A stretch of DNA of 64,000 nt, taken from Candidatus Sulfidibacterium hydrothermale (GTDB lineage: Bacteria; Bacteroidota; Bacteroidia; Bacteroidales; F082). The stretch's first letter is position 1; each line of letters opens with the position of its first letter. A program made the translations under genes and the position numbers. The notes under the pieces are model-generated. The model was not told the origin of the DNA. It was given only the letters and a program-made list of their open reading frames with translations, and did no database searches. Location of the stretch: contig NZ_CP083760.1 in the NCBI RefSeq assembly GCF_020149915.1, positions 744,001 to 808,000 on the forward strand. Reading direction: 5' to 3'. Shown here piece by piece: positions 1-64,000 of the stretch.

Positions 1-1882
1 TGCTTTCCCGTAGCTGTTCTTCCGCAACTTTCTGGTCGGTAATATCCACCGTGTTTTCTACAACATATTTTATATTATGGTCTGTATCGAAAATGGGATA
101 AGCCGAAATTCTGAAATATTTTTTTTCTCCATCCGGTAAAAAAACACTATCAGTTTTATTTACAGAATGTTTCTTTTCAAAAACTTCTTTTACGGGACAA
201 TTGTCGCAAATCCCCTGTTTGCCCATGAAAAACGAATAGCATTTTTTTCCCTTTATTTCGTCCAGGGTTACGCCTCGCATTTCCAAAAGGCGACGGTTAG
301 CCAAAACAATTTCGAAATCTTTATTAATAAGGTTGGCCGGGAAAGGTGAACTGTTGAAAATAGAATTGAATTTTTCTTCGCTTTCTTTCAGTTGTTCTTC
401 CGCTTTTTTCAGGAGTGTCATATCAAAAGAGAAAGCAAAGATGACATCTTTTCCGTAATAAATTCCTCTTTCAATGGAAACCAGTTTTGGAAAAATGGTG
501 CCATCGGTTCTTTTTCCCCAAAATTCAAACTGACAGGGTTCTCCGTTCCAGGCTCTCTCGATATAATCCTCTATAAGAAGATTTTTATTTTTTTCTTTAG
601 CCGAGAGAACTTCGGGGGTTTTCCCCAGCAGATCTTTTTTATGCTTCAGTTTGTATAGTTTTAGTGCAGCCTGATTGACATCCAGAAATTTACCAGTTTT
701 ATCCTGCACGTAAATGGCTACGGAATGGTTGTTAAAAATACGTTCAAAGGCCTCTTTACTTTGCTGCAGGCGTTGTTCTGCTTTTTTCAGGTAGCTAATA
801 TCTCTGATCAACGTTAAATTCAGGTCTTCACCGGTAAATTTGACCAGAACGCCCTTGGTGAGTACCGGAATCTTTTTTCCGTTTTTTAACGTGAGCCAGG
901 TGGAAAAATAATGACCGGTTTGTCTTTTTTCGAAGACGCGTTCCAGTGCCCGGATGGCTCTATCTGTTTCATCAGGAGGTAAAAAAGAAGTAAAAGGAAC
1001 TCCTATAAGTTCACTCGGATCAGAATTATCATAATCTTTAATCCGTTGATTGATGTAACGGATAATCCCATTCCGGTCAATTAAAACGATAATGTCAGGG
1101 GCATTTTCGATAACCCGCTGATAATTTTCCTTGGTTTCGAGAAGCAGCTTTTCGGTTTCTTTTTTGTCGGTGATGTCATGAATGATGGTGAAAATAACCG
1201 TTTTTCCTTTATAGGTGATCTTTTCACTGTTAACTTCCACTGTTTTTATGGTGCCATCAGCTAAACGGTGGTCGAATATAAAATAAGATTTTTCGCCCGA
1301 ATGTGCTTTCCCTAATTCTTCCTGAATGATTCCAAGAGATGAAGCATTAATTTGTGAAACTTTCATTTGGGTGAGCACATCGTGCGGATACCCATAAAAA
1401 CGACAGGCAGCCGGATTGGCGTCTTCAATGCGGCGGGTTTCCGGATCGATCAGCAACATCACAGAATGACTTTTTGTGAAAAGCGTTTCAAATCCGGTTT
1501 CGTTTTGGGTATTTGCTTTTCTCTTTTTTTGGTAAAGTTGCAGATAGTTCTTTAACCTTTTTTCCCAAAGAACGGCAGAAAATGGAGTAGTGATAATGTC
1601 ATCTACGCACTCGGGAAAATGCAGCGCATCTGGTTGGTTTCCGGTAAACAGAATAATCGGAATTTCATGTTCTGATTTTATTTTTGAAAAAGCAGTACAT
1701 AAGTGAGAAATAGCTTCGTCATCTGTAAAAAGGAGATCTGCTTCAGACACTTTTTCCGGAGAAAAATCAACGGTGGAAACAAATTGTATATCAGGACATA
1801 TTTTTTTCAGTACTTTTTGAATCGGTTGAAAAAAAGAAGGATTTGTTGTAATAAAATATGTCTTGCAAATACCTGTTTCCAT
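1..1882 (-). CDS. multi-PAS sensor protein, C-terminus cut by window edge
   Basis: About 627 codons are visible from the ATG at 1880-1882; the gene runs off the left edge. Residues 1-120 look like a receiver-type alpha/beta domain without a convincing phospho-acceptor (ADLLFTDDE where a receiver has its aspartate strand). Four PAS domains follow, each ending in a typical D-I/M-T-x-x-K linker such as IIHDITDKK, SFDMTLLKK and NTVDITDQK. The fourth carries a cysteine cluster, KKCYSFF..GICDNCPV. No membrane segment is visible, so sensing should be cytosolic. A histidine kinase or other output domain probably follows beyond the edge, but that is inference. An in-frame TGA lies upstream of the start and no other ATG intervenes. 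A TATATTTG promoter element lies upstream. Confidence 0.8.
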   Translation of the reverse strand, partial: METGICKTYFITTNPSFFQPIQKVLKKICPDIQFVSTVDFSPEKVSEADLLFTDDEAISHLCTAFSKIKSEHEIPIILFTGNQPDALHFPECVDDIITTPFSAVLWEKRLKNYLQLYQKKRKANTQNETGFETLFTKSHSVMLLIDPETRRIEDANPAACRFYGYPHDVLTQMKVSQINASSLGIIQEELGKAHSGEKSYFIFDHRLADGTIKTVEVNSEKITYKGKTVIFTIIHDITDKKETEKLLLETKENYQRVIENAPDIIVLIDRNGIIRYINQRIKDYDNSDPSELIGVPFTSFLPPDETDRAIRALERVFEKRQTGHYFSTWLTLKNGKKIPVLTKGVLVKFTGEDLNLTLIRDISYLKKAEQRLQQSKEAFERIFNNHSVAIYVQDKTGKFLDVNQAALKLYKLKHKKDLLGKTPEVLSAKEKNKNLLIEDYIERAWNGEPCQFEFWGKRTDGTIFPKLVSIERGIYYGKDVIFAFSFDMTLLKKAEEQLKESEEKFNSIFNSSPFPANLINKDFEIVLANRRLLEMRGVTLDEIKGKKCYSFFMGKQGICDNCPVKEVFEKKHSVNKTDSVFLPDGEKKYFRISAYPIFDTDHNIKYVVENTVDITDQKVAEEQLRES

Positions 1883-1920
1883 TTTAGTATGTTTTGTTTC
1901 TGGATAAAAGTGTCACCACA

Positions 1921-1952
1921 CAAATATAACTAAAACCTGTAGAAAACAGAAA
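1921..1952 (-). promoter_or_regulatory. promoter of multi-PAS gene
   Basis: On the minus strand TATATTTG (1921-1928) fits the Bacteroidota -7 consensus TAnnTTTG and lies about 39 nt before the ATG. A weak -33 element (CTG instead of TTG) lies 18 nt upstream. Confidence 0.5.
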
Positions 1953-1979
1953 AAGGTTCAAAAATTAAGAAAAACGAAA

Positions 1980-3065
1980 TCAGTCTTCGGGGTAGGTTTT
2001 GGGCTTTACTTCCCCTTTTATAACGCGCAAACCGTTCATGGCCAGTGCTTTCATTTCGTCTTCTCCGGGATACACATGTACGGGAGCCAGCCGGTGCACA
2101 TACGAAATAATTTGATTTACGAAGTATTTGTCATGAGCAATGCCGCCGGTAATCAGAATGCCGTCAATTTCATATTTCAGGACAGCGCCCATGGCACCTA
2201 CTTCTTTGGCTACCTGGTAAGCCATAGCATCGTAAATTAGTTTGGCTTTTTCGTCTCCTGCCGCTGTTCGTTGTCCAACTTCGTAGGCACTGTTCGTGCC
2301 GAGGTAAGCGACCAATCCGCCTTCGCCTTTAATCATTTTTTCTACTTGTTTCAGGGTGTATTTTCCGCTAAAACACAGCCGGGCAAGGTCACCTACAGGT
2401 AATGTTCCTGAACGTTCGGGTGAAAATGGTCCGTCCCCGTCAAGTCCCTGATTTACATCTACAACCTGGCCTTTTTTATGAGCGCCTACCGTGATGCCTC
2501 CGCCAAGATGAACTACAATCAGGTTCAGCTCTTCGTACTTGCGCATAATGGATTTTGCATGCTGGCGGGCAACGGCTTTTTGATTCAAAGCATGAAAAAT
2601 GGAACGACGTGGCAACAATGGATGTCCTGAAATACGTGCTACATCGTCTAATTCATCAACTACAACCGGATTAGTGATATAAGCTTTGGCATGGGGTAAC
2701 GACCGGGCAATATCGTAAGCAATTAATCCACCCAGATTACTGGCGTGTTCTCCATAACGACAACTGCGCAAATCGTCGAGCATAATGTCGTTAACTTCAA
2801 AAACTCCGGATTTAACTGGCCGGAGCAGGCCACCGCGGCCCATTACCACCCGGATCAGATCCAGCCGGATATCGGCATTTTTTAATTCTTTAAGAATAAG
2901 ATTTTTCCGAAACTCAAACTGGTCAGTAATCACTTTGAACGGAGCCAGCTCTTCGGTTGTATGCCGAAGCGTTTGGATAAAAACAGGATTCGTACCTGTG
3001 TACACCGCTATTTTGGTGGAGGTAGAACCGGGATTAATGGCCAATATCCTGATGGCTTCGTTCAT
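1980..3065 (-). CDS. buk: butyrate kinase
   Basis: Converts butyryl phosphate plus ADP to butyrate plus ATP, the last step of the Ptb-Buk route, in the cytosol. The 361-residue length is that of the family. The N-terminal ASKHA phosphate-binding motif AINPGSTSTKIAVY, a central VVHLGGGITVGAH motif, and the C-terminal ILITGGIAHD motif are all present, as expected for the acetate/butyrate kinase superfamily. Butyrate kinase is favoured over acetate kinase because of length and the adjacent ptb gene. It lies 48 nt downstream of ptb and has its own TACTTTTG element in that gap. Branched-chain acyl phosphates are possible alternative substrates. Confidence 0.93.
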   Translation of the reverse strand: MNEAIRILAINPGSTSTKIAVYTGTNPVFIQTLRHTTEELAPFKVITDQFEFRKNLILKELKNADIRLDLIRVVMGRGGLLRPVKSGVFEVNDIMLDDLRSCRYGEHASNLGGLIAYDIARSLPHAKAYITNPVVVDELDDVARISGHPLLPRRSIFHALNQKAVARQHAKSIMRKYEELNLIVVHLGGGITVGAHKKGQVVDVNQGLDGDGPFSPERSGTLPVGDLARLCFSGKYTLKQVEKMIKGEGGLVAYLGTNSAYEVGQRTAAGDEKAKLIYDAMAYQVAKEVGAMGAVLKYEIDGILITGGIAHDKYFVNQIISYVHRLAPVHVYPGEDEMKALAMNGLRVIKGEVKPKTYPED

Positions 3066-3102
3066 AAAATTACAGATTAAATTCTGTTTGCCTTAGCGGC
3101 GG

Positions 3103-3110
3103 CAAAAGTA
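3103..3110 (-). promoter_or_regulatory. -7 promoter element upstream of buk
   Basis: TACTTTTG on the minus strand, right after the ptb stop codon and 37 nt before the buk ATG. It suggests that buk can be transcribed independently of ptb. No clear -33 TTG is seen. Confidence 0.45.
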
Positions 3111-3113
3111 CGA

Positions 3114-4016
3114 TTATTTAGCGGTAATGGCGGCCAATGCAATAGAATAAAGTTTGGTTTTAATGCTGTCGCCACGCGATGAAAGTACAGCAGGAACACG
3201 CGCTCCCACTACAATAGCCCCCTGTTCTCCGTGGGCTAGTTTGGTGTTGGCTTTGTAAAAAACGTTACCCGATTCAATATTGGGAAAAACCAAACAATCC
3301 GCATCGCCTGCTACCGGACTGTTGATTTTTTTGATCTCGGCGCTTTCTTTGTCAATGGCAACATCCAAAGCCAGCGGGCCTTCAACCAGTGCTCCTTTAA
3401 TTTGGCCGCGGTCAGCCATTTTTGAAATTAGTGCGGCATCTACACAGGCTGGCATTTTAGGCATCACTTGTTCCGTAGCTGCCAATACGGCTACTTTAGG
3501 TTGTTGTATGCCCAAAGCATGCGCTGTTTGGATAAGGTACTGCGTGATGGCTATTTTTTCTTTTAATTCCGGAAGCGGAATAATGGCTACATCGCCAATG
3601 ATCAGTAATTTATGGTATGATGGATTTTCCATTACCGTAACGTGGCTCAAAATGGCACCGGGAGTCATCAGCCCGTTTTCTTTATCCAGAATAGCACGCA
3701 TGTATTTGTCGGTACTTACCAGCCCTTTCATGAGCATGTCGCCATGTCCTTCATTGATAATTCTCACTGCCCACCGGGCGGCTTCTATTTCTTCGGGTTG
3801 ATTTACAATCTGGAATTTATGGCTGTCGATGTTTTCTTTTTGGCAAACGGTAGTGATGATTTCTTTGTCTCCTACTAAAGTAGCTTCGATGATGCCCATG
3901 TCAACGGCTTGGCTTATTGCTTTAATGGTGTGTGCATCGTTGGCAAAAGCGGCTACCAGTCTCTTTTTGTTTTTGGCCTGCAAAGCAGGGAATAATTCAT
4001 CTAATTTTTTAATCAT
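3114..4016 (-). CDS. ptb: phosphate butyryltransferase
   Basis: Transfers an acyl group from butyryl-CoA to phosphate, giving butyryl phosphate for Buk. The 300-residue protein has the Pta/Ptb fold throughout, with the family-typical segments LMKGLVSTDKYMRAIL, SHVTVMENPSYHKLLIIGD and the C-terminal LVFPNIESGNVFYK. It is shorter than phosphotransacetylase with regulatory domains and lacks additional N-terminal domains. It is the first gene of a ptb-buk pair on the minus strand, with a TATTTTTG -7 element 34 nt upstream of the ATG. The same enzyme in related bacteria can also act on branched-chain acyl-CoA esters, so the exact substrate is not fixed. Confidence 0.93.
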   Translation of the reverse strand: MIKKLDELFPALQAKNKKRLVAAFANDAHTIKAISQAVDMGIIEATLVGDKEIITTVCQKENIDSHKFQIVNQPEEIEAARWAVRIINEGHGDMLMKGLVSTDKYMRAILDKENGLMTPGAILSHVTVMENPSYHKLLIIGDVAIIPLPELKEKIAITQYLIQTAHALGIQQPKVAVLAATEQVMPKMPACVDAALISKMADRGQIKGALVEGPLALDVAIDKESAEIKKINSPVAGDADCLVFPNIESGNVFYKANTKLAHGEQGAIVVGARVPAVLSSRGDSIKTKLYSIALAAITAK

Positions 4017-4049
4017 GATGTGCTGTTTTTGTCCATGTGAAAACTTTCA

Positions 4050-4057
4050 CAAAAATA
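4050..4057 (-). promoter_or_regulatory. -7 promoter element upstream of ptb
   Basis: TATTTTTG on the minus strand matches TAnnTTTG and lies 33 nt before the ptb start. No clear -33 TTG at the expected distance. Confidence 0.5.
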
Positions 4058-4095
4058 CGATAAATTTGCTTCCGGCTGGCTAAATCCATAAACTC

Positions 4096-4138
4096 ATTCC
4101 TGTTTTTGAAACACAGGTGCGGTTTCAAAAACAGGAAT
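4096..4138. terminator. perfect 17-bp stem-loop between radA and ptb
   Basis: ATTCCTGTTTTTGAAAC (4096-4112) pairs perfectly with 4122-4138 around a 9-nt loop. It lies about 80 nt past the radA stop codon. The minus-strand 3' flank lacks a proper T tract, so it could be a weak terminator, an mRNA-stabilising hairpin or a repetitive element. Confidence 0.45.
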
Positions 4139-4218
4139 TTTAAAAGACATTTATTGGTTTCTTCTTGTTTCACAAAGTATAACGAAGCTGGGATTTTGGC
4201 TCGGAAGGTGGTTGTTTT

Positions 4219-5583
4219 TTATCCGAAAAGTTCTTGTAACAGGTCTTCTATGTTGCCGATACCGACAATTTCAATTTGATGTTGTTTTTTGTCCAATCCT
4301 TTCAAACTGTATTTCGATAAAATGATTTTATCAAACCCTAGTTTTTCGGCTTCTGTAATGCGGTTTTCCACGCGGGTTACTGCTCTGATTTCTCCGGAAA
4401 GTCCCACTTCAGCGGCAAAGCAAACCTGACTGTCGATAGCCAGGTCTTCGGTTGAAGAAAGAATGGCAGCCACCACGGCCAGATCGATGGCCGGGTCATC
4501 TACGCGGATACCTCCGGCAATATTCAGAAAAACATCTTTCGTGCCGAGTTTGAAACCGCTGCGTTTTTCCAAGACAGCCAGCAGCATGTTCATACGGCGC
4601 AAGTCAAAACCGGTAGCCGAACGCTGAGGGGTTCCGTAAGCCGCTTGGGTTACCAGAGCCTGTGTTTCAATAAGCAGCGGACGCTGGCCTTCTATCATGG
4701 CGGCAATGGCAATGCCGCTGGTGGCTTCATCGCGTTGCGAGAGGAGAACATCGCTGGGATTCTGAACTTCTCGTAATCCGCCGGCATGCATCTCAAAAAT
4801 TCCCAGTTCTGAAGTCGAGCCGAAACGGTTTTTCATCGAACGTAAAATCCGAAATCCATAATGCCGGTCTCCTTCGAATTGTAAAACGGTGTCTACCATG
4901 TGTTCCAATACTTTCGGACCGGCTAAGTTTCCTTCTTTGGTAATATGTCCGATAAGAAAAACAGGAACTTGTGTGGTTTTGGCAAAACGCATGAGCTCTC
5001 CGGCGGTTTCTCTGATTTGTGAAATACTTCCCGGCGAAGATTCCAGGGTGTCGCTATAAAGTGTTTGGATAGAATCGATGATTAAAATGTCGGGCTCTAA
5101 GGATTCAATTTGTTTAAAGATGTCGGTGGTAAATGTTTCGTTCAACAAAAAACACGATTCGTTTTGTATTCCGATACGGTCAGCGCGCATTTTAATTTGT
5201 TGCAGGCTCTCTTCGCCCGAAACATATAAAATCCGGTGGCCTTTCATCTTCAGAGCTGTTTGTAGCAGGAGTGTGGATTTTCCAATACCGGGTTCGCCAC
5301 CTACCAGTACAACCGAGCCGCTGACCAGTCCGCCTCCCAGTACACGGTTTAACTCGGTACTTTGGGTGTTTATCCGGTCTTCTTTTTCGGAGGTAATTTC
5401 ACCTATGGGTACCGGCTTGGCTTTTTTGTCCCCTTTTTTAACTCCTTTTTTTTTATCGTCAGCTTTGCTGATTACTTCTTCTACAAAAGTGTTCCATTCG
5501 CCGCAGGCAGGGCATTTTCCCAGCCATTTTGATGCCTGATAACCACAGTTCTGACAGTAAAAAACAGTTTTTGTTTTTGCCAT
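4219..5583 (-). CDS. radA: DNA repair protein RadA
   Basis: RecA-like branch-migration ATPase acting in homologous recombination. 454 residues, the usual RadA size. An N-terminal C4 zinc finger (C10, C13, C24, C27) is followed by Walker A GGEPGIGKST (95-104), the RadA signature KNRFGSTSELG, and a C-terminal Lon protease-like domain (LAGGI..DPAIDLAVVAAILSS region). A longer reading frame reaches 5643, but MAKTKTVFYCQNCG at 5583 is the family start, and a TACTTTTG promoter element sits only 4 nt upstream, which suggests a leaderless or very short-leader mRNA. It is divergent from ruvA, another recombination gene. Confidence 0.95.
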   Translation of the reverse strand: MAKTKTVFYCQNCGYQASKWLGKCPACGEWNTFVEEVISKADDKKKGVKKGDKKAKPVPIGEITSEKEDRINTQSTELNRVLGGGLVSGSVVLVGGEPGIGKSTLLLQTALKMKGHRILYVSGEESLQQIKMRADRIGIQNESCFLLNETFTTDIFKQIESLEPDILIIDSIQTLYSDTLESSPGSISQIRETAGELMRFAKTTQVPVFLIGHITKEGNLAGPKVLEHMVDTVLQFEGDRHYGFRILRSMKNRFGSTSELGIFEMHAGGLREVQNPSDVLLSQRDEATSGIAIAAMIEGQRPLLIETQALVTQAAYGTPQRSATGFDLRRMNMLLAVLEKRSGFKLGTKDVFLNIAGGIRVDDPAIDLAVVAAILSSTEDLAIDSQVCFAAEVGLSGEIRAVTRVENRITEAEKLGFDKIILSKYSLKGLDKKQHQIEIVGIGNIEDLLQELFG

Positions 5584-5587
5584 TTTA

Positions 5588-5595
5588 CAAAAGTA
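5588..5595 (-). promoter_or_regulatory. -7 promoter element of radA
   Basis: TACTTTTG on the minus strand, ending 4 nt before the RadA ATG; transcription would begin at or near the start codon. Confidence 0.45.
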
Positions 5596-5678
5596 GGAAA
5601 ATTGATTGAGCCATACGAAAGGGGGCATGCGTTTTCCTGACAAAAAAGTTTTCTATACGTTTCGTATGAGATAAATTG

Positions 5679-5686
5679 TATTTTTG
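5679..5686 (+). promoter_or_regulatory. -7 promoter element of ruvA
   Basis: TATTTTTG, 37 nt before the ruvA ATG. It probably drives ruvA-sprA. Confidence 0.5.
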
Positions 5687-5723
5687 TCTTTCAGCAGAAA
5701 GGCAAACAAAACCCGGACAGGAT

Positions 5724-6305
5724 ATGTACGAATATTTTAGTGGACGAGTGGTTGAAAAATCTCCTACTCATGTTGTTATTGATAATCAGGGTATTGGATA
5801 CCGGATTAACATCTCACTTTATACTTTTGATCAAATTAAAGACCGTGAATCGGTAAAACTGTTTGTACATTACGTAGTGCGCGAAGATGCGCAAATTTTA
5901 TATGGTTTTGCGGATGAACAAGAGCGTGAACTGTTTCGTGCCTTGATTTCGGTTTCTGGAGTGGGGGCGAATACAGCCCGGTTGGTACTCTCATCGTTGA
6001 GTGCTGATGAGGCTTATAATGCCATTGCTTCGGGCGATGCTGCCGTGTTGCAAAGTGTGAAAGGTATTGGTGCCAAAACCGCACAGCGCATTGTGGTAGA
6101 CCTGAAAGATAAACTCGTAAAACAGGGATTTTTGCCGGATAAAGTCAGTGTTTCCAACAATACAATCAAGAATGAAGCGTTATCAGGGTTAGTAATTCTT
6201 GGGTTTAACAAAGTCATGGCATCCAAGGTGCTGGATAAACTGTTAAAAAAATCAACTTTCAACAGTGTGGAAGCACTCATCAAAGAAGCATTAAAAAATA
6301 TGTAA
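5724..6305 (+). CDS. ruvA: Holliday junction branch migration protein RuvA
   Basis: DNA-binding subunit of the RuvAB Holliday-junction motor. 193 residues: an N-terminal OB fold (MYEYFSGRVVEKSPTHVVID..GIGYRI), a tandem helix-hairpin-helix central domain (SVSGVGANTARLVLSSLS and VKGIGAKTAQRIVVDLKDKL), and a short C-terminal RuvB-binding helical domain. The start MYEYF at 5724 is the family start; the frame is open further upstream but that part has no family match. It lies 53 nt upstream of sprA on the same strand, a neighbourhood I recall as common in Bacteroidota. Confidence 0.96.
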   Translation: MYEYFSGRVVEKSPTHVVIDNQGIGYRINISLYTFDQIKDRESVKLFVHYVVREDAQILYGFADEQERELFRALISVSGVGANTARLVLSSLSADEAYNAIASGDAAVLQSVKGIGAKTAQRIVVDLKDKLVKQGFLPDKVSVSNNTIKNEALSGLVILGFNKVMASKVLDKLLKKSTFNSVEALIKEALKNM

Positions 6306-6358
6306 AAAGAAAGGCTGCCTCTGTGCCGGCCCGTGTCAGATTAATTTAAAAGGTTAAG

Positions 6359-9300
6359 GTGCAATACTTTTTCAAATTACGTAAGTGGTTTTTATTTTTG
6401 GTGTTGACGGCAGGCTTGTTTTGGAGTAGCCCGGAAAGCTTATATGCCCAAATCAAAGATACGGTCCAACAGGCAATGAATCAGGATACCCTTTACAAAC
6501 AGCTGATTTATCCTTTCCGTGACATTACAGGAAATCCTTATCTTGATACGCTAAACAATAGCCCGCTTTACCTGCACGATCCCAATAATATTAAAAGAGA
6601 AATTATTTACGATCCTAAGACCAATAGTTACGAATTTGTTACTAAGGTTGGGGATTTTGAATACCGTACACCGACAACCCTTGATTTTCAGGATTTTCAA
6701 AAACTGGAACTCCAACGCGAGATCAAAAAGAACTGGCAGGAAAGTGCATTGAATATTGGTACGAACAAAGGGAAAAGGCTGATCCCAAAATTGTACATGA
6801 AAGGAAAAGCTTTTGAACAGATTTTTGGGAGCAGCGCCATTGATATCCGGCCTCAGGGTTCGGCCGAAATCAGTTTCGGAGTACTTTCCAACTATCGTGA
6901 TGATCCGGCTTTGGATGTGCGTCAGCGACGGACTACCAATTTCGATTTTAACGAGAAAATTCAAATGAATGTCACCGCTAAAATCGGAACGAAGTTAACT
7001 TTCAAAGCGGCTTATAATACAGAATCTTCTTTCAATTTTGAAAATCAGCTCAAGCTCAATTATCATGGCGATAAAGATGATATTATTCAGAGCATAGAAG
7101 CCGGAAACGTGAGTATGCCGTTAAATTCGACACTGATTACCGGTGCCCAGAGTCTTTTTGGAATCAAAACCAAACTGCAGTTTGGAAAAACATCGGTAAC
7201 GGCTATTTTTTCGCAACAACAAAGCGAGACCAAGAACATTACCGTGCAAAATGGGGCACAGCAAAACAGTTTTAAGTTAACCCCGCTTGATTACGAAGAC
7301 AACCGGCATTTTTTTCTCAGCCAGTTTTTCCGCGATCATTATGAAAAAGCGCTGAGTACCCTGCCGATTATTTCTTCAGATGTGAATATCACTAAAATTG
7401 AAGTATGGGTAACCAATGTGGGGCCGGCTACGGAAGAAAACCGGAATATTGTGGCTTTTACCGATTTGGGCGAAGGACGCCAGGATGAAATTTATAACCG
7501 GTTGGTCCATCCGTTACCCGGAGGCGTTATTCCTACCAATCATTCCAACGACTTGATTCAGCGCATGGATACAGCCCAGTTGCGTAATATCAATACGGTT
7601 TCAAGCTATCTTAACGGTGATCCTCTCGGAATAGGAAAAACCCATTATTTTGTGTCCGGACAGGATTATGTAAAACTGGAAAATGCCCGCCGTTTAAAGC
7701 CTTCTGAATATACAGTAAACACCAAATTAGGATTTATTTCGCTGAATACCAGCCTGAATCAGGATCAGGTACTGGCGGTGGCTTTTCAATATACCATTAT
7801 TGGACATGATAGTGTTTTTCAGGTAGGAGAGTTTTCAGACCAAGGCGTGGCTTCTCCCAAAAACCTGATTGTTAAATTGTTGAAAAGTAATACTTTGAAC
7901 ACCCACATGCCCATGTGGAACCTGATGATGAAGAATGTGTATTCTATCGGGGCTTATCAGGTACAGAAAGATGGTTTTGTTTTAAATATTCTTTATTCGG
8001 GAAACACCCGCGATGTGCCTACCGGATATTTTACCGAAGGTCCGGACAAGGTAAAAGGGGTTCCGTTGATTCATGTACTCGGATTGGATAATTTGGATCA
8101 GCAACTCAATCCTATTCCTGGTGGAGACGGCTTTTTTGATTTTGTGGACGGGGCTGCTACACGGGGCGGTACCATACAGGCTTCTAACGGACGTATTTTC
8201 TTTACAAAACTGGAACCTTTTGGTAACTACATCCGTGATTCGGTTTTCCCGAACGATCCTGATTTGGCAAACAAATATGCTTTCGACTCGTTGTACACCA
8301 TGACCAAAGCCGGAGCCGAACAGTTTCCGGATAAAAACAAATATATCATCGAAGGTTTTTATAAATCACAGTCGGGTTCTACGATCAGTCTGAATGCCAT
8401 GAACGTGCCGCGTGGTTCGGTAAAAGTGACAGCAGGTGGTGTGCCGTTGACCGAAAATGTGGATTATACGGTGGATTATACCATGGGGCAGGTAACTATT
8501 TTAAACCAGGGAATTTTAAATTCCGGAACACCCATTCATGTTTCGCTCGAAAGCAATTCCATGTTCAATTTGCAGCAAAAACGAATGATGGGACTTCATG
8601 TCGATCATGAATTTAACCGGCATTTGCATGTGGGAGGAACCATCCTGAATCTTCATGAACGACCGTTGACCCAAAAGGTAAACTACGGTGAAGATCCTAT
8701 TTCCAACACCATTTGGGGACTCGATATGGCCTATAGCGACAATTCGCGATGGCTGACAAAAGTTTTCGGAAGCCTTCCGGGAACCAATCCCCGGGTAAAA
8801 TCGAAGATTAATTTAAATGCAGAGATGGCCCAATTTCTTCCTGGCCATTCCAAAACGGTGGGAAAATCAGGAACCAGCTACATTGACGATTTTGAAGGAG
8901 CCAAATCAACCATCGACCTGATGAGTGTTAGTTCGTGGTTTTTGGCCAGTACGCCGCAGGGACAGCCGAACCTGTTTCCGGAAGCCTATTCGAACTCCGG
9001 CCTGGATTACGGAAAAAACCGGGCTAAATTTGCCTGGTATGTTATTGACCCGACCATCTTTTATGACACACGCGGAATTTATCGCCCGAAAAATATCTCA
9101 AAAGATGAGATCTCTAAAAACTCTACCCGTCAGGTACTCGAAACGGAAGTTTTCCCCAACAGGGATATTCCCAATGGAACGGTCACGAATATTCCGGTGC
9201 TGAATCTGGCTTTTTACCCGTCAGAAAGAGGACCTTATAACTATGATGTGGATCCGGGGCCTTATTCGGCGGGAATGAATGCCGATGGAAGTCTGGCACA

Positions 9301-12300
9301 ACCACAAACCCGTTGGGGCGGAATCATGCGTAGCCTGGAAACCACCGATTTTCAGGCGGCCAATATCCAGTATATAGAGTTTTGGATGATGGATCCGTTT
9401 ACCGAAGACCCGAATAACCGGGGACAGCTGTATATTGACCTGGGAGATATTTCTGAAGATTTGTTGCGTGACGGACGTAAAAGTTACGAAAACGGTTTGC
9501 CTACCTCGGCAGAAGTAAAAGATGTGGATACCACGGTTTGGGGGCGGGTTCCTACCAAACAGGCTTTGGTTGAGTCGTTTAGTAATATTCCGGGCTCCCG
9601 TCCTTTTCAGGATGTGGGGTATGATGGTTTGGGGGATAAAGATGAAGATTCTTTTTTCAGAAATAATTTCCTGAAACTGATCAATGAGCGGTACGGAACC
9701 GGATCAGAAGCCTATAAAGAAGCTGAAAAAGACCCGTCGGCCGATGATTACCATTATTACCGGGGTACCGATTATGACAATGATCCGAAATATTCGAGTA
9801 TTTCTGAGCGGTATAAAAATTACAATAATGCTGAAGGAAACTCCCCCACCGATGCGGAAAATCCGGAGTCTTATCAAACCAGTGCTACCAATCTTCCTAA
9901 TCAGGAAGATATTAATCACGATAATACCCTGAACGAATCGGAACGTTATTTTCAATATCGCATTAACCTGGATCCGACACAAATGGTGGTCGGTAAAAAT
10001 TACATCGAAGATGTTCGTACTGCTGGAAATATTAAACTTCCCAACGGAAATGTAACCAGTGTCAAATGGTATCAGTTTAAGATCCCGATTCAGCTTCCTA
10101 CCAAGGTCGTCGGAAACATTGACAATTTCCAGTCGATACGCTTTATGCGGGTATTTATGAAAGGATTTTCGAAGCCGATTATTTGCCGGTTTGCCACCTT
10201 TAGTTTGGTGCGGGGTGAATGGCGCAATTATATGCACTCGTTATTGTCACAGGGAGAATATCTGCCGGGTGATGCCGGAAACCGAACCAAATTTGTGATT
10301 TCCACGGTCAATGTGGAAGAAAATTCGAACCGGACACCAATTCCGTATGTGATTCCGCCGGGAATCGAACGTGAAGTGAATTTCGGAACGACGAATTATG
10401 TCCGGCTTAATGAACAATCGCTGCAGTTTACTGTGGCTAACCTGAAAGATGGAGATGCGAGGGGGGCGTATAAAAATACCAGTTTCGACTTCCGGCAATA
10501 CAAAAGGATAAAAATGTATGTACATGCCGAAAAACTTTTGGCCAATGAGGATCTGAAAGATGGCGACCTGACCATTTTTATCCGTATTGGTTCGGACTTT
10601 ACGCATAACTACTACGAATATGAAATGCCGTTGAAAGTAACGCCCTGGTACACTTCGTCGGCCGACCCGGATGCTATTTGGCCCGAGCAGAACCGGATGG
10701 ATTTGGTATTGGATAAACTGGTAAAGGCCAAGCAAGACCGGAATGTTGCCATGCGCGATCCCAATTCAGATGTAGATCTTTCAAGGCCATTTGTGGAGTA
10801 TGACGGAGCCAACAAAATTACGGTAGTCGGAAATCCGAGCATCAGCGATGTAAAAGGGATTTTGATTGGTGTGCGAAATCCCAAACAGCAGGGGACCAAC
10901 CTTAATGATGACGGAGAGAAAAAAGATGCGGTAATTTGGGTGGACGAATTGCGGCTGACCGATTTTAATAAATCGCCCGGATGGGCCGGAACCGGTCGGC
11001 TTGAAGCCACTCTCTCTGATTTTGGCCGGGTGATGGTGAATGGGGCTTATACATCGGCCGGATTTGGAAGCCTCGATCAAAAACTGAATATGATCTCGCA
11101 GGATAACATTGTAAATTATACCATTGCTACAGATTTGGATTTGGGAAAATTGTTACCGAAGAAAACCGGACTGAAAATTCCTGTCCATTTCGATTATGGA
11201 AAAGGGATTAGTACGCCCCGATACAATCCGATGAATCCGGATACCAAACTGAAAGACGACCTGGATACTTACGTGGACAAAGCCAAGCGCGATTCGGTAA
11301 AAGATATGGCGATAGATTATACCCGCCGTACCAGTTTCAACGTCATGAATTTGCGGAAAGAACGAACCAATCTGGGGAAAAAGAAAAACCGGAAACCCCG
11401 GATTTATGATGTGGAAAACTTTAATTTTTCTTTTGCTTATTCGCAGATTTATCATCGCAATATTGATATAGCTTCCGACCGGTTAAAAACGTATCGTGGC
11501 GGATTGGGTTATAATTTTAATACCCGGCCCAAAAATTTCCAGCCTTTTGCCAAAAGCAAGAAAACGTCCTCGCCTTGGTTACGGTGGCTGCATGATTTCA
11601 ATGTTTATTTGTGGCCGAAAAGTCTCTCTTTCCGGTTTAGTATGGACCGTGTGATCGATAACCGGCTTTATCGCGATAAGAGCTTTGGGGATATTATTAC
11701 TAAACCTACTGTAAAACGCGATTGGAAGTATAATCGTGATTATTCTTTTAAATTTGACTTTACTCGTTCATTATCATTGGATTATGTGGCCGGAGCAAGA
11801 GCTTATATTCGTGAGCCGCAAATTTATCCGGATAAGCATACAGAGGCATGGGAAGAGTATAAACGCGAAGTGTGGAGTGAAATATGGAGTATGGGTACGT
11901 TGCAAAACTTTAATCAGTCGATAAAGTTAACATACCGTTTGCCTCTTGCCAAATTCCCGCTTACCGAATGGCTGAATGGATCGGCCGGTTATCAGGTGCA
12001 GTACAACTGGAATGCTTCGCCGGTAGCTATCCAGCAACGGATGGGAAATACGATAGAAAATGCCCGAAGTATCCAGTTTAATGCCGGTGCTGATTTTAAC
12101 CGGTTGTACAATAAAATTCCTTATTTGCGGAAAATCAATAGCCGGAACGGTAGGCAGCGTATCGGACAACGTGCTGCTCCTCAACGCCAGAGAGCCCGTA
12201 CTGCTGCTGCCGATACTGTAAAACAGAAGAACAAAGGTCCTGGAGTGGGAAAAACGATAGGCGAAGGCTTTTTGCGTTTCCTGATGATGGTCAAAAAAGC

Positions 12301-13645
12301 CAACTTTGTTTATCGCCGTACTGATGGTACCCGGTTGCCCGGATTTGTTCCGGTTCCTGACATTGCGGGTGTTAATGTGTCTAATGGTGCACCGGGTGTG
12401 GGATTTGTTTTGGGAAGTCAGAAAGATATTCGCTATAAAGCAGCTCAAAACGATTGGCTTACTTATGATACCATTCTGAACCAACCGTATATCACCAAAT
12501 TCACCGAACACATGTCGTATAAAGTAAATGCCAATATACTGAACTTTATACGAATTGATCTTGACGGTGACCGGGTTTTCTCTAAAAACTATACATCTTA
12601 TTACCGGTACAGCCCGTCGCTGGAAGAGTTTGTAAATTATACCCCACAGGAGACCGGTAACTTTAGTATTACCTATCCTTTTATTTCTACTTCTTTTGAA
12701 AAAAATAATGCGGATAATATTTCGGCTACTTTCGAACAGTTTAAAGCAGACCGGAAAGAGATTGCCGAACGCTTGGCCCGGAATAATCCGGCCTGGAACG
12801 GGCAATATGTGTATGATTCGCTGGCGAATGATTATTATCCAATGGGATATGGTTCCAATCAGCAACAGGTTATGTATTACTCTTTCCTTGCTGCTTATTC
12901 CGGAAAAGATGCTTCAAAAATTAATATTTCCAATCCGTTTCCTTCTTTCCCCTTGCCAAACTGGCGGATTACATTTAGCGGACTTACCAACATTAAAGCG
13001 GTTCGCAATATCTTCAGAGGATTTAATATCAGCCATGGTTACCGTTCGCTCATGAGTATTAACTCCTGGAAAACCAATGTGATTTTTGATCCGGAAGATC
13101 CGGGAAAAACTTTCCCCAACAGTAACAATTTTATCAGCCGTTATGATATAGGGGTGGTTTCATTCATTGAACAGTACAGCCCGCTTATCGGTATCGATTT
13201 TACCATGAAAAATAGTATGGGCGGACGGTTGGAGTATAAGAAATCGCGAAATGTGATAATGAGTTTCGTAAATAACCAGCTGACGGAGATTGACAGTAAA
13301 GAATTTGTTATTGGGATGAGTTATCGCCTGAAAGGATTGAAATTTTCCGTGGGGAATTTTATGGGAGGCAGACCGAGAAAGTACAATACCGATCTTAATT
13401 TGAAACTGGATATCGGTATTCGTGATAACAAAACCATCCTGCGCCGGATTGATGAGAGTACCAATCAGGTTTCGGCTGGTTCCAAACAGTTTACCCTGAA
13501 TTTTTCTGCTGATTACAACCTGAGTCAAAGTTTGCAGTTACGGGCTTATTTCAATATGAATAAAAACACGCCTTATATTTCGTCGCAGCTGGCCAATGCG
13601 ACCACAAGTGGCGGATTTACGCTGCGTTTTAACCTGGCACAGTAG
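6359..13645 (+). CDS. sprA: type IX secretion outer-membrane translocon SprA (Sov)
   Basis: Giant outer-membrane beta-barrel that forms the translocation pore of the type IX secretion system and, in gliding relatives, supports motility adhesin export. 2428 residues, right for the family. It starts with GTG at 6359 (preceded by AGGTTAAG), then a signal peptide (KLRKWFLFLVLTAGLFWSS..SLYAQ). Family hallmarks are the repeated amphipathic beta-strand pattern, the block GKSGTSYIDDFEGAKSTIDL near residue 845, and the C-terminal strand ending FTLRFNLAQ with a terminal aromatic/hydrophobic pattern typical of outer-membrane barrels. It is not frameshifted. A matching cargo protein occurs at 55.3-57.6 kb. 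Other type IX components (PorV, GldKLMN, PorU) are not in this window. Confidence 0.95.
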   Translation: MQYFFKLRKWFLFLVLTAGLFWSSPESLYAQIKDTVQQAMNQDTLYKQLIYPFRDITGNPYLDTLNNSPLYLHDPNNIKREIIYDPKTNSYEFVTKVGDFEYRTPTTLDFQDFQKLELQREIKKNWQESALNIGTNKGKRLIPKLYMKGKAFEQIFGSSAIDIRPQGSAEISFGVLSNYRDDPALDVRQRRTTNFDFNEKIQMNVTAKIGTKLTFKAAYNTESSFNFENQLKLNYHGDKDDIIQSIEAGNVSMPLNSTLITGAQSLFGIKTKLQFGKTSVTAIFSQQQSETKNITVQNGAQQNSFKLTPLDYEDNRHFFLSQFFRDHYEKALSTLPIISSDVNITKIEVWVTNVGPATEENRNIVAFTDLGEGRQDEIYNRLVHPLPGGVIPTNHSNDLIQRMDTAQLRNINTVSSYLNGDPLGIGKTHYFVSGQDYVKLENARRLKPSEYTVNTKLGFISLNTSLNQDQVLAVAFQYTIIGHDSVFQVGEFSDQGVASPKNLIVKLLKSNTLNTHMPMWNLMMKNVYSIGAYQVQKDGFVLNILYSGNTRDVPTGYFTEGPDKVKGVPLIHVLGLDNLDQQLNPIPGGDGFFDFVDGAATRGGTIQASNGRIFFTKLEPFGNYIRDSVFPNDPDLANKYAFDSLYTMTKAGAEQFPDKNKYIIEGFYKSQSGSTISLNAMNVPRGSVKVTAGGVPLTENVDYTVDYTMGQVTILNQGILNSGTPIHVSLESNSMFNLQQKRMMGLHVDHEFNRHLHVGGTILNLHERPLTQKVNYGEDPISNTIWGLDMAYSDNSRWLTKVFGSLPGTNPRVKSKINLNAEMAQFLPGHSKTVGKSGTSYIDDFEGAKSTIDLMSVSSWFLASTPQGQPNLFPEAYSNSGLDYGKNRAKFAWYVIDPTIFYDTRGIYRPKNISKDEISKNSTRQVLETEVFPNRDIPNGTVTNIPVLNLAFYPSERGPYNYDVDPGPYSAGMNADGSLAQPQTRWGGIMRSLETTDFQAANIQYIEFWMMDPFTEDPNNRGQLYIDLGDISEDLLRDGRKSYENGLPTSAEVKDVDTTVWGRVPTKQALVESFSNIPGSRPFQDVGYDGLGDKDEDSFFRNNFLKLINERYGTGSEAYKEAEKDPSADDYHYYRGTDYDNDPKYSSISERYKNYNNAEGNSPTDAENPESYQTSATNLPNQEDINHDNTLNESERYFQYRINLDPTQMVVGKNYIEDVRTAGNIKLPNGNVTSVKWYQFKIPIQLPTKVVGNIDNFQSIRFMRVFMKGFSKPIICRFATFSLVRGEWRNYMHSLLSQGEYLPGDAGNRTKFVISTVNVEENSNRTPIPYVIPPGIEREVNFGTTNYVRLNEQSLQFTVANLKDGDARGAYKNTSFDFRQYKRIKMYVHAEKLLANEDLKDGDLTIFIRIGSDFTHNYYEYEMPLKVTPWYTSSADPDAIWPEQNRMDLVLDKLVKAKQDRNVAMRDPNSDVDLSRPFVEYDGANKITVVGNPSISDVKGILIGVRNPKQQGTNLNDDGEKKDAVIWVDELRLTDFNKSPGWAGTGRLEATLSDFGRVMVNGAYTSAGFGSLDQKLNMISQDNIVNYTIATDLDLGKLLPKKTGLKIPVHFDYGKGISTPRYNPMNPDTKLKDDLDTYVDKAKRDSVKDMAIDYTRRTSFNVMNLRKERTNLGKKKNRKPRIYDVENFNFSFAYSQIYHRNIDIASDRLKTYRGGLGYNFNTRPKNFQPFAKSKKTSSPWLRWLHDFNVYLWPKSLSFRFSMDRVIDNRLYRDKSFGDIITKPTVKRDWKYNRDYSFKFDFTRSLSLDYVAGARAYIREPQIYPDKHTEAWEEYKREVWSEIWSMGTLQNFNQSIKLTYRLPLAKFPLTEWLNGSAGYQVQYNWNASPVAIQQRMGNTIENARSIQFNAGADFNRLYNKIPYLRKINSRNGRQRIGQRAAPQRQRARTAAADTVKQKNKGPGVGKTIGEGFLRFLMMVKKANFVYRRTDGTRLPGFVPVPDIAGVNVSNGAPGVGFVLGSQKDIRYKAAQNDWLTYDTILNQPYITKFTEHMSYKVNANILNFIRIDLDGDRVFSKNYTSYYRYSPSLEEFVNYTPQETGNFSITYPFISTSFEKNNADNISATFEQFKADRKEIAERLARNNPAWNGQYVYDSLANDYYPMGYGSNQQQVMYYSFLAAYSGKDASKINISNPFPSFPLPNWRITFSGLTNIKAVRNIFRGFNISHGYRSLMSINSWKTNVIFDPEDPGKTFPNSNNFISRYDIGVVSFIEQYSPLIGIDFTMKNSMGGRLEYKKSRNVIMSFVNNQLTEIDSKEFVIGMSYRLKGLKFSVGNFMGGRPRKYNTDLNLKLDIGIRDNKTILRRIDESTNQVSAGSKQFTLNFSADYNLSQSLQLRAYFNMNKNTPYISSQLANATTSGGFTLRFNLAQ

Positions 13646-13747
13646 AAAAATAGTCCCCCTTTTTCCAGCTTGCTAATTGGTGGATGAACAATTTCTGCAT
13701 TTTTTCCTATCTTTATACCAAAATATTTACCGCTTAAACCCAAGACA

Positions 13748-14230
13748 ATGAGCGATCCCGAAAACCAGCAGGATACACTTTTACGCATTAAAGAAATTCT
13801 TTTTGGTGAAGAGCTTCAGGGCGTGAACGACCGGTTGTCAGAACTCCGTAATGAATTGTTAATGACTATAAAAAACCAGTTTAAAACACTGGATGAAAAA
13901 CTGGATAAACAAGCGTCGGATTTTGATGCAAAAATAGAAACGATAAAAAAACAGTTAGCCGAAGAAGCACAGCGAAGCACTGAACTTCATCATTTATTGG
14001 ATGATACGGATAAAAAATTTCAAGAAAAAGCAGAGGAAAATCTTCGGGTTTATGAAGAGAAACTAAAGAACCTGAAAGAAGAAGCCCAACAACAGCAGGA
14101 TGAAATACGGGCTTCTATCCAGGCGGTGAAAGAGGAAATGATGAAATGGGTGGAAAAACTGGAAGACAAAAAGGTAAATAAAGCTGAAATAGCAGAGCTT
14201 TTTGGTATGATGATTCAAAAATTGAAATAA
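13748..14230 (+). CDS. coiled-coil protein, first gene of the GTPase operon
   Basis: 160 residues, function not recognised. After a short start containing LLRIKEILFGEELQGVNDRL, residues 30-145 are almost entirely charged heptad-like helix rich in E, K and Q (DEKLDKQASDFDAK, EENLRVYEEKLKNLKEE), so an extended coiled coil is likely. There is no signal peptide or membrane segment; it should be cytosolic. It lies 39 nt before the OmpA-like gene on the same strand and so is probably cotranscribed with it, the small GTPase and the kinase. A scaffold or tether role is a guess from context. A near-consensus TATCTTTA lies about 30 nt upstream. Confidence 0.75.
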   Translation: MSDPENQQDTLLRIKEILFGEELQGVNDRLSELRNELLMTIKNQFKTLDEKLDKQASDFDAKIETIKKQLAEEAQRSTELHHLLDDTDKKFQEKAEENLRVYEEKLKNLKEEAQQQQDEIRASIQAVKEEMMKWVEKLEDKKVNKAEIAELFGMMIQKLK

Positions 14231-14269
14231 AAAGTACCGGGACTGGAACGGCCCGTTCATAATAATCTT

Positions 14270-16006
14270 ATGGCGAAAAACGATTTAACAGAAAAAGTGG
14301 CGCGGTCTATTGCCGAGAAAAAACTTAATGAACTGCGGGAAATATTTACCGGTTTAAACCGGGAAGAGCTACAACGACTGAACAGTATTGTAAAAGACCC
14401 GGAGAAATTTGCGGATGAAATCAGAAAATTGTTGCCGCTTTCCATTCGAAAAATGGTGGATGCCGGTGATATTTCCATTGATGATTTGTTGCCGTTAATG
14501 GAAGAAGCCCTGGGCGAAAGCATCCGGCAAAATCCTGAAAAACTGGCCGACATTCTTTTTCCCATCATGATGCCGGCCATTCGAAAAGCCGTGGCTGCCG
14601 ATATCAAACAAATGCTGGACAGTCTGAACAACACCCTCGAGCATGGTTTTTCATTAAAAAGGCTGGGATGGCGGCTTCAGGCATTGTTTAGCGGTCGTAA
14701 ATACAGCGAAATTGTTCTTTCGCACGCTTATATTTATCAGGTCAAACAGGTCTTTCTGATTCACAAAGGTACCGGTTTGTTGTTGGCTCAGGCAGCCGAT
14801 CCGCAACAAGAGCAGGCAACGGATGCCGATATGGTTTCTGCCATGCTTTCTGCCATTAAGGATTTTGTTCAGGATTCTTTTACCGATAAAAAAGAGAGTA
14901 CCCTCGAAGAGATTAATGTGGGGCGTATGCGTATTTTGCTTGAGCAGGGACCGCATGCTATTTTGGCCTCTGTAGTCGAAGGAAATGTGCCGAAAGCCTA
15001 TCATGATCTACTGAAAGAAACCATTGAAAATATTCATGTCACTTTTTATCGAGAGCTGGAAGATTTTGGTGGGGATGTAACCCCTTTCGAGCAGGATAAC
15101 CAATTGTTGAAGCAGTGTTTGCAGAAAGAACAAAAGCCGCAAAAGGAACGAAAACCGGTAATGGCTATTCTTTTGTTATTGCTGATCTTAGCACTTATTG
15201 GATATGGAATCTTTGCCGGAATCATGCGGCACATTCATTATAAACACCTGCTGGCCGATCTGGAAAATACGCCGGGTATTGTGGTGACAAAAGCATCTAA
15301 TCCCTGGTTTGGGAAGATAACTTTTTGGGGCTTGCGCGATCCGTTAGCGGCAAAGCCGACTTCTTTTTTGTCGAAAAATAAAATGGATAATAAGCAGGTA
15401 CAGTTTTCGTTTAGCCCGTATCTTTCGCTGGCTCCTGCTTTTGTTTTGAACCGGGCTGAAAAAATCCTGCTTCCGCCGCCAACGGTCATGCTTCATTTTA
15501 AGAACGGTGTACTAACCGTTTCGGGGAAAGCGGACGAATCGTGGCTGAAAAAGTTACGGGAGCGTTATGCTTTAATTCCGGGGGTTCAGAAACTCCGGTT
15601 AACTTTTGCCTCGACTCCGGTGGCTGAAAAAGTAAAACGAAATATTTTAGCCATCGAAAAGCATGTATTTCATTTTAAATACAATGTTTTTGCGCTCGAC
15701 AGTGTTCAGGCGAAAGACTTTGACAAGCTGATTACCGAAGTAAAGAATGTTTTGAATTTTAGTCTTGACCAGGATTCGGTTCCGGTAATTATTGTGAATT
15801 CTTATACCAGTTATGCCGGCAATGTGGAAGGGAACAAAACCATTGCACGGTATCGTGCCGAACAGTTTATTAACCGGATGATCCGGCATGGTATTCCACA
15901 GGAAGTTTTGGTGCCGAAGGTGCGGTTTATTGAAAACGCCACACATCCCTACGAAAACCGGTCGGTTAGTTTTCAGGTTAAATATGTAAAACCAGATAAA
16001 TTATGA
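14270..16006 (+). CDS. inner-membrane OmpA-like protein with cytosolic longin/roadblock-like region
   Basis: 578 residues with a clear bipartite layout. Residues 1-145 are helical. Residues 148-265 (YQVKQVFLIHKGTGLLLAQ..DADMVSAMLSAIKDF..RILLEQGPHAILASVVEG) have the pattern of a longin/roadblock-type fold, the class of domain that binds small GTPases. One transmembrane helix spans about 297-318. Residues 405-446 resemble a BON domain (VMLHFKNGVLTVSGKA) and 465-572 resemble an OmpA peptidoglycan-binding domain (KTIARYRAEQFINRMIRHGI). The last 4 nt overlap the GTPase ATG, indicating translational coupling. I recall similar OmpA/GTPase pairings in cyanobacteria but know of no established function. 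Domain calls are by eye. Confidence 0.75.
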   Translation: MAKNDLTEKVARSIAEKKLNELREIFTGLNREELQRLNSIVKDPEKFADEIRKLLPLSIRKMVDAGDISIDDLLPLMEEALGESIRQNPEKLADILFPIMMPAIRKAVAADIKQMLDSLNNTLEHGFSLKRLGWRLQALFSGRKYSEIVLSHAYIYQVKQVFLIHKGTGLLLAQAADPQQEQATDADMVSAMLSAIKDFVQDSFTDKKESTLEEINVGRMRILLEQGPHAILASVVEGNVPKAYHDLLKETIENIHVTFYRELEDFGGDVTPFEQDNQLLKQCLQKEQKPQKERKPVMAILLLLLILALIGYGIFAGIMRHIHYKHLLADLENTPGIVVTKASNPWFGKITFWGLRDPLAAKPTSFLSKNKMDNKQVQFSFSPYLSLAPAFVLNRAEKILLPPPTVMLHFKNGVLTVSGKADESWLKKLRERYALIPGVQKLRLTFASTPVAEKVKRNILAIEKHVFHFKYNVFALDSVQAKDFDKLITEVKNVLNFSLDQDSVPVIIVNSYTSYAGNVEGNKTIARYRAEQFINRMIRHGIPQEVLVPKVRFIENATHPYENRSVSFQVKYVKPDKL

Positions 16007-16497
16007 TAAAGAAAAAAGTATGTATGCTCGGCTCTTTTGCCGTAGGAAAAACCAGCCTGGTGCAACGTTTTGTGAACAGCATTTTTTCCGAAAAATACCA
16101 TACCACCATCGGGGTGAAAATTGATCAGAAACGGGTAGATGTGGATGGTCAGGAGGTGAATTTGATGTTGTGGGATATTCATGGAGAAGATGAGTTCCAG
16201 AAAATTAAACCGGCGTATATCATGGGCGCTTCCGGCTATTTTATTGTCATGGACGGTACCCGCAGGAATACCATTCAAAAAGGAGAAGAAATCAAAGCTT
16301 TTGTGGAAAAAACGGTGGGTGTCGTTCCTTATATCGTATTGATTAATAAAGCCGACCTGAAAGACCAATGGGAAATTTCGGATGAAGATATTGCCCGTTT
16401 AAAAGCAGAAGGGGCTACCGTGATGCTGACCAGTGCCAAAACCGGCGATGCGGTGGAAGAAGCTTTTCAGGAACTGACCCGTCAAATGTTAAAATAA
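16003..16497 (+). CDS. Ras-like small GTPase
   Basis: 164 residues with all five G motifs: G1 GSFAVGKT (10-17), G2 Thr34/35 in HTTIGVKI, G3 DIHG (58-61), G4 NKAD (115-118) and G5 SAK (144-146). It is a soluble Ras/Rab-type domain with no C-terminal lipidation motif. The residue corresponding to the catalytic Gln61 of Ras is Glu62 here, so unaided hydrolysis may be altered. It starts inside the stop codon of the OmpA-like gene and ends 6 nt before the kinase gene. Its probable partner is the longin/roadblock-like region of the upstream protein. MglA is an alternative relative, but no MglB gene is adjacent. Confidence 0.92.
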   Translation: MIKKKVCMLGSFAVGKTSLVQRFVNSIFSEKYHTTIGVKIDQKRVDVDGQEVNLMLWDIHGEDEFQKIKPAYIMGASGYFIVMDGTRRNTIQKGEEIKAFVEKTVGVVPYIVLINKADLKDQWEISDEDIARLKAEGATVMLTSAKTGDAVEEAFQELTRQMLK

Positions 16498-16503
16498 ACG
16501 TTT

Positions 16504-18024
16504 ATGTCGTTGCAAAAACCCGAAACCATTCAGGAAGTGCTGTTGGCCCGCGGACCGATGGCAGACCGCAGCCTTTTAATAAAAACGTCGTCCGAAGGAA
16601 TTATTCAACAGGTTTTCGGAAACCCCGGTCATTTTTCTGCCACATGGGAACCCGGAAAGAATGTCAGTGATATTTTCCCTTTTCTGGTTACCTTTTTTCC
16701 GGCAGCGCCGCTCGAGATGCTGGAACTTCCCCGTATGATCTGGGAAGAATTTTATCTCGATTTTCTCATTTTCCGCGAATCCGGCGAAGCCACATGGATT
16801 CTCATTACCGATGTGACGGCCGAAGTGGATGAAATCAAGGAGAAAATTCAAAAGAACAATGATTTTGTTTTGTCTTCTGCGCCACGTCAATTCTCCTTTG
16901 AGAATCCTTTTGGTAATTTGCATCTGTTTGATGTACTTTCGTTTATAAAAACCAATGAAAATAAATTTGTTCCGGTAGGCGGTATTCCGGCCTGGGCCGA
17001 AAAATATTATCCGGAGGCAATCTCTGTACGAAACGGACTGGAAATCGGGAATGTTTTCCCCTATCTTGAAGTCTTTTTGCCCGAGGCAGAAGTTTTTTGG
17101 GAAACGGCAGATGATACCCGGATGGAAGATTCTGATATGTGGATTGAAAATCCGGCAGATGATGTGGAGTTGCATTTCCGGGCTTTTGCTGCCAACCGTA
17201 ACGGCAACCATTTTTTATTCATCCGTTTACTCGATCAAAATGATATTCCTGTAAGTCAGCAAACGTTGCAAAAAGCACGGGAGCATCAGCTTTTGTACGA
17301 AAAACTGCAAAAAGCAGAAAAAGAATTGAAGCAGTTGCTTCAGTATAAAGACAAATTTGTGTCTATTGTATCCCACGATCTGCGTTCGCCGATGGCTTCG
17401 GTGGTGAGCATTGCAGAAATGTTCCTTACTGATGATGAGCTGCTGGCTTGTATGAACGATTTTAACCGCGAAATGCTTCATTCGATGAAAGATGAGCTGA
17501 CCCGGTTGCTGGAATACAACAACCGGCTTTATCATTGGGCAAACCTGGAGCTGGGCAATTTTAAACTGGATAAAGAAAAAATCAAAGTCAGGAAGCTGGT
17601 GGACAGTGCGATACAAACAGCACAACCCAAAACAGAAGCAAAAAATATCCGTTTGACTTCTTCGGTCATCCCGGAAGATCTGGAAACAGAAGTGGACGTT
17701 TCTCTTTTTTTACAGGTTTTAAATAATCTCATCGGCAATGCGGTGAAATTTACTCCTGAAGGCGGAACAATAAGTCTGGATGTGAAAAAAGAAAACGGGA
17801 AAATCCGTTATTATGTTTCCGATACCGGGGTAGGAATGCCGGAAAAGATCAAAAAATCCATTTTTTCCGGAGTGCCCGGCGAGTCTACCTTGGGAACCTC
17901 TGGCGAGAAAGGGAGCGGACTGGGATTGGATATTGTGAAAAAGATTGTGGATGCCCACGGTTTTTCCATCGAAGTACAATCCGAAGAAGGAAAAGGAACT
18001 ACCTTTATCATCACTGAGAATTAG
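16504..18024 (+). CDS. soluble sensor histidine kinase of the GTPase operon
   Basis: 506 residues without a transmembrane segment. Two divergent PAS-like regions (about 20-110 and 128-245) share blocks such as NVSDIFPFLVTFFP and IGNVFPYLEVFLP, suggesting an internal duplication. A coiled linker (255-282) leads to HisKA with His291 in SIVSHDLRSPMASV, then HATPase_c with N box (NLIGNAVKFTPEGG), G1 (DTGVGMP) and G2 (GSGLGLDIVKKI). No receiver domain and no response regulator gene is adjacent. The 6-nt gap from the GTPase gene puts it in the same operon, so its PAS-like regions may read the state of the GTPase/OmpA-like pair; that is inference. Confidence 0.9.
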   Translation: MSLQKPETIQEVLLARGPMADRSLLIKTSSEGIIQQVFGNPGHFSATWEPGKNVSDIFPFLVTFFPAAPLEMLELPRMIWEEFYLDFLIFRESGEATWILITDVTAEVDEIKEKIQKNNDFVLSSAPRQFSFENPFGNLHLFDVLSFIKTNENKFVPVGGIPAWAEKYYPEAISVRNGLEIGNVFPYLEVFLPEAEVFWETADDTRMEDSDMWIENPADDVELHFRAFAANRNGNHFLFIRLLDQNDIPVSQQTLQKAREHQLLYEKLQKAEKELKQLLQYKDKFVSIVSHDLRSPMASVVSIAEMFLTDDELLACMNDFNREMLHSMKDELTRLLEYNNRLYHWANLELGNFKLDKEKIKVRKLVDSAIQTAQPKTEAKNIRLTSSVIPEDLETEVDVSLFLQVLNNLIGNAVKFTPEGGTISLDVKKENGKIRYYVSDTGVGMPEKIKKSIFSGVPGESTLGTSGEKGSGLGLDIVKKIVDAHGFSIEVQSEEGKGTTFIITEN

Positions 18025-18180
18025 GGGAAATACGGATGCTTGCAAACAGTTTAAGTCTCCTTGAACTATTGGTAGTATCTCTTTTTGGCTGAATAAACCT
18101 GAAAGATGGCCGGGGAGGCTGGAAATTTCAAGCTCCAGAAAGCAATGACAAATGAAATCCCAAAAGACAAATTCCAAAAA
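18025..18180. other. intergenic spacer leading into the repeat island
   Basis: No gene seen. The segment around 18140-18185 (AATGACAAATGAAATCCC..) recurs in similar form near 22010, so the repeat family starts here. Confidence 0.5.
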
Positions 18181-19331
18181 TCAACTGTTTTGTCTTTCTG
18201 AGCGTAGCGAAGAATCTATTTTAACTATTGCCAGTTTTTTTGAGATCCTTCACTACGCTGCGCTCCGTTCAGGATGACAGTAAAAGTGTGGTAAAATACT
18301 GAAAATCAACCATTCATCACTCAACATTCATCGTTCATCGTTTCCCAATGACCAAGTTAGAAAACCCAAAAAACAAAAAGACAAATCGCAAAGGAAATCC
18401 CAAAAAACAAAAAATCAAATCACAAAAAAATCTCAAACCCTAAACGCAAAACACAGAACACAGAACGCCAAACTGCTTAAAACCAACCAATCATCCAATG
18501 ACTAATGACCAAGCGAGAAATCCCCAAAGACAAAAAATCAAATTCCAAAAAAAACAACTTCTTTTGTCCTTCTGAGCGTAGCGAAGAATCTATTTTAACT
18601 ATTGCCAGTTTTTTTGAGATCCTTCACTTCGTTCAGGATGACAGTGAAAAATACGGGTAAAATACTGAAAATCAACCATTCATCACTCAACATTCATCGT
18701 TCATCGTTTCCCAATGACCAAGTTAGAAAACCCAAAAAACAAAAAATCAAATCACAAAAAAATCTCAAACCCTAAACGCAAAACACAGAACACAGAACGC
18801 CAAACTGCTTAAAACCAACCAATCATCCAATGACTAATGACCAAGCGAGAAATCCCCAAAGACAAAAAATCAAATTCCAAAAAAAACAACTTCTTTTGTC
18901 CTTCTGAGCGTAGCGAAGAATCTATTTTAACTATTGCCAGTTTTTTTGAGATCCTTCACTTCGTTCAGGATGACAGTGAAAAATACGGGTAAAATACTGA
19001 AAATCAACCATTCATCACTCAACATTCATCGTTCATCGTTTCCCAATGACCAAGTTAGAAAACCCAAAAAACAAAAAATCAAATCACAAAAAAATCTCAA
19101 ACCCTAAACGCAAAACACAGAACACAGAACGCCAAACTGCTTAAAACCAACCAATCATCCAATGACTAATGACCAAGCGAGAAATCCCCAAAGACAAAAA
19201 ATCAAATTCCAAAAAAAACAACTTCTTTTGTCCTTCTGAGCGTAGCGAAGAATCTATTTTAACTAATGCCAGTTTTTTGAGATCCTTCACTACGCTGCGC
19301 TCCGTTCAGGATGACAGCGGAAATACAGGTA
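18181..19331. repeat. 332-bp tandem repeat array with internal hairpins
   Basis: Three near-identical 332-bp units can be phased by two independent markers: TCTGAGCGTAGCG at 18571, 18903 and 19235, and AACCAACCAATCATCC at 18481, 18813 and 19145. A diverged copy with an extra segment precedes them (marker at 18197, spacing 374). Each unit has an A-rich purine stretch and an imperfect inverted repeat: TCTGAGCGTAGCGAAGAATC pairs with AGATCCTTCACTTCGTTCAG about 25 nt later. First and last copies have the longer right arm CACTACGCTGCGCTCCGTTC. Short reading frames here encode the SERSEES/RSFTTLRSVQDD type of peptide commonly seen as spurious ORFs over this element, so no gene is called. Confidence 0.9.
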
Positions 19332-19531
19332 AAATACTGAAAATCAACCAATATCAATAACTAATAACTTTTTCCCATTCATCACTCATCATTGACATCA
19401 AACATCCTCCATCCTCACATCCAAACAACCTCTGAGATCCTTCACTCCGTTCAGGATGACAGTAAAAGTGTGGTTAAAATACTGAAAATCAACAATTCAC
19501 CATTCACCATTCACTATTCACCAAATCACCA
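19332..19531. repeat. simple repeats and half-element at the 3' side of the repetitive secreted protein gene
   Basis: Contains a lone right arm of the hairpin element (GAGATCCTTCACTCCGTTC near 19432), a CATCAAACATCCTCCATCC segment (19397) that recurs near 22139, and CATTCAC simple repeats (19497-19525) that recur in longer form near 21850. Confidence 0.75.
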
Positions 19532-21778
19532 CTATTCGTCATCAGAGATGAAATCAAGGTCAATATTTGTTTTTCCGTCATAAAATTGTTTATAGTATTC
19601 TCGCCCTATCTTGATTAGTGTTTTGTCCTCATCTGTAAATACAGACGCATTCGTATTCATTACACTATTAGTCCGACCAACTTCTCTGTATCCAAGTCCT
19701 CTTAGATCTTCGTGAACAAAAACACTGTATTCTGAGATGAATTGACTGCTTATTGCATATATTACAGGATATACTTTTCCTAATGGGGTAGAGTATTCTC
19801 CTTGATAAGCGTCTGTGGCGTAGGAGCCGTTGTAGATGAAAATTCCTTCTTTTCCTTTGACACTGGTTTCGCTTTCTTTGAATATGAATGCACTGTCAGT
19901 GTCTTTTTCGAATTGTTTGAACCAAGCCCTGTATTGTTCTCTGTCGGATTCAGTAACATATGTTGATAGGTTAGTATCGTTGTCGAAACTAAAAGGTATT
20001 GTGTCTTGGTTGGTGTTTTCTCCGCAGAATTGCCTGATGTGTGTGGCGCTGGTTATTGGGTTTCTTGCAATCAAGTAAGCGTTGTAAACTCCGAAGATAG
20101 TATCTGTTGTGTTTAAAGGAACGTCACTTGGTGTTTTGTAACCGCTTACGCTTAGTAATGAGTAGTGGCTTGTGGATCCGTGGATGTTGAGAGTTAATGC
20201 TGTTCCTTGTGGGATGTTTTTAAATGTGAATACTCCGTTTTCGTCTGTGGTGTCTGTGGCGAATACTGTGTCTGCTACTATAATGTTCGTTATGATGTTT
20301 TCCAAAGGTTTCTTGGTTTCTAAATCTCTTACCGTGTCTATCAGCGTTACTTTACCTGGTGGTAAAGGTTGTAAGTAAACAAAGACTGGATCGTTTTTTC
20401 CGTCTTTTAGCGTTACTTCTGTGCTGTCCGTGAAAAAACCATCCTTAACCCATTTTATCTTGTATTTTGCCCTGATTTCCGAAGGCGGCAACTTGTTACT
20501 GATTCTAACTGGGAAGTTATCATAAATAAATCCGCTTTCATTTGTTTTAATGTGATAAGTTGTATCTGGAGTTTTATCTGCAATACTATCTGGGGTAATT
20601 TCTAATTCTGTAATATCTGTAATCGATTCTCCGGTTTCTTTGTTTCTAATTCCAATAAAAACTTGTCCCCAGGTGGTGTCTACTGGTAAGGGTGTTAGTT
20701 TTATTGTTTGTGTTCCGTTGTCGCCTTCTGTGAGCGTGAATGCTGCACTATCCGTCTTGTAACCGTCTTCACTCCATTTTAATTGATACTTAGCGTTTAT
20801 AGGATCTTGTTTAGAGATGTTACTAATCCAGACCGGAACTTTGAAACTGATGCTTCCATCCGCCTTGGTTTCCATCTTGAATGTGGTGTCGGGGGTGTGG
20901 TTGAACACACTATCCGGTTTAAAGTATAGAATAACATCTTCTAAACCCATGTTGTTTTCATCAACCGCTTTAAAGTTACCCGTAGCCCAAAGCGTATCCA
21001 ACGGCAAAGGTTCCATCGCAATGGTCTGCGTTCCGTTATCGCCTTCATGAAGACTCAGGCGAACACTGTCCGTTTTATACCCCTCCTTACGCCACTTCAA
21101 CCAATAATAAGCCACTTCGGAAGCCGTACTTTTAAAGCCGAAATCAGCAGATTTAAAAGCATTATCCGGCACCTCACCACGCACATTCTTTACAACCCCA
21201 TTTGTTTTGATAAACTTACCGGAAGACACCACCCCTTTATCACCCACCACCCGGTAAACATACAAACCGTTACTTTGGTTCCTCAGGTTAACAAAAGCAT
21301 GACGTCCTGTAATTTCTTCCACGGTCACCAGCAGACCATTGGCATTAAACACCAGAATTTTAGCATGGACAATCACCGGAGAGATAAAATTAAATCCGCT
21401 GCCCGAATGAGGGAAAACCCGAGCATTAAGCACCGGGAAAAGGCTTATTGCATCAGCGGAAGAGATTTTCACCGGCAGGGAAAAGAAAGCGGTACCGGCC
21501 TCATTGGTTTCCAGTTTCCAGACGGTATCGGCAGGCACCCCGGAGACAGAATCCGGAGAAAGGGACAAGACAACATGAGCAAGGATTTGTTTGGTTAATT
21601 CATCGGCAGTAGCAATATATCCGTAACCGGTTACCGTATCTTCCGCATTGGCATATTCATCATCATCAGGCAAAGCAGAAAGCGAAGAAACAGCAGGGGA
21701 AAACGCAAAGGAAAGCATCACACTGCAAAGGAGAGCCAAACGGACAACAAAGAGCAAAAGTTTACGGACGGGTTTCAT
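19532..21778 (-). CDS. repetitive secreted protein with degenerate metzincin-like C-terminal domain
   Basis: 748 residues with an N-terminal signal peptide (LLLFVVRLALLCSVMLSFAFS). Three copies of a roughly 110-residue repeat: a first half (PDS..PDTT..T..G..PVxIS) and a second half (KYxLKW..GYKTDS..L.EGDNGTQTI.L.PLPxDTxW). In copy 1 the halves are separated by about 110 residues resembling a type IX sorting domain (KILVFNANGLLV..GLYVYRVVGDKGVVSSGKFIK, 139-191). After a carboxypeptidase regulatory-like segment (475-545), residues 590-730 look like a metzincin, but HExxHxxGxxH appears as HEDLRGLGYRE (689-699) with a Met-turn-like SVMN (705-708); two zinc-ligand histidines are missing. Probably surface or secreted and non-catalytic. 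The gene is embedded in repeats on both sides. Confidence 0.72.
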   Translation of the reverse strand: MKPVRKLLLFVVRLALLCSVMLSFAFSPAVSSLSALPDDDEYANAEDTVTGYGYIATADELTKQILAHVVLSLSPDSVSGVPADTVWKLETNEAGTAFFSLPVKISSADAISLFPVLNARVFPHSGSGFNFISPVIVHAKILVFNANGLLVTVEEITGRHAFVNLRNQSNGLYVYRVVGDKGVVSSGKFIKTNGVVKNVRGEVPDNAFKSADFGFKSTASEVAYYWLKWRKEGYKTDSVRLSLHEGDNGTQTIAMEPLPLDTLWATGNFKAVDENNMGLEDVILYFKPDSVFNHTPDTTFKMETKADGSISFKVPVWISNISKQDPINAKYQLKWSEDGYKTDSAAFTLTEGDNGTQTIKLTPLPVDTTWGQVFIGIRNKETGESITDITELEITPDSIADKTPDTTYHIKTNESGFIYDNFPVRISNKLPPSEIRAKYKIKWVKDGFFTDSTEVTLKDGKNDPVFVYLQPLPPGKVTLIDTVRDLETKKPLENIITNIIVADTVFATDTTDENGVFTFKNIPQGTALTLNIHGSTSHYSLLSVSGYKTPSDVPLNTTDTIFGVYNAYLIARNPITSATHIRQFCGENTNQDTIPFSFDNDTNLSTYVTESDREQYRAWFKQFEKDTDSAFIFKESETSVKGKEGIFIYNGSYATDAYQGEYSTPLGKVYPVIYAISSQFISEYSVFVHEDLRGLGYREVGRTNSVMNTNASVFTDEDKTLIKIGREYYKQFYDGKTNIDLDFISDDE

Positions 21779-21782
21779 AGTA

Positions 21783-22190
21783 ACGAATCAAAAAAAAAAA
21801 TCACAAATAACAAAAAACAAAATTCAAAAAACAAAACACAAATGACCAATGACCATTCACCATTCACCATTCACCATTCACCATTCACCATTCACCATTC
21901 ACTAAATCACCAAAACCCCACATGGCCAGTGACAAAAATAAAGTGAAAACGGCAATTTTCAAAACGGGGAAAAGGAAAGTTCAAAGGAAGCACCAAAAGG
22001 CAAAAAACCAAATGACAAATGAAGTTCCAAAAAACAAATTCCGGAGAAACCCCAAATTCCAAACGCAGAACACATAAACTACTCAAAATCAACTAATCAA
22101 CGAATGACCAATGATCAATTCCCATTCATCGTTCCACATCAAACATCCTCCATCCAAACATCCTCTCATTTCTACTAAAGAAAGCGCATT
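21783..22190. repeat. A-rich and CATTCAC simple repeats 5' of the repetitive secreted protein gene
   Basis: No gene. A period-7 array of CCATTCA (about 21852-21902, around seven copies) is followed by A-rich text with words shared with 18.1-19.5 kb (ATGACAAATGAAGTTCC near 22014; CATCAAACATCCTCCATCC near 22139). Together with the 18.2-19.5 kb repeats it brackets the secreted protein gene. Confidence 0.8.
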
Positions 22191-22231
22191 CGTTTATTTG
22201 GAATCGTAAATTTTTGCCCCCCGATTTTCCC

Positions 22232-22239
22232 TATTTTTG
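22232..22239 (+). promoter_or_regulatory. -7 promoter element of hutI
   Basis: TATTTTTG, 19 nt before the hutI ATG, matching TAnnTTTG. Confidence 0.5.
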
Positions 22240-22258
22240 CATTTTAAATTTTCGAATT

Positions 22259-23527
22259 ATGGCCCTTCTCATCGAAAACATTCAAAAACTGGTACTTGCC
22301 GAAGAAAATCCCCGCTTGTTGGTTAAAGGTCATGAGATGGCCGATTTGCCCTGTGTGGACGATGCCTGGCTGTTTATCACAGAAGATAAAATTGCCGATT
22401 TCGGCAAAATGAAAAACCTGGACAAAACAGCGTTACTTTCCAAAACAAAAGAGGTTACCGTGCTCAATGCGGCGGGGAAAATGGTCTTCCCTTCGTTTGT
22501 GGACTCGCATACTCATTTGGTGTATCCCGCTTCGCGCGAAATTGAATATGTGGACAAGATAAAAGGCCTTTCGTACGAAGAAATTGCCCGGCGCGGCGGC
22601 GGAATTTTGAATACGGCACGGCGGATGCAGGAAATTTCGGAAGACGAGTTGTTTGAGTCGGCATTGCAGCGGTTAGACGAAATAACGGCTTACGGAACCG
22701 GCGCTGTGGAAATCAAAAGCGGTTACGGCTTGACTACCGAAAGCGAATTGAAAATGTTGCGGGTTATCCGGCGGCTGAAAGAAACCTCGCCGCTGACCAT
22801 CCGGGCCACTTTTCTTGGTGCGCACGCCGTTCCTTTGGAGTATAAAGGCCGGCAAACGGCGTATGTTGACAAGGTGATAAACGAAATGTTACCGCAAATT
22901 GCCGAAGAAAAACTGGCCGATTTTGTGGATGTTTTTTGCGACAAGGGCTTTTTTACGACAGAAGATACTGCGCGGATTTTGGAAGCTGCTCAAAAATATG
23001 GTTTACGCGGAAAAATACATGCCAACGAGCTGGATTATTCCGGAGGTATTCAAACGGGCGTGAAATACAATGCCCTTTCGGTGGATCATTTGGAATATAC
23101 CGGTGATGAAGAAATAGCCGTTTTAAAAAACAGCGAAACCATGCCCACCGTTTTGCCGGGAGCCGCTTTCTTTTTAGGAATGGTGTATGCGCCTGCCCGT
23201 AAAATGATTGATGCCGGTCTTCCGGTGGCCATGGCCAGCGATTTTAATCCCGGCTCGGCGCCTTCGGGCAACATGCAGTTTATTCTTTCCATGGCCAGTA
23301 TTGCGTATCGGCTGCTGCCCGAAGAAGCCATTTATGCCACCACGCTGAATACGGCTTATGCCATGGGTATCAGCGACCGGCTGGGAAGCATTGCCCGGGG
23401 CAAAACCGCCAATGTTTTTATCACCAAAAAAATCCCGACGGTTGAATTTATGCCTTACGCTTTTGGCAGTAACAAAGTGGAAACCGTTATCCTGAACGGA
23501 AAAATTATAAAACAGGAAATCTGCTAA
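22259..23527 (+). CDS. hutI: imidazolonepropionase
   Basis: Hydrolyses 4-imidazolone-5-propanoate to N-formimino-L-glutamate, the third step of histidine degradation. 422 residues in the amidohydrolase fold: metal ligands H84 and H86 in FVDSHTHLVYP, the GGGILNTARRMQ substrate loop, EIKSGYGL, GAHAVP, and the late metal-site Asp in ASDFNPGSAPSG. The start at 22259 (MALLIENIQKL) is preferred over non-ATG starts upstream because it follows the TATTTTTG promoter element. ftcD, acting on its product, is 35 nt downstream. hutH and hutU are not in this window. Confidence 0.96.
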   Translation: MALLIENIQKLVLAEENPRLLVKGHEMADLPCVDDAWLFITEDKIADFGKMKNLDKTALLSKTKEVTVLNAAGKMVFPSFVDSHTHLVYPASREIEYVDKIKGLSYEEIARRGGGILNTARRMQEISEDELFESALQRLDEITAYGTGAVEIKSGYGLTTESELKMLRVIRRLKETSPLTIRATFLGAHAVPLEYKGRQTAYVDKVINEMLPQIAEEKLADFVDVFCDKGFFTTEDTARILEAAQKYGLRGKIHANELDYSGGIQTGVKYNALSVDHLEYTGDEEIAVLKNSETMPTVLPGAAFFLGMVYAPARKMIDAGLPVAMASDFNPGSAPSGNMQFILSMASIAYRLLPEEAIYATTLNTAYAMGISDRLGSIARGKTANVFITKKIPTVEFMPYAFGSNKVETVILNGKIIKQEIC

Positions 23528-23532
23528 TTTTG
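23525..23532 (+). promoter_or_regulatory. possible internal -7 element before ftcD
   Basis: TAATTTTG begins on the hutI stop codon and lies 30 nt upstream of the ftcD ATG. It matches TAnnTTTG; a separate ftcD transcript is possible. Confidence 0.35.
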
Positions 23533-23562
23533 TTCATTAAAATATAAAAACAGCTTATCCCT

Positions 23563-25260
23563 ATGAAAAAGTTAATCGAATGTGTTCCCAATTTTAGCGA
23601 AGGTCGCGACAGGACCGTCATAAAACAAATTACCGATGAGATAGAAAAAGTAGAAGGCGTAAAACTGTTTGATGTGGATCCGGGAGCGGCCACCAACCGT
23701 ACGGTGGTAACGTTTGTCGGAACGCCGGATGAAGTGGTGGAAGCGGCTTTCCGGGCAGTAAAAAAAGCGGCTGAAGTGATTGACATGCGAAACCACAAAG
23801 GCGAACATCCGCGTTTTGGTGCTACCGATGTATGTCCGCTGGTTCCGGTTTCGAACATCACCATGGAAGAAACGGTGGAATATGCCCGCAAGTTGGCCCA
23901 ACGCATTGGCGAAGAGCTGGAAATCCCGGTGTATTGTTATGAAAATGCTGCTTTTACGGAAGAACGTCGCAACCTGGCCAACTGCCGTTCGGGTGAATAT
24001 GAAGGACTGGCTGAAAAACTGGCCGACCCGCACTGGAAACCCGATTTCGGTCCGGCTGAATTTAACGAAAAAGTGGCCGGAACAGGAGCTACTGCTGTGG
24101 GAGCCCGCGATTTTCTGGTGGCTTTTAACGTAAACCTGAATACCACTTCCACGCGGCGTGCCAACGCCATTGCTTTTGATGTTCGCGAACGCGGCCGTGT
24201 AAAACGCGAAGGGAATCCCATTACCGGAAAAATTGTAAAAGACGAAAACGGAAATCCGGTATATATTCCTGGTTCGCTCAAAGCGGTAAAAGCCATTGGC
24301 TGGTATATCGAAGAGTACGGCATTGCCCAGATATCGATGAACCTGACCAACATCAGCATTACGCCGGTACACGTAGCTTTTGATGAAGTTTGTAAAAAAG
24401 CAGACGCCCGCGGCATACGGGTTACCGGTTCGGAGCTTGTGGGGCTGATTCCTTTGGAAGCCATGCTGGAAGCCGGACGTTATTTTCTGCGAAAACAAAA
24501 ACGGTCGCTGGGTGTGGACCGGGATGAGCTGCTGAAAATTGCCATTAAATCGTTGGGACTGGATGACTTAAAACCATTTAATCCCAAAGAACGAATCATA
24601 GAATTTTTGCTGGAAGAGCCGGAGAAAAAGCTGGTGGACATGAGTCTTACTGCTTTTGCCAACGAAACGGCTTCGGAATCGCCGGCCCCGGGTGGTGGTT
24701 CTATTTCGGCTTATGTAGGCGCCCTTGGTGCATCGCTCGGAACCATGGTAGCCAACCTGTCGGCTCATAAACGGGGCTGGGACGATCGCTGGGAAGAGTT
24801 TTCGGACTGGGCCGAAAAAGGACAGCAGTACAAAGACGAGCTGTTGCATCTGGTGGACGAAGATACCCGTGCTTTTAACCGGATCATGGAAGCTTTTGGC
24901 TTACCGAAAAAAACCGAGGAAGAGAAAAAAGCCCGTAGCAAAGCCATTGAAGAAGCGTCGAAATATGCTATGGAAATTCCGTTGAAAGTGATGGAAACGG
25001 CTTATAATTCTATTGCGGTGATGCGTGCCATGGCCGAAAACGGCAATCCCAATTCGGTGTCCGATGCCGGTGTAGGTGCGTTGTGTGCCGTTACAGCCGT
25101 AGAAGGAGCTTATTTGAATGTGAAAATTAATGCCATGGGTATCCACGATAAACAGTTTACCGGAAAATTATTGCAACAAGCTGAAGAGATATTGGAAAAA
25201 GCCCGTGGTTGCCGCGAAATGGTACTGGAAACGGTGAATGAGAAAATTAACAGTTTGTAG
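23563..25260 (+). CDS. ftcD: bifunctional glutamate formimidoyltransferase / formimidoyl-THF cyclodeaminase
   Basis: Moves the formimino group of formiminoglutamate to tetrahydrofolate (N-terminal domain) and cyclises it to methenyl-THF with ammonia release (C-terminal domain). 565 residues, the size of the fused two-domain form. Residues 1-about 330 carry the formiminotransferase signature (LIECVPNFSEGRD, RNHKGEHPRFGATDVCPL with His82, ARDFLVAFNVNL). Residues about 350-560 are the cyclodeaminase (SPAPGGGSISAYVGALGASL, NPNSVSDAGVGALCA). It follows hutI and completes a histidine-to-glutamate route that saves the one-carbon unit as folate. Confidence 0.96.
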   Translation: MKKLIECVPNFSEGRDRTVIKQITDEIEKVEGVKLFDVDPGAATNRTVVTFVGTPDEVVEAAFRAVKKAAEVIDMRNHKGEHPRFGATDVCPLVPVSNITMEETVEYARKLAQRIGEELEIPVYCYENAAFTEERRNLANCRSGEYEGLAEKLADPHWKPDFGPAEFNEKVAGTGATAVGARDFLVAFNVNLNTTSTRRANAIAFDVRERGRVKREGNPITGKIVKDENGNPVYIPGSLKAVKAIGWYIEEYGIAQISMNLTNISITPVHVAFDEVCKKADARGIRVTGSELVGLIPLEAMLEAGRYFLRKQKRSLGVDRDELLKIAIKSLGLDDLKPFNPKERIIEFLLEEPEKKLVDMSLTAFANETASESPAPGGGSISAYVGALGASLGTMVANLSAHKRGWDDRWEEFSDWAEKGQQYKDELLHLVDEDTRAFNRIMEAFGLPKKTEEEKKARSKAIEEASKYAMEIPLKVMETAYNSIAVMRAMAENGNPNSVSDAGVGALCAVTAVEGAYLNVKINAMGIHDKQFTGKLLQQAEEILEKARGCREMVLETVNEKINSL

Positions 25261-25436
25261 TGATTCCGGCTCAGGGATGGGAGCGGCATCGAAGCCTGAC
25301 GAAACAGGAAAAGAACCTTGCGGGGCCGGGGCGACCGGAGGAAGCCCCCGGAAACGCTTAGGTGACTCCTGTTTCATCAGGCGGAATACAGCGGACAGCC
25401 CGTCGCGGGTTTGTGCGTCGGCAGCCCAAAAAACAA
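25261..25436 (+). ncRNA. GC-rich structured element resembling Flavo-1 RNA
   Basis: Begins at the ftcD stop codon and is much more GC-rich than its flanks. A 16-nt arm GCCTGACGAAACAGGA (25294-25309) pairs with TCCTGTTTCATCAGGC (25367-25382) with one mismatch. Inside is a second helix GGGGC (25322-25326) / GCCCC (25344-25348). Outside, GGGATGGGAGCGGCATC (25274-25290) and GGAATACAGCGGACAGCCCG (25383-25402) resemble the paired boxes GATnGnAGCGGnATC and GATTGnAGCGGAnAGCCCG that I remember from intergenic elements of Flavobacteriia and relatives, possibly Rfam Flavo-1. The strand is inferred from that resemblance. It could instead be a DNA-level repeat or an ftcD 3' UTR element. Confidence 0.5.
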
Positions 25437-25483
25437 AAGAAAAATTTTTTTCAGAAATATTAGGATAATGTGTCAGGAGTTTG

Positions 25484-25491
25484 TATTTTTG
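25484..25491 (+). promoter_or_regulatory. -7 promoter element of rpmG
   Basis: TATTTTTG, 28 nt before the rpmG ATG. Confidence 0.5.
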
Positions 25492-25519
25492 CCGACCAAA
25501 ATTTTAAAAGCGATTTACG

Positions 25520-25708
25520 ATGGCCAAGAAAAATAAAGATGCAAGAATTCAGGTGATTCTGGAGTGCACTGAACACAAAAAGAGCGGCATGCCGGGAACT
25601 TCGAGGTACATTACGACCAAAAACAAGAAAAATACCCCTGAAAGACTGGAGTTGAAGAAATACAACCCGATACTGAAACGAATGACTATTCACAGAGAAA
25701 TTAAATAA
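25520..25708 (+). CDS. rpmG: 50S ribosomal protein L33
   Basis: 62-residue component of the large ribosomal subunit near the E site. Family features: the [20 protein letters not shown] start, [19 protein letters not shown], and the terminal REIK. It has only one Cys in the ECTEHK segment and no C4 zinc ribbon, so it is the zinc-free form. It is followed after 8 nt by the DUF4295 gene. L28 (rpmB), usually just upstream in Bacteroidota, is not present here. Confidence 0.96.
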
Positions 25709-25716
25709 TTTGAACC

Positions 25717-25869
25717 ATGGCTAAGAAAGTTGTTGCAACATTACAGAGCACAGGAAAAGATTACGCAAAAGTGATTAAAGCGGTAAAGAATCCGAAATCG
25801 GGCGCTTACACTTTTAAAGAAGAAATTGTTCCCACCGACAAGGTGAAAGAATATTTTGCCAAGAAATAA
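25717..25869 (+). CDS. DUF4295 small basic protein
   Basis: 50 residues, MAKKVVATLQSTGKDYAKVI.. ending in VKEYFAKK; lysine-rich and soluble. This is the Bacteroidota-specific family always seen beside L33; its location and charge suggest a ribosome-associated role, not demonstrated. The start follows the rpmG stop by 8 nt, and a rho-independent terminator follows, so rpmG-DUF4295 form a transcription unit. Confidence 0.9.
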   Translation: MAKKVVATLQSTGKDYAKVIKAVKNPKSGAYTFKEEIVPTDKVKEYFAKK

Positions 25870-25888
25870 GCAGAAGTTCTGCAGATAA

Positions 25889-25935
25889 AAAAAGAAAGCT
25901 TTTTCCTGCCTGCGGGAAAGAGCTTTTTTTTATTT
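25889..25935 (+). terminator. rho-independent terminator after DUF4295
   Basis: AAGCTTTTTCC pairs with GGGAAAGAGCTT across a TGCCTGC loop, followed by a run of eight T. It separates the ribosomal pair from ftsY. Confidence 0.85.
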
Positions 25936-25994
25936 TTACACTTTCGTGCAACACCGGTTTGTTGTGCGGGTAATTAATAATGATTCAGGAAATT

Positions 25995-26948
25995 ATGGGC
26001 TTATTTTCTTTCTTCTCATCTAAGGAACAAAAAGAGGAACTCGACAAAGGACTGGAAAAAACCAGACAGAGTGTATTTAGTAAACTTTCGAAAGCCGTTA
26101 TCGGAAAGTCGAAAGTAGACGATGAAGTGCTGGATGAACTGGAAGAAGTGCTGGTTACTTCGGATGTGGGCGTGGAAACTACGCTGAAAATCATTGACCG
26201 GATTGAAGCCCGTGTGGCCCGCGATAAATATTTGGGCGTAGATGAACTAAACCGGATTCTGAAAGAGGAGATCGTCGCACTTTTGCAGGAAAATAACAGC
26301 GGTGACGGTGCAGACTTTGAATTGCCTGCTGATAAAAAACCTTACGTGATTATGGTGGTCGGTGTGAATGGTGTCGGAAAAACGACAACCATCGGCAAGC
26401 TGGCTTATAACTTTAAACGGGCAGGCAAAAAAGTGGTGCTGGGGGCTTCGGATACTTTCCGTGCAGCGGCTGTGGAGCAGCTTAAGATTTGGTCAGAACG
26501 GGTTGGAGTTCCTGTTGTAAGTCAGGGCATGGGGGCCGATCCGGCTTCGGTGGCTTACGATACCGTGAAATCAGCTTTGGCACAGGATGCCGATGTGGCT
26601 ATTATTGATACTGCCGGACGATTGCACAACAAGGTGAACCTGATGAATGAGCTTTCGAAAATCAAACGGGTAATGCAAAAACTGATTCCGGATGCGCCCC
26701 ACGAGATTTTACTGGTGCTGGATGCTTCTACCGGACAAAATGCCATAGAACAGGCCCGGCAGTTTATTGCGGCTACCGAAGTGAACGCCATTGCGCTGAC
26801 CAAGCTGGACGGAACTGCAAAAGGCGGGGTGGTCATCGGTATTTCCGATATGTTTAAAATCCCGGTAAAATATATTGGTGTTGGCGAAAAAATGGAAGAT
26901 CTCCAGGTGTTTAACCGGAAAGAATTTGTGGAAACCCTGTTTTCCTGA
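25995..26948 (+). CDS. ftsY: signal recognition particle receptor FtsY
   Basis: SRP-family GTPase that docks ribosome-SRP complexes at the inner membrane. 317 residues from [15 protein letters not shown], without the long acidic A domain of the enterobacterial protein. NG domain: N-domain helices, G1 [10 protein letters not shown]2/[15 protein letters not shown]3 [10 protein letters not shown]4 [10 protein letters not shown], closing motif [12 protein letters not shown]. An in-frame ATG at 25980 exists, but 25995 fits the family start and has AGGA 6-9 nt upstream. It is followed by rimO 119 nt later. Confidence 0.95.
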
Positions 26949-27067
26949 TCGTCCGTTTTTTGTTTTCGATATTTTCGTGTTTCCGGTAAGAATTGCCGGA
27001 AAAACAGCGATATTTTTAACTTTTGTGCAGCACAACCCTCTGCTGGTGTGGCTGTAAAACCGAACTT

Positions 27068-28390
27068 ATGGTAAGAAAAAAGAAAAAGCAGATAGTGAAT
27101 GTGGTTACACTGGGATGCTCAAAAAACCTGGTGGATTCGGAAGTGCTTATGCGGCAATTGGACGGCCGGTATGAGGTGGTTAACGATTCCAATGATCCGT
27201 CTGACATCATGGTGATTAACACCTGTGGCTTTATTGCAGATGCCAAAGAAGAATCGGTTGACATGATTTTGTCGGCTGTGGAAGCTAAAAAAGCCGGCGA
27301 ACTGAAAAAAGTTATCGTTACCGGATGTCTTTCGCAGCGCTATAAAAAAGAACTGGAAAACGAGATTGACCAGGTGGATGCTTTTTTTGGTGTGAACGAC
27401 CTGCCGCAGATCTTACAAACGCTGGAAGCAGATTATAAAAAAGAGCTGTTGGGTGAACGGCATCTGACCACACCGTCGCATTATGCTTATTTAAAAGTTT
27501 CGGAAGGATGTGACCGGCATTGTTCTTTTTGCGCCATTCCGCTGATCCGCGGGCAACATGTTTCCAAGCCTTTTGAAGAGATACTGGAAGAAGCAGAGAA
27601 TCTGGCTGGTCGCGGCGTAAAAGAGCTGCTGCTCATTGCCCAGGATTTGACGTATTACGGACTGGATTTATACAAAAAACGCCGGATTGCCGGGTTGGTG
27701 GAAAAACTTTCGGAAATAAAAGGCATAGAGTGGATCCGGTTGCATTACGCGTATCCGGCCGGATTTCCTGAAGACTTGCTGGATATAATGCGTCAAAATC
27801 CGAAAGTTTGCAATTATCTGGATATCCCGTTGCAGCATATCAACAATCGGATTTTACAGTCGATGAAGCGCGGACTGGATGAAGAAAAAACCCGGAAGCT
27901 GGCTTATTCGTGGCGAGAAAAAGTGCCGGGCATGGCCTTGCGTTCCACATTTATTGTGGGATATCCGGGCGAAACGGAAGCCGAATTTCAGCAGTTGTTG
28001 GATTTTGTAAAAGAGATGCGGTTTGACCGTTTGGGGGTTTTTCAGTATTCTCCGGAAGAAGACACGGCTGCATTTCTCTTACCGGACGATGTCCCTGCCA
28101 AGGTGAAACAAGAACGGGAAGACCGCCTGATGGAATTGCAACAGCAAATTGCACTGGAACTGAATGAAGAAAAAGTCGGAAAAACGTTTCGGGTACTTAT
28201 TGATAAAAAAGAAGGCGATTTTTATGTGGGGCGTACCGAGTTTGATTCCCCGGAAGTGGATAATGAAGTGTTGATCCCTGTTGGTGATGCTCCGCTGCAA
28301 ATTGGCGATTTTTATCCGGTGAAAATTGAGCGGGCTGATTTTTACGATTTGTATGGTACAGTAGAACCGGGTCCACAAGATTTGAAATAA
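27068..28390 (+). CDS. rimO: ribosomal protein S12 methylthiotransferase RimO
   Basis: Radical-SAM enzyme adding a methylthio group to the conserved Asp of ribosomal protein S12. 440 residues: an N-terminal UPF0004 domain with cluster ligands C17 (VTLGCSKNLVDSE), C53 (INTCGFI) and the Cys in VTGCLSQRY; radical-SAM CxxxCxxC in GCDRHCSFCAIP; and a C-terminal TRAM domain that binds S12. VTLGCSKNLVDSE distinguishes RimO from MiaB. The start MVRKKKKQ at 27068 is the first ATG in the conserved part; an upstream frame extension has no family match. Confidence 0.95.
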   Translation: MVRKKKKQIVNVVTLGCSKNLVDSEVLMRQLDGRYEVVNDSNDPSDIMVINTCGFIADAKEESVDMILSAVEAKKAGELKKVIVTGCLSQRYKKELENEIDQVDAFFGVNDLPQILQTLEADYKKELLGERHLTTPSHYAYLKVSEGCDRHCSFCAIPLIRGQHVSKPFEEILEEAENLAGRGVKELLLIAQDLTYYGLDLYKKRRIAGLVEKLSEIKGIEWIRLHYAYPAGFPEDLLDIMRQNPKVCNYLDIPLQHINNRILQSMKRGLDEEKTRKLAYSWREKVPGMALRSTFIVGYPGETEAEFQQLLDFVKEMRFDRLGVFQYSPEEDTAAFLLPDDVPAKVKQEREDRLMELQQQIALELNEEKVGKTFRVLIDKKEGDFYVGRTEFDSPEVDNEVLIPVGDAPLQIGDFYPVKIERADFYDLYGTVEPGPQDLK

Positions 28391-28490
28391 TGGCAAAAGA
28401 CCGGTATACTGTTTAATGCCACATTTCTGTTGAAAAGAGCAAACAAGTTTTTTGCTATCTTCGCTGTTTAATTCAGAAAAAATTTCCCGA

Positions 28491-28943
28491 ATGGACAAGT
28501 TGGAGTTGAAAAATAAGCTGTTAGCGGTGTGTATTGCCCGGCAGCAGGCAACGGCAGCAGAATTACAGCATGAAGTAGATGAAACACTGCGCCTTTCAAA
28601 TGAATATGGTGCCCCAAAAGACCGGTATGATCCTTATCGTACCAAATTGATGAATCAGAATAATTTGTTTGCCCAACAATTAAAACAAGCTAACACCCGG
28701 TTGGTTACCCTGCAAAAGATTCCGACAGATAAGGAAATTGATACGGTTGAGTTTGGCGCCATAGTCATTACGGATAAACAAAAACTTTTTATTTCGGTGG
28801 GCATGGGAAAAGTAGAACTGGATGGTACAGTTTTTTATGCTATTTCACCCCGTGTTCCGATTTTCGAAGCCATGCGTGGCAAAAAAGCCGGTGACTCCTT
28901 TACCTTTAACGGACAAACCTTCCGGATTGAAGATGTGTTTTAA
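28491..28943 (+). CDS. GreA/GreB-like protein
   Basis: 150 residues: an N-terminal helical hairpin (1-80, MDKLELKNKLLAVCIARQQ..) followed by a small beta-rich C-terminal domain containing VEFGAIVITDKQKLFISVGMGKVELDG and ISPRVPIFEAMRGKKAGDSF, which matches the FKBP-like half of GreA/GreB (ISP..SP.g.al.gk..GD). It lacks the acidic catalytic tip of true Gre factors as far as I can see, so transcript cleavage is uncertain; it may bind RNA polymerase. Some databases mislabel such proteins as 3-oxoacyl-ACP synthase. The start ATG at 28491 fits. Confidence 0.75.
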   Translation: MDKLELKNKLLAVCIARQQATAAELQHEVDETLRLSNEYGAPKDRYDPYRTKLMNQNNLFAQQLKQANTRLVTLQKIPTDKEIDTVEFGAIVITDKQKLFISVGMGKVELDGTVFYAISPRVPIFEAMRGKKAGDSFTFNGQTFRIEDVF

Positions 28944-29166
28944 TTTATTCCTTGTCTTTTGTCTCTTGTTTTCTTGATTTTTTTCTTTGTGCGCCTTTGT
29001 GTTGTCCTTCGAGCACCTTTGTGGTAAAAAGGGGGACTGGAAGGCCGGGGAAATGGAGAATTGATTTTTTGTTTTTTGCGTTTTGGGTTTTGTTTCCTCC
29101 TTATTTGGCCTCATTCCATATTTCTTAAATATTCATAAAGTGCGTTTTAGGATGACTCAAAATTTT
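28944..29166. other. low-complexity intergenic spacer
   Basis: No gene. T-rich text on the plus strand with words such as CTTTGTGCGCCTTTGTG and GCACCTTTGTGG, a degenerate repeat of the kind seen between genes in Bacteroidota genomes. Confidence 0.5.
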
Positions 29167-29174
29167 TAACTTTG
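29167..29174 (+). promoter_or_regulatory. -7 promoter element of the crotonase gene
   Basis: TAACTTTG, 21 nt before the ATG, matching TAnnTTTG. Confidence 0.45.
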
Positions 29175-29195
29175 GGTTTTAAAAAATTATTACGC

Positions 29196-29972
29196 ATGGA
29201 CAATAAAATATTACAGACAAAACTCGAAGAGGGTATTTTGCTGGTAACCATCAGCCGGCCCAAAGCCATGAATGCGCTAAACACGCAGTTTTTTAATGAA
29301 ATGGATGAGTTGATTGCCTCCGTAAAAAATAATCCTGAAGTCAAAGTGATGGTGATTACAGGCGAAGGAAAAGCTTTTGTTGCCGGAGCCGATATTGCTG
29401 AAATGGTAAATAAAGACCAGGCCGAAGGAGAAGCTTTTTCGCGGTTGGGACAAAACACTTTCCGGAGCCTTGAAAAGCTGGAAATTCCGGTGATTGCTGC
29501 GGTAAACGGCTTTGCTCTTGGCGGTGGAATGGAACTGACTATGGCCTGTGACTTTCGTATTGCCGGTACCAAAGCCAAATTTGGCCAGCCGGAAGTGAAT
29601 CTTGGACTTATTCCGGGCTATGCCGGAACACAACGCCTTTCGCGACTTACTAATTTGGGAACGGCGTTGTATTTGTTAATGACTGCCGATATGATTGATG
29701 CGGTGGAAGCTTTGCGTATTGGATTGGTACAAAAGGTAGTAGAACAGGAAAACCTGATGGGTGAGGTAATGAAAATAGCTAAAAATATCGCATCCAAAGG
29801 GCCGCAGGCTATCAAAAAAGTAAAAGATGTTGCCCGCCGTGGCTACGAAATGAGCCTGGATGAAGGTGCTGACCTGGAAGCCAAAGCTTTTGGTACACTT
29901 TTCGGTGAAAACAGCGAAGGTCGCGAAGGAATGTCGGCTTTCCTGGAAAAGAGAAAACCTGAGTGGAAGTGA
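29196..29972 (+). CDS. crt: enoyl-CoA hydratase / 3-hydroxybutyryl-CoA dehydratase
   Basis: Crotonase-fold enzyme interconverting crotonyl-CoA and 3-hydroxybutyryl-CoA, or longer homologues. 258 residues. The oxyanion-hole segments GKAFVAGADIAEM and GFALGGGMELTMACDFRIA are present, with the catalytic Glu region FGQPEVNLGLIPGYAGTQRL, so the enzyme should be active. The start at 29196 follows the promoter element; an upstream frame extension would overlap it. Downstream are 3-hydroxyacyl-CoA dehydrogenase and thiolase genes, which place it in short-chain acyl-CoA metabolism. Chain-length preference cannot be read from sequence. Confidence 0.9.
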   Translation: MDNKILQTKLEEGILLVTISRPKAMNALNTQFFNEMDELIASVKNNPEVKVMVITGEGKAFVAGADIAEMVNKDQAEGEAFSRLGQNTFRSLEKLEIPVIAAVNGFALGGGMELTMACDFRIAGTKAKFGQPEVNLGLIPGYAGTQRLSRLTNLGTALYLLMTADMIDAVEALRIGLVQKVVEQENLMGEVMKIAKNIASKGPQAIKKVKDVARRGYEMSLDEGADLEAKAFGTLFGENSEGREGMSAFLEKRKPEWK

Positions 29973-30170
29973 AGATAGAAGTTAGAAGATGGAAGTCGGA
30001 TGAATGAAAAAGAATTTGATAACCAGTATGATCATGCTTATAACTTGATGAACATGATGGTTGCATTTCAAAAGAAAATAAAATAACCAGATTAAGAACA
30101 AACTTCGGACTTCTGTCTTCAGGCTTCTGACTTCTGACTTCAGACTTCCGACCAAGAAATAAAAATAATA
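29973..30170. repeat. inverted GAAGTCGGAAG-type simple repeats flanking a 28-codon ORF
   Basis: A GAAGATAGAAGTTAGAAGATG run (29971-29998) and its rough complement, ACTTCTG/CTTCAG repeats (30104-30152), face each other. Between them lies a 28-codon frame (30000-30086, MNEKEFDNQYDHAYNLMNMM..) without a recognised family. It may be a small non-autonomous element; coding status is doubtful. Confidence 0.5.
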
Positions 30171-30189
30171 ATCATTAAAAACAAAAAAT

Positions 30190-31533
30190 ATGACCTACGA
30201 CGAGAGATTACAAAATGTTTCGGTACTGGGTGCCGCCGGTAAAATGGGCAGTGGCATTTTGTTGCTGACAGCCGTGGAAATGGCTGACCGGGCACTACTA
30301 CCTGAAAATAAAGGGAAAACATTCGTGCTAAATGCGATTGATGTTTCTGATGAAGGCCTGGCCGGTTTGATGAATTACCTCCGGGTTCAGGTACGGAAAA
30401 TCGCGGAAAAGAAAACCGTATGGCTGCGTAAAATGTACGCTGACCGCGATGACCTCATTGAGAATTTTGATATTATCGACGAGTACATTTTTGATGTGAT
30501 GAACATTGTCAGGCCCACCACGGCTATGGCAGCAGCTTATGGTTCTACGTTGGTTTTTGAAGCCGTCAATGAAGACCGCTCGCTGAAAGTGAAGCTGCTT
30601 TCGCAGATTAAACAAAACAACAACAAAGATGTTTGGTTTTTCACCAATACTTCTTCCGTACCGATTCATCTGATTGATGAAGAGGCCGGTTTGGATGGTA
30701 AGGTAATCGGTTTCCATTTTTATAATCCGCCGGCTGTACAAAGACTTGTGGAGCTGATTCGTACCGATAATACCAAAGACGAAGTGGTGGAATTTGCTTA
30801 TGCTTATGCCAAAAACCTGAAAAAAATAGTTGTTCCGTCTAACGACTTTGCCGGTTTTATCGGAAACGGTCATTTTATGCGTGACGGATTGCATGGTATC
30901 AAAGAAGCCGAAACGCTGTCCAAAGAAAAAAATATACCGCTGTACAAAGCGATTTATATGATCAACAAGATTACACAGGAATATTTAATTCGTCCGATGG
31001 GTATTTTCCAGCTGATGGATTATGTGGGAATAGATGTGATGCAGTTTATCCTCAACGTGATGAATCCTTTTGTGAAAGATGAAGATTTGCACAGTGACTT
31101 GCTGGACAAAATGATGGAGCAGGGAGTTAAAGGCGGCCAGTACTCCAGTGGAGCCCAAAAAGATGGTTTCCTGAAATACAAAGGCGGAAAACCTGTGGCG
31201 GTATGGGATATTCATAAACAGGAATACGTAGATATTGATTCATTTAAAGAAGAGTGCGATGAAATGCTCGGTGAGCTTCCTGAATCAGCAGTTTCGTGGA
31301 AATCAACCTTGCGGATGAAGAACAAAGAAGAAGCTTTTACCCGGTTCTTTAACGATTTGAAAGCCTTGAATACCCTGGGTGCCCAAATTGCTGTGAACTA
31401 CGGAAAACGTTCTAAAGCCATTGGCGAAAAACTGGTAAGCGACAAAGTGGCTAACAGTATTGATGATGTGAATACGGTGATGCTCACCGGATTTTTCCAT
31501 GCTTACGGACCTGTTAATAATTATTTCGACTAA
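30190..31533 (+). CDS. 3-hydroxyacyl-CoA dehydrogenase
   Basis: NAD-dependent oxidation or reduction at the 3-hydroxy position of acyl-CoA. 447 residues, longer than the 280-residue Clostridium-type Hbd. N-terminal Rossmann motif VSVLGAAGKMGSGI; EAVNEDRSLKVKLLSQI and TNTSSVPIHLI match the conserved E..e....K......... TNTSS region; the catalytic His is in GFHFYNPPAVQRLVELI; the C-terminal helical domain contains FAGFIGNGHFMRDGL. The extra C-terminal 120 residues (KEEC DEMLGELPESAVSWK..) look like a second dehydrogenase-like helical domain. It is 12 nt upstream of the thiolase gene. Confidence 0.88.
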   Translation: MTYDERLQNVSVLGAAGKMGSGILLLTAVEMADRALLPENKGKTFVLNAIDVSDEGLAGLMNYLRVQVRKIAEKKTVWLRKMYADRDDLIENFDIIDEYIFDVMNIVRPTTAMAAAYGSTLVFEAVNEDRSLKVKLLSQIKQNNNKDVWFFTNTSSVPIHLIDEEAGLDGKVIGFHFYNPPAVQRLVELIRTDNTKDEVVEFAYAYAKNLKKIVVPSNDFAGFIGNGHFMRDGLHGIKEAETLSKEKNIPLYKAIYMINKITQEYLIRPMGIFQLMDYVGIDVMQFILNVMNPFVKDEDLHSDLLDKMMEQGVKGGQYSSGAQKDGFLKYKGGKPVAVWDIHKQEYVDIDSFKEECDEMLGELPESAVSWKSTLRMKNKEEAFTRFFNDLKALNTLGAQIAVNYGKRSKAIGEKLVSDKVANSIDDVNTVMLTGFFHAYGPVNNYFD

Positions 31534-31545
31534 AAACCGAGAACC

Positions 31546-32793
31546 ATGAAAAAGTTGAGAAAAAAAGTATATATGACAGCCGGTTATAACACCATCTCAT
31601 TGGGAACCGGAAGAAGAGAATTTAACCCGAAAAAGCCCCGTCCGGGAATTGAACATTACATTAAAGAAGCCGGACAAGGTGTTTTGTCACAAATTGGTGG
31701 TGCACAAAATGTAGATGAATCGGTGATAGGAAACTTTATGGCCGGCCGGTTTAATAAACAAGGACATATTGACGGCTTTATTCCGATGATTGATAAAGAC
31801 TTGTCGATGAAACCGGCCGTACGTGTAGAAGGTGCTTGTGCTTCCGGTGGACTTTCGCTGGTAACCGGAATTCGGCATATCCTTGCTGAAACATCGGATG
31901 TGGTGTTGTCGTTGGGTGTGGAAGTACAAAATACCGTAAAAGCGATTTATGGTGCGGATATTCTGGCTTTGGCCGGATGGTTTCAACGCCGTAAACAAGG
32001 GCATGCTTATTTTTTCCCGGGACAGTTTAGCGATCGTGCCGGGGCATATTACGAAAAGTACGGTTACGAACGTACCCGTAAAGGAATGGCTCGCTGGTAT
32101 GCCAATGCCATTGAAAATGCACGGCTCGATCCGACGGCACAGGAATATCATAATACCAATCCGGACCCGTATGGAACCGCTTTGAAGATGAAACCCAACG
32201 GGAAAAGTTTTGTGGATCATTTGACGGTGCTCGACTGCTCCAAAGTTTCGGATGCCGCTTCCGGTATTACCATTTGTTCGGAAGAAGGACTGAAACGTAT
32301 TGGCGTGGATAAAAAAGATGCCGTGGAAGTGGTCGGTTTTGGCCATGCCGTACGCGATATTACTACGGATCCTACTGATTTAACGGAATTGGAAACCATT
32401 AAGTTTGCCGCACACCAGGCGTTAGAGAATGCCGGGATTACCATTGACCAGGTAGGAACGGTAGAAACCCATGACTGTTTCTCCATTGCCGGTATTTTGG
32501 CGGTGGAAGCACTCGGACTGGCAGCTAAAGGCGAAGGTGCCGATTATGTGGCAGAAGGAAAAACCGGTCGGAATGGAGAACTTCCGTTTAATACCACCGG
32601 TGGACTTATTGGATGGGGACATCCTACCGGTGGAACCGGCGTACACCAGGCCGTAACCATTTGGCAACAGCTGACCGGAAAAGCCGGAAAAGCCCAGATT
32701 AAAATTGATGATAATCGTCCTTATGGATTAACCATCAATATGGGGGGCGATGATGTAACAGTGACTTCTATCGTTTTTAAACGAGCCGAATAG
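31546..32793 (+). CDS. thiolase family acetyl-CoA acyltransferase
   Basis: 415 residues. Condenses acetyl-CoA units or cleaves 3-ketoacyl-CoA. Nucleophilic Cys98 in VEGACASGG, then ETHDCFSIA and GGLIGWGHPTGGTG carrying the catalytic His, as in the SCP2-like thiolase branch. The second Cys of classical biosynthetic thiolases (CxG near the C-terminus) is replaced by INMGGDD, which also fits the SCP2-like branch. It closes a crotonase, dehydrogenase, thiolase set and is followed by a strong terminator. Whether the set runs in the synthetic or degradative direction is open. Confidence 0.88.
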   Translation: MKKLRKKVYMTAGYNTISLGTGRREFNPKKPRPGIEHYIKEAGQGVLSQIGGAQNVDESVIGNFMAGRFNKQGHIDGFIPMIDKDLSMKPAVRVEGACASGGLSLVTGIRHILAETSDVVLSLGVEVQNTVKAIYGADILALAGWFQRRKQGHAYFFPGQFSDRAGAYYEKYGYERTRKGMARWYANAIENARLDPTAQEYHNTNPDPYGTALKMKPNGKSFVDHLTVLDCSKVSDAASGITICSEEGLKRIGVDKKDAVEVVGFGHAVRDITTDPTDLTELETIKFAAHQALENAGITIDQVGTVETHDCFSIAGILAVEALGLAAKGEGADYVAEGKTGRNGELPFNTTGGLIGWGHPTGGTGVHQAVTIWQQLTGKAGKAQIKIDDNRPYGLTINMGGDDVTVTSIVFKRAE

Positions 32794-32815
32794 TTTTATT
32801 CATTTGCGATTGTGT

Positions 32816-32856
32816 AAAAAAGCTGTCTGAATTTTTTAGACAGCTTTTTTTATTTT
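32816..32856 (+). terminator. rho-independent terminator after thiolase
   Basis: AAAAAAGCTGTCT pairs with AGACAGCTTTTTT around GAATTTTTT-type loop sequence, followed by a T-rich tail. Confidence 0.9.
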
Positions 32857-32920
32857 TTATCCGGTTGTCGGATTCGGACGGGCCCGCCCAAAAACAGAAA
32901 TCAGGTTGGTTAAAATTTTT

Positions 32921-32928
32921 TACTTTTG
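32921..32928 (+). promoter_or_regulatory. -7 promoter element of valS
   Basis: TACTTTTG, 13 nt before the ATG at 32942. Confidence 0.5.
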
Positions 32929-32941
32929 CTGCCTTAATAAA

Positions 32942-35581
32942 ATGTCAGAAAAACAGATGGAAATTCCCAGCAAATACAATCCGGCGGCCACGGAGGACAA
33001 GTGGTACGGCTATTGGTTAGAAAAGAAATATTTTCACTCGGAACCCGATGAGCGTGAGCCTTATACGGTGGTGATTCCGCCGCCGAACGTGACGGGAGTG
33101 CTGCACATGGGGCACATGCTGAACAATACGCTGCAGGATGTGCTGGTGCGCCGCGCCCGGATGCAGGGCAAAAATGCCTGCTGGGTGCCGGGAACCGACC
33201 ATGCTTCGATTGCTACCGAAGCCAAAGTGGTGAACAAGCTGAAACAGGAAGGGATTGACAAAGACGACCTTTCGCGCGACGAGTTTCTGGCGCATGCCTG
33301 GGAATGGAAAGAAAAACACGGCGGCATTATCCTGGAACAACTGAAAAAGCTGGGGGCTTCGTGCGACTGGGACCGTACGCGGTTTACCATGGATGAAGCG
33401 CTGTATGAGTCGGTGATTGACGTGTTTATCGATCTGTACGAAAAAGGGCTGATTTACCGCGGTGTACGGATGGTGAACTGGGATCCGCAGGCGCAGACGG
33501 CCGTGTCGGACGAAGAGGTGATACACAAAGAGGTGCAGTCGAAACTGTACTACCTGCGTTACCGGGTGGAAGGCGAAGATGATTTTTTGACCATCGCTAC
33601 CACGCGGCCGGAAACCATTTTGGGTGATACTGCCGTGTGTGTGCATCCGGAAGATGAGCGGTTTAAAAAATATGTGGGGAAAAAGGTTATCGTGCCGCTG
33701 GTTAACCGTCCGGTGCCGGTGATTGCCGACGAATATGTGGACCGTGAGTTTGGTACGGGGGCGCTGAAAATTACGCCGGCGCACGATGTGCACGACTACG
33801 AAATCGGCCAAAAACACCACCTGGAAAGCATCGACATTTTTAACGACGACGGCACCATGAACGAAGCAGCACAGCTGTACGTCGGCAAAGACCGCTTTGC
33901 TGTGCGGAAAGAGATTGTGAAAGACCTGGAAGCTGCCGGCAGTCTGGTGAAAGTAGAAGATTATGTGAACAGCGTGGGTTTTTCGGAACGTACGGATGCG
34001 GTGATTGAGCCGAAGCTTTCGATGCAGTGGTTTTTGAAGATGAAAGAGTTGGCGCGGCCGGCACTGGAAGTGGTGGAAAAAGATGAAATAAAATTTCACC
34101 CGGCCAAATTCAAAAATACTTACCGCCACTGGATGGAAAATGTGCGCGACTGGAACATTTCGCGGCAGCTTTGGTGGGGACAGCGTATTCCGGTGTACTA
34201 CCTTCCCGACGGCCGTTTTGTGGTGGCCAAATCGGTGGAAGAAGCCCTGGAAAAAGCCCGTAAGCAATTTGACCTGCCCGACCTGAAACCGGCTGATTTA
34301 AAGCAGGATGAAGATGTGATGGATACCTGGTTTTCGTCGTGGTTGTGGCCTATCTCGGTATTTGACGGCATCCGCTTTCCCGACAACGAAGAAATTCGGT
34401 ATTACTATCCGACCAACGATTTGGTCACGGGTCCGGACATCATCTTTTTCTGGGTGGCGCGCATGATTATGGCCGGACTGGAATACCGCAAAGAAATTCC
34501 GTTCAGAAATGTCTATTTCACGGGCATTGTGCGTGACAAGCTGGGACGTAAAATGTCGAAAACGCTGGGTAACTCGCCTGACCCGCTGGAACTGATAAAA
34601 AAATACGGTGCCGACGGGGTGCGTGTGGGCATGCTGCTGACGGCGCCGGCCGGTAACGACCTGCCGTTTGACGAAGCGTTGTGCGAGCAGGGACGGAATT
34701 TCAGCAACAAAATATGGAACGCCCTGCGGCTGGTGAAAGGCTGGAAAGCCGATGCTGCACTGGAAACACCTGAGCACAACAAACTGGCTATCGCCTGGTT
34801 TGAAGATAAGCTGAACGAAACGCTGGCCGTCATCGAAAAGAATTTTGCCACGTACCGTATTTCGGATGCGTTGATGGCTACCTATAAACTGATTTGGGAC
34901 AGCTTCTGCAGTTGGTATCTCGAAATGGTGAAACCGGCATACCAGCAGCCGATTGATGGTTATACACTGGAAAAAACGCTGGCCTTTTTTGAAGCGCTGA
35001 TGAAGATGTTGCATCCGTTTATGCCGTTTATTACGGAAGAAATCTGGCATCTGCTGCGCGACCGTCAGGAAGGCGATGATATTATTGTGGCTTCCATGCC
35101 GCAGTCGCAGCCTTTTGATGCCGAAAACCTGAAAGCCTTTGAGCGGGCCGGACAGATTATCCTCGGCATCCGTAACCTGCGGAAAGAGAAAAACATTCCG
35201 AACAAAGAAAAGCTGGAGCTGAAAGTGAAAGCCGGCGAAACGGCCCGTTGTAAATTTTATCCGGTGGTAATCAAGCTGGGCAACCTTTCGGGAGTGGAAA
35301 CCGTGGACGAGAAACCTGATGGTGTACTGGTGTTTACGGTGGGGGCACAAGAGTTTTATGTGCCGCTGGCCGAAAGTGTAGATGTGGAAGCCGAAATCAA
35401 AAAAATTGAAGAGGAACTGAATTACACCCGCGGCTTTTTAAATTCGGTGATGAAAAAACTTTCCAACGAGCGTTTTGTCAACAACGCCCCGGCTGCCGTG
35501 GTGGAAAAAGAGCGTAAAAAACAGGCCGATGCCGAAGCACGGATAAAAGTGCTGGAAGAGCAGTTGAAGGGGCTGCGTTAA
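32942..35581 (+). CDS. valS: valine--tRNA ligase
   Basis: Class I aminoacyl-tRNA synthetase. 879 residues: HIGH-type motif [17 protein letters not shown]1 editing domain ([27 protein letters not shown]), KMSKT motif in [17 protein letters not shown], anticodon-binding domain with VTEEIWH-like [10 protein letters not shown], and a C-terminal coiled coil ([18 protein letters not shown]..). WSTW-type signature [10 protein letters not shown] supports ValRS. The start [14 protein letters not shown] follows the promoter; MEIPSKYN (32957) is the alternative. By eye the gene is more GC-rich at third positions than its neighbours. Its stop codon lies inside the first REP hairpin. Confidence 0.96.
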
Positions 35582-35611
35582 CCTTTCAAGTCGGACAGGA
35601 CTTGAAAGGTT
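35580..35611. repeat. REP hairpin, type A, copy 1
   Basis: AACCTTTCAAGTC and GACTTGAAAGGTT form a perfect 13-bp stem with loop GGACAG. It overlaps the valS stop codon and may serve as its 3' end structure. Confidence 0.9.
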
Positions 35612-35680
35612 GAGTTAAGAAAAGGGCTTGATATTACCTTTACCGCATTTATTGTATGATTTTATTCCTGGGTTTTCCAC

Positions 35681-35707
35681 TTTTCAGGTCTGACTCGACC
35701 TGAAAGG
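35681..35707. repeat. REP hairpin, type B, copy 1
   Basis: TTTCAGGTC and GACCTGAAA form a 9-bp stem with loop TGACTC; same six-base loop size as type A. Confidence 0.8.
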
Positions 35708-35722
35708 AGAAAGGAATATGTT

Positions 35723-35754
35723 AACCTTTCAAGTCAGACAGGACTTGAAAGGTT
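35723..35754. repeat. REP hairpin, type A, copy 2
   Basis: Same 13-bp stem as copy 1 with loop AGACAG. The whole segment with types A and B (about 143 bp) is directly duplicated with copy 1. Confidence 0.9.
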
Positions 35755-35821
35755 GAGTTAATGAAAGGGCTTGATATTACCTTTACCGCATTTATTGTAT
35801 GGCTTTATTCCCGGGTTTCCA

Positions 35822-35849
35822 CCTTTCAGGTCTGGCTCGACCTGAAAGG
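35822..35849. repeat. REP hairpin, type B, copy 2
   Basis: CCTTTCAGGTC and GACCTGAAAGG form an 11-bp stem with loop TGGCTC, 64 nt upstream of the transposase ATG. Confidence 0.85.
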
Positions 35850-35913
35850 AGAAGAGAATTGGATTTATCCAAAGAAAATTATACCTTTACATGACCCTAC
35901 TAAGGTTATTGTC

Positions 35914-36534
35914 ATGGATTATTCCAAAACGACCAACAAACAGGAAGTACTTGAACCGGGCAAAATTTATCATATTTATAATAAAGCCATAAGTCGGGAT
36001 AAGTTATTTATTATCGAAAAAGACTATTTCTATTTTTTAAAGAAATTAAACCGGTACATTTTGCCGGTAGCGCATATTGTTGCCTATTGTCTTATTCCAA
36101 ATCATTTTCACTTACTGGTAATTATCAAAGATGAAGAAAATATTCCGGTGAAATCGGAAAAGGATAAGGAGAATAAAGCACAAATTGTTTTAAAATCATT
36201 TCGGAATTTTTTTAACAGTTATACAAGGTCTTTTAATGTCATCCATCACAGGAAAGGACGATTGTTTCTTTATCCTTACCAACGGATATTGGTTGATGAT
36301 GAGAATTATTTTATCTGTCTGATGAATTATATCCACAGAAATCCGGTTCATCACGGGTTTGTTAAAAATTATGTTGATTGGAAATTTTCATCTTATAATG
36401 CCTATCTTTCCAAAAGTCCAACGCATATTAATCGTGAAGAAGGACTTTCTTATTTTTCTTCCCTTGACGAATTTGTTCTTTTCCATGAAGAGAATAAATC
36501 TGTCCCCGGAATGGAAAAATACTATTTGGAATAA
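35914..36534 (+). CDS. REP-associated tyrosine transposase (RAYT)
   Basis: 206-residue Y1 HUH single-strand transposase of the IS200/IS605-related RAYT family, which acts on REP hairpins. It has the HUH motif in LIPNHFHLLVII and the nucleophile-helix signature YIHRNPVHHGFV, with the N-terminal GKIYHIYNKAISRDKLF typical of these enzymes. The ATG at 35914 is preferred over 35761 because the upstream extension is just translated REP sequence. REP hairpins lie on both sides (copies before, one after), the normal arrangement for RAYTs. All expected residues seem intact. Confidence 0.9.
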   Translation: MDYSKTTNKQEVLEPGKIYHIYNKAISRDKLFIIEKDYFYFLKKLNRYILPVAHIVAYCLIPNHFHLLVIIKDEENIPVKSEKDKENKAQIVLKSFRNFFNSYTRSFNVIHHRKGRLFLYPYQRILVDDENYFICLMNYIHRNPVHHGFVKNYVDWKFSSYNAYLSKSPTHINREEGLSYFSSLDEFVLFHEENKSVPGMEKYYLE

Positions 36535-36543
36535 GTTCCGGTC

Positions 36544-36575
36544 AACCTTTCAAGTCGGACAGGACTTGAAAGGTT
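36544..36575. repeat. REP hairpin, type A, copy 3
   Basis: Same 13-bp stem and GGACAG loop as copy 1, 10 nt after the transposase stop codon. It closes the RAYT cassette. Confidence 0.9.
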
Positions 36576-36687
36576 GATGGTCATAACCCTACTCGTCCGC
36601 ATCTGTGTCGTGAGGCAGTCCTATGGAACAACGCAGAAACATTTAGTTAGAATCCGGCACGCAAAAATTCGCGTACCAACATGGTGC

Positions 36688-37101
36688 TTAAATTCCTAAT
36701 ATAGCGGCTGTTAAAACAATAAATCCGAAATGGGTAGGGAAGAGGTCTTTTCGCTTGCCGGCGGTGGAATAATATAATCCGAGCAGGATGTTGACGATTG
36801 AAAAAACCTCGAAGGTGATGGTAAGGCCGTGATGGTTTTTTACCACAACCATGATAACGGATGAGGCTGCAATGATGAAAAACACCAGGGACGAGAAATG
36901 TTCCATCATTCTGTTTTTATGAAAAATACCCGAAAGATCGCCATTAAGCAGAAGTTTTACCGGAAAAAAGTAAATGCTCATCAGCGACGCAAAAAATAAA
37001 TACCAATATTCTGCTAACACATGCTTTTCCAGCAAAAAATATAGGACGGATGCCATGACAGGATAGGAAAATTCGTAGCGGGCGATGGTTTGTTTTTTCA
37101 T
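36688..37101 (-). CDS. four-helix integral membrane protein
   Basis: 137 residues, family not recognised. Four hydrophobic segments: about 14-28, 32-52, 70-87 and 95-136 (the last region possibly two helices), with charged loops such as GIFHKNRMMEH. Inner membrane expected. It is divergent from mfd with a 92-nt gap. A near-consensus TACATTTA lies just upstream of its ATG on the minus strand. No partner genes suggest a role. Confidence 0.7.
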   Translation of the reverse strand: MKKQTIARYEFSYPVMASVLYFLLEKHVLAEYWYLFFASLMSIYFFPVKLLLNGDLSGIFHKNRMMEHFSSLVFFIIAASSVIMVVVKNHHGLTITFEVFSIVNILLGLYYSTAGKRKDLFPTHFGFIVLTAAILGI

Positions 37102-37161
37102 ATCCGTAAATGTAAAAAATCTATAGGTAAATAAAGCCGGTTTCTATCTGTAGAAATTCAA

Positions 37162-37169
37162 TACTTTTG
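37162..37169 (+). promoter_or_regulatory. -7 promoter element of mfd
   Basis: TACTTTTG; it overlaps a possible TTG start (37167), which argues for the GTG start at 37194. Confidence 0.5.
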
Positions 37170-37193
37170 CCGTCGGAAAAAAACACTCTTTCC

Positions 37194-40100
37194 GTGGAAG
37201 CAACGGATTTTTTACATCTTTATCAAAAACATCCCAAAATCAGTATTTTGGCTGAAGCCCTGCGCCAGCAAGAAAATCATGTTTTTTTGAAGGGGGTTAT
37301 CGGGTCGGCAACAGCAGGAATTCTGGCATCCCTTTTTATGCAAAGCGGGAAACAACAGCACATTGTGGTTTTGCCCGAAAAAGAAGATGCCGCTTATTTT
37401 TACAATGATATCGAAGCTTTGCTTCAGGATAAAGACATCGACCAACGTGAAAAGCGGGTGCTGTTTTATCCTACGCCATACAAGCGTCCTTACGAGCCGG
37501 AAAAATTGGATAAAGCGTATGAACTTTCACGTACGGAAGTGCTTAAGCGTTTTATGAATAATGATAGGAAAACCATTGTGGTAACCTATCCGGAAGCACT
37601 GGCCGAAAAAGTTATTTCCAGGAATTATCTTAATAAAAACCTGATGAAATTGCGGCAGGATGATGAAATCTCGCCGGATTTTCTCACTGATTTTCTCGTG
37701 GAATTTGCATTTGAGCGGGTGGATTTTGTAGCAGAACCCGGACAATTTGCTCTACGGGGAGGTATTGTGGATGTTTTTTCGTTTTCCAATGACCATCCGT
37801 ATCGTATTGAGTTTTTCGGGGATAAAATTGCTTCTATCCGTACTTTCGACCCGGTGAGTCAGCTTTCGCTGGAAAAGCTTTCGCGTATAACCCTTCTTCC
37901 TGATGTGCAAAACCGGTATCTCCGGGAAGAACGCATTAGTTTTTTGGATTATCTTCCTCCGAAGACACGTTGGTGGCTTACCGATATCGAATTGATTCAT
38001 GATCGTCTGGTACATGAATACGAAAAAGCACTCAATATTTTCGAGCAGCTTTCCGGAGAAGAACAACGGAGTCCTGAAGAACTTTTTATCGACGGGAAAC
38101 ATTTTATGGAGAAAATGGATATTTTGCCTACTGTGGAATGGGGTATTCATTCGCTTTTCTCCGATCATTTTTCCGTTTCTTTTCATACCTCTCCCCAGCC
38201 GGCTTTTCATAAAAATTTTGAGTTGTTGGCTGAAGATTTACGTAAACAGTCAGAAGCAGGGTATCGCCCGTTTATCTTTTCTGAAAACACAAAGCAGACC
38301 GAACGGCTGCAACATGTTTTTGAAGAAATGGACCATAGCGGAGACCGCCAGCCGGTGCATTTTACGGCGGTTCACATGAGCCTGACAGCTGGTTTTATTG
38401 ATCACGATTTAAAAATCCTTTGTTATACCGATCATCAGCTTTTTGAGCGGTACCACAAGTTTCACTTACGAGAAGGGTTTGGTCGTAAAGAATCCCTTTC
38501 CATCAAGGAACTGTATAATCTGAATCCGGGTGATTATGTAACCCATATCGACCATGGCGTGGGACGCTTTGACGGATTACAGATCATTGAGAATAATGGC
38601 AAAAAGCAAGAAGCTGTCCGGTTGATTTATAAGAATGGAGATATTTTGTATGTCAACATTCATTCGTTGCATCGCATTGCCAAATATGTGGGAAAAGATG
38701 GTACGCCACCCCAATTGCACCGTTTGGGATCCGGAGCCTGGAATCGGCTGAAAAACAAAACCAAATCGAAAGTAAAAGACATTGCCCGTGATTTAATTAA
38801 GTTGTACGCCCGCCGTAAAGCAGTAAAAGGATATGCTTTTCAGCCGGATACTTACTTGCAGAACGAATTGGAAGCCAGCTTTATTTATGAGGATACCCCG
38901 GACCAGTTAAGAGCGACACAAGAGGTAAAGCACGATATGGAACAGGAGCATCCGATGGATCGCCTCATTTGCGGAGATGTGGGATTTGGGAAAACCGAAA
39001 TAGCTATTCGTGCTGCTTTTAAGGCCGTAACCGACAGTAAGCAAGTTGCGGTTTTGGTGCCGACAACGATTTTAGCATTACAGCATTACAAAACTTTTTC
39101 TGAACGGTTGAAAGATTTTCCGGTGACCATTGATTACATCAACCGGTTTAAAAGTACCCGGCAGCAAAAAGAAACATTACAGAAGCTGAAAGAAGGGCGT
39201 ATCGACATTCTCATTGGTACTCATCGTATTTTGAGCAAAGATGTGGAATTTAAAGATCTGGGATTGTTTATTGTGGACGAAGAACAGAAATTTGGGGTGT
39301 CGGCCAAGGAAAAAATCCGGCAAATGCGGGTACATGTAGATACGCTTACCTTGACGGCTACCCCTATTCCGCGTACTTTGCAGTTTTCGCTTATGGGGGC
39401 TCGCGATCTTTCTATTATCAACACAGCGCCGCCTAACCGTTATCCGGTACAAACAGAGTTGCGCTCATTCAATCCGCATACGATTAGCGAGGCTATCCAT
39501 TATGAAATGGCGCGGGGCGGACAGGTTTTTTTCCTGCATAACCGGGTTCAAAACATCATGCAAGTGTATGATATGCTGAAAAAATTTGTTCCGGATGCCC
39601 GTATTGCCGTGGCTCACGGACAAATGGAGGGTAAAAAGCTGGAAAAAATCATGCTTGACTTTGTGGAAGGGTTGTACGATGTGTTATTGGCTACAACCAT
39701 CATTGAATCCGGCCTGGATATCCCCAACGCCAATACCATTATCATCAACGATGCGCAGAATTATGGTTTGAGCGATTTGCACCAATTGCGAGGTCGGGTA
39801 GGAAGATCCAATAAAAAAGCTTTTTGTTATTTGCTTACTCCGCCGTTGGCATCGCTGCCGCAAGATGCTCGCAAAAGGTTAAAAGCCATTACAGAATATG
39901 CCGATTTAGGCAGTGGTTTTAACATCGCCATGCGCGATTTGGATATTCGCGGAGCCGGAAACATCCTGGGTGCTGAGCAAAGCGGATTCATCTCGGAAAT
40001 TGGTATTGAAATGTATCAAAAGATTCTGGATGAAGCACTTGCCGAACTGAAAGAAAATGAGTTTAAAGAGTTGTTTGCCCACGAGAAAAAAGAACAGGAA

Positions 40101-40556
40101 TTTGTCCGGGAGTGTCAGCTTGAAACCGACATGGAGATTTTTATTCCGGTAGATTACGTCAGCAGTGCTTCCGAACGCCTTTTGCTTTATAAAGAGCTGG
40201 ACAGTTTGAAAACCAAAGAAGCGTTGGAACAATTCCGTCAAAAGCTCATCGACCGTTTTGGCCCGCCTCCGCCTGCTGTAAAAGCCCTTTTGGATGCTTT
40301 GTGGCTGCGCCGTCAGGCACAGCAATTCGGCTTCGAAAAATTAATTCTGAAGTTTAACAAAATGACGGGTGTTTTTGCCGGAAACGAAGAAGCCGATTTT
40401 TTCCAATCTGAAATTTTTGGAAAAATCATTGAAACGGTGAAAGAACATCAGGGATGCTGCGAAATCAAAGAGAAAAAAGGAAAACTGATGCTGGTGTTTG
40501 AAAATGTCCGTTCGGTATCGCAGGCATTACAAAAGTTAGGGCTTTTCATCAAATAA
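37194..40556 (+). CDS. mfd: transcription-repair coupling factor Mfd
   Basis: Superfamily 2 translocase that removes RNA polymerase stalled at DNA damage and recruits UvrA. About 1120 residues. UvrB-like N-terminal modules, CarD-like RNA polymerase interaction domain (NPGDYVTHIDHGVGRFDGL), helicase motifs I GDVGFGKTEIA, II DEEQ in FIVDEEQKFGV, III TLTATPIPRTLQ, VI QLRGRVGRS, and the C-terminal TRCF domain. No ATG is available near the N-terminus: GTG at 37194 is chosen because the alternative TTG at 37167 lies inside the TACTTTTG promoter element. thiL follows 89 nt later with its own promoter. Confidence 0.94.
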   Translation: MEATDFLHLYQKHPKISILAEALRQQENHVFLKGVIGSATAGILASLFMQSGKQQHIVVLPEKEDAAYFYNDIEALLQDKDIDQREKRVLFYPTPYKRPYEPEKLDKAYELSRTEVLKRFMNNDRKTIVVTYPEALAEKVISRNYLNKNLMKLRQDDEISPDFLTDFLVEFAFERVDFVAEPGQFALRGGIVDVFSFSNDHPYRIEFFGDKIASIRTFDPVSQLSLEKLSRITLLPDVQNRYLREERISFLDYLPPKTRWWLTDIELIHDRLVHEYEKALNIFEQLSGEEQRSPEELFIDGKHFMEKMDILPTVEWGIHSLFSDHFSVSFHTSPQPAFHKNFELLAEDLRKQSEAGYRPFIFSENTKQTERLQHVFEEMDHSGDRQPVHFTAVHMSLTAGFIDHDLKILCYTDHQLFERYHKFHLREGFGRKESLSIKELYNLNPGDYVTHIDHGVGRFDGLQIIENNGKKQEAVRLIYKNGDILYVNIHSLHRIAKYVGKDGTPPQLHRLGSGAWNRLKNKTKSKVKDIARDLIKLYARRKAVKGYAFQPDTYLQNELEASFIYEDTPDQLRATQEVKHDMEQEHPMDRLICGDVGFGKTEIAIRAAFKAVTDSKQVAVLVPTTILALQHYKTFSERLKDFPVTIDYINRFKSTRQQKETLQKLKEGRIDILIGTHRILSKDVEFKDLGLFIVDEEQKFGVSAKEKIRQMRVHVDTLTLTATPIPRTLQFSLMGARDLSIINTAPPNRYPVQTELRSFNPHTISEAIHYEMARGGQVFFLHNRVQNIMQVYDMLKKFVPDARIAVAHGQMEGKKLEKIMLDFVEGLYDVLLATTIIESGLDIPNANTIIINDAQNYGLSDLHQLRGRVGRSNKKAFCYLLTPPLASLPQDARKRLKAITEYADLGSGFNIAMRDLDIRGAGNILGAEQSGFISEIGIEMYQKILDEALAELKENEFKELFAHEKKEQEFVRECQLETDMEIFIPVDYVSSASERLLLYKELDSLKTKEALEQFRQKLIDRFGPPPPAVKALLDALWLRRQAQQFGFEKLILKFNKMTGVFAGNEEADFFQSEIFGKIIETVKEHQGCCEIKEKKGKLMLVFENVRSVSQALQKLGLFIK

Positions 40557-40622
40557 AACTCATCTGAAAAGTACTTGCCTGGCTTTTTATTCTTGCATGC
40601 CAGCAGGTGAAGCAGAAAGCGT

Positions 40623-40630
40623 TACTTTTG
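40623..40630 (+). promoter_or_regulatory. -7 promoter element of thiL
   Basis: TACTTTTG, 15 nt before the thiL ATG. Confidence 0.5.
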
Positions 40631-40645
40631 CAAAAAAATAAAAAT

Positions 40646-41686
40646 ATGAGTGACCGGAAGTTAACCGATATTGCTGAATTAGGAGAGTTTGGTTTGATCA
40701 ACCGACTGACACAGAATATTCCACTGACCCAAAAATCAACGGTAAAAGGGGTTGGCGACGATGCCGCCGTGCTTAAAAACGGAACCAAAAAATACACATT
40801 GGTTTCTACCGATTTGCTGATTGAAGGTGTACATTTTGATATGATGTATACGCCGTTGAAACATTTGGGATACAAAGCCGCCGTGGTAAACTTTTCGGAT
40901 ATGGCGGCCATGAACGGCATCCCCAAACAAATTGTGGTCGGACTGGCGGTTTCATCAAAATATTCATTGGAAGCACTGGAAGAGTTTTACGAAGGAATTA
41001 AAAAAGCCTGTGAATTTTATCATGTTGATTTTGTGGGAGGCGATACCAGCAGCAGTATTCACGGATTATTTATTTCGGTAACGGTGATCGGGGAAGTACA
41101 AAAGGAAAAAATTGCCTATCGCAGTGGTGCTAAGTCTGGCGATATTTTGTGTGTAACCGGTGATTTGGGGGGCGCTTATATGGGATTGTTGTTGCTGGAA
41201 CGGGAGAAAAAAGTTTTTAAAGCCAATCCGAATATGCAACCGGATATGGCTGGAAAAGAATACATTCTGGAACGGCAACTGAAACCGGAAGCCCGTACCG
41301 ACATGGTGAAAAAACTGGCAGAGAAACAAATTGTTCCCACCGCAATGATTGATATCTCAGACGGCCTGGCTTCTGAAGCGCTGCATATTGCCAAAGCTTC
41401 TGCTGCCGGTATTGTGATTTACGAAGACCGTATTCCCATCGATCCGGTGACGTATGATACGGCTCAGGAGTTTTCTCTGGTTCCTGCCGTGGCAGCGCTG
41501 AACGGAGGCGAAGATTATGAACTGCTTTTTACGGTTAAACAGGCCGATTACGACAAAATTAAAGAGATGCCTGATGTGAGCGTAATTGGATATGTTTCGG
41601 ATATTTCAGAAGGAAACCGGCTGATTACTCCGGATAATCAGGTCATTGAACTGACGGCTCAGGGTTGGGATGCCCTGAAAAAATAA
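40646..41686 (+). CDS. thiL: thiamine-monophosphate kinase
   Basis: Phosphorylates thiamine monophosphate to the cofactor thiamine diphosphate. 346 residues in the PurM/AIR-synthase fold: GVGDDAAVLKNG metal-binding start, STDLLIEGVHFD, NFSDMAAMNGIPKQIVVGLAV, FVGGDTSSS, DISDGLASEALHI and LNGGEDYELLFTV all match ThiL. The start MSDRKLTDIAELGEFGLI at 40646 is right after the promoter element. No other thiamine genes are adjacent. Confidence 0.95.
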   Translation: MSDRKLTDIAELGEFGLINRLTQNIPLTQKSTVKGVGDDAAVLKNGTKKYTLVSTDLLIEGVHFDMMYTPLKHLGYKAAVVNFSDMAAMNGIPKQIVVGLAVSSKYSLEALEEFYEGIKKACEFYHVDFVGGDTSSSIHGLFISVTVIGEVQKEKIAYRSGAKSGDILCVTGDLGGAYMGLLLLEREKKVFKANPNMQPDMAGKEYILERQLKPEARTDMVKKLAEKQIVPTAMIDISDGLASEALHIAKASAAGIVIYEDRIPIDPVTYDTAQEFSLVPAVAALNGGEDYELLFTVKQADYDKIKEMPDVSVIGYVSDISEGNRLITPDNQVIELTAQGWDALKK

Positions 41687-41767
41687 ACCGGGTATTGTTT
41701 TTATGCCTGAAGTAACAGGAAGAGCGTAACTTTCTTTCCCTGAAAAGGAATATCCTGATTTTTTATG

Positions 41768-41775
41768 TACATTTG
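41768..41775 (+). promoter_or_regulatory. -7 promoter element of the FIST-led operon
   Basis: TACATTTG, 22 nt before the ATG at 41798; it overlaps an alternative upstream ATG (41765), which it argues against. Confidence 0.5.
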
Positions 41776-41797
41776 CTTATCATCAGCAAATGGACAA

Positions 41798-42940
41798 ATG
41801 ATAACATCGCATACTTTTGTTGCTCTTTCGTATAGCGAGTTTCAGGAAAAATTTAATCATGCTTTAAATGTTATTTCGTTTAAGCCTACACTGGCTTTTG
41901 TTTTTGCATCGGTTTCTTTTCCGCTAACATCCCTTATGGATGTCTTTAAATCGCAACAAATCAGATTGTTCGGGAGTACTACGGGGGGCGAAATTTTATT
42001 TGATAAAACCCTGAATCATATTGGTGAAAAGTCGGTGGTCGTTGTGTTAACCGATATTCACCCGGATTGTTTTCGGCTTTTTCCTGTGAAAAGAGGAAAT
42101 GCTACGCCTTATGCGTTGGGTGCTCAGCTCGGGGAGAAAATAACAGCTGCTTTTCGTCATCCTTCTGCGTTGGTGGTGGGCAGTGGCATTGTCATGGACG
42201 GACAGGCACTTGTCGAAGGAATTGTTTCGAAAACCGGTAATGAAATGCCTCTTTATGGTGGTCTTGCCGGCGATGATGGCCGTTTTGAAAAAACCTTTGT
42301 ATTTACCGAAGAAACCGTTACCGATGATGGGGTTATTGCTTTGGTTCTTAATCAGTCTAAGATAGAATTGACCGGGATGATCAGCGGAGGATGGATTAGT
42401 CTGGGGGCTGAGTTTACAGTGGATAAAGCAGATGGAAATACGGTATATCAAATCAACGGTTTGCCGGCTTTAGACATGTACATGAATTATCTGAATGTAA
42501 AAGAAGAAGATTTGCCGGCCATGGGAATTGAATATCCGTTTATGGTGCGAAATGAAGATGGAACCAGTGTTTTACGGGCCATTACCGGAATAGATAAAGA
42601 CCGGAGAAGCCTGATTTTTGCCGGTTCGGTACCTGCCGGTTCGGTAATCTCCTTTTCCACTTCGCCGGGATTTGAGATCATGGAAAATACCCGCGAAAAG
42701 ATTATTGCTTTTCATGAAAAAAATAAAAAAGCCGATTTGTTGATTCTTTTTTCCTGTATAGCCCGTCACCTGGCTTTAGGTCCGCTTATCTCCACGGAGA
42801 TCAAGCTGGCTTCCATCAAATGGAAGAAGCCGTTGGCTGGTTTTTTTACCTACGGAGAAATAGGAAACAACGAAAAAGGTCATAGTACTTTTCATAATCA
42901 AACATTTACTCTCGCATTGTTGCGAAAAAAGAGAAGTTGA
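41798..42940 (+). CDS. FIST-domain sensor protein
   Basis: 380 residues. FIST_N (about 20-200: LFGSTTGGEILFDKTL, GAQLGEKI, LVVGSGIVMDGQ, EMPLYGGLAGDDGRF) and FIST_C (about 220-365: YQINGLPALDMYMNYL, ISFSTSPGFEIME, ILFSCIARHLALG, GFFTYGEIGN). FIST proteins are intracellular sensors thought to bind small ligands such as amino acids and often pair with kinases. Here the next gene, 6 nt away, is a cytosolic hybrid histidine kinase. The final segment GEIGN..STFHNQTFTLALL is the usual FIST_C end. Ligand unknown; the downstream glutaminase makes glutamine or glutamate a reasonable guess. Confidence 0.9.
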   Translation: MITSHTFVALSYSEFQEKFNHALNVISFKPTLAFVFASVSFPLTSLMDVFKSQQIRLFGSTTGGEILFDKTLNHIGEKSVVVVLTDIHPDCFRLFPVKRGNATPYALGAQLGEKITAAFRHPSALVVGSGIVMDGQALVEGIVSKTGNEMPLYGGLAGDDGRFEKTFVFTEETVTDDGVIALVLNQSKIELTGMISGGWISLGAEFTVDKADGNTVYQINGLPALDMYMNYLNVKEEDLPAMGIEYPFMVRNEDGTSVLRAITGIDKDRRSLIFAGSVPAGSVISFSTSPGFEIMENTREKIIAFHEKNKKADLLILFSCIARHLALGPLISTEIKLASIKWKKPLAGFFTYGEIGNNEKGHSTFHNQTFTLALLRKKRS

Positions 42941-42946
42941 TTGGCC

Positions 42947-44707
42947 ATGCAAAAAATAATTCAGCAACTTATTGAAAAACTCAACCGACTAAACGAAGCG
43001 GAAGATTTCGGGAAGCTGAAACTGGAAATGCTTTCTGATATTCACCGGCTGGCCACAGAAGCCGATATCCTGAATTTTAAACTGGAAAGGGCTTTAAAGG
43101 ATAAAAACGTGGTGAATTCTTTGCTTACCCGAACTTCCGAAGATCTGAAACGGGCTTTGCAGAAAAAAGAAAACCAGTCGGAATTACTGAAAATGTTGCT
43201 GAATACCATCCCGGCCTTGGTGTATTTTAAAGATAACGACTTTCGCTATCAGCTCGTGAATGAGGCTTTTCTTGATTTTTCGGGGCTTTCGCCTGATGAG
43301 GTGATTGGGAAAAAATTAAAAGACGTTTTCACCCATTACTTGCCGGAAGGAAAATATCAGGAACTGGAAAAACAGGTAATTGAAAGCGGACGTTTCTTTT
43401 ACAATGTAGAGGAACAGGTAGAACAAAACAACAAGAAAATATGGGTGCATACCAATATTGCTCCGGTACGCAATAAAGAAGGAAAAATCATCGGACTTAT
43501 TGGTATATCGTGGGATATAAGTAACCAGAAAAATTATGAGTTCCAGCTGAAAAAAGCCCGCGACCAAGCCGAAGAAGGTATTCGTGTTAAAGACCGGTTT
43601 TTGGCTAATATGAGCCACGAAATCAGAACCCCGTTGAATGGGATCTTTGGTATGGCTGAGATTCTGAGCCAGACACCACTTGAAGAAAAGCAACAGGAAT
43701 ACCTTGATTCGCTGCTGAAATCAACCAAACATCTGATGGGACTGATTGAGGATGTTTTTGAATTCTCAGCCATAGAAACCAGACGGTATAAACCGAAGAT
43801 TGGTTCTTTTCATCTTCCTTCGTTATTAAAAAAGACCACGGAAAAATTCAAGAAGGAAGCTGCTGAAAAAGGAATCTCTTTTCAGATTTCGATTGATGCT
43901 GCCCTGCCGGATTATTTTACGGGCGACCAGGAAGCCTTGCGCATTATTTTGCAGAATCTGTTGAGTAATGCCGTTAAATTTACGCATCACGGACAAGTGA
44001 AGTTGCGGGTTTACCCGGTCAAATCTGTTGCGCCGGATGAGCTGATGGTTCGGTTCGATGTGGAAGATTCCGGTATTGGTATTAGCAACGTTCATCTTGA
44101 AAAGATTTTTGACAGCTTCTCTCAGGTGGATGCGTCCACGACAAAAAATTATCAGGGAACTGGCTTGGGACTGGCTATTTCCGAACGGTTGACGAAAATA
44201 ATGAACGGACATATTGGCGTGAAAAGTAAAGAAAACGCCGGTTCGCTTTTTTGGTTTGAAGTGCCGCTGAAAACCAAACAACCCGAAACGGAAGTTTTTG
44301 ATGAAGCCCGAATCCTGGATCTTCTGAAAGGTTTTCGCATCCTGCTGGTGGAAGATAATTTGATTAATCAGAAAATCAGTAAGATCACACTTGAAAAAAG
44401 CGGCTGCCGGTTAGATGTGGCGAATAATGGAAAAGAAGGAGTTAAAAAATACAGGGAGAAGCCATACGATTTAATCCTGATGGATATCCAGATGCCGGTC
44501 ATGGACGGTTTGGAGGCTACCCGGCAAATCCGGGCTTTTGAGAAAGAACAAGGAATACGCCACTCGTATATTGTTGCCCTTACAGCTAATGCTACGGAAA
44601 ATGACCGGAAAAAAGCCATGGATGCCGGAATGGACGGATTTATTGCCAAGCCGTTTAACCCAAAAGTTTTATTCAAAATTCTTCACCAACTGATTATTAA
44701 AGAGTAG
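42947..44707 (+). CDS. hybrid histidine kinase paired with the FIST sensor
   Basis: 586 residues, no membrane segment. N-terminal coiled region (1-80), one PAS domain (84-195, TIPALVYFKDNDFRYQLVNEAF), HisKA with His224 in NMSHEIRTPLNGI, HATPase_c (N box NLLSNAVKFTHHG, G1 EDSGIGIS, G2 GTGLGLAI), and a C-terminal receiver with phospho-acceptor Asp513 in DLILMDIQMPVMDG and conserved Lys in FIAKPFNP. No DNA-binding output, so a phosphotransfer partner or protein interaction must act downstream. It starts 6 nt after the FIST gene and ends 3 nt before the TSUP gene. Confidence 0.94.
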   Translation: MQKIIQQLIEKLNRLNEAEDFGKLKLEMLSDIHRLATEADILNFKLERALKDKNVVNSLLTRTSEDLKRALQKKENQSELLKMLLNTIPALVYFKDNDFRYQLVNEAFLDFSGLSPDEVIGKKLKDVFTHYLPEGKYQELEKQVIESGRFFYNVEEQVEQNNKKIWVHTNIAPVRNKEGKIIGLIGISWDISNQKNYEFQLKKARDQAEEGIRVKDRFLANMSHEIRTPLNGIFGMAEILSQTPLEEKQQEYLDSLLKSTKHLMGLIEDVFEFSAIETRRYKPKIGSFHLPSLLKKTTEKFKKEAAEKGISFQISIDAALPDYFTGDQEALRIILQNLLSNAVKFTHHGQVKLRVYPVKSVAPDELMVRFDVEDSGIGISNVHLEKIFDSFSQVDASTTKNYQGTGLGLAISERLTKIMNGHIGVKSKENAGSLFWFEVPLKTKQPETEVFDEARILDLLKGFRILLVEDNLINQKISKITLEKSGCRLDVANNGKEGVKKYREKPYDLILMDIQMPVMDGLEATRQIRAFEKEQGIRHSYIVALTANATENDRKKAMDAGMDGFIAKPFNPKVLFKILHQLIIKE

Positions 44708-44710
44708 CTT

Positions 44711-45511
44711 ATGAATTTGGCTGAATTGTTGATTTTGATTTTATCGGGAGTGGTTGTGGGGTTTATCAACACGCTGGCCGGTGGCGGAAGTATAATTTCT
44801 CTTTCGATTTTGATTATGCTCGGACTCCCGGCTACGGTGGCCAATGGAACTAATCGTGTAGCCATTGCACTGCAAAATGTAGTGGCCGTTTCCAGTTTTA
44901 AACAGCAAAAAGTGCTCGAAATCCGTAAAGCACTTTATCTTTCCATTCCGGCGATTTTTGGTTCCATTGTCGGGGCCTGGATTGCTGTGGATATCAACGA
45001 AGCTGTTTTTGAGAAAGCCATTGGCATTATTATGCTGGTAATGCTGATTTTTGTTTTGTTTAAACCACAACAATACATTTACGGACGTGCCGAAATTAGC
45101 GAAAAACCGGTTCGTTGGGGAACCTATGTGGCTTTTTTCTTTATTGGCATTTACGCCGGTTTTATTCATATGGGCGTGGGATATTTCTTACTGGCAGGTA
45201 TTGTACTGGGGGCAGGATATGATCTGGTTAAAGCCAATGCCATAAAAGTTTTGATTATTTTGGCGTATGCTCCTTTTACACTGGTTGTCTTTTTTCTGCA
45301 TCATGAAATTAACTGGATATTCGGATTGGTTATGGCGCTCGGAAATATGCTGGGAGCCTGGCTGGCCTCACGGATGGCTGTAAAAAAAGGTGTTAATTTT
45401 GTTAAATGGGTTATTGTGCTGGTCATTTTAATGACGTCAGCACAAATGTTTGGTATTTACGATTTTAAGAGTTTGCTATTTCCTTTAACCGGACAGGCAG
45501 CCATGCATTAA
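44711..45511 (+). CDS. TSUP (TauE/SafE) family membrane transporter
   Basis: 266 residues with about eight hydrophobic helices. N-terminal family motif GVVVGFINTLAGGGSIISLSIL and its second-half counterpart FFIGIYAGFIHMGVGYFLLAGIV identify TSUP/TauE. Members move sulfite, sulfoacetate, sulfonates or other organic anions; the substrate is not readable from sequence. The position between a sensor kinase and glutaminase genes, with gaps of 3 and 11 nt, points to coexpression and perhaps to uptake or export linked to amino-acid or sulfur anion metabolism. Confidence 0.9.
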   Translation: MNLAELLILILSGVVVGFINTLAGGGSIISLSILIMLGLPATVANGTNRVAIALQNVVAVSSFKQQKVLEIRKALYLSIPAIFGSIVGAWIAVDINEAVFEKAIGIIMLVMLIFVLFKPQQYIYGRAEISEKPVRWGTYVAFFFIGIYAGFIHMGVGYFLLAGIVLGAGYDLVKANAIKVLIILAYAPFTLVVFFLHHEINWIFGLVMALGNMLGAWLASRMAVKKGVNFVKWVIVLVILMTSAQMFGIYDFKSLLFPLTGQAAMH

Positions 45512-45522
45512 AAAAGAATAAA

Positions 45523-46443
45523 ATGACAATAAATTTTCAACAGGTTTTGGAAGAGATTGTGGCAGAAACCGCCTCTCTTGAAAAAGAAGGAAATGTGGCC
45601 AATTATATTCCGGAACTGGCCAAGGTTTCCCCGGACCACTTTGGTATTTCATTGCATCTGCTCAATGGAAAACATTACCGGACCGGCGACAGCGAGATGC
45701 GTTTTTCCATCCAGAGTATTGCCAAAGTTTTTTCGCTGAGTATGGCTATCGGATTGTTGGGAGAATCTATTTTTCAACGGGTGGATGTGGAACCTTCGGG
45801 TACGGCTTTCAATTCATTGCTGCAACTCGATTATGAAGAAGGTATCCCCCGGAATCCGTTTATTAATGCCGGTGCTTTGGTTGTTGTAGATATTCTTTTG
45901 TCCGAATTAAAAGATCCTCAAAAGGAGTTGCTCCAGTATGTGCGAAAACTGGCCGGGAATCAGGAAATTAATTTTAACGATTATGTGGCCGCTTCCGAAA
46001 AGGTGGAAGGATACCGTAATATAGCAATGGCTAATTTGCTAAAATCACACGGTAATCTGCATAATAAGGTGGAAGATGTGCTGGATTTTTATTTCCGTTT
46101 ATGTTCTATTGAGATGAGCTGCTCCGAACTCTCCAAAACTTTTTTGGTATATGCCCATCACGGAAGAATACCCCATACACGTGAAAAAATTCTAACCAAA
46201 AGTCAGGCGAAGCGGTTAAATGCTTTGATGCAGACCTGTGGTTTTTATGACGAAGCCGGAGAGTTTAGTTATAAAGTGGGACTTCCCGGAAAAAGTGGTG
46301 TGGGAGGCGGAATCGTAGCGGTTTTACCTGAAAAATTCAGCCTGAGTGTATGGAGCCCGGCACTGAACAAAAAAGGGAATTCGGTACGGGGTATGAAAGC
46401 ACTGGAACTTTTTACCACAAAAACCGGACTTTCTGTATTTTAA
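45523..46443 (+). CDS. glsA: glutaminase
   Basis: Hydrolyses L-glutamine to glutamate and ammonia in the cytosol. 306 residues, the standard size for the serine-dependent beta-lactamase-like glutaminases. Catalytic Ser65-x-x-Lys68 in FSIQSIAKVFSL; VEPSGTAFNS and NPFINAGALVV substrate-pocket motifs; KSGVGGGIVAVLP near the C-terminus. Fourth gene of the FIST-led operon, 11 nt after the transporter and 10 nt before the phosphodiesterase. Confidence 0.95.
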   Translation: MTINFQQVLEEIVAETASLEKEGNVANYIPELAKVSPDHFGISLHLLNGKHYRTGDSEMRFSIQSIAKVFSLSMAIGLLGESIFQRVDVEPSGTAFNSLLQLDYEEGIPRNPFINAGALVVVDILLSELKDPQKELLQYVRKLAGNQEINFNDYVAASEKVEGYRNIAMANLLKSHGNLHNKVEDVLDFYFRLCSIEMSCSELSKTFLVYAHHGRIPHTREKILTKSQAKRLNALMQTCGFYDEAGEFSYKVGLPGKSGVGGGIVAVLPEKFSLSVWSPALNKKGNSVRGMKALELFTTKTGLSVF

Positions 46444-46453
46444 TGTTTTTACC

Positions 46454-47152
46454 ATGCTGATTATTGGCCATCGTGGAGCAGGGGGGTCTTTCCCTGAAAA
46501 TACGTTGCTTTCTTTTGAGGAAGCCATAAAATCCGGGGTAGAGATGATTGAACTGGATGTTCACCGGAGTGCCGACGGGGAACTGGTGGTGATGCACGAC
46601 AATAAAGTAAACCGGACCACTGACGGAAAAGGATGGATTCGCCGGTTGACCTTTTCTCAAATCCATCAGCTGGATGCCGGCAACGGAGAAAAAATTCCTC
46701 TTTTGGAAGATGTTTTTGCCCTGGTACAGGGAAGAGTAAAGATCAATATCGAATTAAAAGGAAAGAATACAGCCGGTTTGGTGGCGCAGCATATTCGTGA
46801 ATACCGTAAAAAATATCATCTCCCTTCAGAAACAGTTTGTGTTTCTTCTTTTGATCACCGTCAGCTGTTCCTTTTCCGGGAAAATGACCATGAAACCCGG
46901 ATTGGGATTCTTTACAATGGCAGCCCCATAAATTATGTTCAAAAAGCCAGACAGTTACAGGCTTTTTCCGTAAATCTTTCCCTTCGGGCAACAAAACCTT
47001 CACGCATTCAGAAAATTCATGCACAGGGTTTGCAGGTTTGGGTTTATACCGTGAATACGGTTGCCGATCTTGAGCAGATGAGAACGTGGGGTGTAGATGC
47101 TGTTTTCACTGATTTTCCGGAACGTTTACTTCATCATTTGTCTGATCAGTAA
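46454..47152 (+). CDS. ugpQ: glycerophosphodiester phosphodiesterase
   Basis: Hydrolyses glycerophosphodiesters to glycerol-3-phosphate and an alcohol. 232 residues in the GDPD TIM-barrel fold: HRGAGGSFPENT with the catalytic HR, ELDVHRSADGELVVMHD with metal-binding Glu and Asp and catalytic His, KINIELKG, and the C-terminal WVYTVNTVADLEQMRTWGVDAVFTDFP. There is no signal peptide, so it is the cytosolic UgpQ-like form. Its stop codon ends one base before that of glpK on the other strand; its product is the GlpD substrate. Confidence 0.92.
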   Translation: MLIIGHRGAGGSFPENTLLSFEEAIKSGVEMIELDVHRSADGELVVMHDNKVNRTTDGKGWIRRLTFSQIHQLDAGNGEKIPLLEDVFALVQGRVKINIELKGKNTAGLVAQHIREYRKKYHLPSETVCVSSFDHRQLFLFRENDHETRIGILYNGSPINYVQKARQLQAFSVNLSLRATKPSRIQKIHAQGLQVWVYTVNTVADLEQMRTWGVDAVFTDFPERLLHHLSDQ

Positions 47153-47153
47153 T

Positions 47154-48641
47154 TCAGAGTAATACGCGTTTAATGGTTTGGTGCCAGTTTTTGATTCCTT
47201 CTTCCATCTCTTCCGCCGATTGCTGGGGATGGAAAGTTTTTTCCACCTGCCACTGTTTTTCAATTTCGGTCAAATCGTTCCAGAACCCGATGGACAATCC
47301 GGCAAAATAAGCGGCTCCGAGTGAGGTGCTCTCCAGTACAAGCGGTCGTTGTACCGGAGTTTGTAAGATGTCAGCCTGTATCTGCATGAGCAGGTTGTTG
47401 GCAGCGGCACCTCCGTCAACACGGAGTGCATGAACGGCAAGTGCTGCATCTTCCTGCATGGCTTTCATGACATCATAACTTTGGTAGGCGATAGATTCCA
47501 GTGCGGCTCTGATAATATGTTCGCGGGTCGTTCCGCGGGTGATGCCATAAATCATTCCGCGTGCATCCTGATTCCAGTGGGGAGCTCCCAACCCGGTAAA
47601 AGCCGGGACAAAAACCACGCCTCCGTTGTCACTTACTTTTCGGGCTGCTTTTTCGCTGTCAGCCGCTTTTTTAATCAGCTGGATACCGTCGCGAAGCCAT
47701 TGAATGACAGCCCCTCCCACAAAAACACTTCCCTCCAGTGCATAGGTGGTTTCTCCATTGATTTGCCAGCCCACCGTGGTGAGCAGTCTGTTTTGTGAGC
47801 GTACGGCTTTGTTTCCGGTGTTCAACATTAAGAAGCAGCCGGTTCCGTACGTATTTTTGGCCATCCCCGGATGGATACACATTTGCCCGAAGAGAGCTGC
47901 CTGTTGGTCTCCTGCCACGCCGGTAATGGGGATTTTTGTGGAGAAGATCAATCCGGATGTCCGGGTGAATAACGTGCTGTTGGATTTTACCTCCGGTAGC
48001 ATGGCTGCCGGTATATCAAAAAGTTTCAATAAATCCTCATCCCATTGCAGGGTGTGGATGTTGAATAACATGGTTCGTGAAGCATTGGAAACATCAGTAA
48101 AATGAGCTTCTCCATTGCTCAGGTTCCACATCAGCCAGCTGTCCACTGTGCCAAAAGCCAGTTCTCCGTTTTCTGCTGCCTGACGGGCTCCTTTTACATG
48201 ATCCAGAATCCATTTTATTTTGGTGGCAGAGAAATAAGCATCGATTTCCAGACCGGTTTTCCGGGCAATCATTTTTTGTAGCCCTTGCTTCTTGAGCTCG
48301 TCGCAATAGCCGGCCGTACGTCTGTCTTGCCACACGATGGCACGATAGACCGGTTTTCCGGTTTTCCGGTTCCAGACAATGGTGGTTTCGCGTTGGTTGG
48401 TAATCCCGATAGCAGCAATTGCTTTTGGAGAAATCTTCATTTGCGCCACCACTTCAGCAGCCACGCTTACCTGTGAGCTGTAGATTTCCTGTGGGTCGTG
48501 TTCCACATAACCGGGTTGGGGAAAAAACTGACGGAACTCTTTTTGCGCCATGGCACGTATTTTTCCGGTGTGATCGTAAACTACGGCTCGTGAGCTGGTG
48601 GTTCCCTGGTCGAAAGCCAAAATAAATTTTTCCTGCATCAT
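47154..48641 (-). CDS. glpK: glycerol kinase
   Basis: ATP-dependent phosphorylation of glycerol to glycerol-3-phosphate. 495 residues, FGGY family: LAFDQGTTSSRAVVYD phosphate motif 1, ITNQRETTIVWNRKTGKPVYRAIVWQDRRT, GVAGDQQAALFGQ, GVVFVPAFTGLGAPHW, and VDGGAAANNLLMQIQADIL. It lies 30 nt after glpD on the minus strand, so the operon order is glpD-glpK. No glpF facilitator gene follows, because the 3' neighbour is convergent. The second Met (48638) is an alternative start. Confidence 0.96.
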   Translation of the reverse strand: MMQEKFILAFDQGTTSSRAVVYDHTGKIRAMAQKEFRQFFPQPGYVEHDPQEIYSSQVSVAAEVVAQMKISPKAIAAIGITNQRETTIVWNRKTGKPVYRAIVWQDRRTAGYCDELKKQGLQKMIARKTGLEIDAYFSATKIKWILDHVKGARQAAENGELAFGTVDSWLMWNLSNGEAHFTDVSNASRTMLFNIHTLQWDEDLLKLFDIPAAMLPEVKSNSTLFTRTSGLIFSTKIPITGVAGDQQAALFGQMCIHPGMAKNTYGTGCFLMLNTGNKAVRSQNRLLTTVGWQINGETTYALEGSVFVGGAVIQWLRDGIQLIKKAADSEKAARKVSDNGGVVFVPAFTGLGAPHWNQDARGMIYGITRGTTREHIIRAALESIAYQSYDVMKAMQEDAALAVHALRVDGGAAANNLLMQIQADILQTPVQRPLVLESTSLGAAYFAGLSIGFWNDLTEIEKQWQVEKTFHPQQSAEEMEEGIKNWHQTIKRVLL

Positions 48642-48671
48642 CGAAAATTTTGGGGTGAACAGACAAAAGAG

Positions 48672-50234
48672 TTAATCCAAAACGTAACCTTGGGCCAGGC
48701 GGGTATAACTTTCTATTTGTTCGCGAACCCACCGGCGCCGTAAATTCATCTCTTCAGCCATAATTTTGGCTACTACCGGAGCTGCTTCGATACTTTTGCG
48801 GGCATCAAGCAATAAAAACCGTGAACGCCGGGCCAGAAAATCTTCCACTGTTCTTGCCATTTCTTCGCGGACGGCCCAAACGACCTCAGCACGCGTGTAC
48901 GGAAATCCTTCTACCAACGGTTGGGTCAGGTTTTCTTCTTTGCGTGCCAGGGATAAAATTTTGTTTCTGTTCGAACCGTAATAATGTAGCGGATCGTTTT
49001 CGTCGAAAGCCCGTACATATCCGTGAATAGGCAAGCTGGAAGTTACGCAGGGTTTCTCTTCCAGTCCGCCGATGAGAATGGCTTTTTCAATAACATCTTC
49101 TCCCATTTTCCGGTAGGTAGTCCATTTTCCGCCGGTGATGGTCAGGAGCCCGGACGGTGAGATGGTAATTTTGTGGCTTCTTGAGATTTCTTTGGTTTTT
49201 TCATCTCCTTCTTCCGGTGCTGCCAGTGGGCGAAGCCCGGCGAAAACACTGCGAACATCCGACCGTTTGGGGCGATAGACGAGATAATCGCCGGCCGTAT
49301 TTAAAATAAAATCAATTTCTTCCGGTAGTGCCCGCGGTTCAAGAGAGATATTTTCCATTAACGTATCGGTAGTTCCTACCACTACTTTGTTGTGCCACGG
49401 AACAGCAAACAGCACGCGGCCATCCGGTGTTTTAGGAATCATTATTGCTGTTTCACCCTGTAAAAATTTCCGGTCAATAATGAGGTGGACTCCTTGTGAC
49501 GGCACAATAGTCTTTTTACTTTCAGGATGGTCTAACCGGATGACATTATCGGCAAAGACTCCCGTGGCATTAATAACTACTTTGGCTTTTATCTTATACG
49601 TTTCATTGGTTTCCTGATCCACGGCCTGTACACCCGAAACAAAACCCATGGAATCTTTCAGAATGCCGGTTACCTGACAATAATTGATAGCTGTACCCCG
49701 GTTGTCTTCCAGCGTTTGAGCCAGGCTGATGGCTAATCGGGCGTCATCAAACTGACCGTCGTAATACATCACGCCTCCGTTTAGGCCCTCTTTTTTCAAA
49801 TTGGGAATGGCTTCCATGACGGTTTTAGAGTCCAGTCGTTCCGATGGCCCCAGTCCCAGCTTTCCCGACATCATATCGTAAACCTTTAGCCCGATGGTAT
49901 AAAAAGGGCCGTCCCACCATTCGTAAGTAGGAATAATAAAGGCCTGGTTGCTTACGAGATGGGGCGCATTTTGCCGGAGTAGTCCCCGTTCTTTCAGGGC
50001 TTCCAGCACCAACGAAATATCGCCCTGGGCAAGATAGCGAACTCCGCCGTGGACCAGCTTGGTGCTTCGGCTCGATGTGCCTTTGGCAAAATCAGCCTGT
50101 TCAAGCAGCAGGGTTTTATAGCCTCTTGTAGCCGCATCGACGGCTGTTCCCAGTCCGGTGGCTCCGCCTCCTATTACAATGATGTCCCATAAAGGAACTT
50201 CTTTTAGTTTATTAATGTTGATTTTTCTGTTCAT
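48672..50234 (-). CDS. glpD: aerobic-type glycerol-3-phosphate dehydrogenase
   Basis: FAD enzyme oxidising glycerol-3-phosphate to dihydroxyacetone phosphate at the inner membrane, passing electrons to quinone. 520 residues: FAD-binding DIIVIGGGATGLGTAVDAATRGYKTLLLE, SSRSTKLVHGGVRYLAQGD, ITGGKWTTYRKMGEDVIEKA, and the C-terminal helical DAO_C domain with VVWAVREEMARTVEDFLARRSR. It is first in the glpD-glpK unit. Divergent from the flavodoxin gene with a 128-nt gap. Confidence 0.95.
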   Translation of the reverse strand: MNRKININKLKEVPLWDIIVIGGGATGLGTAVDAATRGYKTLLLEQADFAKGTSSRSTKLVHGGVRYLAQGDISLVLEALKERGLLRQNAPHLVSNQAFIIPTYEWWDGPFYTIGLKVYDMMSGKLGLGPSERLDSKTVMEAIPNLKKEGLNGGVMYYDGQFDDARLAISLAQTLEDNRGTAINYCQVTGILKDSMGFVSGVQAVDQETNETYKIKAKVVINATGVFADNVIRLDHPESKKTIVPSQGVHLIIDRKFLQGETAIMIPKTPDGRVLFAVPWHNKVVVGTTDTLMENISLEPRALPEEIDFILNTAGDYLVYRPKRSDVRSVFAGLRPLAAPEEGDEKTKEISRSHKITISPSGLLTITGGKWTTYRKMGEDVIEKAILIGGLEEKPCVTSSLPIHGYVRAFDENDPLHYYGSNRNKILSLARKEENLTQPLVEGFPYTRAEVVWAVREEMARTVEDFLARRSRFLLLDARKSIEAAPVVAKIMAEEMNLRRRWVREQIESYTRLAQGYVLD

Positions 50235-50315
50235 GATGGTGAATGATAAAAGAGAAGTAAAGGTATTAAAAAAATGGTAAAGGATCGTTTCGGCCTTTCC
50301 TCAGCCGGAAAAGCT

Positions 50316-50323
50316 TACTTTTG
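50316..50323 (+). promoter_or_regulatory. -7 promoter element of flavodoxin gene
   Basis: TACTTTTG, 39 nt before the ATG at 50363. Confidence 0.45.
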
Positions 50324-50362
50324 CCGCGATTATTCTGCTTTATATAAAACGTCAAAAACAGC

Positions 50363-50869
50363 ATGAAAGAAATAGGACTTTTTTACGGATCGACTTACGG
50401 GATGACAGAAACGGTAGCCCGGAAAATACAATCGGCTTTTCGAAAATTTCGGGTAATGCTTCATAATGTGAAAGATGCTTCTGCAGATTTACCTGAAAAG
50501 TATGATTTTTTGTTATTTGGAACATCGGCCTGGGGAATCGGAGAGATGCAAAGTGATTGGGAAAATTGGGTTTTTTCGTTGGGAAAAATGGATTTTTCGG
50601 GTAAAAAAGTAGCTTTATTTGGATTAGGTGATCAGAAAAAATTTCCGGATAGTTTTGCGGATGGTTTAGGGAAATTATATTCTCACTTACCGGATAAATC
50701 GGTTGTTGTTGGTGAATGGCCGCTGGATGGATATTCGTATCATGCTTCGCTGGCAGAGAAAAACGGACGGTTTGTGGGCCTGGTGCTGGATGAGAATAAT
50801 CAGAAAGATCGGACCGATGAACGTATTCGGCGTTGGGTGGATCAGCTTGAAAAAGAATTTTCCGATTGA
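50363..50869 (+). CDS. fldA: flavodoxin
   Basis: FMN-containing one-electron carrier, 168 residues, long-chain type. FMN phosphate loop FYGSTYGMTETVARKI (T-x-T-x-T replaced by STYGMTE), LLFGTSAWGIGEMQSDWENW for the isoalloxazine loop, and VALFGLGDQKKFPDSFADGLG with the long-chain insertion. Cytosolic. Partners could be radical-SAM or reductive enzymes such as RimO; context gives no specific partner. Confidence 0.92.
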   Translation: MKEIGLFYGSTYGMTETVARKIQSAFRKFRVMLHNVKDASADLPEKYDFLLFGTSAWGIGEMQSDWENWVFSLGKMDFSGKKVALFGLGDQKKFPDSFADGLGKLYSHLPDKSVVVGEWPLDGYSYHASLAEKNGRFVGLVLDENNQKDRTDERIRRWVDQLEKEFSD

Positions 50870-50932
50870 TACCGGTTTTCGTATCACTGATTTTTTCTCC
50901 TGACGGAATCGGTGACGCCGGGGTGATTTTCG

Positions 50933-50940
50933 TACTTTTG
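50933..50940 (+). promoter_or_regulatory. -7 promoter element of lgt
   Basis: TACTTTTG, 15 nt before the lgt ATG at 50956; it supports that start over the longer frame overlapping the flavodoxin gene. Confidence 0.5.
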
Positions 50941-50955
50941 CAAAAAACACATGTC

Positions 50956-51789
50956 ATGTTTCTTGATTATATTGTCTGGAATGTGAGTCCCGATATTTTT
51001 ACGGTCCCGTCACATATTCCTATCATTGGAGGTTTTTCATTACGTTGGTACGGTTTGCTTTTTGCACTTGGTTTTGTGGCCGGGTATCTGATCATTTTAA
51101 AGATCTTTAAAAAAGAAAAGGTAAGCGAAAAAGAAACCGACGTTTTATTTACCTACATGTTTGTTTTTACGCTGATTGGTGCCCGTTTGGGGCATGTTTT
51201 CTTTTATGAGCCCCATTATTTTCTGGCGCATCCGTTACAAATCCTGGAAGTATGGCATGGCGGTTTGGCCAGTCACGGAGCGGCGTTGGGTATTTTGCTG
51301 GGATTGTATATTTTTTCCAAGCGGCATCATCGGCCGTACATCTGGACCTTGGATCGGATGGCTATTGTTGTTCCGTTGGCCGGATTTTTTATCCGTATGG
51401 GAAACCTGATGAATTCGGAAATCATTGGAAAACCCACTACGCTGCCCTGGGGATTTGTGTTTAAACGGGCTTTTGAGCCGCAATATGCTACCGGTCCGCA
51501 TCATCCTACCCAGATTTATGAAGCCCTGGCCTATTTACTTATTTTCTTTTTCCTTCATTGGTATTACTGGCATCATACCAAAAACCTGAAACCCGGGAAA
51601 CTTTTCGGTTATTTTATGGTATTAATTTTTTCAGCCCGTTTTCTCATCGAATTTTTGAAAGAGCCCCAGGAACCCTGGGAACAACATCTGTTGCTTGATA
51701 TGGGACAAATACTGAGTATTCCGCTTATTTTATTGGGAATCGGGGTGTTGATCTGGTCAGGAAAACAAAAAGCCCAAAAAGTATTTTGA
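50956..51789 (+). CDS. lgt: prolipoprotein diacylglyceryl transferase
   Basis: Inner-membrane enzyme that attaches diacylglycerol to the lipobox Cys of prolipoproteins. 277 residues with seven hydrophobic helices. Family motifs: SLRWYGLLFALGF, TLIGARLGHVFFYEPHYF, HGGLASHGAALGI, GFFIRMGNLMNSEIIGKPT (the Lgt signature), and FSARFLIEFLKEPQ. Start at 50956 is supported by the TACTTTTG element 15 nt upstream. A candidate substrate, the lipoprotein amidase, is at 58.7 kb. Ends in a terminator shared with the DUF2723 gene. Confidence 0.95.
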   Translation: MFLDYIVWNVSPDIFTVPSHIPIIGGFSLRWYGLLFALGFVAGYLIILKIFKKEKVSEKETDVLFTYMFVFTLIGARLGHVFFYEPHYFLAHPLQILEVWHGGLASHGAALGILLGLYIFSKRHHRPYIWTLDRMAIVVPLAGFFIRMGNLMNSEIIGKPTTLPWGFVFKRAFEPQYATGPHHPTQIYEALAYLLIFFFLHWYYWHHTKNLKPGKLFGYFMVLIFSARFLIEFLKEPQEPWEQHLLLDMGQILSIPLILLGIGVLIWSGKQKAQKVF

Positions 51790-51806
51790 TACCTTTTGGG
51801 CTTTTG
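51771..51806. terminator. bidirectional terminator between lgt and DUF2723 gene
   Basis: AGCCCAAAA (51771-51779) pairs with TTTTGGGCT (51794-51802) and is followed by T on both strands; it lies between convergent genes, overlapping the lgt 3' end. Confidence 0.85.
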
Positions 51807-51831
51807 ACAGTATAAAAGCAAGAATTATATT

Positions 51832-54800
51832 TTACTTTTTCTTGACCGTTCCTTCCATTGTTTTCAGCTGTTCATAGAAACCTTTATTGATCTTCGCAGA
51901 AAGTTTGTTCTGGTGAAAATCTTTGGTAAGCTGAGCCAATTGTTGTAGTGATGTTAAGGCTTCACGAATATCGTTGTCGTAGTAAGGAACAAACTTGTCG
52001 TTCAGACGGTTGTAATAATTTAGATCCTGCATGTAGCGGGTGTAAATCTTTTCTACCACATCATTCCCTTTTTTGTAATAACTCATATACTTTTCCTTAG
52101 GCTCATGATGTTTTTTGGCATAATCTGCTGCCTGGTAGTATAGCAGAGCCCAATGGATGGTATAGTAATCGAACGGGAATTTTTTATTGGGGAAGAACCA
52201 GATTCCTCTATCCAGCGCTTTTACTGTGGAATCGTATTTATGCATATTTGCCAACGCCTGGGCCAGCCGGATATACGATTGTTTGGCAATTACCGAATTC
52301 CGGAAACTTTCGCGGTCGACATGCACATCGGGCATGTTCAACCGTCCCCAGCGTGCTTTTTTGCTCATCAGAATCTTATACGATGAGTCGGCAGCTACGC
52401 CTCCCACTTTCGGAATATAATCTTTGGCCGGCACCGGCACCAATTGGTAAACCAGTCCGCGCATCTGGCAATATTTAGCCACATCCAGCACTTTGCTTAC
52501 GCTGGACGGATTAGCAAAACAGATGGGACGTTTCCAGTTATTGTTAGCCAGCAGGTCAAGCAACATGACATCGCTGCGGTAAAGGTATCCTTGTTTTACT
52601 TTCCATTTGATTTCCTTTACAATCTTCCCGGCATCTTTCAATGGAACAGTACCGGAATTGACTGCTGCCGCCGAATCTACTTTCAGGAAAAGTTCTTTTC
52701 CGGGGAGATAATCAATTTTGTCACCACTTTGTAATGGCATTTTTGTTCGTGGATCATCATTCCGGATAAAGTCGATCGCATCTTTCAGTGAGATAGGGCC
52801 TTTAATAACCGGATAAACCGGAATAAAGTTCATGGTTCCGCGATCGTATTTTTCCGAAGGAATAGACAAGGGCAACGGAGCAGAATTATATTCCTGTTTA
52901 AACATCTGGTCTACATACCAGGCGCCTCCGGCCAACATGTAATTGACTACCCTGACATCGGTACGGATACCTTCCACTTCCTGGGCATACCACAGCGGGA
53001 AAGTATCATTATCCCCGTTGGTAAATAATATGGCGTTGGGCGGACAACTTCGCAGGTACATGACCGCAAAATCGCGTGCCGAAAATTTGCCGGAACGATC
53101 GTGTGAGGGCCACTCTTCTTTGGCCATATTGGCAGGTACCAGTATCAGGCTGATTACCGTCACCAATGCCGCCGCAATTTCTTTTTTCCCAAAATATTTT
53201 TTCACCCCTTCGTAAAGAGAGAGAACACCCAGACCAATCCAGATAGCAAAGGCATAAAATGAGCCAGCGTAGGCATAATCCCGTTCACGGGGTTGTACCG
53301 GCGTTTGGTTCAGGTAGATAATAATGGCTACGCCGGTCATAAAGAAGAGCATCCAAACGACCCAGGTATCTTTTTTATTCCGGGAGTAGTGGAAAAGGAA
53401 ACCGATAATTCCGAGGATGAGCGGCAGGAAATACAATCGTGCCCGTGCCGGATTATGCATGCTCGGAGGCAGATGGGCCTGGTCGCCCAGCCGCATTTTA
53501 TCGATAAAGTTAATCCCGCTGATCCAGTTTCCATGGTTGATTTCTCCCTGGCCTTCAATATTGTTTTGTCGTCCCACAAAATTCCACAGAAAATAGCGGA
53601 TGTACATGTGGTCGAGTTGGTATTTAAAGAAGAATTTCAGGTTGGTCAGGAAGCTGGGGCGGATTAATACTTTGGTTTTTCCGTTCCCCATATCCACCCG
53701 GATAGGGGTCCCGTCCGTCCCTCCATATTCTTTGCTTTTATAAAATTTAATATGGATGGGTTTTTGGTTGCTCCACATACGCGGAAAAATAGTTTCAAAA
53801 CGGGGATCGTATACCGGAATGGTTTGTTTTTTGTCATCGATCACCACATATTTTCCTTTTTTATCGTCGCGTTTGTAAACCGGCGTTCCGTCTTTTCTCC
53901 CAATTTCCGGAGCATTATAATATTGCCCATAAAGCAAAGGCCAGGTGCCATATTGTTCACGGTTCAGGTAAGCCAACAGGTTCACCGCGTTTTTCGGGTC
54001 ATTTTCGTTAATGGGCGTATCGGCATTGGCACGAATAACCAGCATCAAGAAAGATGAATAACCGATAAGCACAAAGGTTAATGCCAGCAACATGGTGTTG
54101 TACACTACTTTTCCATGTTTTTGTGTGTAATAAATCCCATAAGCCAGCAATCCGATGAGTGTGGCAAAATAAACAACGGTTCCTACGTTAAACGGTAATC
54201 CCAGTGTGTTTACGCAGAAGAGTTCAAACTGTCCGGCCAGGTTAACCACTTGGGGAATGATGATGTACATCACAATAGCCAAAATGCCCAGTGCCACAAT
54301 GCCGGCGTAAATAAATCCTTTCCAGGAAAATTTGTATCTTTTAAAATAGTAAACATATACTATAGCCGGAATGGTCAGCAGGTTTAGCATGTGTACCCCA
54401 ATGGCCAGTCCGGTCAGGTAAGCAATGAGTAAAATCCATCGGAATCCGCTACGTTCGTCAGCCACTTCTTCCCAGCGTAAGATCGCCCAGAAAGTGAGTG
54501 CGGTAAAAAAGGATGAAGTGGCATATACTTCGGCTTCCACGGCTGAAAACCAAAACGAATCGGTAAAAGTATAAGCCAAAGAACCTACAATACCGGCTCC
54601 GAGAACGGCCCATAATTGACCTTTCGTCATTTCATCTCCAGGGTTCTTTACGTAGATCTTTTTTGCCAGCAGGGTGATGGTCCAGAATAAAAAGAGAATG
54701 GTAAATGCACTGGCCAGTGCCGACATGATATTGATCATCATGGCTACATGAGCCGTATTTCCGAAAGCAAACAGGGAAAAGATGCGGCCCATCATTTGGA

Positions 54801-54969
54801 AAAGCGGAGCTCCCGGAGGGTGTCCTACCTGCAATTTGTAGGCAGTAGAAATGTATTCACCCGGATCCCACCAGCTGGCAGTGGGCTCTATGGTGGATAG
54901 ATAGACGAATGCAGCAATCAGAAAGATCAGCCAGCCTATCCGATTGTTGAGTTTCTTAAAATTGTTCAT
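51832..54969 (-). CDS. DUF2723 membrane protein, probable GT-C type glycosyltransferase
   Basis: 1045 residues. The N-terminal half has about twelve transmembrane helices, with the acidic loop WWDPGEYISTAYKLQVGHPPGAPLF after the first, typical of DUF2723 and GT-C enzymes that use lipid-linked sugars. A soluble part after about residue 600 includes FTNGDNDTFPLWYAQEVEGIRTDVRVVNYMLA. DUF2723 proteins in Bacteroidota have been linked to protein O-mannosylation; the sugar and acceptor are not readable here. Monocistronic on the minus strand, ending in the terminator shared with lgt. Promoter near-match TAAATTCG at 54999-55006. Confidence 0.85.
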   Translation of the reverse strand: MNNFKKLNNRIGWLIFLIAAFVYLSTIEPTASWWDPGEYISTAYKLQVGHPPGAPLFQMMGRIFSLFAFGNTAHVAMMINIMSALASAFTILFLFWTITLLAKKIYVKNPGDEMTKGQLWAVLGAGIVGSLAYTFTDSFWFSAVEAEVYATSSFFTALTFWAILRWEEVADERSGFRWILLIAYLTGLAIGVHMLNLLTIPAIVYVYYFKRYKFSWKGFIYAGIVALGILAIVMYIIIPQVVNLAGQFELFCVNTLGLPFNVGTVVYFATLIGLLAYGIYYTQKHGKVVYNTMLLALTFVLIGYSSFLMLVIRANADTPINENDPKNAVNLLAYLNREQYGTWPLLYGQYYNAPEIGRKDGTPVYKRDDKKGKYVVIDDKKQTIPVYDPRFETIFPRMWSNQKPIHIKFYKSKEYGGTDGTPIRVDMGNGKTKVLIRPSFLTNLKFFFKYQLDHMYIRYFLWNFVGRQNNIEGQGEINHGNWISGINFIDKMRLGDQAHLPPSMHNPARARLYFLPLILGIIGFLFHYSRNKKDTWVVWMLFFMTGVAIIIYLNQTPVQPRERDYAYAGSFYAFAIWIGLGVLSLYEGVKKYFGKKEIAAALVTVISLILVPANMAKEEWPSHDRSGKFSARDFAVMYLRSCPPNAILFTNGDNDTFPLWYAQEVEGIRTDVRVVNYMLAGGAWYVDQMFKQEYNSAPLPLSIPSEKYDRGTMNFIPVYPVIKGPISLKDAIDFIRNDDPRTKMPLQSGDKIDYLPGKELFLKVDSAAAVNSGTVPLKDAGKIVKEIKWKVKQGYLYRSDVMLLDLLANNNWKRPICFANPSSVSKVLDVAKYCQMRGLVYQLVPVPAKDYIPKVGGVAADSSYKILMSKKARWGRLNMPDVHVDRESFRNSVIAKQSYIRLAQALANMHKYDSTVKALDRGIWFFPNKKFPFDYYTIHWALLYYQAADYAKKHHEPKEKYMSYYKKGNDVVEKIYTRYMQDLNYYNRLNDKFVPYYDNDIREALTSLQQLAQLTKDFHQNKLSAKINKGFYEQLKTMEGTVKKK

Positions 54970-55066
54970 GATGGATGAATTTAACTGAAACAGGGTGCGA
55001 ATTTAGGAAATTTAACCCTTGCTGTGGAATTTTAAGAAATTTTGACATTATTTTTTGAAAAGCCAT

Positions 55067-55117
55067 AAAAAAACCGGGAAGTTGACCGCTTTTTTTGCAG
55101 TCAATTCCCGGTTTAAA
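55067..55117 (-). terminator. terminator after the PID-CTERM-like gene
   Basis: AAACCGGGAA (55071-55080) pairs with TTCCCGGTTT (55105-55114) and TTGAC with GTCAA inside it; on the minus strand it is followed by a T run. Confidence 0.85.
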
Positions 55118-55135
55118 AGAACAGCTTTCCACTAA

Positions 55136-55330
55136 TTATTCTTCAAGATTAGTTTTCCGGTGATCATACCATTTTTTGCCGCCGTATGCTGCACCGAGTC
55201 CCAATAGGATGAATAAACCTCCGCCAATGGGTGCGCCGTGTGTCGCTGGTGGTGTAGCCTGTGCCATGACCGATTGAAATGAGAATAACAGAGAAAAAAG
55301 AATACTGTAAAAAATAATGGATTTTTTCAT
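55136..55330 (-). CDS. PID-CTERM-like small sorted protein
   Basis: 64 residues: signal peptide (KKSIIFYSILFSLLFSFQSVMAQ), a short spacer ATPPATHGA, then PIGGGLFILLGLGAAYGGKKWYDHRK. This tail fits the Bacteroidota PID-CTERM sorting pattern (P-I-D-G-G-L.., hydrophobic stretch, Y-G-x-K-K), with Gly in place of Asp. The mature part is almost nothing but the sorting tail. It follows the type IX cargo gene by 18 nt on the same strand and is probably cotranscribed. Function and processing enzyme unknown. Confidence 0.75.
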   Translation of the reverse strand: MKKSIIFYSILFSLLFSFQSVMAQATPPATHGAPIGGGLFILLGLGAAYGGKKWYDHRKTNLEE

Positions 55331-55348
55331 TTTTTTATGATTTGCTGA

Positions 55349-57553
55349 TTATTGAATGTAAACTTTTTTGGTAACAACACGATGGTCATTTTCTATTCGG
55401 ACAATGTATATTCCCGCTTGTTGAGTCATGTGGATTTGTTGTCTGGTAGTTCCGTTAAGTATACTTTCATAAACCTTCTGCCCAAGCGTGTTAAATACAA
55501 ATACTTTTCCGTTGAGAACTTTCTGTCCGTGCAGATAAATGGTGTTTCCGGAAGAAAATACCTGAAGGTCATCGGTTTGTTCTGATGCAGGAGAAATTCC
55601 GGTTACCCCATTGATGTGAAGAACAAACCGGTCTGTGTTGTCTCCGTCTTGTGCACTGAAATCATAATTCGTTATTTCATTCAGGTTGATTTTTTCTCCT
55701 GTTACCTTGTCTTCCAGAATAAAATCTGTATTTGTAAAACTGGAAACACCTTTTATGGTCAGGTGGTACACTGTGTTTACGCCGGCCCGGAATTCCAAAG
55801 GAACATCATATGCTGTAGTGATCTCCGGCAGGTAATTTATCAGGAAATTTTCATCGTGGCTCACTGTCCATATCTGTGGAGCCGTTTTTACCATGCTCAT
55901 GATTTTGTGGGCATCGTAAGCCATGTCCCATTGCTCAGTAGCATCGGGTTTAAATCCTAAAGTAGCTTTGTCTGAATAGCTGTTTGCATCATCAGTAATC
56001 TGGAAAGTCAGCGTTTCCGGAGTTTCCGCTGTTTGTTTATAGTTTCCTTGAGCATCATGAACCCGTGCAGCGGCAGGAATGGTCACACTGCCTGTTGTTC
56101 CGGAAACAACCTGAACAAAAAAGCCGTTGGTAGAAGGAATGATGTCATTGGCATTAATAGCAGTGTAACTGGCAGAGGCTTCGTCCCATATTTCTGCAAC
56201 AGCGCCAACATTGGTTAATGTCCAGTTTCCGTCGTCCCACTTAATGGCGCTGGAAAAAGGATTTCCCAACAAATGCCACCCGTCACCGCCGGATGTTGAA
56301 GTGTAAGATAAGTTGGATACCGTAACATCTGATGTGTTTAAAGTGCCCGTATATTCGTGGGTCAGGTCAGTACTATTAGCCACAAGATAGCCCTGTCCTG
56401 CGGTAAAGGTAAAGGTGGTATTTCTATAATTTACCCACTGGTTATCGACTTCACTCCACGCGTACAGATCATCGGTAGTATTTCTTGTGGGATCCCATGT
56501 GGTATTTGCCGGATCCATGGATGCAACCGGACAGCCAATCTCATGCCAGCCGTTACCTGTTCCTGTACCGGAAGTATAATGGCCAACATAGCGTTGTACG
56601 GTGACGTCTACAGATGAATTGGTAATTAAAGAACCATTTCCTGTGGTGTCTGAAGCAATAATCAAATTGGCAGATGTCCCGTTATTGGTTAACGTATCAT
56701 TGACTGTCATTCCGTAACCTGGATTGATTACAGCGGTTCCACTGGTTATTATGAAGTTGTTACAGGAAAAGCCTTCTGTAGTACTGGACATATTTTTAAT
56801 AACAAGAGTATCACCGGTACCAACATCACAATTAATATTATATAATGTTTTGGTACTAATCATTGTCGTAGAAGACATGTAATTATCTGTGTTTGTAAAA
56901 GAAATTATACCTCCAGTAACGTTGGCTGTTGTTGGGTTAAATTTTAATGCTGCTCCATCTCCTTTATTTCCTTTCAAAATATTTATGTTGCCATTTGACA
57001 TGGTAAATGTTGTTCCTGATGGGACATAAAAGATATCAGTTGCACTTGTTCCTCCAGAAGAATTAATATTTATTGTGCCACCGGTCATTTTAAATGAAGC
57101 TGAGTTTTTAAGAGTAAAATATCTGCTTGTATTTAGTATTCCGCCAGACATGTTAAACAGACAACGATTTCCCATGACGGAGCCGTTTATAGTTAAATAA
57201 TCACCGCTACCATCACCTTCGTTGAATGTCCCTCCAGTTATTTTAAGAATACCATAAACAGTACATGACGCGGTTGTAGTTAATGTTGCTCCTGTTTCTA
57301 TTGCTAGAGTGCCATAGTTACTTGTATCTGTAGCGTCGATTATAAAAAGTTTACAATATTGGATTGTATCGACAGTGATAGTATCTCCTGATCGAATCTC
57401 GACAGTGTCAACTGAAGTAGGAATGGTTCCTCCATCCCATGTTTCTGCATTATTCCAATTGCCGCCACCGGTTTTATTACTGTAAATTTTTTGTGAAAAG
57501 CCAAGGGAAGGCAATAAACAGACAAATAATAATGCAAGTAAAATATTTTTCAT
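55349..57553 (-). CDS. secreted protein with type IX (type A) sorting domain
   Basis: 734 residues. Signal peptide KNILLALLFVCLLPSLGFS; then a beta-rich, Thr/Ser/Asn/Gly-rich body (NWNNAETWDGGTIPTSVDTVEIRSGD.. with a parallel beta-helix-like repeat of TGGTFN, MSGGILN, MTGGTIN, VTGGIIS). Repeated GWHEIGCPVAS and GWHLLGNPFSS elements lie in the middle. The C-terminal 80 residues (DDLQVFSSGNTIYLHG..GKVFVFNTLGQKVYE..QQAGIYIVRIENDHRVVTKKVYIQ) are a type A sorting domain recognised by the type IX system, so the protein should be exported through SprA. Likely surface-attached adhesin or enzyme; no catalytic motif was recognised. Confidence 0.88.
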   Translation of the reverse strand: MKNILLALLFVCLLPSLGFSQKIYSNKTGGGNWNNAETWDGGTIPTSVDTVEIRSGDTITVDTIQYCKLFIIDATDTSNYGTLAIETGATLTTTASCTVYGILKITGGTFNEGDGSGDYLTINGSVMGNRCLFNMSGGILNTSRYFTLKNSASFKMTGGTININSSGGTSATDIFYVPSGTTFTMSNGNINILKGNKGDGAALKFNPTTANVTGGIISFTNTDNYMSSTTMISTKTLYNINCDVGTGDTLVIKNMSSTTEGFSCNNFIITSGTAVINPGYGMTVNDTLTNNGTSANLIIASDTTGNGSLITNSSVDVTVQRYVGHYTSGTGTGNGWHEIGCPVASMDPANTTWDPTRNTTDDLYAWSEVDNQWVNYRNTTFTFTAGQGYLVANSTDLTHEYTGTLNTSDVTVSNLSYTSTSGGDGWHLLGNPFSSAIKWDDGNWTLTNVGAVAEIWDEASASYTAINANDIIPSTNGFFVQVVSGTTGSVTIPAAARVHDAQGNYKQTAETPETLTFQITDDANSYSDKATLGFKPDATEQWDMAYDAHKIMSMVKTAPQIWTVSHDENFLINYLPEITTAYDVPLEFRAGVNTVYHLTIKGVSSFTNTDFILEDKVTGEKINLNEITNYDFSAQDGDNTDRFVLHINGVTGISPASEQTDDLQVFSSGNTIYLHGQKVLNGKVFVFNTLGQKVYESILNGTTRQQIHMTQQAGIYIVRIENDHRVVTKKVYIQ

Positions 57554-58001
57554 AATCCGATTTTTTTAAAGGGTTTAAAATCAAAAAATAGAAATCATAA
57601 AAAATATAAGCTTTTTAAGGAAAAGAACTTAAATATAGATTTTCCCCTTTTTTTAGGAAGGTTTTCTCTGGGGTTTCATGTCTAAATGACAATAAATAAA
57701 AAGATTTTCGCATTGTTGGTTTATTAAAATTACCACAAATGTAAAATAAATTAGTATTAGAAACAAGAAATTAACCTAATAATTTATTAGACATCAGGTG
57801 TTTGTCTTAAAATAAGAGTTGGAAGCTGGAATAGGGTGTGTTTCAAATTTGGAATTTATTGATATACATAACTTTATTTGTATAAAGAAAAGATTTATTT
57901 TTTGAGCAGAACTTTTTATTTCCCGATTAGCAGCTTTTTATTGTCCCTTCTGTTTATTAAATAGGAATAGTCTTTTTGTTTGGTGATAACAAAAAAATAT
58001 C
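57554..58001. other. AT-rich intergenic region with promoter
   Basis: About 450 bp without a gene. It contains the TTG-N20-TACATTTG promoter of the cargo gene and otherwise only AT-rich sequence; no repeat or RNA structure was recognised. Confidence 0.6.
57736..57766 (-). promoter_or_regulatory. promoter of type IX cargo gene
   Basis: Minus strand: TTG (57764-57766), 20-nt spacer, TACATTTG (57736-57743), both matching the Bacteroidota consensus. It implies a 5' leader of about 180 nt before the ATG at 57553. Confidence 0.65.
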
Positions 58002-58721
58002 TTATTCGTGAATTAGGATATTTCCTTCATTATCTAAGATATCCAACAGAGCTGCCAGTTTTTTGATCGCAATAAATCGTTCCCATTGGTGGGGATCTTC
58101 GTTGGTTTTTTCGTGGATCCAGGTGGTGTGATACGGAATATGTACAGCCCAGCTTCCTAATTTTAGAAGTGGCAAAACATCCGATTTCAATGAATTGCCA
58201 ATCATCATGAATTCTTCAGGCTGTATGGTTAAACGTTGAAGTAGTTTCCGGTAATTTTCTTCTTGTTTGTCACTCATAATTTCAATATGATGAAAACAAG
58301 AAGCCAGTCCTGATTTCCGGAGTTTCCGTTCCTGGTCCAGCAGATCGCCTTTGGTTACCAGAACAACAGGAATCTTGGTTTTAAAATATTCTAATACTTC
58401 GCGCACTCCGTCAAGCAGAATAACCGGTTTGTTGAGTAATTCTTTTCCTAAGCCGATTATTTTTTCGATGATTTGAGCGGGTACCCGGTGCCCGGAAGTT
58501 TGAATTGCTGTTTCTATCATGGACAGCATGAATCCTTTGGCTCCGTAACCGTAAAGGGGCAGGTTTTGAATTTCCAGGTGGTAAAGCTGTTCCATCACCG
58601 TTTTTTCATCGGCAAAATCTTTAAGTAGTTTAACCAGTTCCCGTTCCGTTTCGCGATAATAGATTTCGTTTACCCACAGGGTATCATCGGCATCGAAGCC
58701 AAGCACTTTAATTTTACTCAT
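58002..58721 (-). CDS. HAD family hydrolase
   Basis: 239 residues. Motif I VLGFDADDTLWVNE with nucleophile Asp and acid/base Asp, motif II VLVTKG, motif III Lys region and motif IV MIGNSLKSDVLP. The alpha-helical C1 cap (EIYYRETERELVKLLKDF..) suits phosphoglycolate- or phosphonatase-like small-molecule phosphatases. The substrate cannot be read. It lies 11 nt after the amidase gene on the minus strand and is probably cotranscribed. Confidence 0.88.
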   Translation of the reverse strand: MSKIKVLGFDADDTLWVNEIYYRETERELVKLLKDFADEKTVMEQLYHLEIQNLPLYGYGAKGFMLSMIETAIQTSGHRVPAQIIEKIIGLGKELLNKPVILLDGVREVLEYFKTKIPVVLVTKGDLLDQERKLRKSGLASCFHHIEIMSDKQEENYRKLLQRLTIQPEEFMMIGNSLKSDVLPLLKLGSWAVHIPYHTTWIHEKTNEDPHQWERFIAIKKLAALLDILDNEGNILIHE

Positions 58722-58732
58722 GTTTTAATTTT

Positions 58733-60361
58733 TCACTCGTTTTCCACCGATTTTTTAAACGTGGGAACATCACGGTGATGGGTACCCTGTTCAAAATCAT
58801 AAGCCATGCCGATAAGCAGCGGTTCGCTCCATGCCCGGCCGAAAAAGGAAATGCCTACCGGTAATCCCTGAATAAATCCCATGGGAACGGTAATGGATGG
58901 ATATCCGGAAATAGCTGCCGGCGAAGAGCTGCCCAGTACAAAATGGTCTCCGTTGACGAGGTCGGTTTTCCAGGCCGGAGCACCGGTAGGCGCAATAATG
59001 GCATCCAGGTGATAACGATTCATCACTTTGTCCATGCCGTTTTTCCGGCTTCCTGTGGTCATTTTTTTCAACGCTTTTTTATATCCCGGACTATTCAGGT
59101 TGCCTTTGGCTTCTGCTTCCAGCATCAGTTTTTGATCAAAATATTTGAGCTCAATCGAATCCGATTGGTTAAAAGCAATAATATCCTGAAGTGTTTTTAC
59201 CGGAGCATCGGGGCCCAATGTTTTCAGGTATTTGTTCAGTCCGTCTTTAAATTCATAAAGCAAAACCTGAAACGAAGCCGCTTCTGTGCCGGGTTGCATG
59301 ATTTTGTTGATTTTTACTACGGTAGCTCCTTGGCTCTCAAGAAAACGAACAGCCCGATACATCAGCGTATCGACTTTATAATCGATTCCCATAGGAGCCA
59401 TGTATAAACCGATGCGTTTCCCGCGTAAAACCCCTTTTTTCAGAAATTGGGTGTAATCGCGATAGGCATGCCCTTTTGAAGCAAATGTTTTACTGTCGGC
59501 GCTGTCTACACCGGTAAGTACGCCAAGCAATGTAGCTGCATCAGAAACGGTTCGGGTCATAGGGCCGGGAGTATCCTGGGTAAAAGAGATGGGAATGACA
59601 CCTGTGCGACTGATTAATCCTACGGTAGGCTTGATGCCAACAATGCCATTCGCCGAAGAAGGACAAACGATAGAGCCATCGGTTTCGGTACCAATACCGA
59701 CCATGGCCAAATTAGCAGAAACAGCTACGCCGGGACCAGAACTGGAACCACAGGGATTCCGGTCAAGAACGTACGGGTTTTTGGTTTGTCCACCCATGCC
59801 GCTCCATCCGCTGGACGAAAAACTACACCGGAAATTAGCCCACTCACTCAAATTGGCTTTTCCAATGATAATGGCACCGGCTGCTCTTAACCGGGCTGCC
59901 ACCCAGCTGTCGTGTAATGGATGCGAACCTGCCAATGCCCGCGAGCCAGCTGTACAAGCCATTTTATCGTGGGTGTCGATATTATCTTTCAATACCACCG
60001 GAATACCAAATAACGGACCGGAAGCTTTTCCTTCAGCCAGAAGTTTGTCTAACGAGTCGGCAATTTTCATCGCATCCGGATTAACCGTGATAAATGCATT
60101 TAAATGGGGGCCGTTTTGGTCTAACGCTTTAATTCTGAGTAAATAGGTTCTGACCACTTCTTTTACTGTAAAGCGTTGATTGTGATACCCCTGTTCCATC
60201 TCAGAGATAGTCATTTCGTTTAAAGGTAGTCCCATGTTACCACAGGTAGGACAGGGGCTTTTGGATGTGGTACCGGATTGTTTTTCTGTTCTGTTACACG
60301 AAACCAAAAAAAACAATGATGCCAAAAAGAAGACAGAAATAAAAAAGGAAATCTTTTTCAT
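58733..60361 (-). CDS. amidase, predicted lipoprotein
   Basis: 542 residues. Signal peptide with lipobox FLVSC (Cys22), so it should be lipid-anchored and periplasmic or outer-membrane. Amidase-signature triad: Lys125 in GIPVVLKDNIDT, cis-Ser in CGSSSGPG (206-208), nucleophile Ser230 in GTETDGSIVCPSS. The mature N-terminus has CPTC (37-40). It resembles periplasmic peptide or aryl amidases more than GatA, which would be cytosolic. A TAACTTTG element lies about 24 nt upstream. Downstream gene HAD is 11 nt away. Natural substrate unknown. Confidence 0.9.
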   Translation of the reverse strand: MKKISFFISVFFLASLFFLVSCNRTEKQSGTTSKSPCPTCGNMGLPLNEMTISEMEQGYHNQRFTVKEVVRTYLLRIKALDQNGPHLNAFITVNPDAMKIADSLDKLLAEGKASGPLFGIPVVLKDNIDTHDKMACTAGSRALAGSHPLHDSWVAARLRAAGAIIIGKANLSEWANFRCSFSSSGWSGMGGQTKNPYVLDRNPCGSSSGPGVAVSANLAMVGIGTETDGSIVCPSSANGIVGIKPTVGLISRTGVIPISFTQDTPGPMTRTVSDAATLLGVLTGVDSADSKTFASKGHAYRDYTQFLKKGVLRGKRIGLYMAPMGIDYKVDTLMYRAVRFLESQGATVVKINKIMQPGTEAASFQVLLYEFKDGLNKYLKTLGPDAPVKTLQDIIAFNQSDSIELKYFDQKLMLEAEAKGNLNSPGYKKALKKMTTGSRKNGMDKVMNRYHLDAIIAPTGAPAWKTDLVNGDHFVLGSSSPAAISGYPSITVPMGFIQGLPVGISFFGRAWSEPLLIGMAYDFEQGTHHRDVPTFKKSVENE

Positions 60362-60384
60362 GATGTATATATTTTATCAAACTT

Positions 60385-60392
60385 CAAAGTTA
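60385..60392 (-). promoter_or_regulatory. -7 promoter element of amidase-HAD unit
   Basis: TAACTTTG on the minus strand, 23 nt before the amidase ATG; matches TAnnTTTG. Confidence 0.45.
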
Positions 60393-60398
60393 CCGGAT

Positions 60399-60926
60399 TT
60401 ACCGGATATTTTTTTCTACTTTTCGAAACAAGGTATTCAGACATTCTTTCCGAATGCAAAACCAAGGTACTTGTTGTTGGTATTTGCGGTATTCATCACC
60501 AAATTTACGAATCGCTTCCGGTTCTTCCACCCACCGGATCAGCAGTAACATTAATACTGCTTCAGCCGGGGCAATCACAAGAATAAACGCCGGTGATCCG
60601 ACAAGAAAAGCAAAGGCAAACGGAAAAAATAACAAACCGAGATGCATGGGATGGCGCATGTACCGGTAAGGGCCTTCTTTGACCAGTTGGTTGGTTTCCA
60701 TCCGCGGGAGTTCTCCTTTCCGGCCATATTTTGCCAAAGTACGACCGGTATTCCGGCTTACGGTCATCACCCCTTTTAACACCACAATGCCTATCAGAAA
60801 ACTCAAAATATGAAACCACAAAAGATGGTGAATTCCCGGAAACCAGCGGGCATCAAGGATAAATCCACCCCAAATACCGCCTCCGAGCATTAACAACCAG
60901 ATAATCATTCGCAGCGTCGACTTCAT
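60399..60926 (-). CDS. isoprenylcysteine carboxyl methyltransferase-like membrane protein
   Basis: 175 residues with four to five transmembrane helices. EGPYRYMRHPMHLGLLFFPFAFAFL is the hallmark SAM-binding P-Y-x-x-x-R-H-P segment of the ICMT/PEMT family, and a late VEEPEAIRKFGDEYRKYQQQVPWF matches the conserved E-E/R-x-L...G..Y..Y....P.F pattern. Bacterial members methylate unknown lipids or small molecules; the substrate is not inferable. It starts 3 nt after mltG on the minus strand, so it is cotranscribed. Confidence 0.88.
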   Translation of the reverse strand: MKSTLRMIIWLLMLGGGIWGGFILDARWFPGIHHLLWFHILSFLIGIVVLKGVMTVSRNTGRTLAKYGRKGELPRMETNQLVKEGPYRYMRHPMHLGLLFFPFAFAFLVGSPAFILVIAPAEAVLMLLLIRWVEEPEAIRKFGDEYRKYQQQVPWFCIRKECLNTLFRKVEKNIR

Positions 60927-60929
60927 GAT

Positions 60930-62012
60930 TTACCGGTAGATTCGTAATTTATCCAGCGCTTCCTGATATTTTTTAGCATTTTTCTGATGTTGCCGGTTGG
61001 TTTCGGAAAATACATGATATCCGGACATATCGCTTTTAGCACAAAAGTAGAGATAATGGGTTTTGTCGTAATTTAAAACAGCATCTATCGATGCAATGGA
61101 TGGAACACAAATAGGACCTGGCGGCAGCCCGCGGTGCAAATAGGTGTTATAAGGCGATTTTACTTTTTTATGAATGTTGAGTACCCGGTGTATTTTAGGA
61201 TTTCCCAGTGCATAAATAACGGTTGGGTCGGCTTGTAAGCGCCATCCGTCTCTCAGCCGGTTGATATACACACTGGCAATCTTCGGTTTTTCGTCATTTT
61301 TATTGGTTTCTTTTTCCACAATAGAAGCCAGAATGATTACCTGAGTGGGAGTTAATCCAATGGCTTTTGCTTTTGCCATACGTGTGGGGTTCCAGAACTT
61401 ATGGTATTCGCGGATCATCCGGTCAACAAAAGCTTTGGCTGTAGTATTCCAGTAAAAACGATAAGTATTCGGAATAAAAAAGGTAAGAACGGGAATAGAA
61501 TCGGCCCCGATTTGACGCAGGTTGCTGCTGTCGGTCAGGTAATTGACAATTTGTGCCGAGTCGGCTTCAATTTGATGTCCTACTTTGCCGGCCAGCTGGT
61601 AAATGTCTCTTACGTTGTTAAAAGTTACATTTACCGGAACCTGTTTTCCGGCACGCAGCATGTCCACCAGCTGATTATTGCTCATGCCGTTAACCAGGAT
61701 GTACCGACCCGGTTTTACCAGCTCGGGGAGCTTCTTTTTCTTCGCCCACCATTCAAAATTCTTGCGGTGGATGACCAACCCTTTTTCATAAAGAATGTTT
61801 TTGAGTTGTTGAAAATTGGCGCCTGTAGGAACGTAAATGCTTACCGGTTTGTCGTTTGGTGTCCATACGTTAGGCCCTTCAATCACTTTGTACAAAAAAT
61901 ATCCGCCGGCCAGTGCCAACAGGATGAGTACAAAAAGAAACCGTAATAGAAACCGGGAGAAACGACTGCGTTTTTTTCTCCCTCGTGCATATTTCGAATG
62001 ATAATAAGCCAT
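60930..62012 (-). CDS. mltG: endolytic murein transglycosylase MltG
   Basis: Inner-membrane enzyme that cuts nascent peptidoglycan strands and sets glycan length. 360 residues: cytosolic basic N-terminus, single membrane helix (about 21-42), LysM-like segment around 55-130, and YceG domain with catalytic Glu233 in ILASIVEKETNKNDEKPKIASVYINRL, LQADPTVIYALG and the C-terminal SPYNTYLHRGLPPGPICVPSIASIDAVL. The ICMT-like gene follows after 3 nt. The intact catalytic motifs predict activity. Confidence 0.95.
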   Translation of the reverse strand: MAYYHSKYARGRKKRSRFSRFLLRFLFVLILLALAGGYFLYKVIEGPNVWTPNDKPVSIYVPTGANFQQLKNILYEKGLVIHRKNFEWWAKKKKLPELVKPGRYILVNGMSNNQLVDMLRAGKQVPVNVTFNNVRDIYQLAGKVGHQIEADSAQIVNYLTDSSNLRQIGADSIPVLTFFIPNTYRFYWNTTAKAFVDRMIREYHKFWNPTRMAKAKAIGLTPTQVIILASIVEKETNKNDEKPKIASVYINRLRDGWRLQADPTVIYALGNPKIHRVLNIHKKVKSPYNTYLHRGLPPGPICVPSIASIDAVLNYDKTHYLYFCAKSDMSGYHVFSETNRQHQKNAKKYQEALDKLRIYR

Positions 62013-62061
62013 CTGAAAAATCCTTTTTCCGTTTTGTAAAGCGATGCTTTATCCTTATTAA

Positions 62062-62589
62062 TCAACTGTTAATCAGCTGTAAAAAATATTCGTCTTGCCA
62101 TTTTCCGTTTATCAGGTTCCACTCTTTTCTTTCCCCTGTTATTTCAAAATGTCGGCTTTGAAATAAACGTAAACTGGCCTGGTTTTCTTTTCCGATACTG
62201 CAAAAAAGCTGATGCAAATTTAACAAATTAAATGCATAATAAATCAGCTGGTCCAGCGCTTTTCCGGCCAGTGAACGGTTCCGGTATTTTTCGTCGATGA
62301 CAATTCCCACACCGCCCCGGCGATGGATAGCGCTCAGGTCGTAAAGGTCTATGATTCCGATGGCTGTGGATTGTTTCCCTTTGCGGTAGTCGATAATCAA
62401 CCGAACCTGACCGGCTACGAAAGGTTCCTGCCGTGAAGCAGATAAAATATATTGCTCCAGGTCGAGATGCGAAAACGGAACCCGTGTGGCAGAAACCTGC
62501 CATAACTTTTGATCATTTTCCAAAGCATACAAAAAAGCGGCATCCTCAAGCTCAGGAGCACGCAAGACCATATTTTCCTGATTTTCCAT
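62062..62589 (-). CDS. GNAT family N-acetyltransferase
   Basis: 175 residues from MENQENMVLRAPELEDAAFLYALEND. RimJ/SpeG-like: acetyl-CoA-binding region RRGGVGIVIDEKYRNRSLAGKALDQLIYYAF and the following strand-helix NLHQLFCSIGKENQASLRLFQSRHFEITG. SpeG-like features suggest spermidine or a similar polyamine as a possible acceptor, but this is tentative. A longer frame starting at 62802 exists, yet its first 71 residues are low-complexity and lack family similarity, so 62589 is preferred. Ends 49 nt before mltG begins. Confidence 0.85.
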   Translation of the reverse strand: MENQENMVLRAPELEDAAFLYALENDQKLWQVSATRVPFSHLDLEQYILSASRQEPFVAGQVRLIIDYRKGKQSTAIGIIDLYDLSAIHRRGGVGIVIDEKYRNRSLAGKALDQLIYYAFNLLNLHQLFCSIGKENQASLRLFQSRHFEITGERKEWNLINGKWQDEYFLQLINS

Positions 62590-62925
62590 CGTTCCGCAAA
62601 GTTGCAACTTTCCGCTCAAACCGCCAAATTTTTGGCGTACTTTGGACCTGTATTCCGAAAAGTTGTTCGCCGCCATTTTGACAGCCCGGCAGTCCGGGTT
62701 TTCTGTTCTTCTGCTGGCGGAAATCATCGGGCATGATTCTTGATTTGCTTTTTGTTGCCCGGAAGTAAAAGAATTTTCGGGACGTTCTTTTTCCCGGTGC
62801 ATTTTTTCGCTTTCCGGCGAAATGCTTTGAACGGGAAAATATCAGAAATGAAAAACCGTTTCATTCAGGAACGTTTTGTCCGCACAGCAGGTTTAGTTTT
62901 TTTTAACGTGTCGAACGAAACTTTT

Positions 62926-62957
62926 TTTGGAATTGAAACTATAATGAAGTAAATTTG
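62926..62957 (+). promoter_or_regulatory. consensus promoter of ytxH-like gene
   Basis: TTTG (62926-62929), 20-nt spacer, TAAATTTG (62950-62957): both elements match the Bacteroidota primary sigma consensus. The ATG follows 27 nt after the -7 element. Confidence 0.7.
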
Positions 62958-62984
62958 ATGTCTAATTTTTAAAACTTTAATACC

Positions 62985-63317
62985 ATGAGCAACAATAGTT
63001 CACATTCAGGGTTTGCATTTTTCTCAGGCATGGTAATTGGCGCTGCTATCGGAGCCATTGCCGGATTGCTGTATGCCCCCGAAACAGGCGAAGAAACACG
63101 AAAAAAAGTTTCCGATAAAACCAAAGAGTTATCCGATGAATTACTGGATCAGTTTGATGATCTGAAAGAAAACGTTAACAAAATCCTGGAAGATGTAAAA
63201 AAAACCGGTACCGAACTGGTTGAAGACGTGAAAAAAGTAGGAAATGACGTTTTGGAAGACGTGAAGAAAACAGGTGCCGGTGTAATTGAAGATGTAAAAA
63301 AAATTGCTCAGAAATAA
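62985..63317 (+). CDS. YtxH domain protein
   Basis: 110 residues. A glycine-rich membrane helix (FAFFSGMVIGAAIGAIAGLLYAPETGEETRKK, with the YtxH signature G..LYAP..G...R) is followed by a cytosolic or periplasmic amphipathic tail. The tail holds four 11-residue repeats of the pattern ILEDVKKTGTE, LVEDVKKVGND, VLEDVKKTGAG, VIEDVKKIAQK, which predicts an amphipathic helix of the apolipoprotein/LEA type. YtxH proteins are stress-related membrane proteins of unclear function. The neighbour is a holin-like membrane protein, a frequent pairing. Confidence 0.88.
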   Translation: MSNNSSHSGFAFFSGMVIGAAIGAIAGLLYAPETGEETRKKVSDKTKELSDELLDQFDDLKENVNKILEDVKKTGTELVEDVKKVGNDVLEDVKKTGAGVIEDVKKIAQK

Positions 63318-63346
63318 TTGGCAATGAGTCAACAACTCTTTTGAAT

Positions 63347-63382
63347 TAACCAATCATCTGTTGTACAACAGATGATTGGTTA
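63347..63382. repeat. perfect 36-bp palindrome
   Basis: TAACCAATCATCTGTTGT (63347-63364) is followed directly by its exact reverse complement with no loop. It lies 30 nt after the ytxH stop and 15 nt before the next ATG. There is no T tract, so it is more a cruciform, operator or mRNA hairpin than a classic terminator. Confidence 0.85.
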
Positions 63383-63397
63383 TCGCTTTGTTGTGCC

Positions 63398-64000
63398 ATG
63401 AAGAAAGAAAAAAACAGAATGGGAAACGCAGACTTTAAAAAACCCGTAAAAGCACTTGTAGATGAACTGAAAAAGTACATCGACCTGCAATTGGAATACA
63501 ATAAAGTAGCTTACCGGAAAAAATCGGCCGAATTGTTAGGTCAGCTGTTGCTGTTTTCCATGTTGTTTGGCATTATGGTATTCGTGGTAATGTTTTTATC
63601 CTTTGCTTTTGTGAACTGGTATGCCGCTCACGGAGGAACCCGTACCGGCGGATTTTTGTGGGTGACTGCTTTTTATCTTTTCATGGCCCTGTTAATGTAT
63701 GCCTTTCGTGAACCCCTGCTGTTTTCAAAAATTAGAAAAATACTGGGTAAAAACCTGGCCAGTAATCAGGAGAAACAATTTGTTGCCGGAGCGGGTTTTG
63801 CTGATGAAAAAGCAACGGAAAAATATCTGGAACACCTGAAAGATGAAAACCGGAAACAGGAAAATCATGTGCAGCAACAATTCCAGTCACTCAACGAAGC
63901 CTTTAACATGGTGAATATTACCAAAGCCATGATTCACTCGGCCATCAATGCGTTTGTAACTACCCGCAACATTATCCAAACTACTTTTCAGTTAACCCAA
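63398..64000 (+). CDS. phage-holin family (DUF1469-like) membrane protein, C-terminus cut by window edge
   Basis: 201 codons visible to the right edge. Cytosolic N-terminus with a helical VKALVDELKKYIDLQLEYNK, two transmembrane helices (about 48-72 and 82-100: LLGQLLLFSMLFGIMVFVV.. and GFLWVTAFYLFMALLMY), then a long charged helical tail (EKYLEHLKDENRKQENHVQQQ). Two in-frame ATGs (63398 and 63419) are possible; 63419 has less upstream support for a Shine-Dalgarno-like site, so 63398 is used. It pairs with ytxH as in other envelope-stress clusters. Family call is from layout, not a clear signature. Confidence 0.65.
   Translation, partial: MKKEKNRMGNADFKKPVKALVDELKKYIDLQLEYNKVAYRKKSAELLGQLLLFSMLFGIMVFVVMFLSFAFVNWYAAHGGTRTGGFLWVTAFYLFMALLMYAFREPLLFSKIRKILGKNLASNQEKQFVAGAGFADEKATEKYLEHLKDENRKQENHVQQQFQSLNEAFNMVNITKAMIHSAINAFVTTRNIIQTTFQLTQ

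Follow-up and report, generated by a model that had tools for sequence, protein, structure and literature searches.

We found that the four genes at positions 13748-18024 of the window (the whole 64,000-nucleotide stretch of DNA analysed here) are a real, conserved and widespread system, which was predicted in 2014. Judged by the fit of its gene set and motifs to that description, the locus is a Group 1 Rup system. In the reading that we favour, with a probability of about one half, a longin platform anchored in the envelope would set the state of a GTPase, which would in turn gate a PAS-linked output. New here are the probable longin identity, the PAS front of the output protein, more output types, anchor-free variants and co-occurrence at the level of genomes.

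The Group 1 Rup locus was predicted by Wuichet and Søgaard-Andersen from genome comparison (PMC4316618). The accessible text of that paper gives its parts as a coiled coil, a protein with an unknown domain, a membrane helix and OmpA, a Rup GTPase lacking the G3 glutamine and an output enzyme. The authors proposed a complex system for signal transduction at the membrane, comparable to the conservon, in which an invariant N-terminal Gln of the output protein could complete GTP hydrolysis in trans. The locus shares with this description, as far as its accessible text goes, the full set of four components, the lack of the G3 Gln, the membrane helix with an OmpA-type end, a conserved Gln ahead of the output domain and the hosts, which include Bacteroidetes and Cyanobacteria. 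Beside the GTPase of the window we found a probable coiled coil, a domain joined to a helix and an OmpA-like end, and an output module; a conserved Gln was found on PAS exit helices ahead of the kinase core of D. The preliminary description had presented the locus as the window's best candidate for an undescribed system, a claim that we rejected since the four components match the 2014 prediction. In the portions of the 2014 paper available to us the domain is left without an identity and the outputs are a kinase or a diguanylate cyclase/phosphodiesterase, whereas we identify the domain as a probable longin and the front of the output as PAS, and also see genes for HD, sigma-54, cyclase and PP2C proteins. 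Our literature search, made mostly outside subscription papers, gave no experiment or later work on the Group 1 Rup locus and no description of a longin in it among the matches listed. Phrases for a bacterial or prokaryotic longin did not occur in the literature searched.

The ORF listing places A, B, C and D in this order on the forward strand (Table 1), in a host genome that consists of a single contig of 3.27 Mb. The gaps are 39 nt (A-B), -4 nt (B-C) and 6 nt (C-D), and the ORF coordinates confirm the one-strand arrangement given previously.

Table 1. Features of the locus, with positions in the window
Feature	Position	Strand	Description
Gene A	13748-14230	+	160 aa, charged, probably coiled-coil protein
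Gene B	14270-16006	+	578 aa: N-terminal helices, longin domain, membrane helix, OmpA-like end
Longin domain	14732-15133	+	B residues about 155-288; structure model and Foldseek/VIA
Membrane helix	15158-15214	+	B residues about 297-315; hydropathy 2.89
OmpA-like region	15686-15907	+	B residues 473-546; Pfam OmpA E 0.026, below cut-off
Gene C	16003-16497	+	Ras-like (Rup) GTPase, 164 aa; Pfam Ras 3e-33
G3 motif WDIHGED	16171-16191	+	C residues 57-63; E62 at catalytic Gln position
Gene D	16504-18024	+	Histidine kinase, 506 aa, without membrane helix
First PAS-fold domain (type 2)	16519-16875	+	D residues 6-124; Gln 116 on exit helix
Second PAS-fold domain (type 1)	16918-17325	+	D residues 139-274; Gln 256 in LQKAR on exit helix
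Kinase core	17347-18015	+	HisKA D 282-349, HATPase_c D 400-504 (Pfam)

A structure model of B residues 1-298 (pTM 0.54) contains a longin/roadblock core of two strands, a helix, three strands and a C-terminal helix. A longin differs from a roadblock in its second C-terminal helix and in having no N-terminal helix; helices 242-264 and 271-281 agree with a longin, but a short helix (145-153) lies ahead of strand 1. The model was searched with Foldseek, whose own top chains were the only ones realigned by VIA. All VIA rows shown (50) begin at or near strand 1 of the domain, with identities of 4-15%. The top chains are of longin type, and Sec22b and adaptor sigma chains rank high. Roadblock domains, MglB among them, occur in the Foldseek list, and the 50 VIA rows shown contain no MglB or Ragulator row. 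At the sequence level, a profile of the B domain (A3, built without L029) matched TRAPP Bet5 weakly (E 1.1), and the single match of profile A6 of B, to the ATP synthase delta chain, fell outside the domain. An MglB-type roadblock was considered as the identity of B and rejected, as Robl_LC7 had no match in B at E values up to 1; a domain search did not find it in the window's genome either. Going by the structure model, the cytosolic domain of B is a longin/roadblock fold for which longins are the best matches, in line with the longin/roadblock-like region proposed in the preliminary description.

B has a single strong hydrophobic segment (19-residue hydropathy at residue 297), which bears out the one-helix topology suggested earlier; the OmpA-like end suggested with it gave a match of only 15.3 bits, under the Pfam cut-off of 27.2. 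Among 81 aligned B proteins, 67 match Pfam OmpA at 1e-3, the window's own match being below cut-off. In OmpA-like domains an Asp and an Arg contact the mDAP of peptidoglycan. This pair is incomplete in the window, where S514 replaces the usual Asp and R529 is kept. The Asp is found in 58 of 75 cross-phylum relatives, while the 16 aligned family members (window included) have Ser (15) or Asn (1) at the site and keep the Arg. In three relatives (L033, L034 and L086) B is 280, 283 and 299 aa long and stops short of the membrane helix and the OmpA part, with genes A and C alongside. Going by these sequences, many relatives could plausibly sense peptidoglycan, but for the window this is doubtful because of its sub-cut-off OmpA match, the Ser at the Asp site and the OmpA-free relatives. 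The earlier idea that cell-wall state is the input is doubtful on the same grounds.

Charged residues make up 41% of A, in which a hydropathy scan found no hydrophobic segment. Its weak family matches are to coiled-coil families, so that the coiled coil proposed for it stays probable. Residues 14-20 of A read IKEILFG, where relatives typically have xDKIRDILFGxQ, and there is a C-terminal motif near KTDRxxLAxLF. C, already described as a Ras-like GTPase, has the canonical G motifs and lacks the G3 Gln, as do Group 1 Rup proteins, and it fits the Rup description. No other protein of the genome matches Ras strongly (6.9e-33 for C, 4.4e-8 for the next). Across 79 GTPases the G3 Gln is absent in 77 and present in one, the motif having been missed by the pattern in the last. 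With L061, L075, L082 and L119 dropped, the GTPase alignment (A9) sampled one in two of 66 GTPases.

D was confirmed as a histidine kinase by its Pfam matches (HisKA 1.1e-7, HATPase_c 5.9e-24), and it is probably soluble, as had been suggested, since its hydropathy peaks at only 1.48. A conserved Gln on the PAS exit helices was found in 70/71 and 39/42 cases and is probably the Gln of the 2014 logo. The alignment of D (A8) omits the partial L075 row. The enzymatic end behind a like PAS front is a kinase, an HD domain, a sigma-54 activator or a cyclase, as seen in 20 hand-chosen proteins of 63. These 63 ORFs were taken by a rule of length and position; three (L086, L102 and L121) look like wrong frames and that of L082 is a second GTPase. 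Family tallies for D are minimum counts over 25 of 46 families, where an absent name (e.g. GGDEF) is no sign of absence. The phosphorelay that had been placed at the end of the pathway is only one of several output types. Of the 80 cross-phylum loci (the best 80 of at least 441 relatives), 17 gave no PAS module, and in at least two of these (L107 and L108) C is followed by a gene for a PP2C phosphatase that lacks PAS.

A search of 60 genomes chosen as relatives gave B in 17, one of them the window's own, and every one of the 17 belongs to the window's family. The order A, B, C, D is repeated in the family loci, 16 of which have A and C without exception and a PAS-bearing output in 15, the one miss (L004) being a truncated locus. 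When genome contigs were scanned with profile A3, at least 441 relatives of the B domain were found, the best 80 of which were kept as cross-phylum loci. Among these 80 are Rhodothermales, Acidobacteria, Nitrospirota, Desulfobacterales, Gemmatimonadota, Verrucomicrobia, Thiothrix, Mariprofundus, Mesorhizobium and a cyanobacterium. A, as matched by a family HMM, was found in 76 of the 80, C in 74 and a PAS module in 63; all four genes were found in 60, on one strand and in the same order in 57. Two of the six loci without C (L062 and L088) stop inside B. The family and cross-phylum counts together indicate that the four-gene association is beyond chance, and the neighbourhood search proposed in the preliminary description thus found the genes together across phyla.

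Co-occurrence was also seen at the level of genomes. Across 395 genomes of the window's phylum (Bacteroidota, to judge by the SprA gene upstream), B and C pick the same 14; G313 has each of them twice, and in G072, G093 and G190 the two lie on different contigs. For this count a B match had to cover the longin region at E 2.5e-29 or better (the next was 3.9e-6) and a C match had to reach 1e-20; before filtering, B matches were found in 68 of the 395, many reaching the OmpA end only. In the phylum of the Thiothrix locus, which we take to be Pseudomonadota, B occurs in 47 of 299 genomes (E 1e-8) and C in 45, the two together in 44. G467, G500 and G716 have only B and G728 only C, and one of the 47 (G634) has just a 57-residue piece of B. 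Fisher values for B/C co-occurrence were 6e-48 and 5e-26, with the relatedness of genomes ignored. At E 1e-20, the samples taken around the Pyrinomonadaceae and the cyanobacterial locus had B in 9 of 199 and 25 of 194 genomes, respectively. A scan of 175 loci, from which window duplicates, L019, OmpA-only loci and repeats were removed, gave B without C in 36, many of these having short flanks.

Mean-field DCA on 139 B-C pairs (effective 115) gave no interpretable contact patch. The summed top-10 score was 9.60 against at most 7.85 in 30 random pairings, which do not keep relatedness, and the best single score was 1.351 against 1.359 for the best random one. The top pairs include C positions 8, 9 and 56, which are probably buried.

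The near-strict co-occurrence and the shared operons are most simply accounted for if the longin platform sets C and GTP-bound C acts on the PAS of D. The longin domain of B, probably a dimer, would bind C as roadblock/longin dimers do, and would be a scaffold as well as the GEF and/or GAP of C. The periplasmic part of B and protein A may hold this platform at the envelope or adjust it there. C in its GTP form would then dock on the PAS module of D and change its output, here histidine autophosphorylation, while the conserved exit-helix Gln of D may complete the GTP hydrolysis of C in trans. It is the recognition of a longin and a PAS in Group 1 Rup that allows such concrete roles to be suggested, the longin as GTPase platform and the PAS as effector. 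We read D as output and not input because its enzymatic end varies; this direction, the GEF or GAP role, the dimer state and the role of A are what we infer.

The longin platform could instead be a scaffold only, which holds C near the membrane, has neither exchange nor GAP activity and leaves hydrolysis to the PAS Gln of D alone. Sec22b and the adaptor sigma chains, two kinds of longin high among the structural matches, are not known to be GEFs, and a C without G3 Gln beside a conserved Gln on the PAS exit helices is also consistent with this. However, the anchor-free, cytosolic B proteins keep the operon, so membrane tethering is probably not the sole role of B, and we consider a pure scaffold unlikely. 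That the genes are mere neighbours without joint function is very improbable: it has no direct support, though some loci miss one or more parts, and it is at odds with a gene order conserved across phyla and with the joint presence of B and C in the three genomes where they are unlinked.

Signalling might also run in the direction of the conservon, the PAS-kinase D sensing and setting C, and C being the output that acts on the envelope complex of B and A (position, polarity or envelope organisation). PAS domains are often sensors, and no response-regulator gene was seen adjoining D within the window. In the accessible text of their paper, the 2014 authors posited the GTPase as the output of the conservon (PMC4316618). 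The kinase, HD, sigma-54 activator and cyclase ends behind the same PAS front nevertheless suit an output, and some D proteins (L055 and L073) carry their own receiver and Hpt domains; we regard the reversed direction as improbable. The actinobacterial conservon (Cvn) does resemble the locus as a four-gene operon with a kinase, a GTPase and a roadblock/longin-superfamily protein. Yet CvnA has membrane helices and CvnB is an MglB homologue (PMC4316618, accessible text), whereas here D has no membrane helix and is taken as soluble, the anchor is on the longin protein and no Robl_LC7 was found in the genome. MglA/MglB of Myxococcus and Thermus likewise pairs a small Ras-like GTPase with a partner of the roadblock/longin superfamily, but MglB is a soluble roadblock, whereas B probably has a longin tied to a membrane anchor.

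The longin fold of B is common to Sec22b, Mon1-Ccz1, TRAPP, CPLANE and Lokiarchaeal longins, several of which bind a Ras-superfamily GTPase. Unlike these eukaryotic and Asgard proteins, B has the longin, a membrane helix and usually OmpA in a single chain, encoded in an operon with its own GTPase. Roadblock/longin proteins are described as binding small GTPases in a conserved orientation, mainly as GEFs and occasionally as GAPs (PMC10933270, in the part available). More tentatively than for the locus itself, we suggest a general transmembrane longin-GTPase-PAS relay in many bacterial phyla. In it, a longin dimer would be exchange factor and/or GAP, GTP-bound C would gate a PAS adaptor joined to kinases, HD-type phosphodiesterases, cyclases or sigma-54 activators, and the PAS Gln would complete hydrolysis in trans. 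If this is true, bacteria make wide use of longin-GTPase regulation, which would then not be a mark of archaea and eukaryotes. Operons of a longin and a Ras-like GTPase in many bacterial phyla also bear on the origin of longins, as the available part of PMC10933270 calls the roadblock/longin families probably archaeal in origin. At the superfamily level the presence is not new: a table in the accessible part of PMC4917890 lists 'Longin/Roadblock' for Bacteria.

A gene for SprA (type IX secretion) lies upstream of the locus in the window. SprA was rejected as a partner, as several family loci (e.g. L008-L010 and L013) have different upstream genes. Past D, the next long ORF is 1.5 kb off on the opposite strand and carries a carboxypeptidase-regulatory-like domain.

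The operon begins 102 bp downstream of the end of a very large gene for SprA, a protein of type IX secretion and gliding. Comparison of ORF starts was used to follow this neighbour among relatives: similar starts indicated that the SprA-operon adjacency is retained in two close relatives (L004 and L005), and by the same comparison SprA was not kept beside several other loci of relatives.

Features flanking the operon (window coordinates)
Feature	Position	Basis
SprA gene	6359-13645	Pfam SprA_N 1.2e-198
Short intergenic stretch 3' of gene D, A+T-rich	18180-18320	by eye

Gene B, which encodes the longin domain, membrane helix and OmpA-like end, was found in several forms. Among the 25 genomes of the cyanobacterial sample that were positive for B (of 194, at E 1e-20), a second, divergent class with long frames outnumbers the standard form when counted by genomes. 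Open frames of this class (cyanobacterial loci L188-L212) are 726-1271 aa long, with E values of about 1e-37 to 1e-49. At three loci (L033, L034 and L086) B is 280, 283 and 299 aa, respectively, and lacks both the membrane helix and the OmpA part; genes A and C adjoin it. Genome G026 (L019, L020) has B split between two ORFs that overlap, one 398 aa and the other 192 aa long. The frames of A, C and D are open in this genome despite the split.

At five loci (L053, L057, L067, L082 and L089) the type 2 PAS domain was found as a small separate ORF near an output gene with a PAS front. The PAS module is absent from three loci in Gemmatimonadota-titled records (L093, L107, L108), where the GTPase gene is followed by a PP2C-like gene (assigned by Pfam for L107 and L108, by eye for L093). 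Two Ras-like GTPase genes were present within one locus in L063 and in L082. One locus (L064) lies in a MAG record titled Klebsiella pneumoniae, which is probably a mislabelled metagenome bin. Finally, the intergenic stretch after gene D contains ctacgctgcgctccg, which, judged only by eye, looks GC-rich and palindromic.
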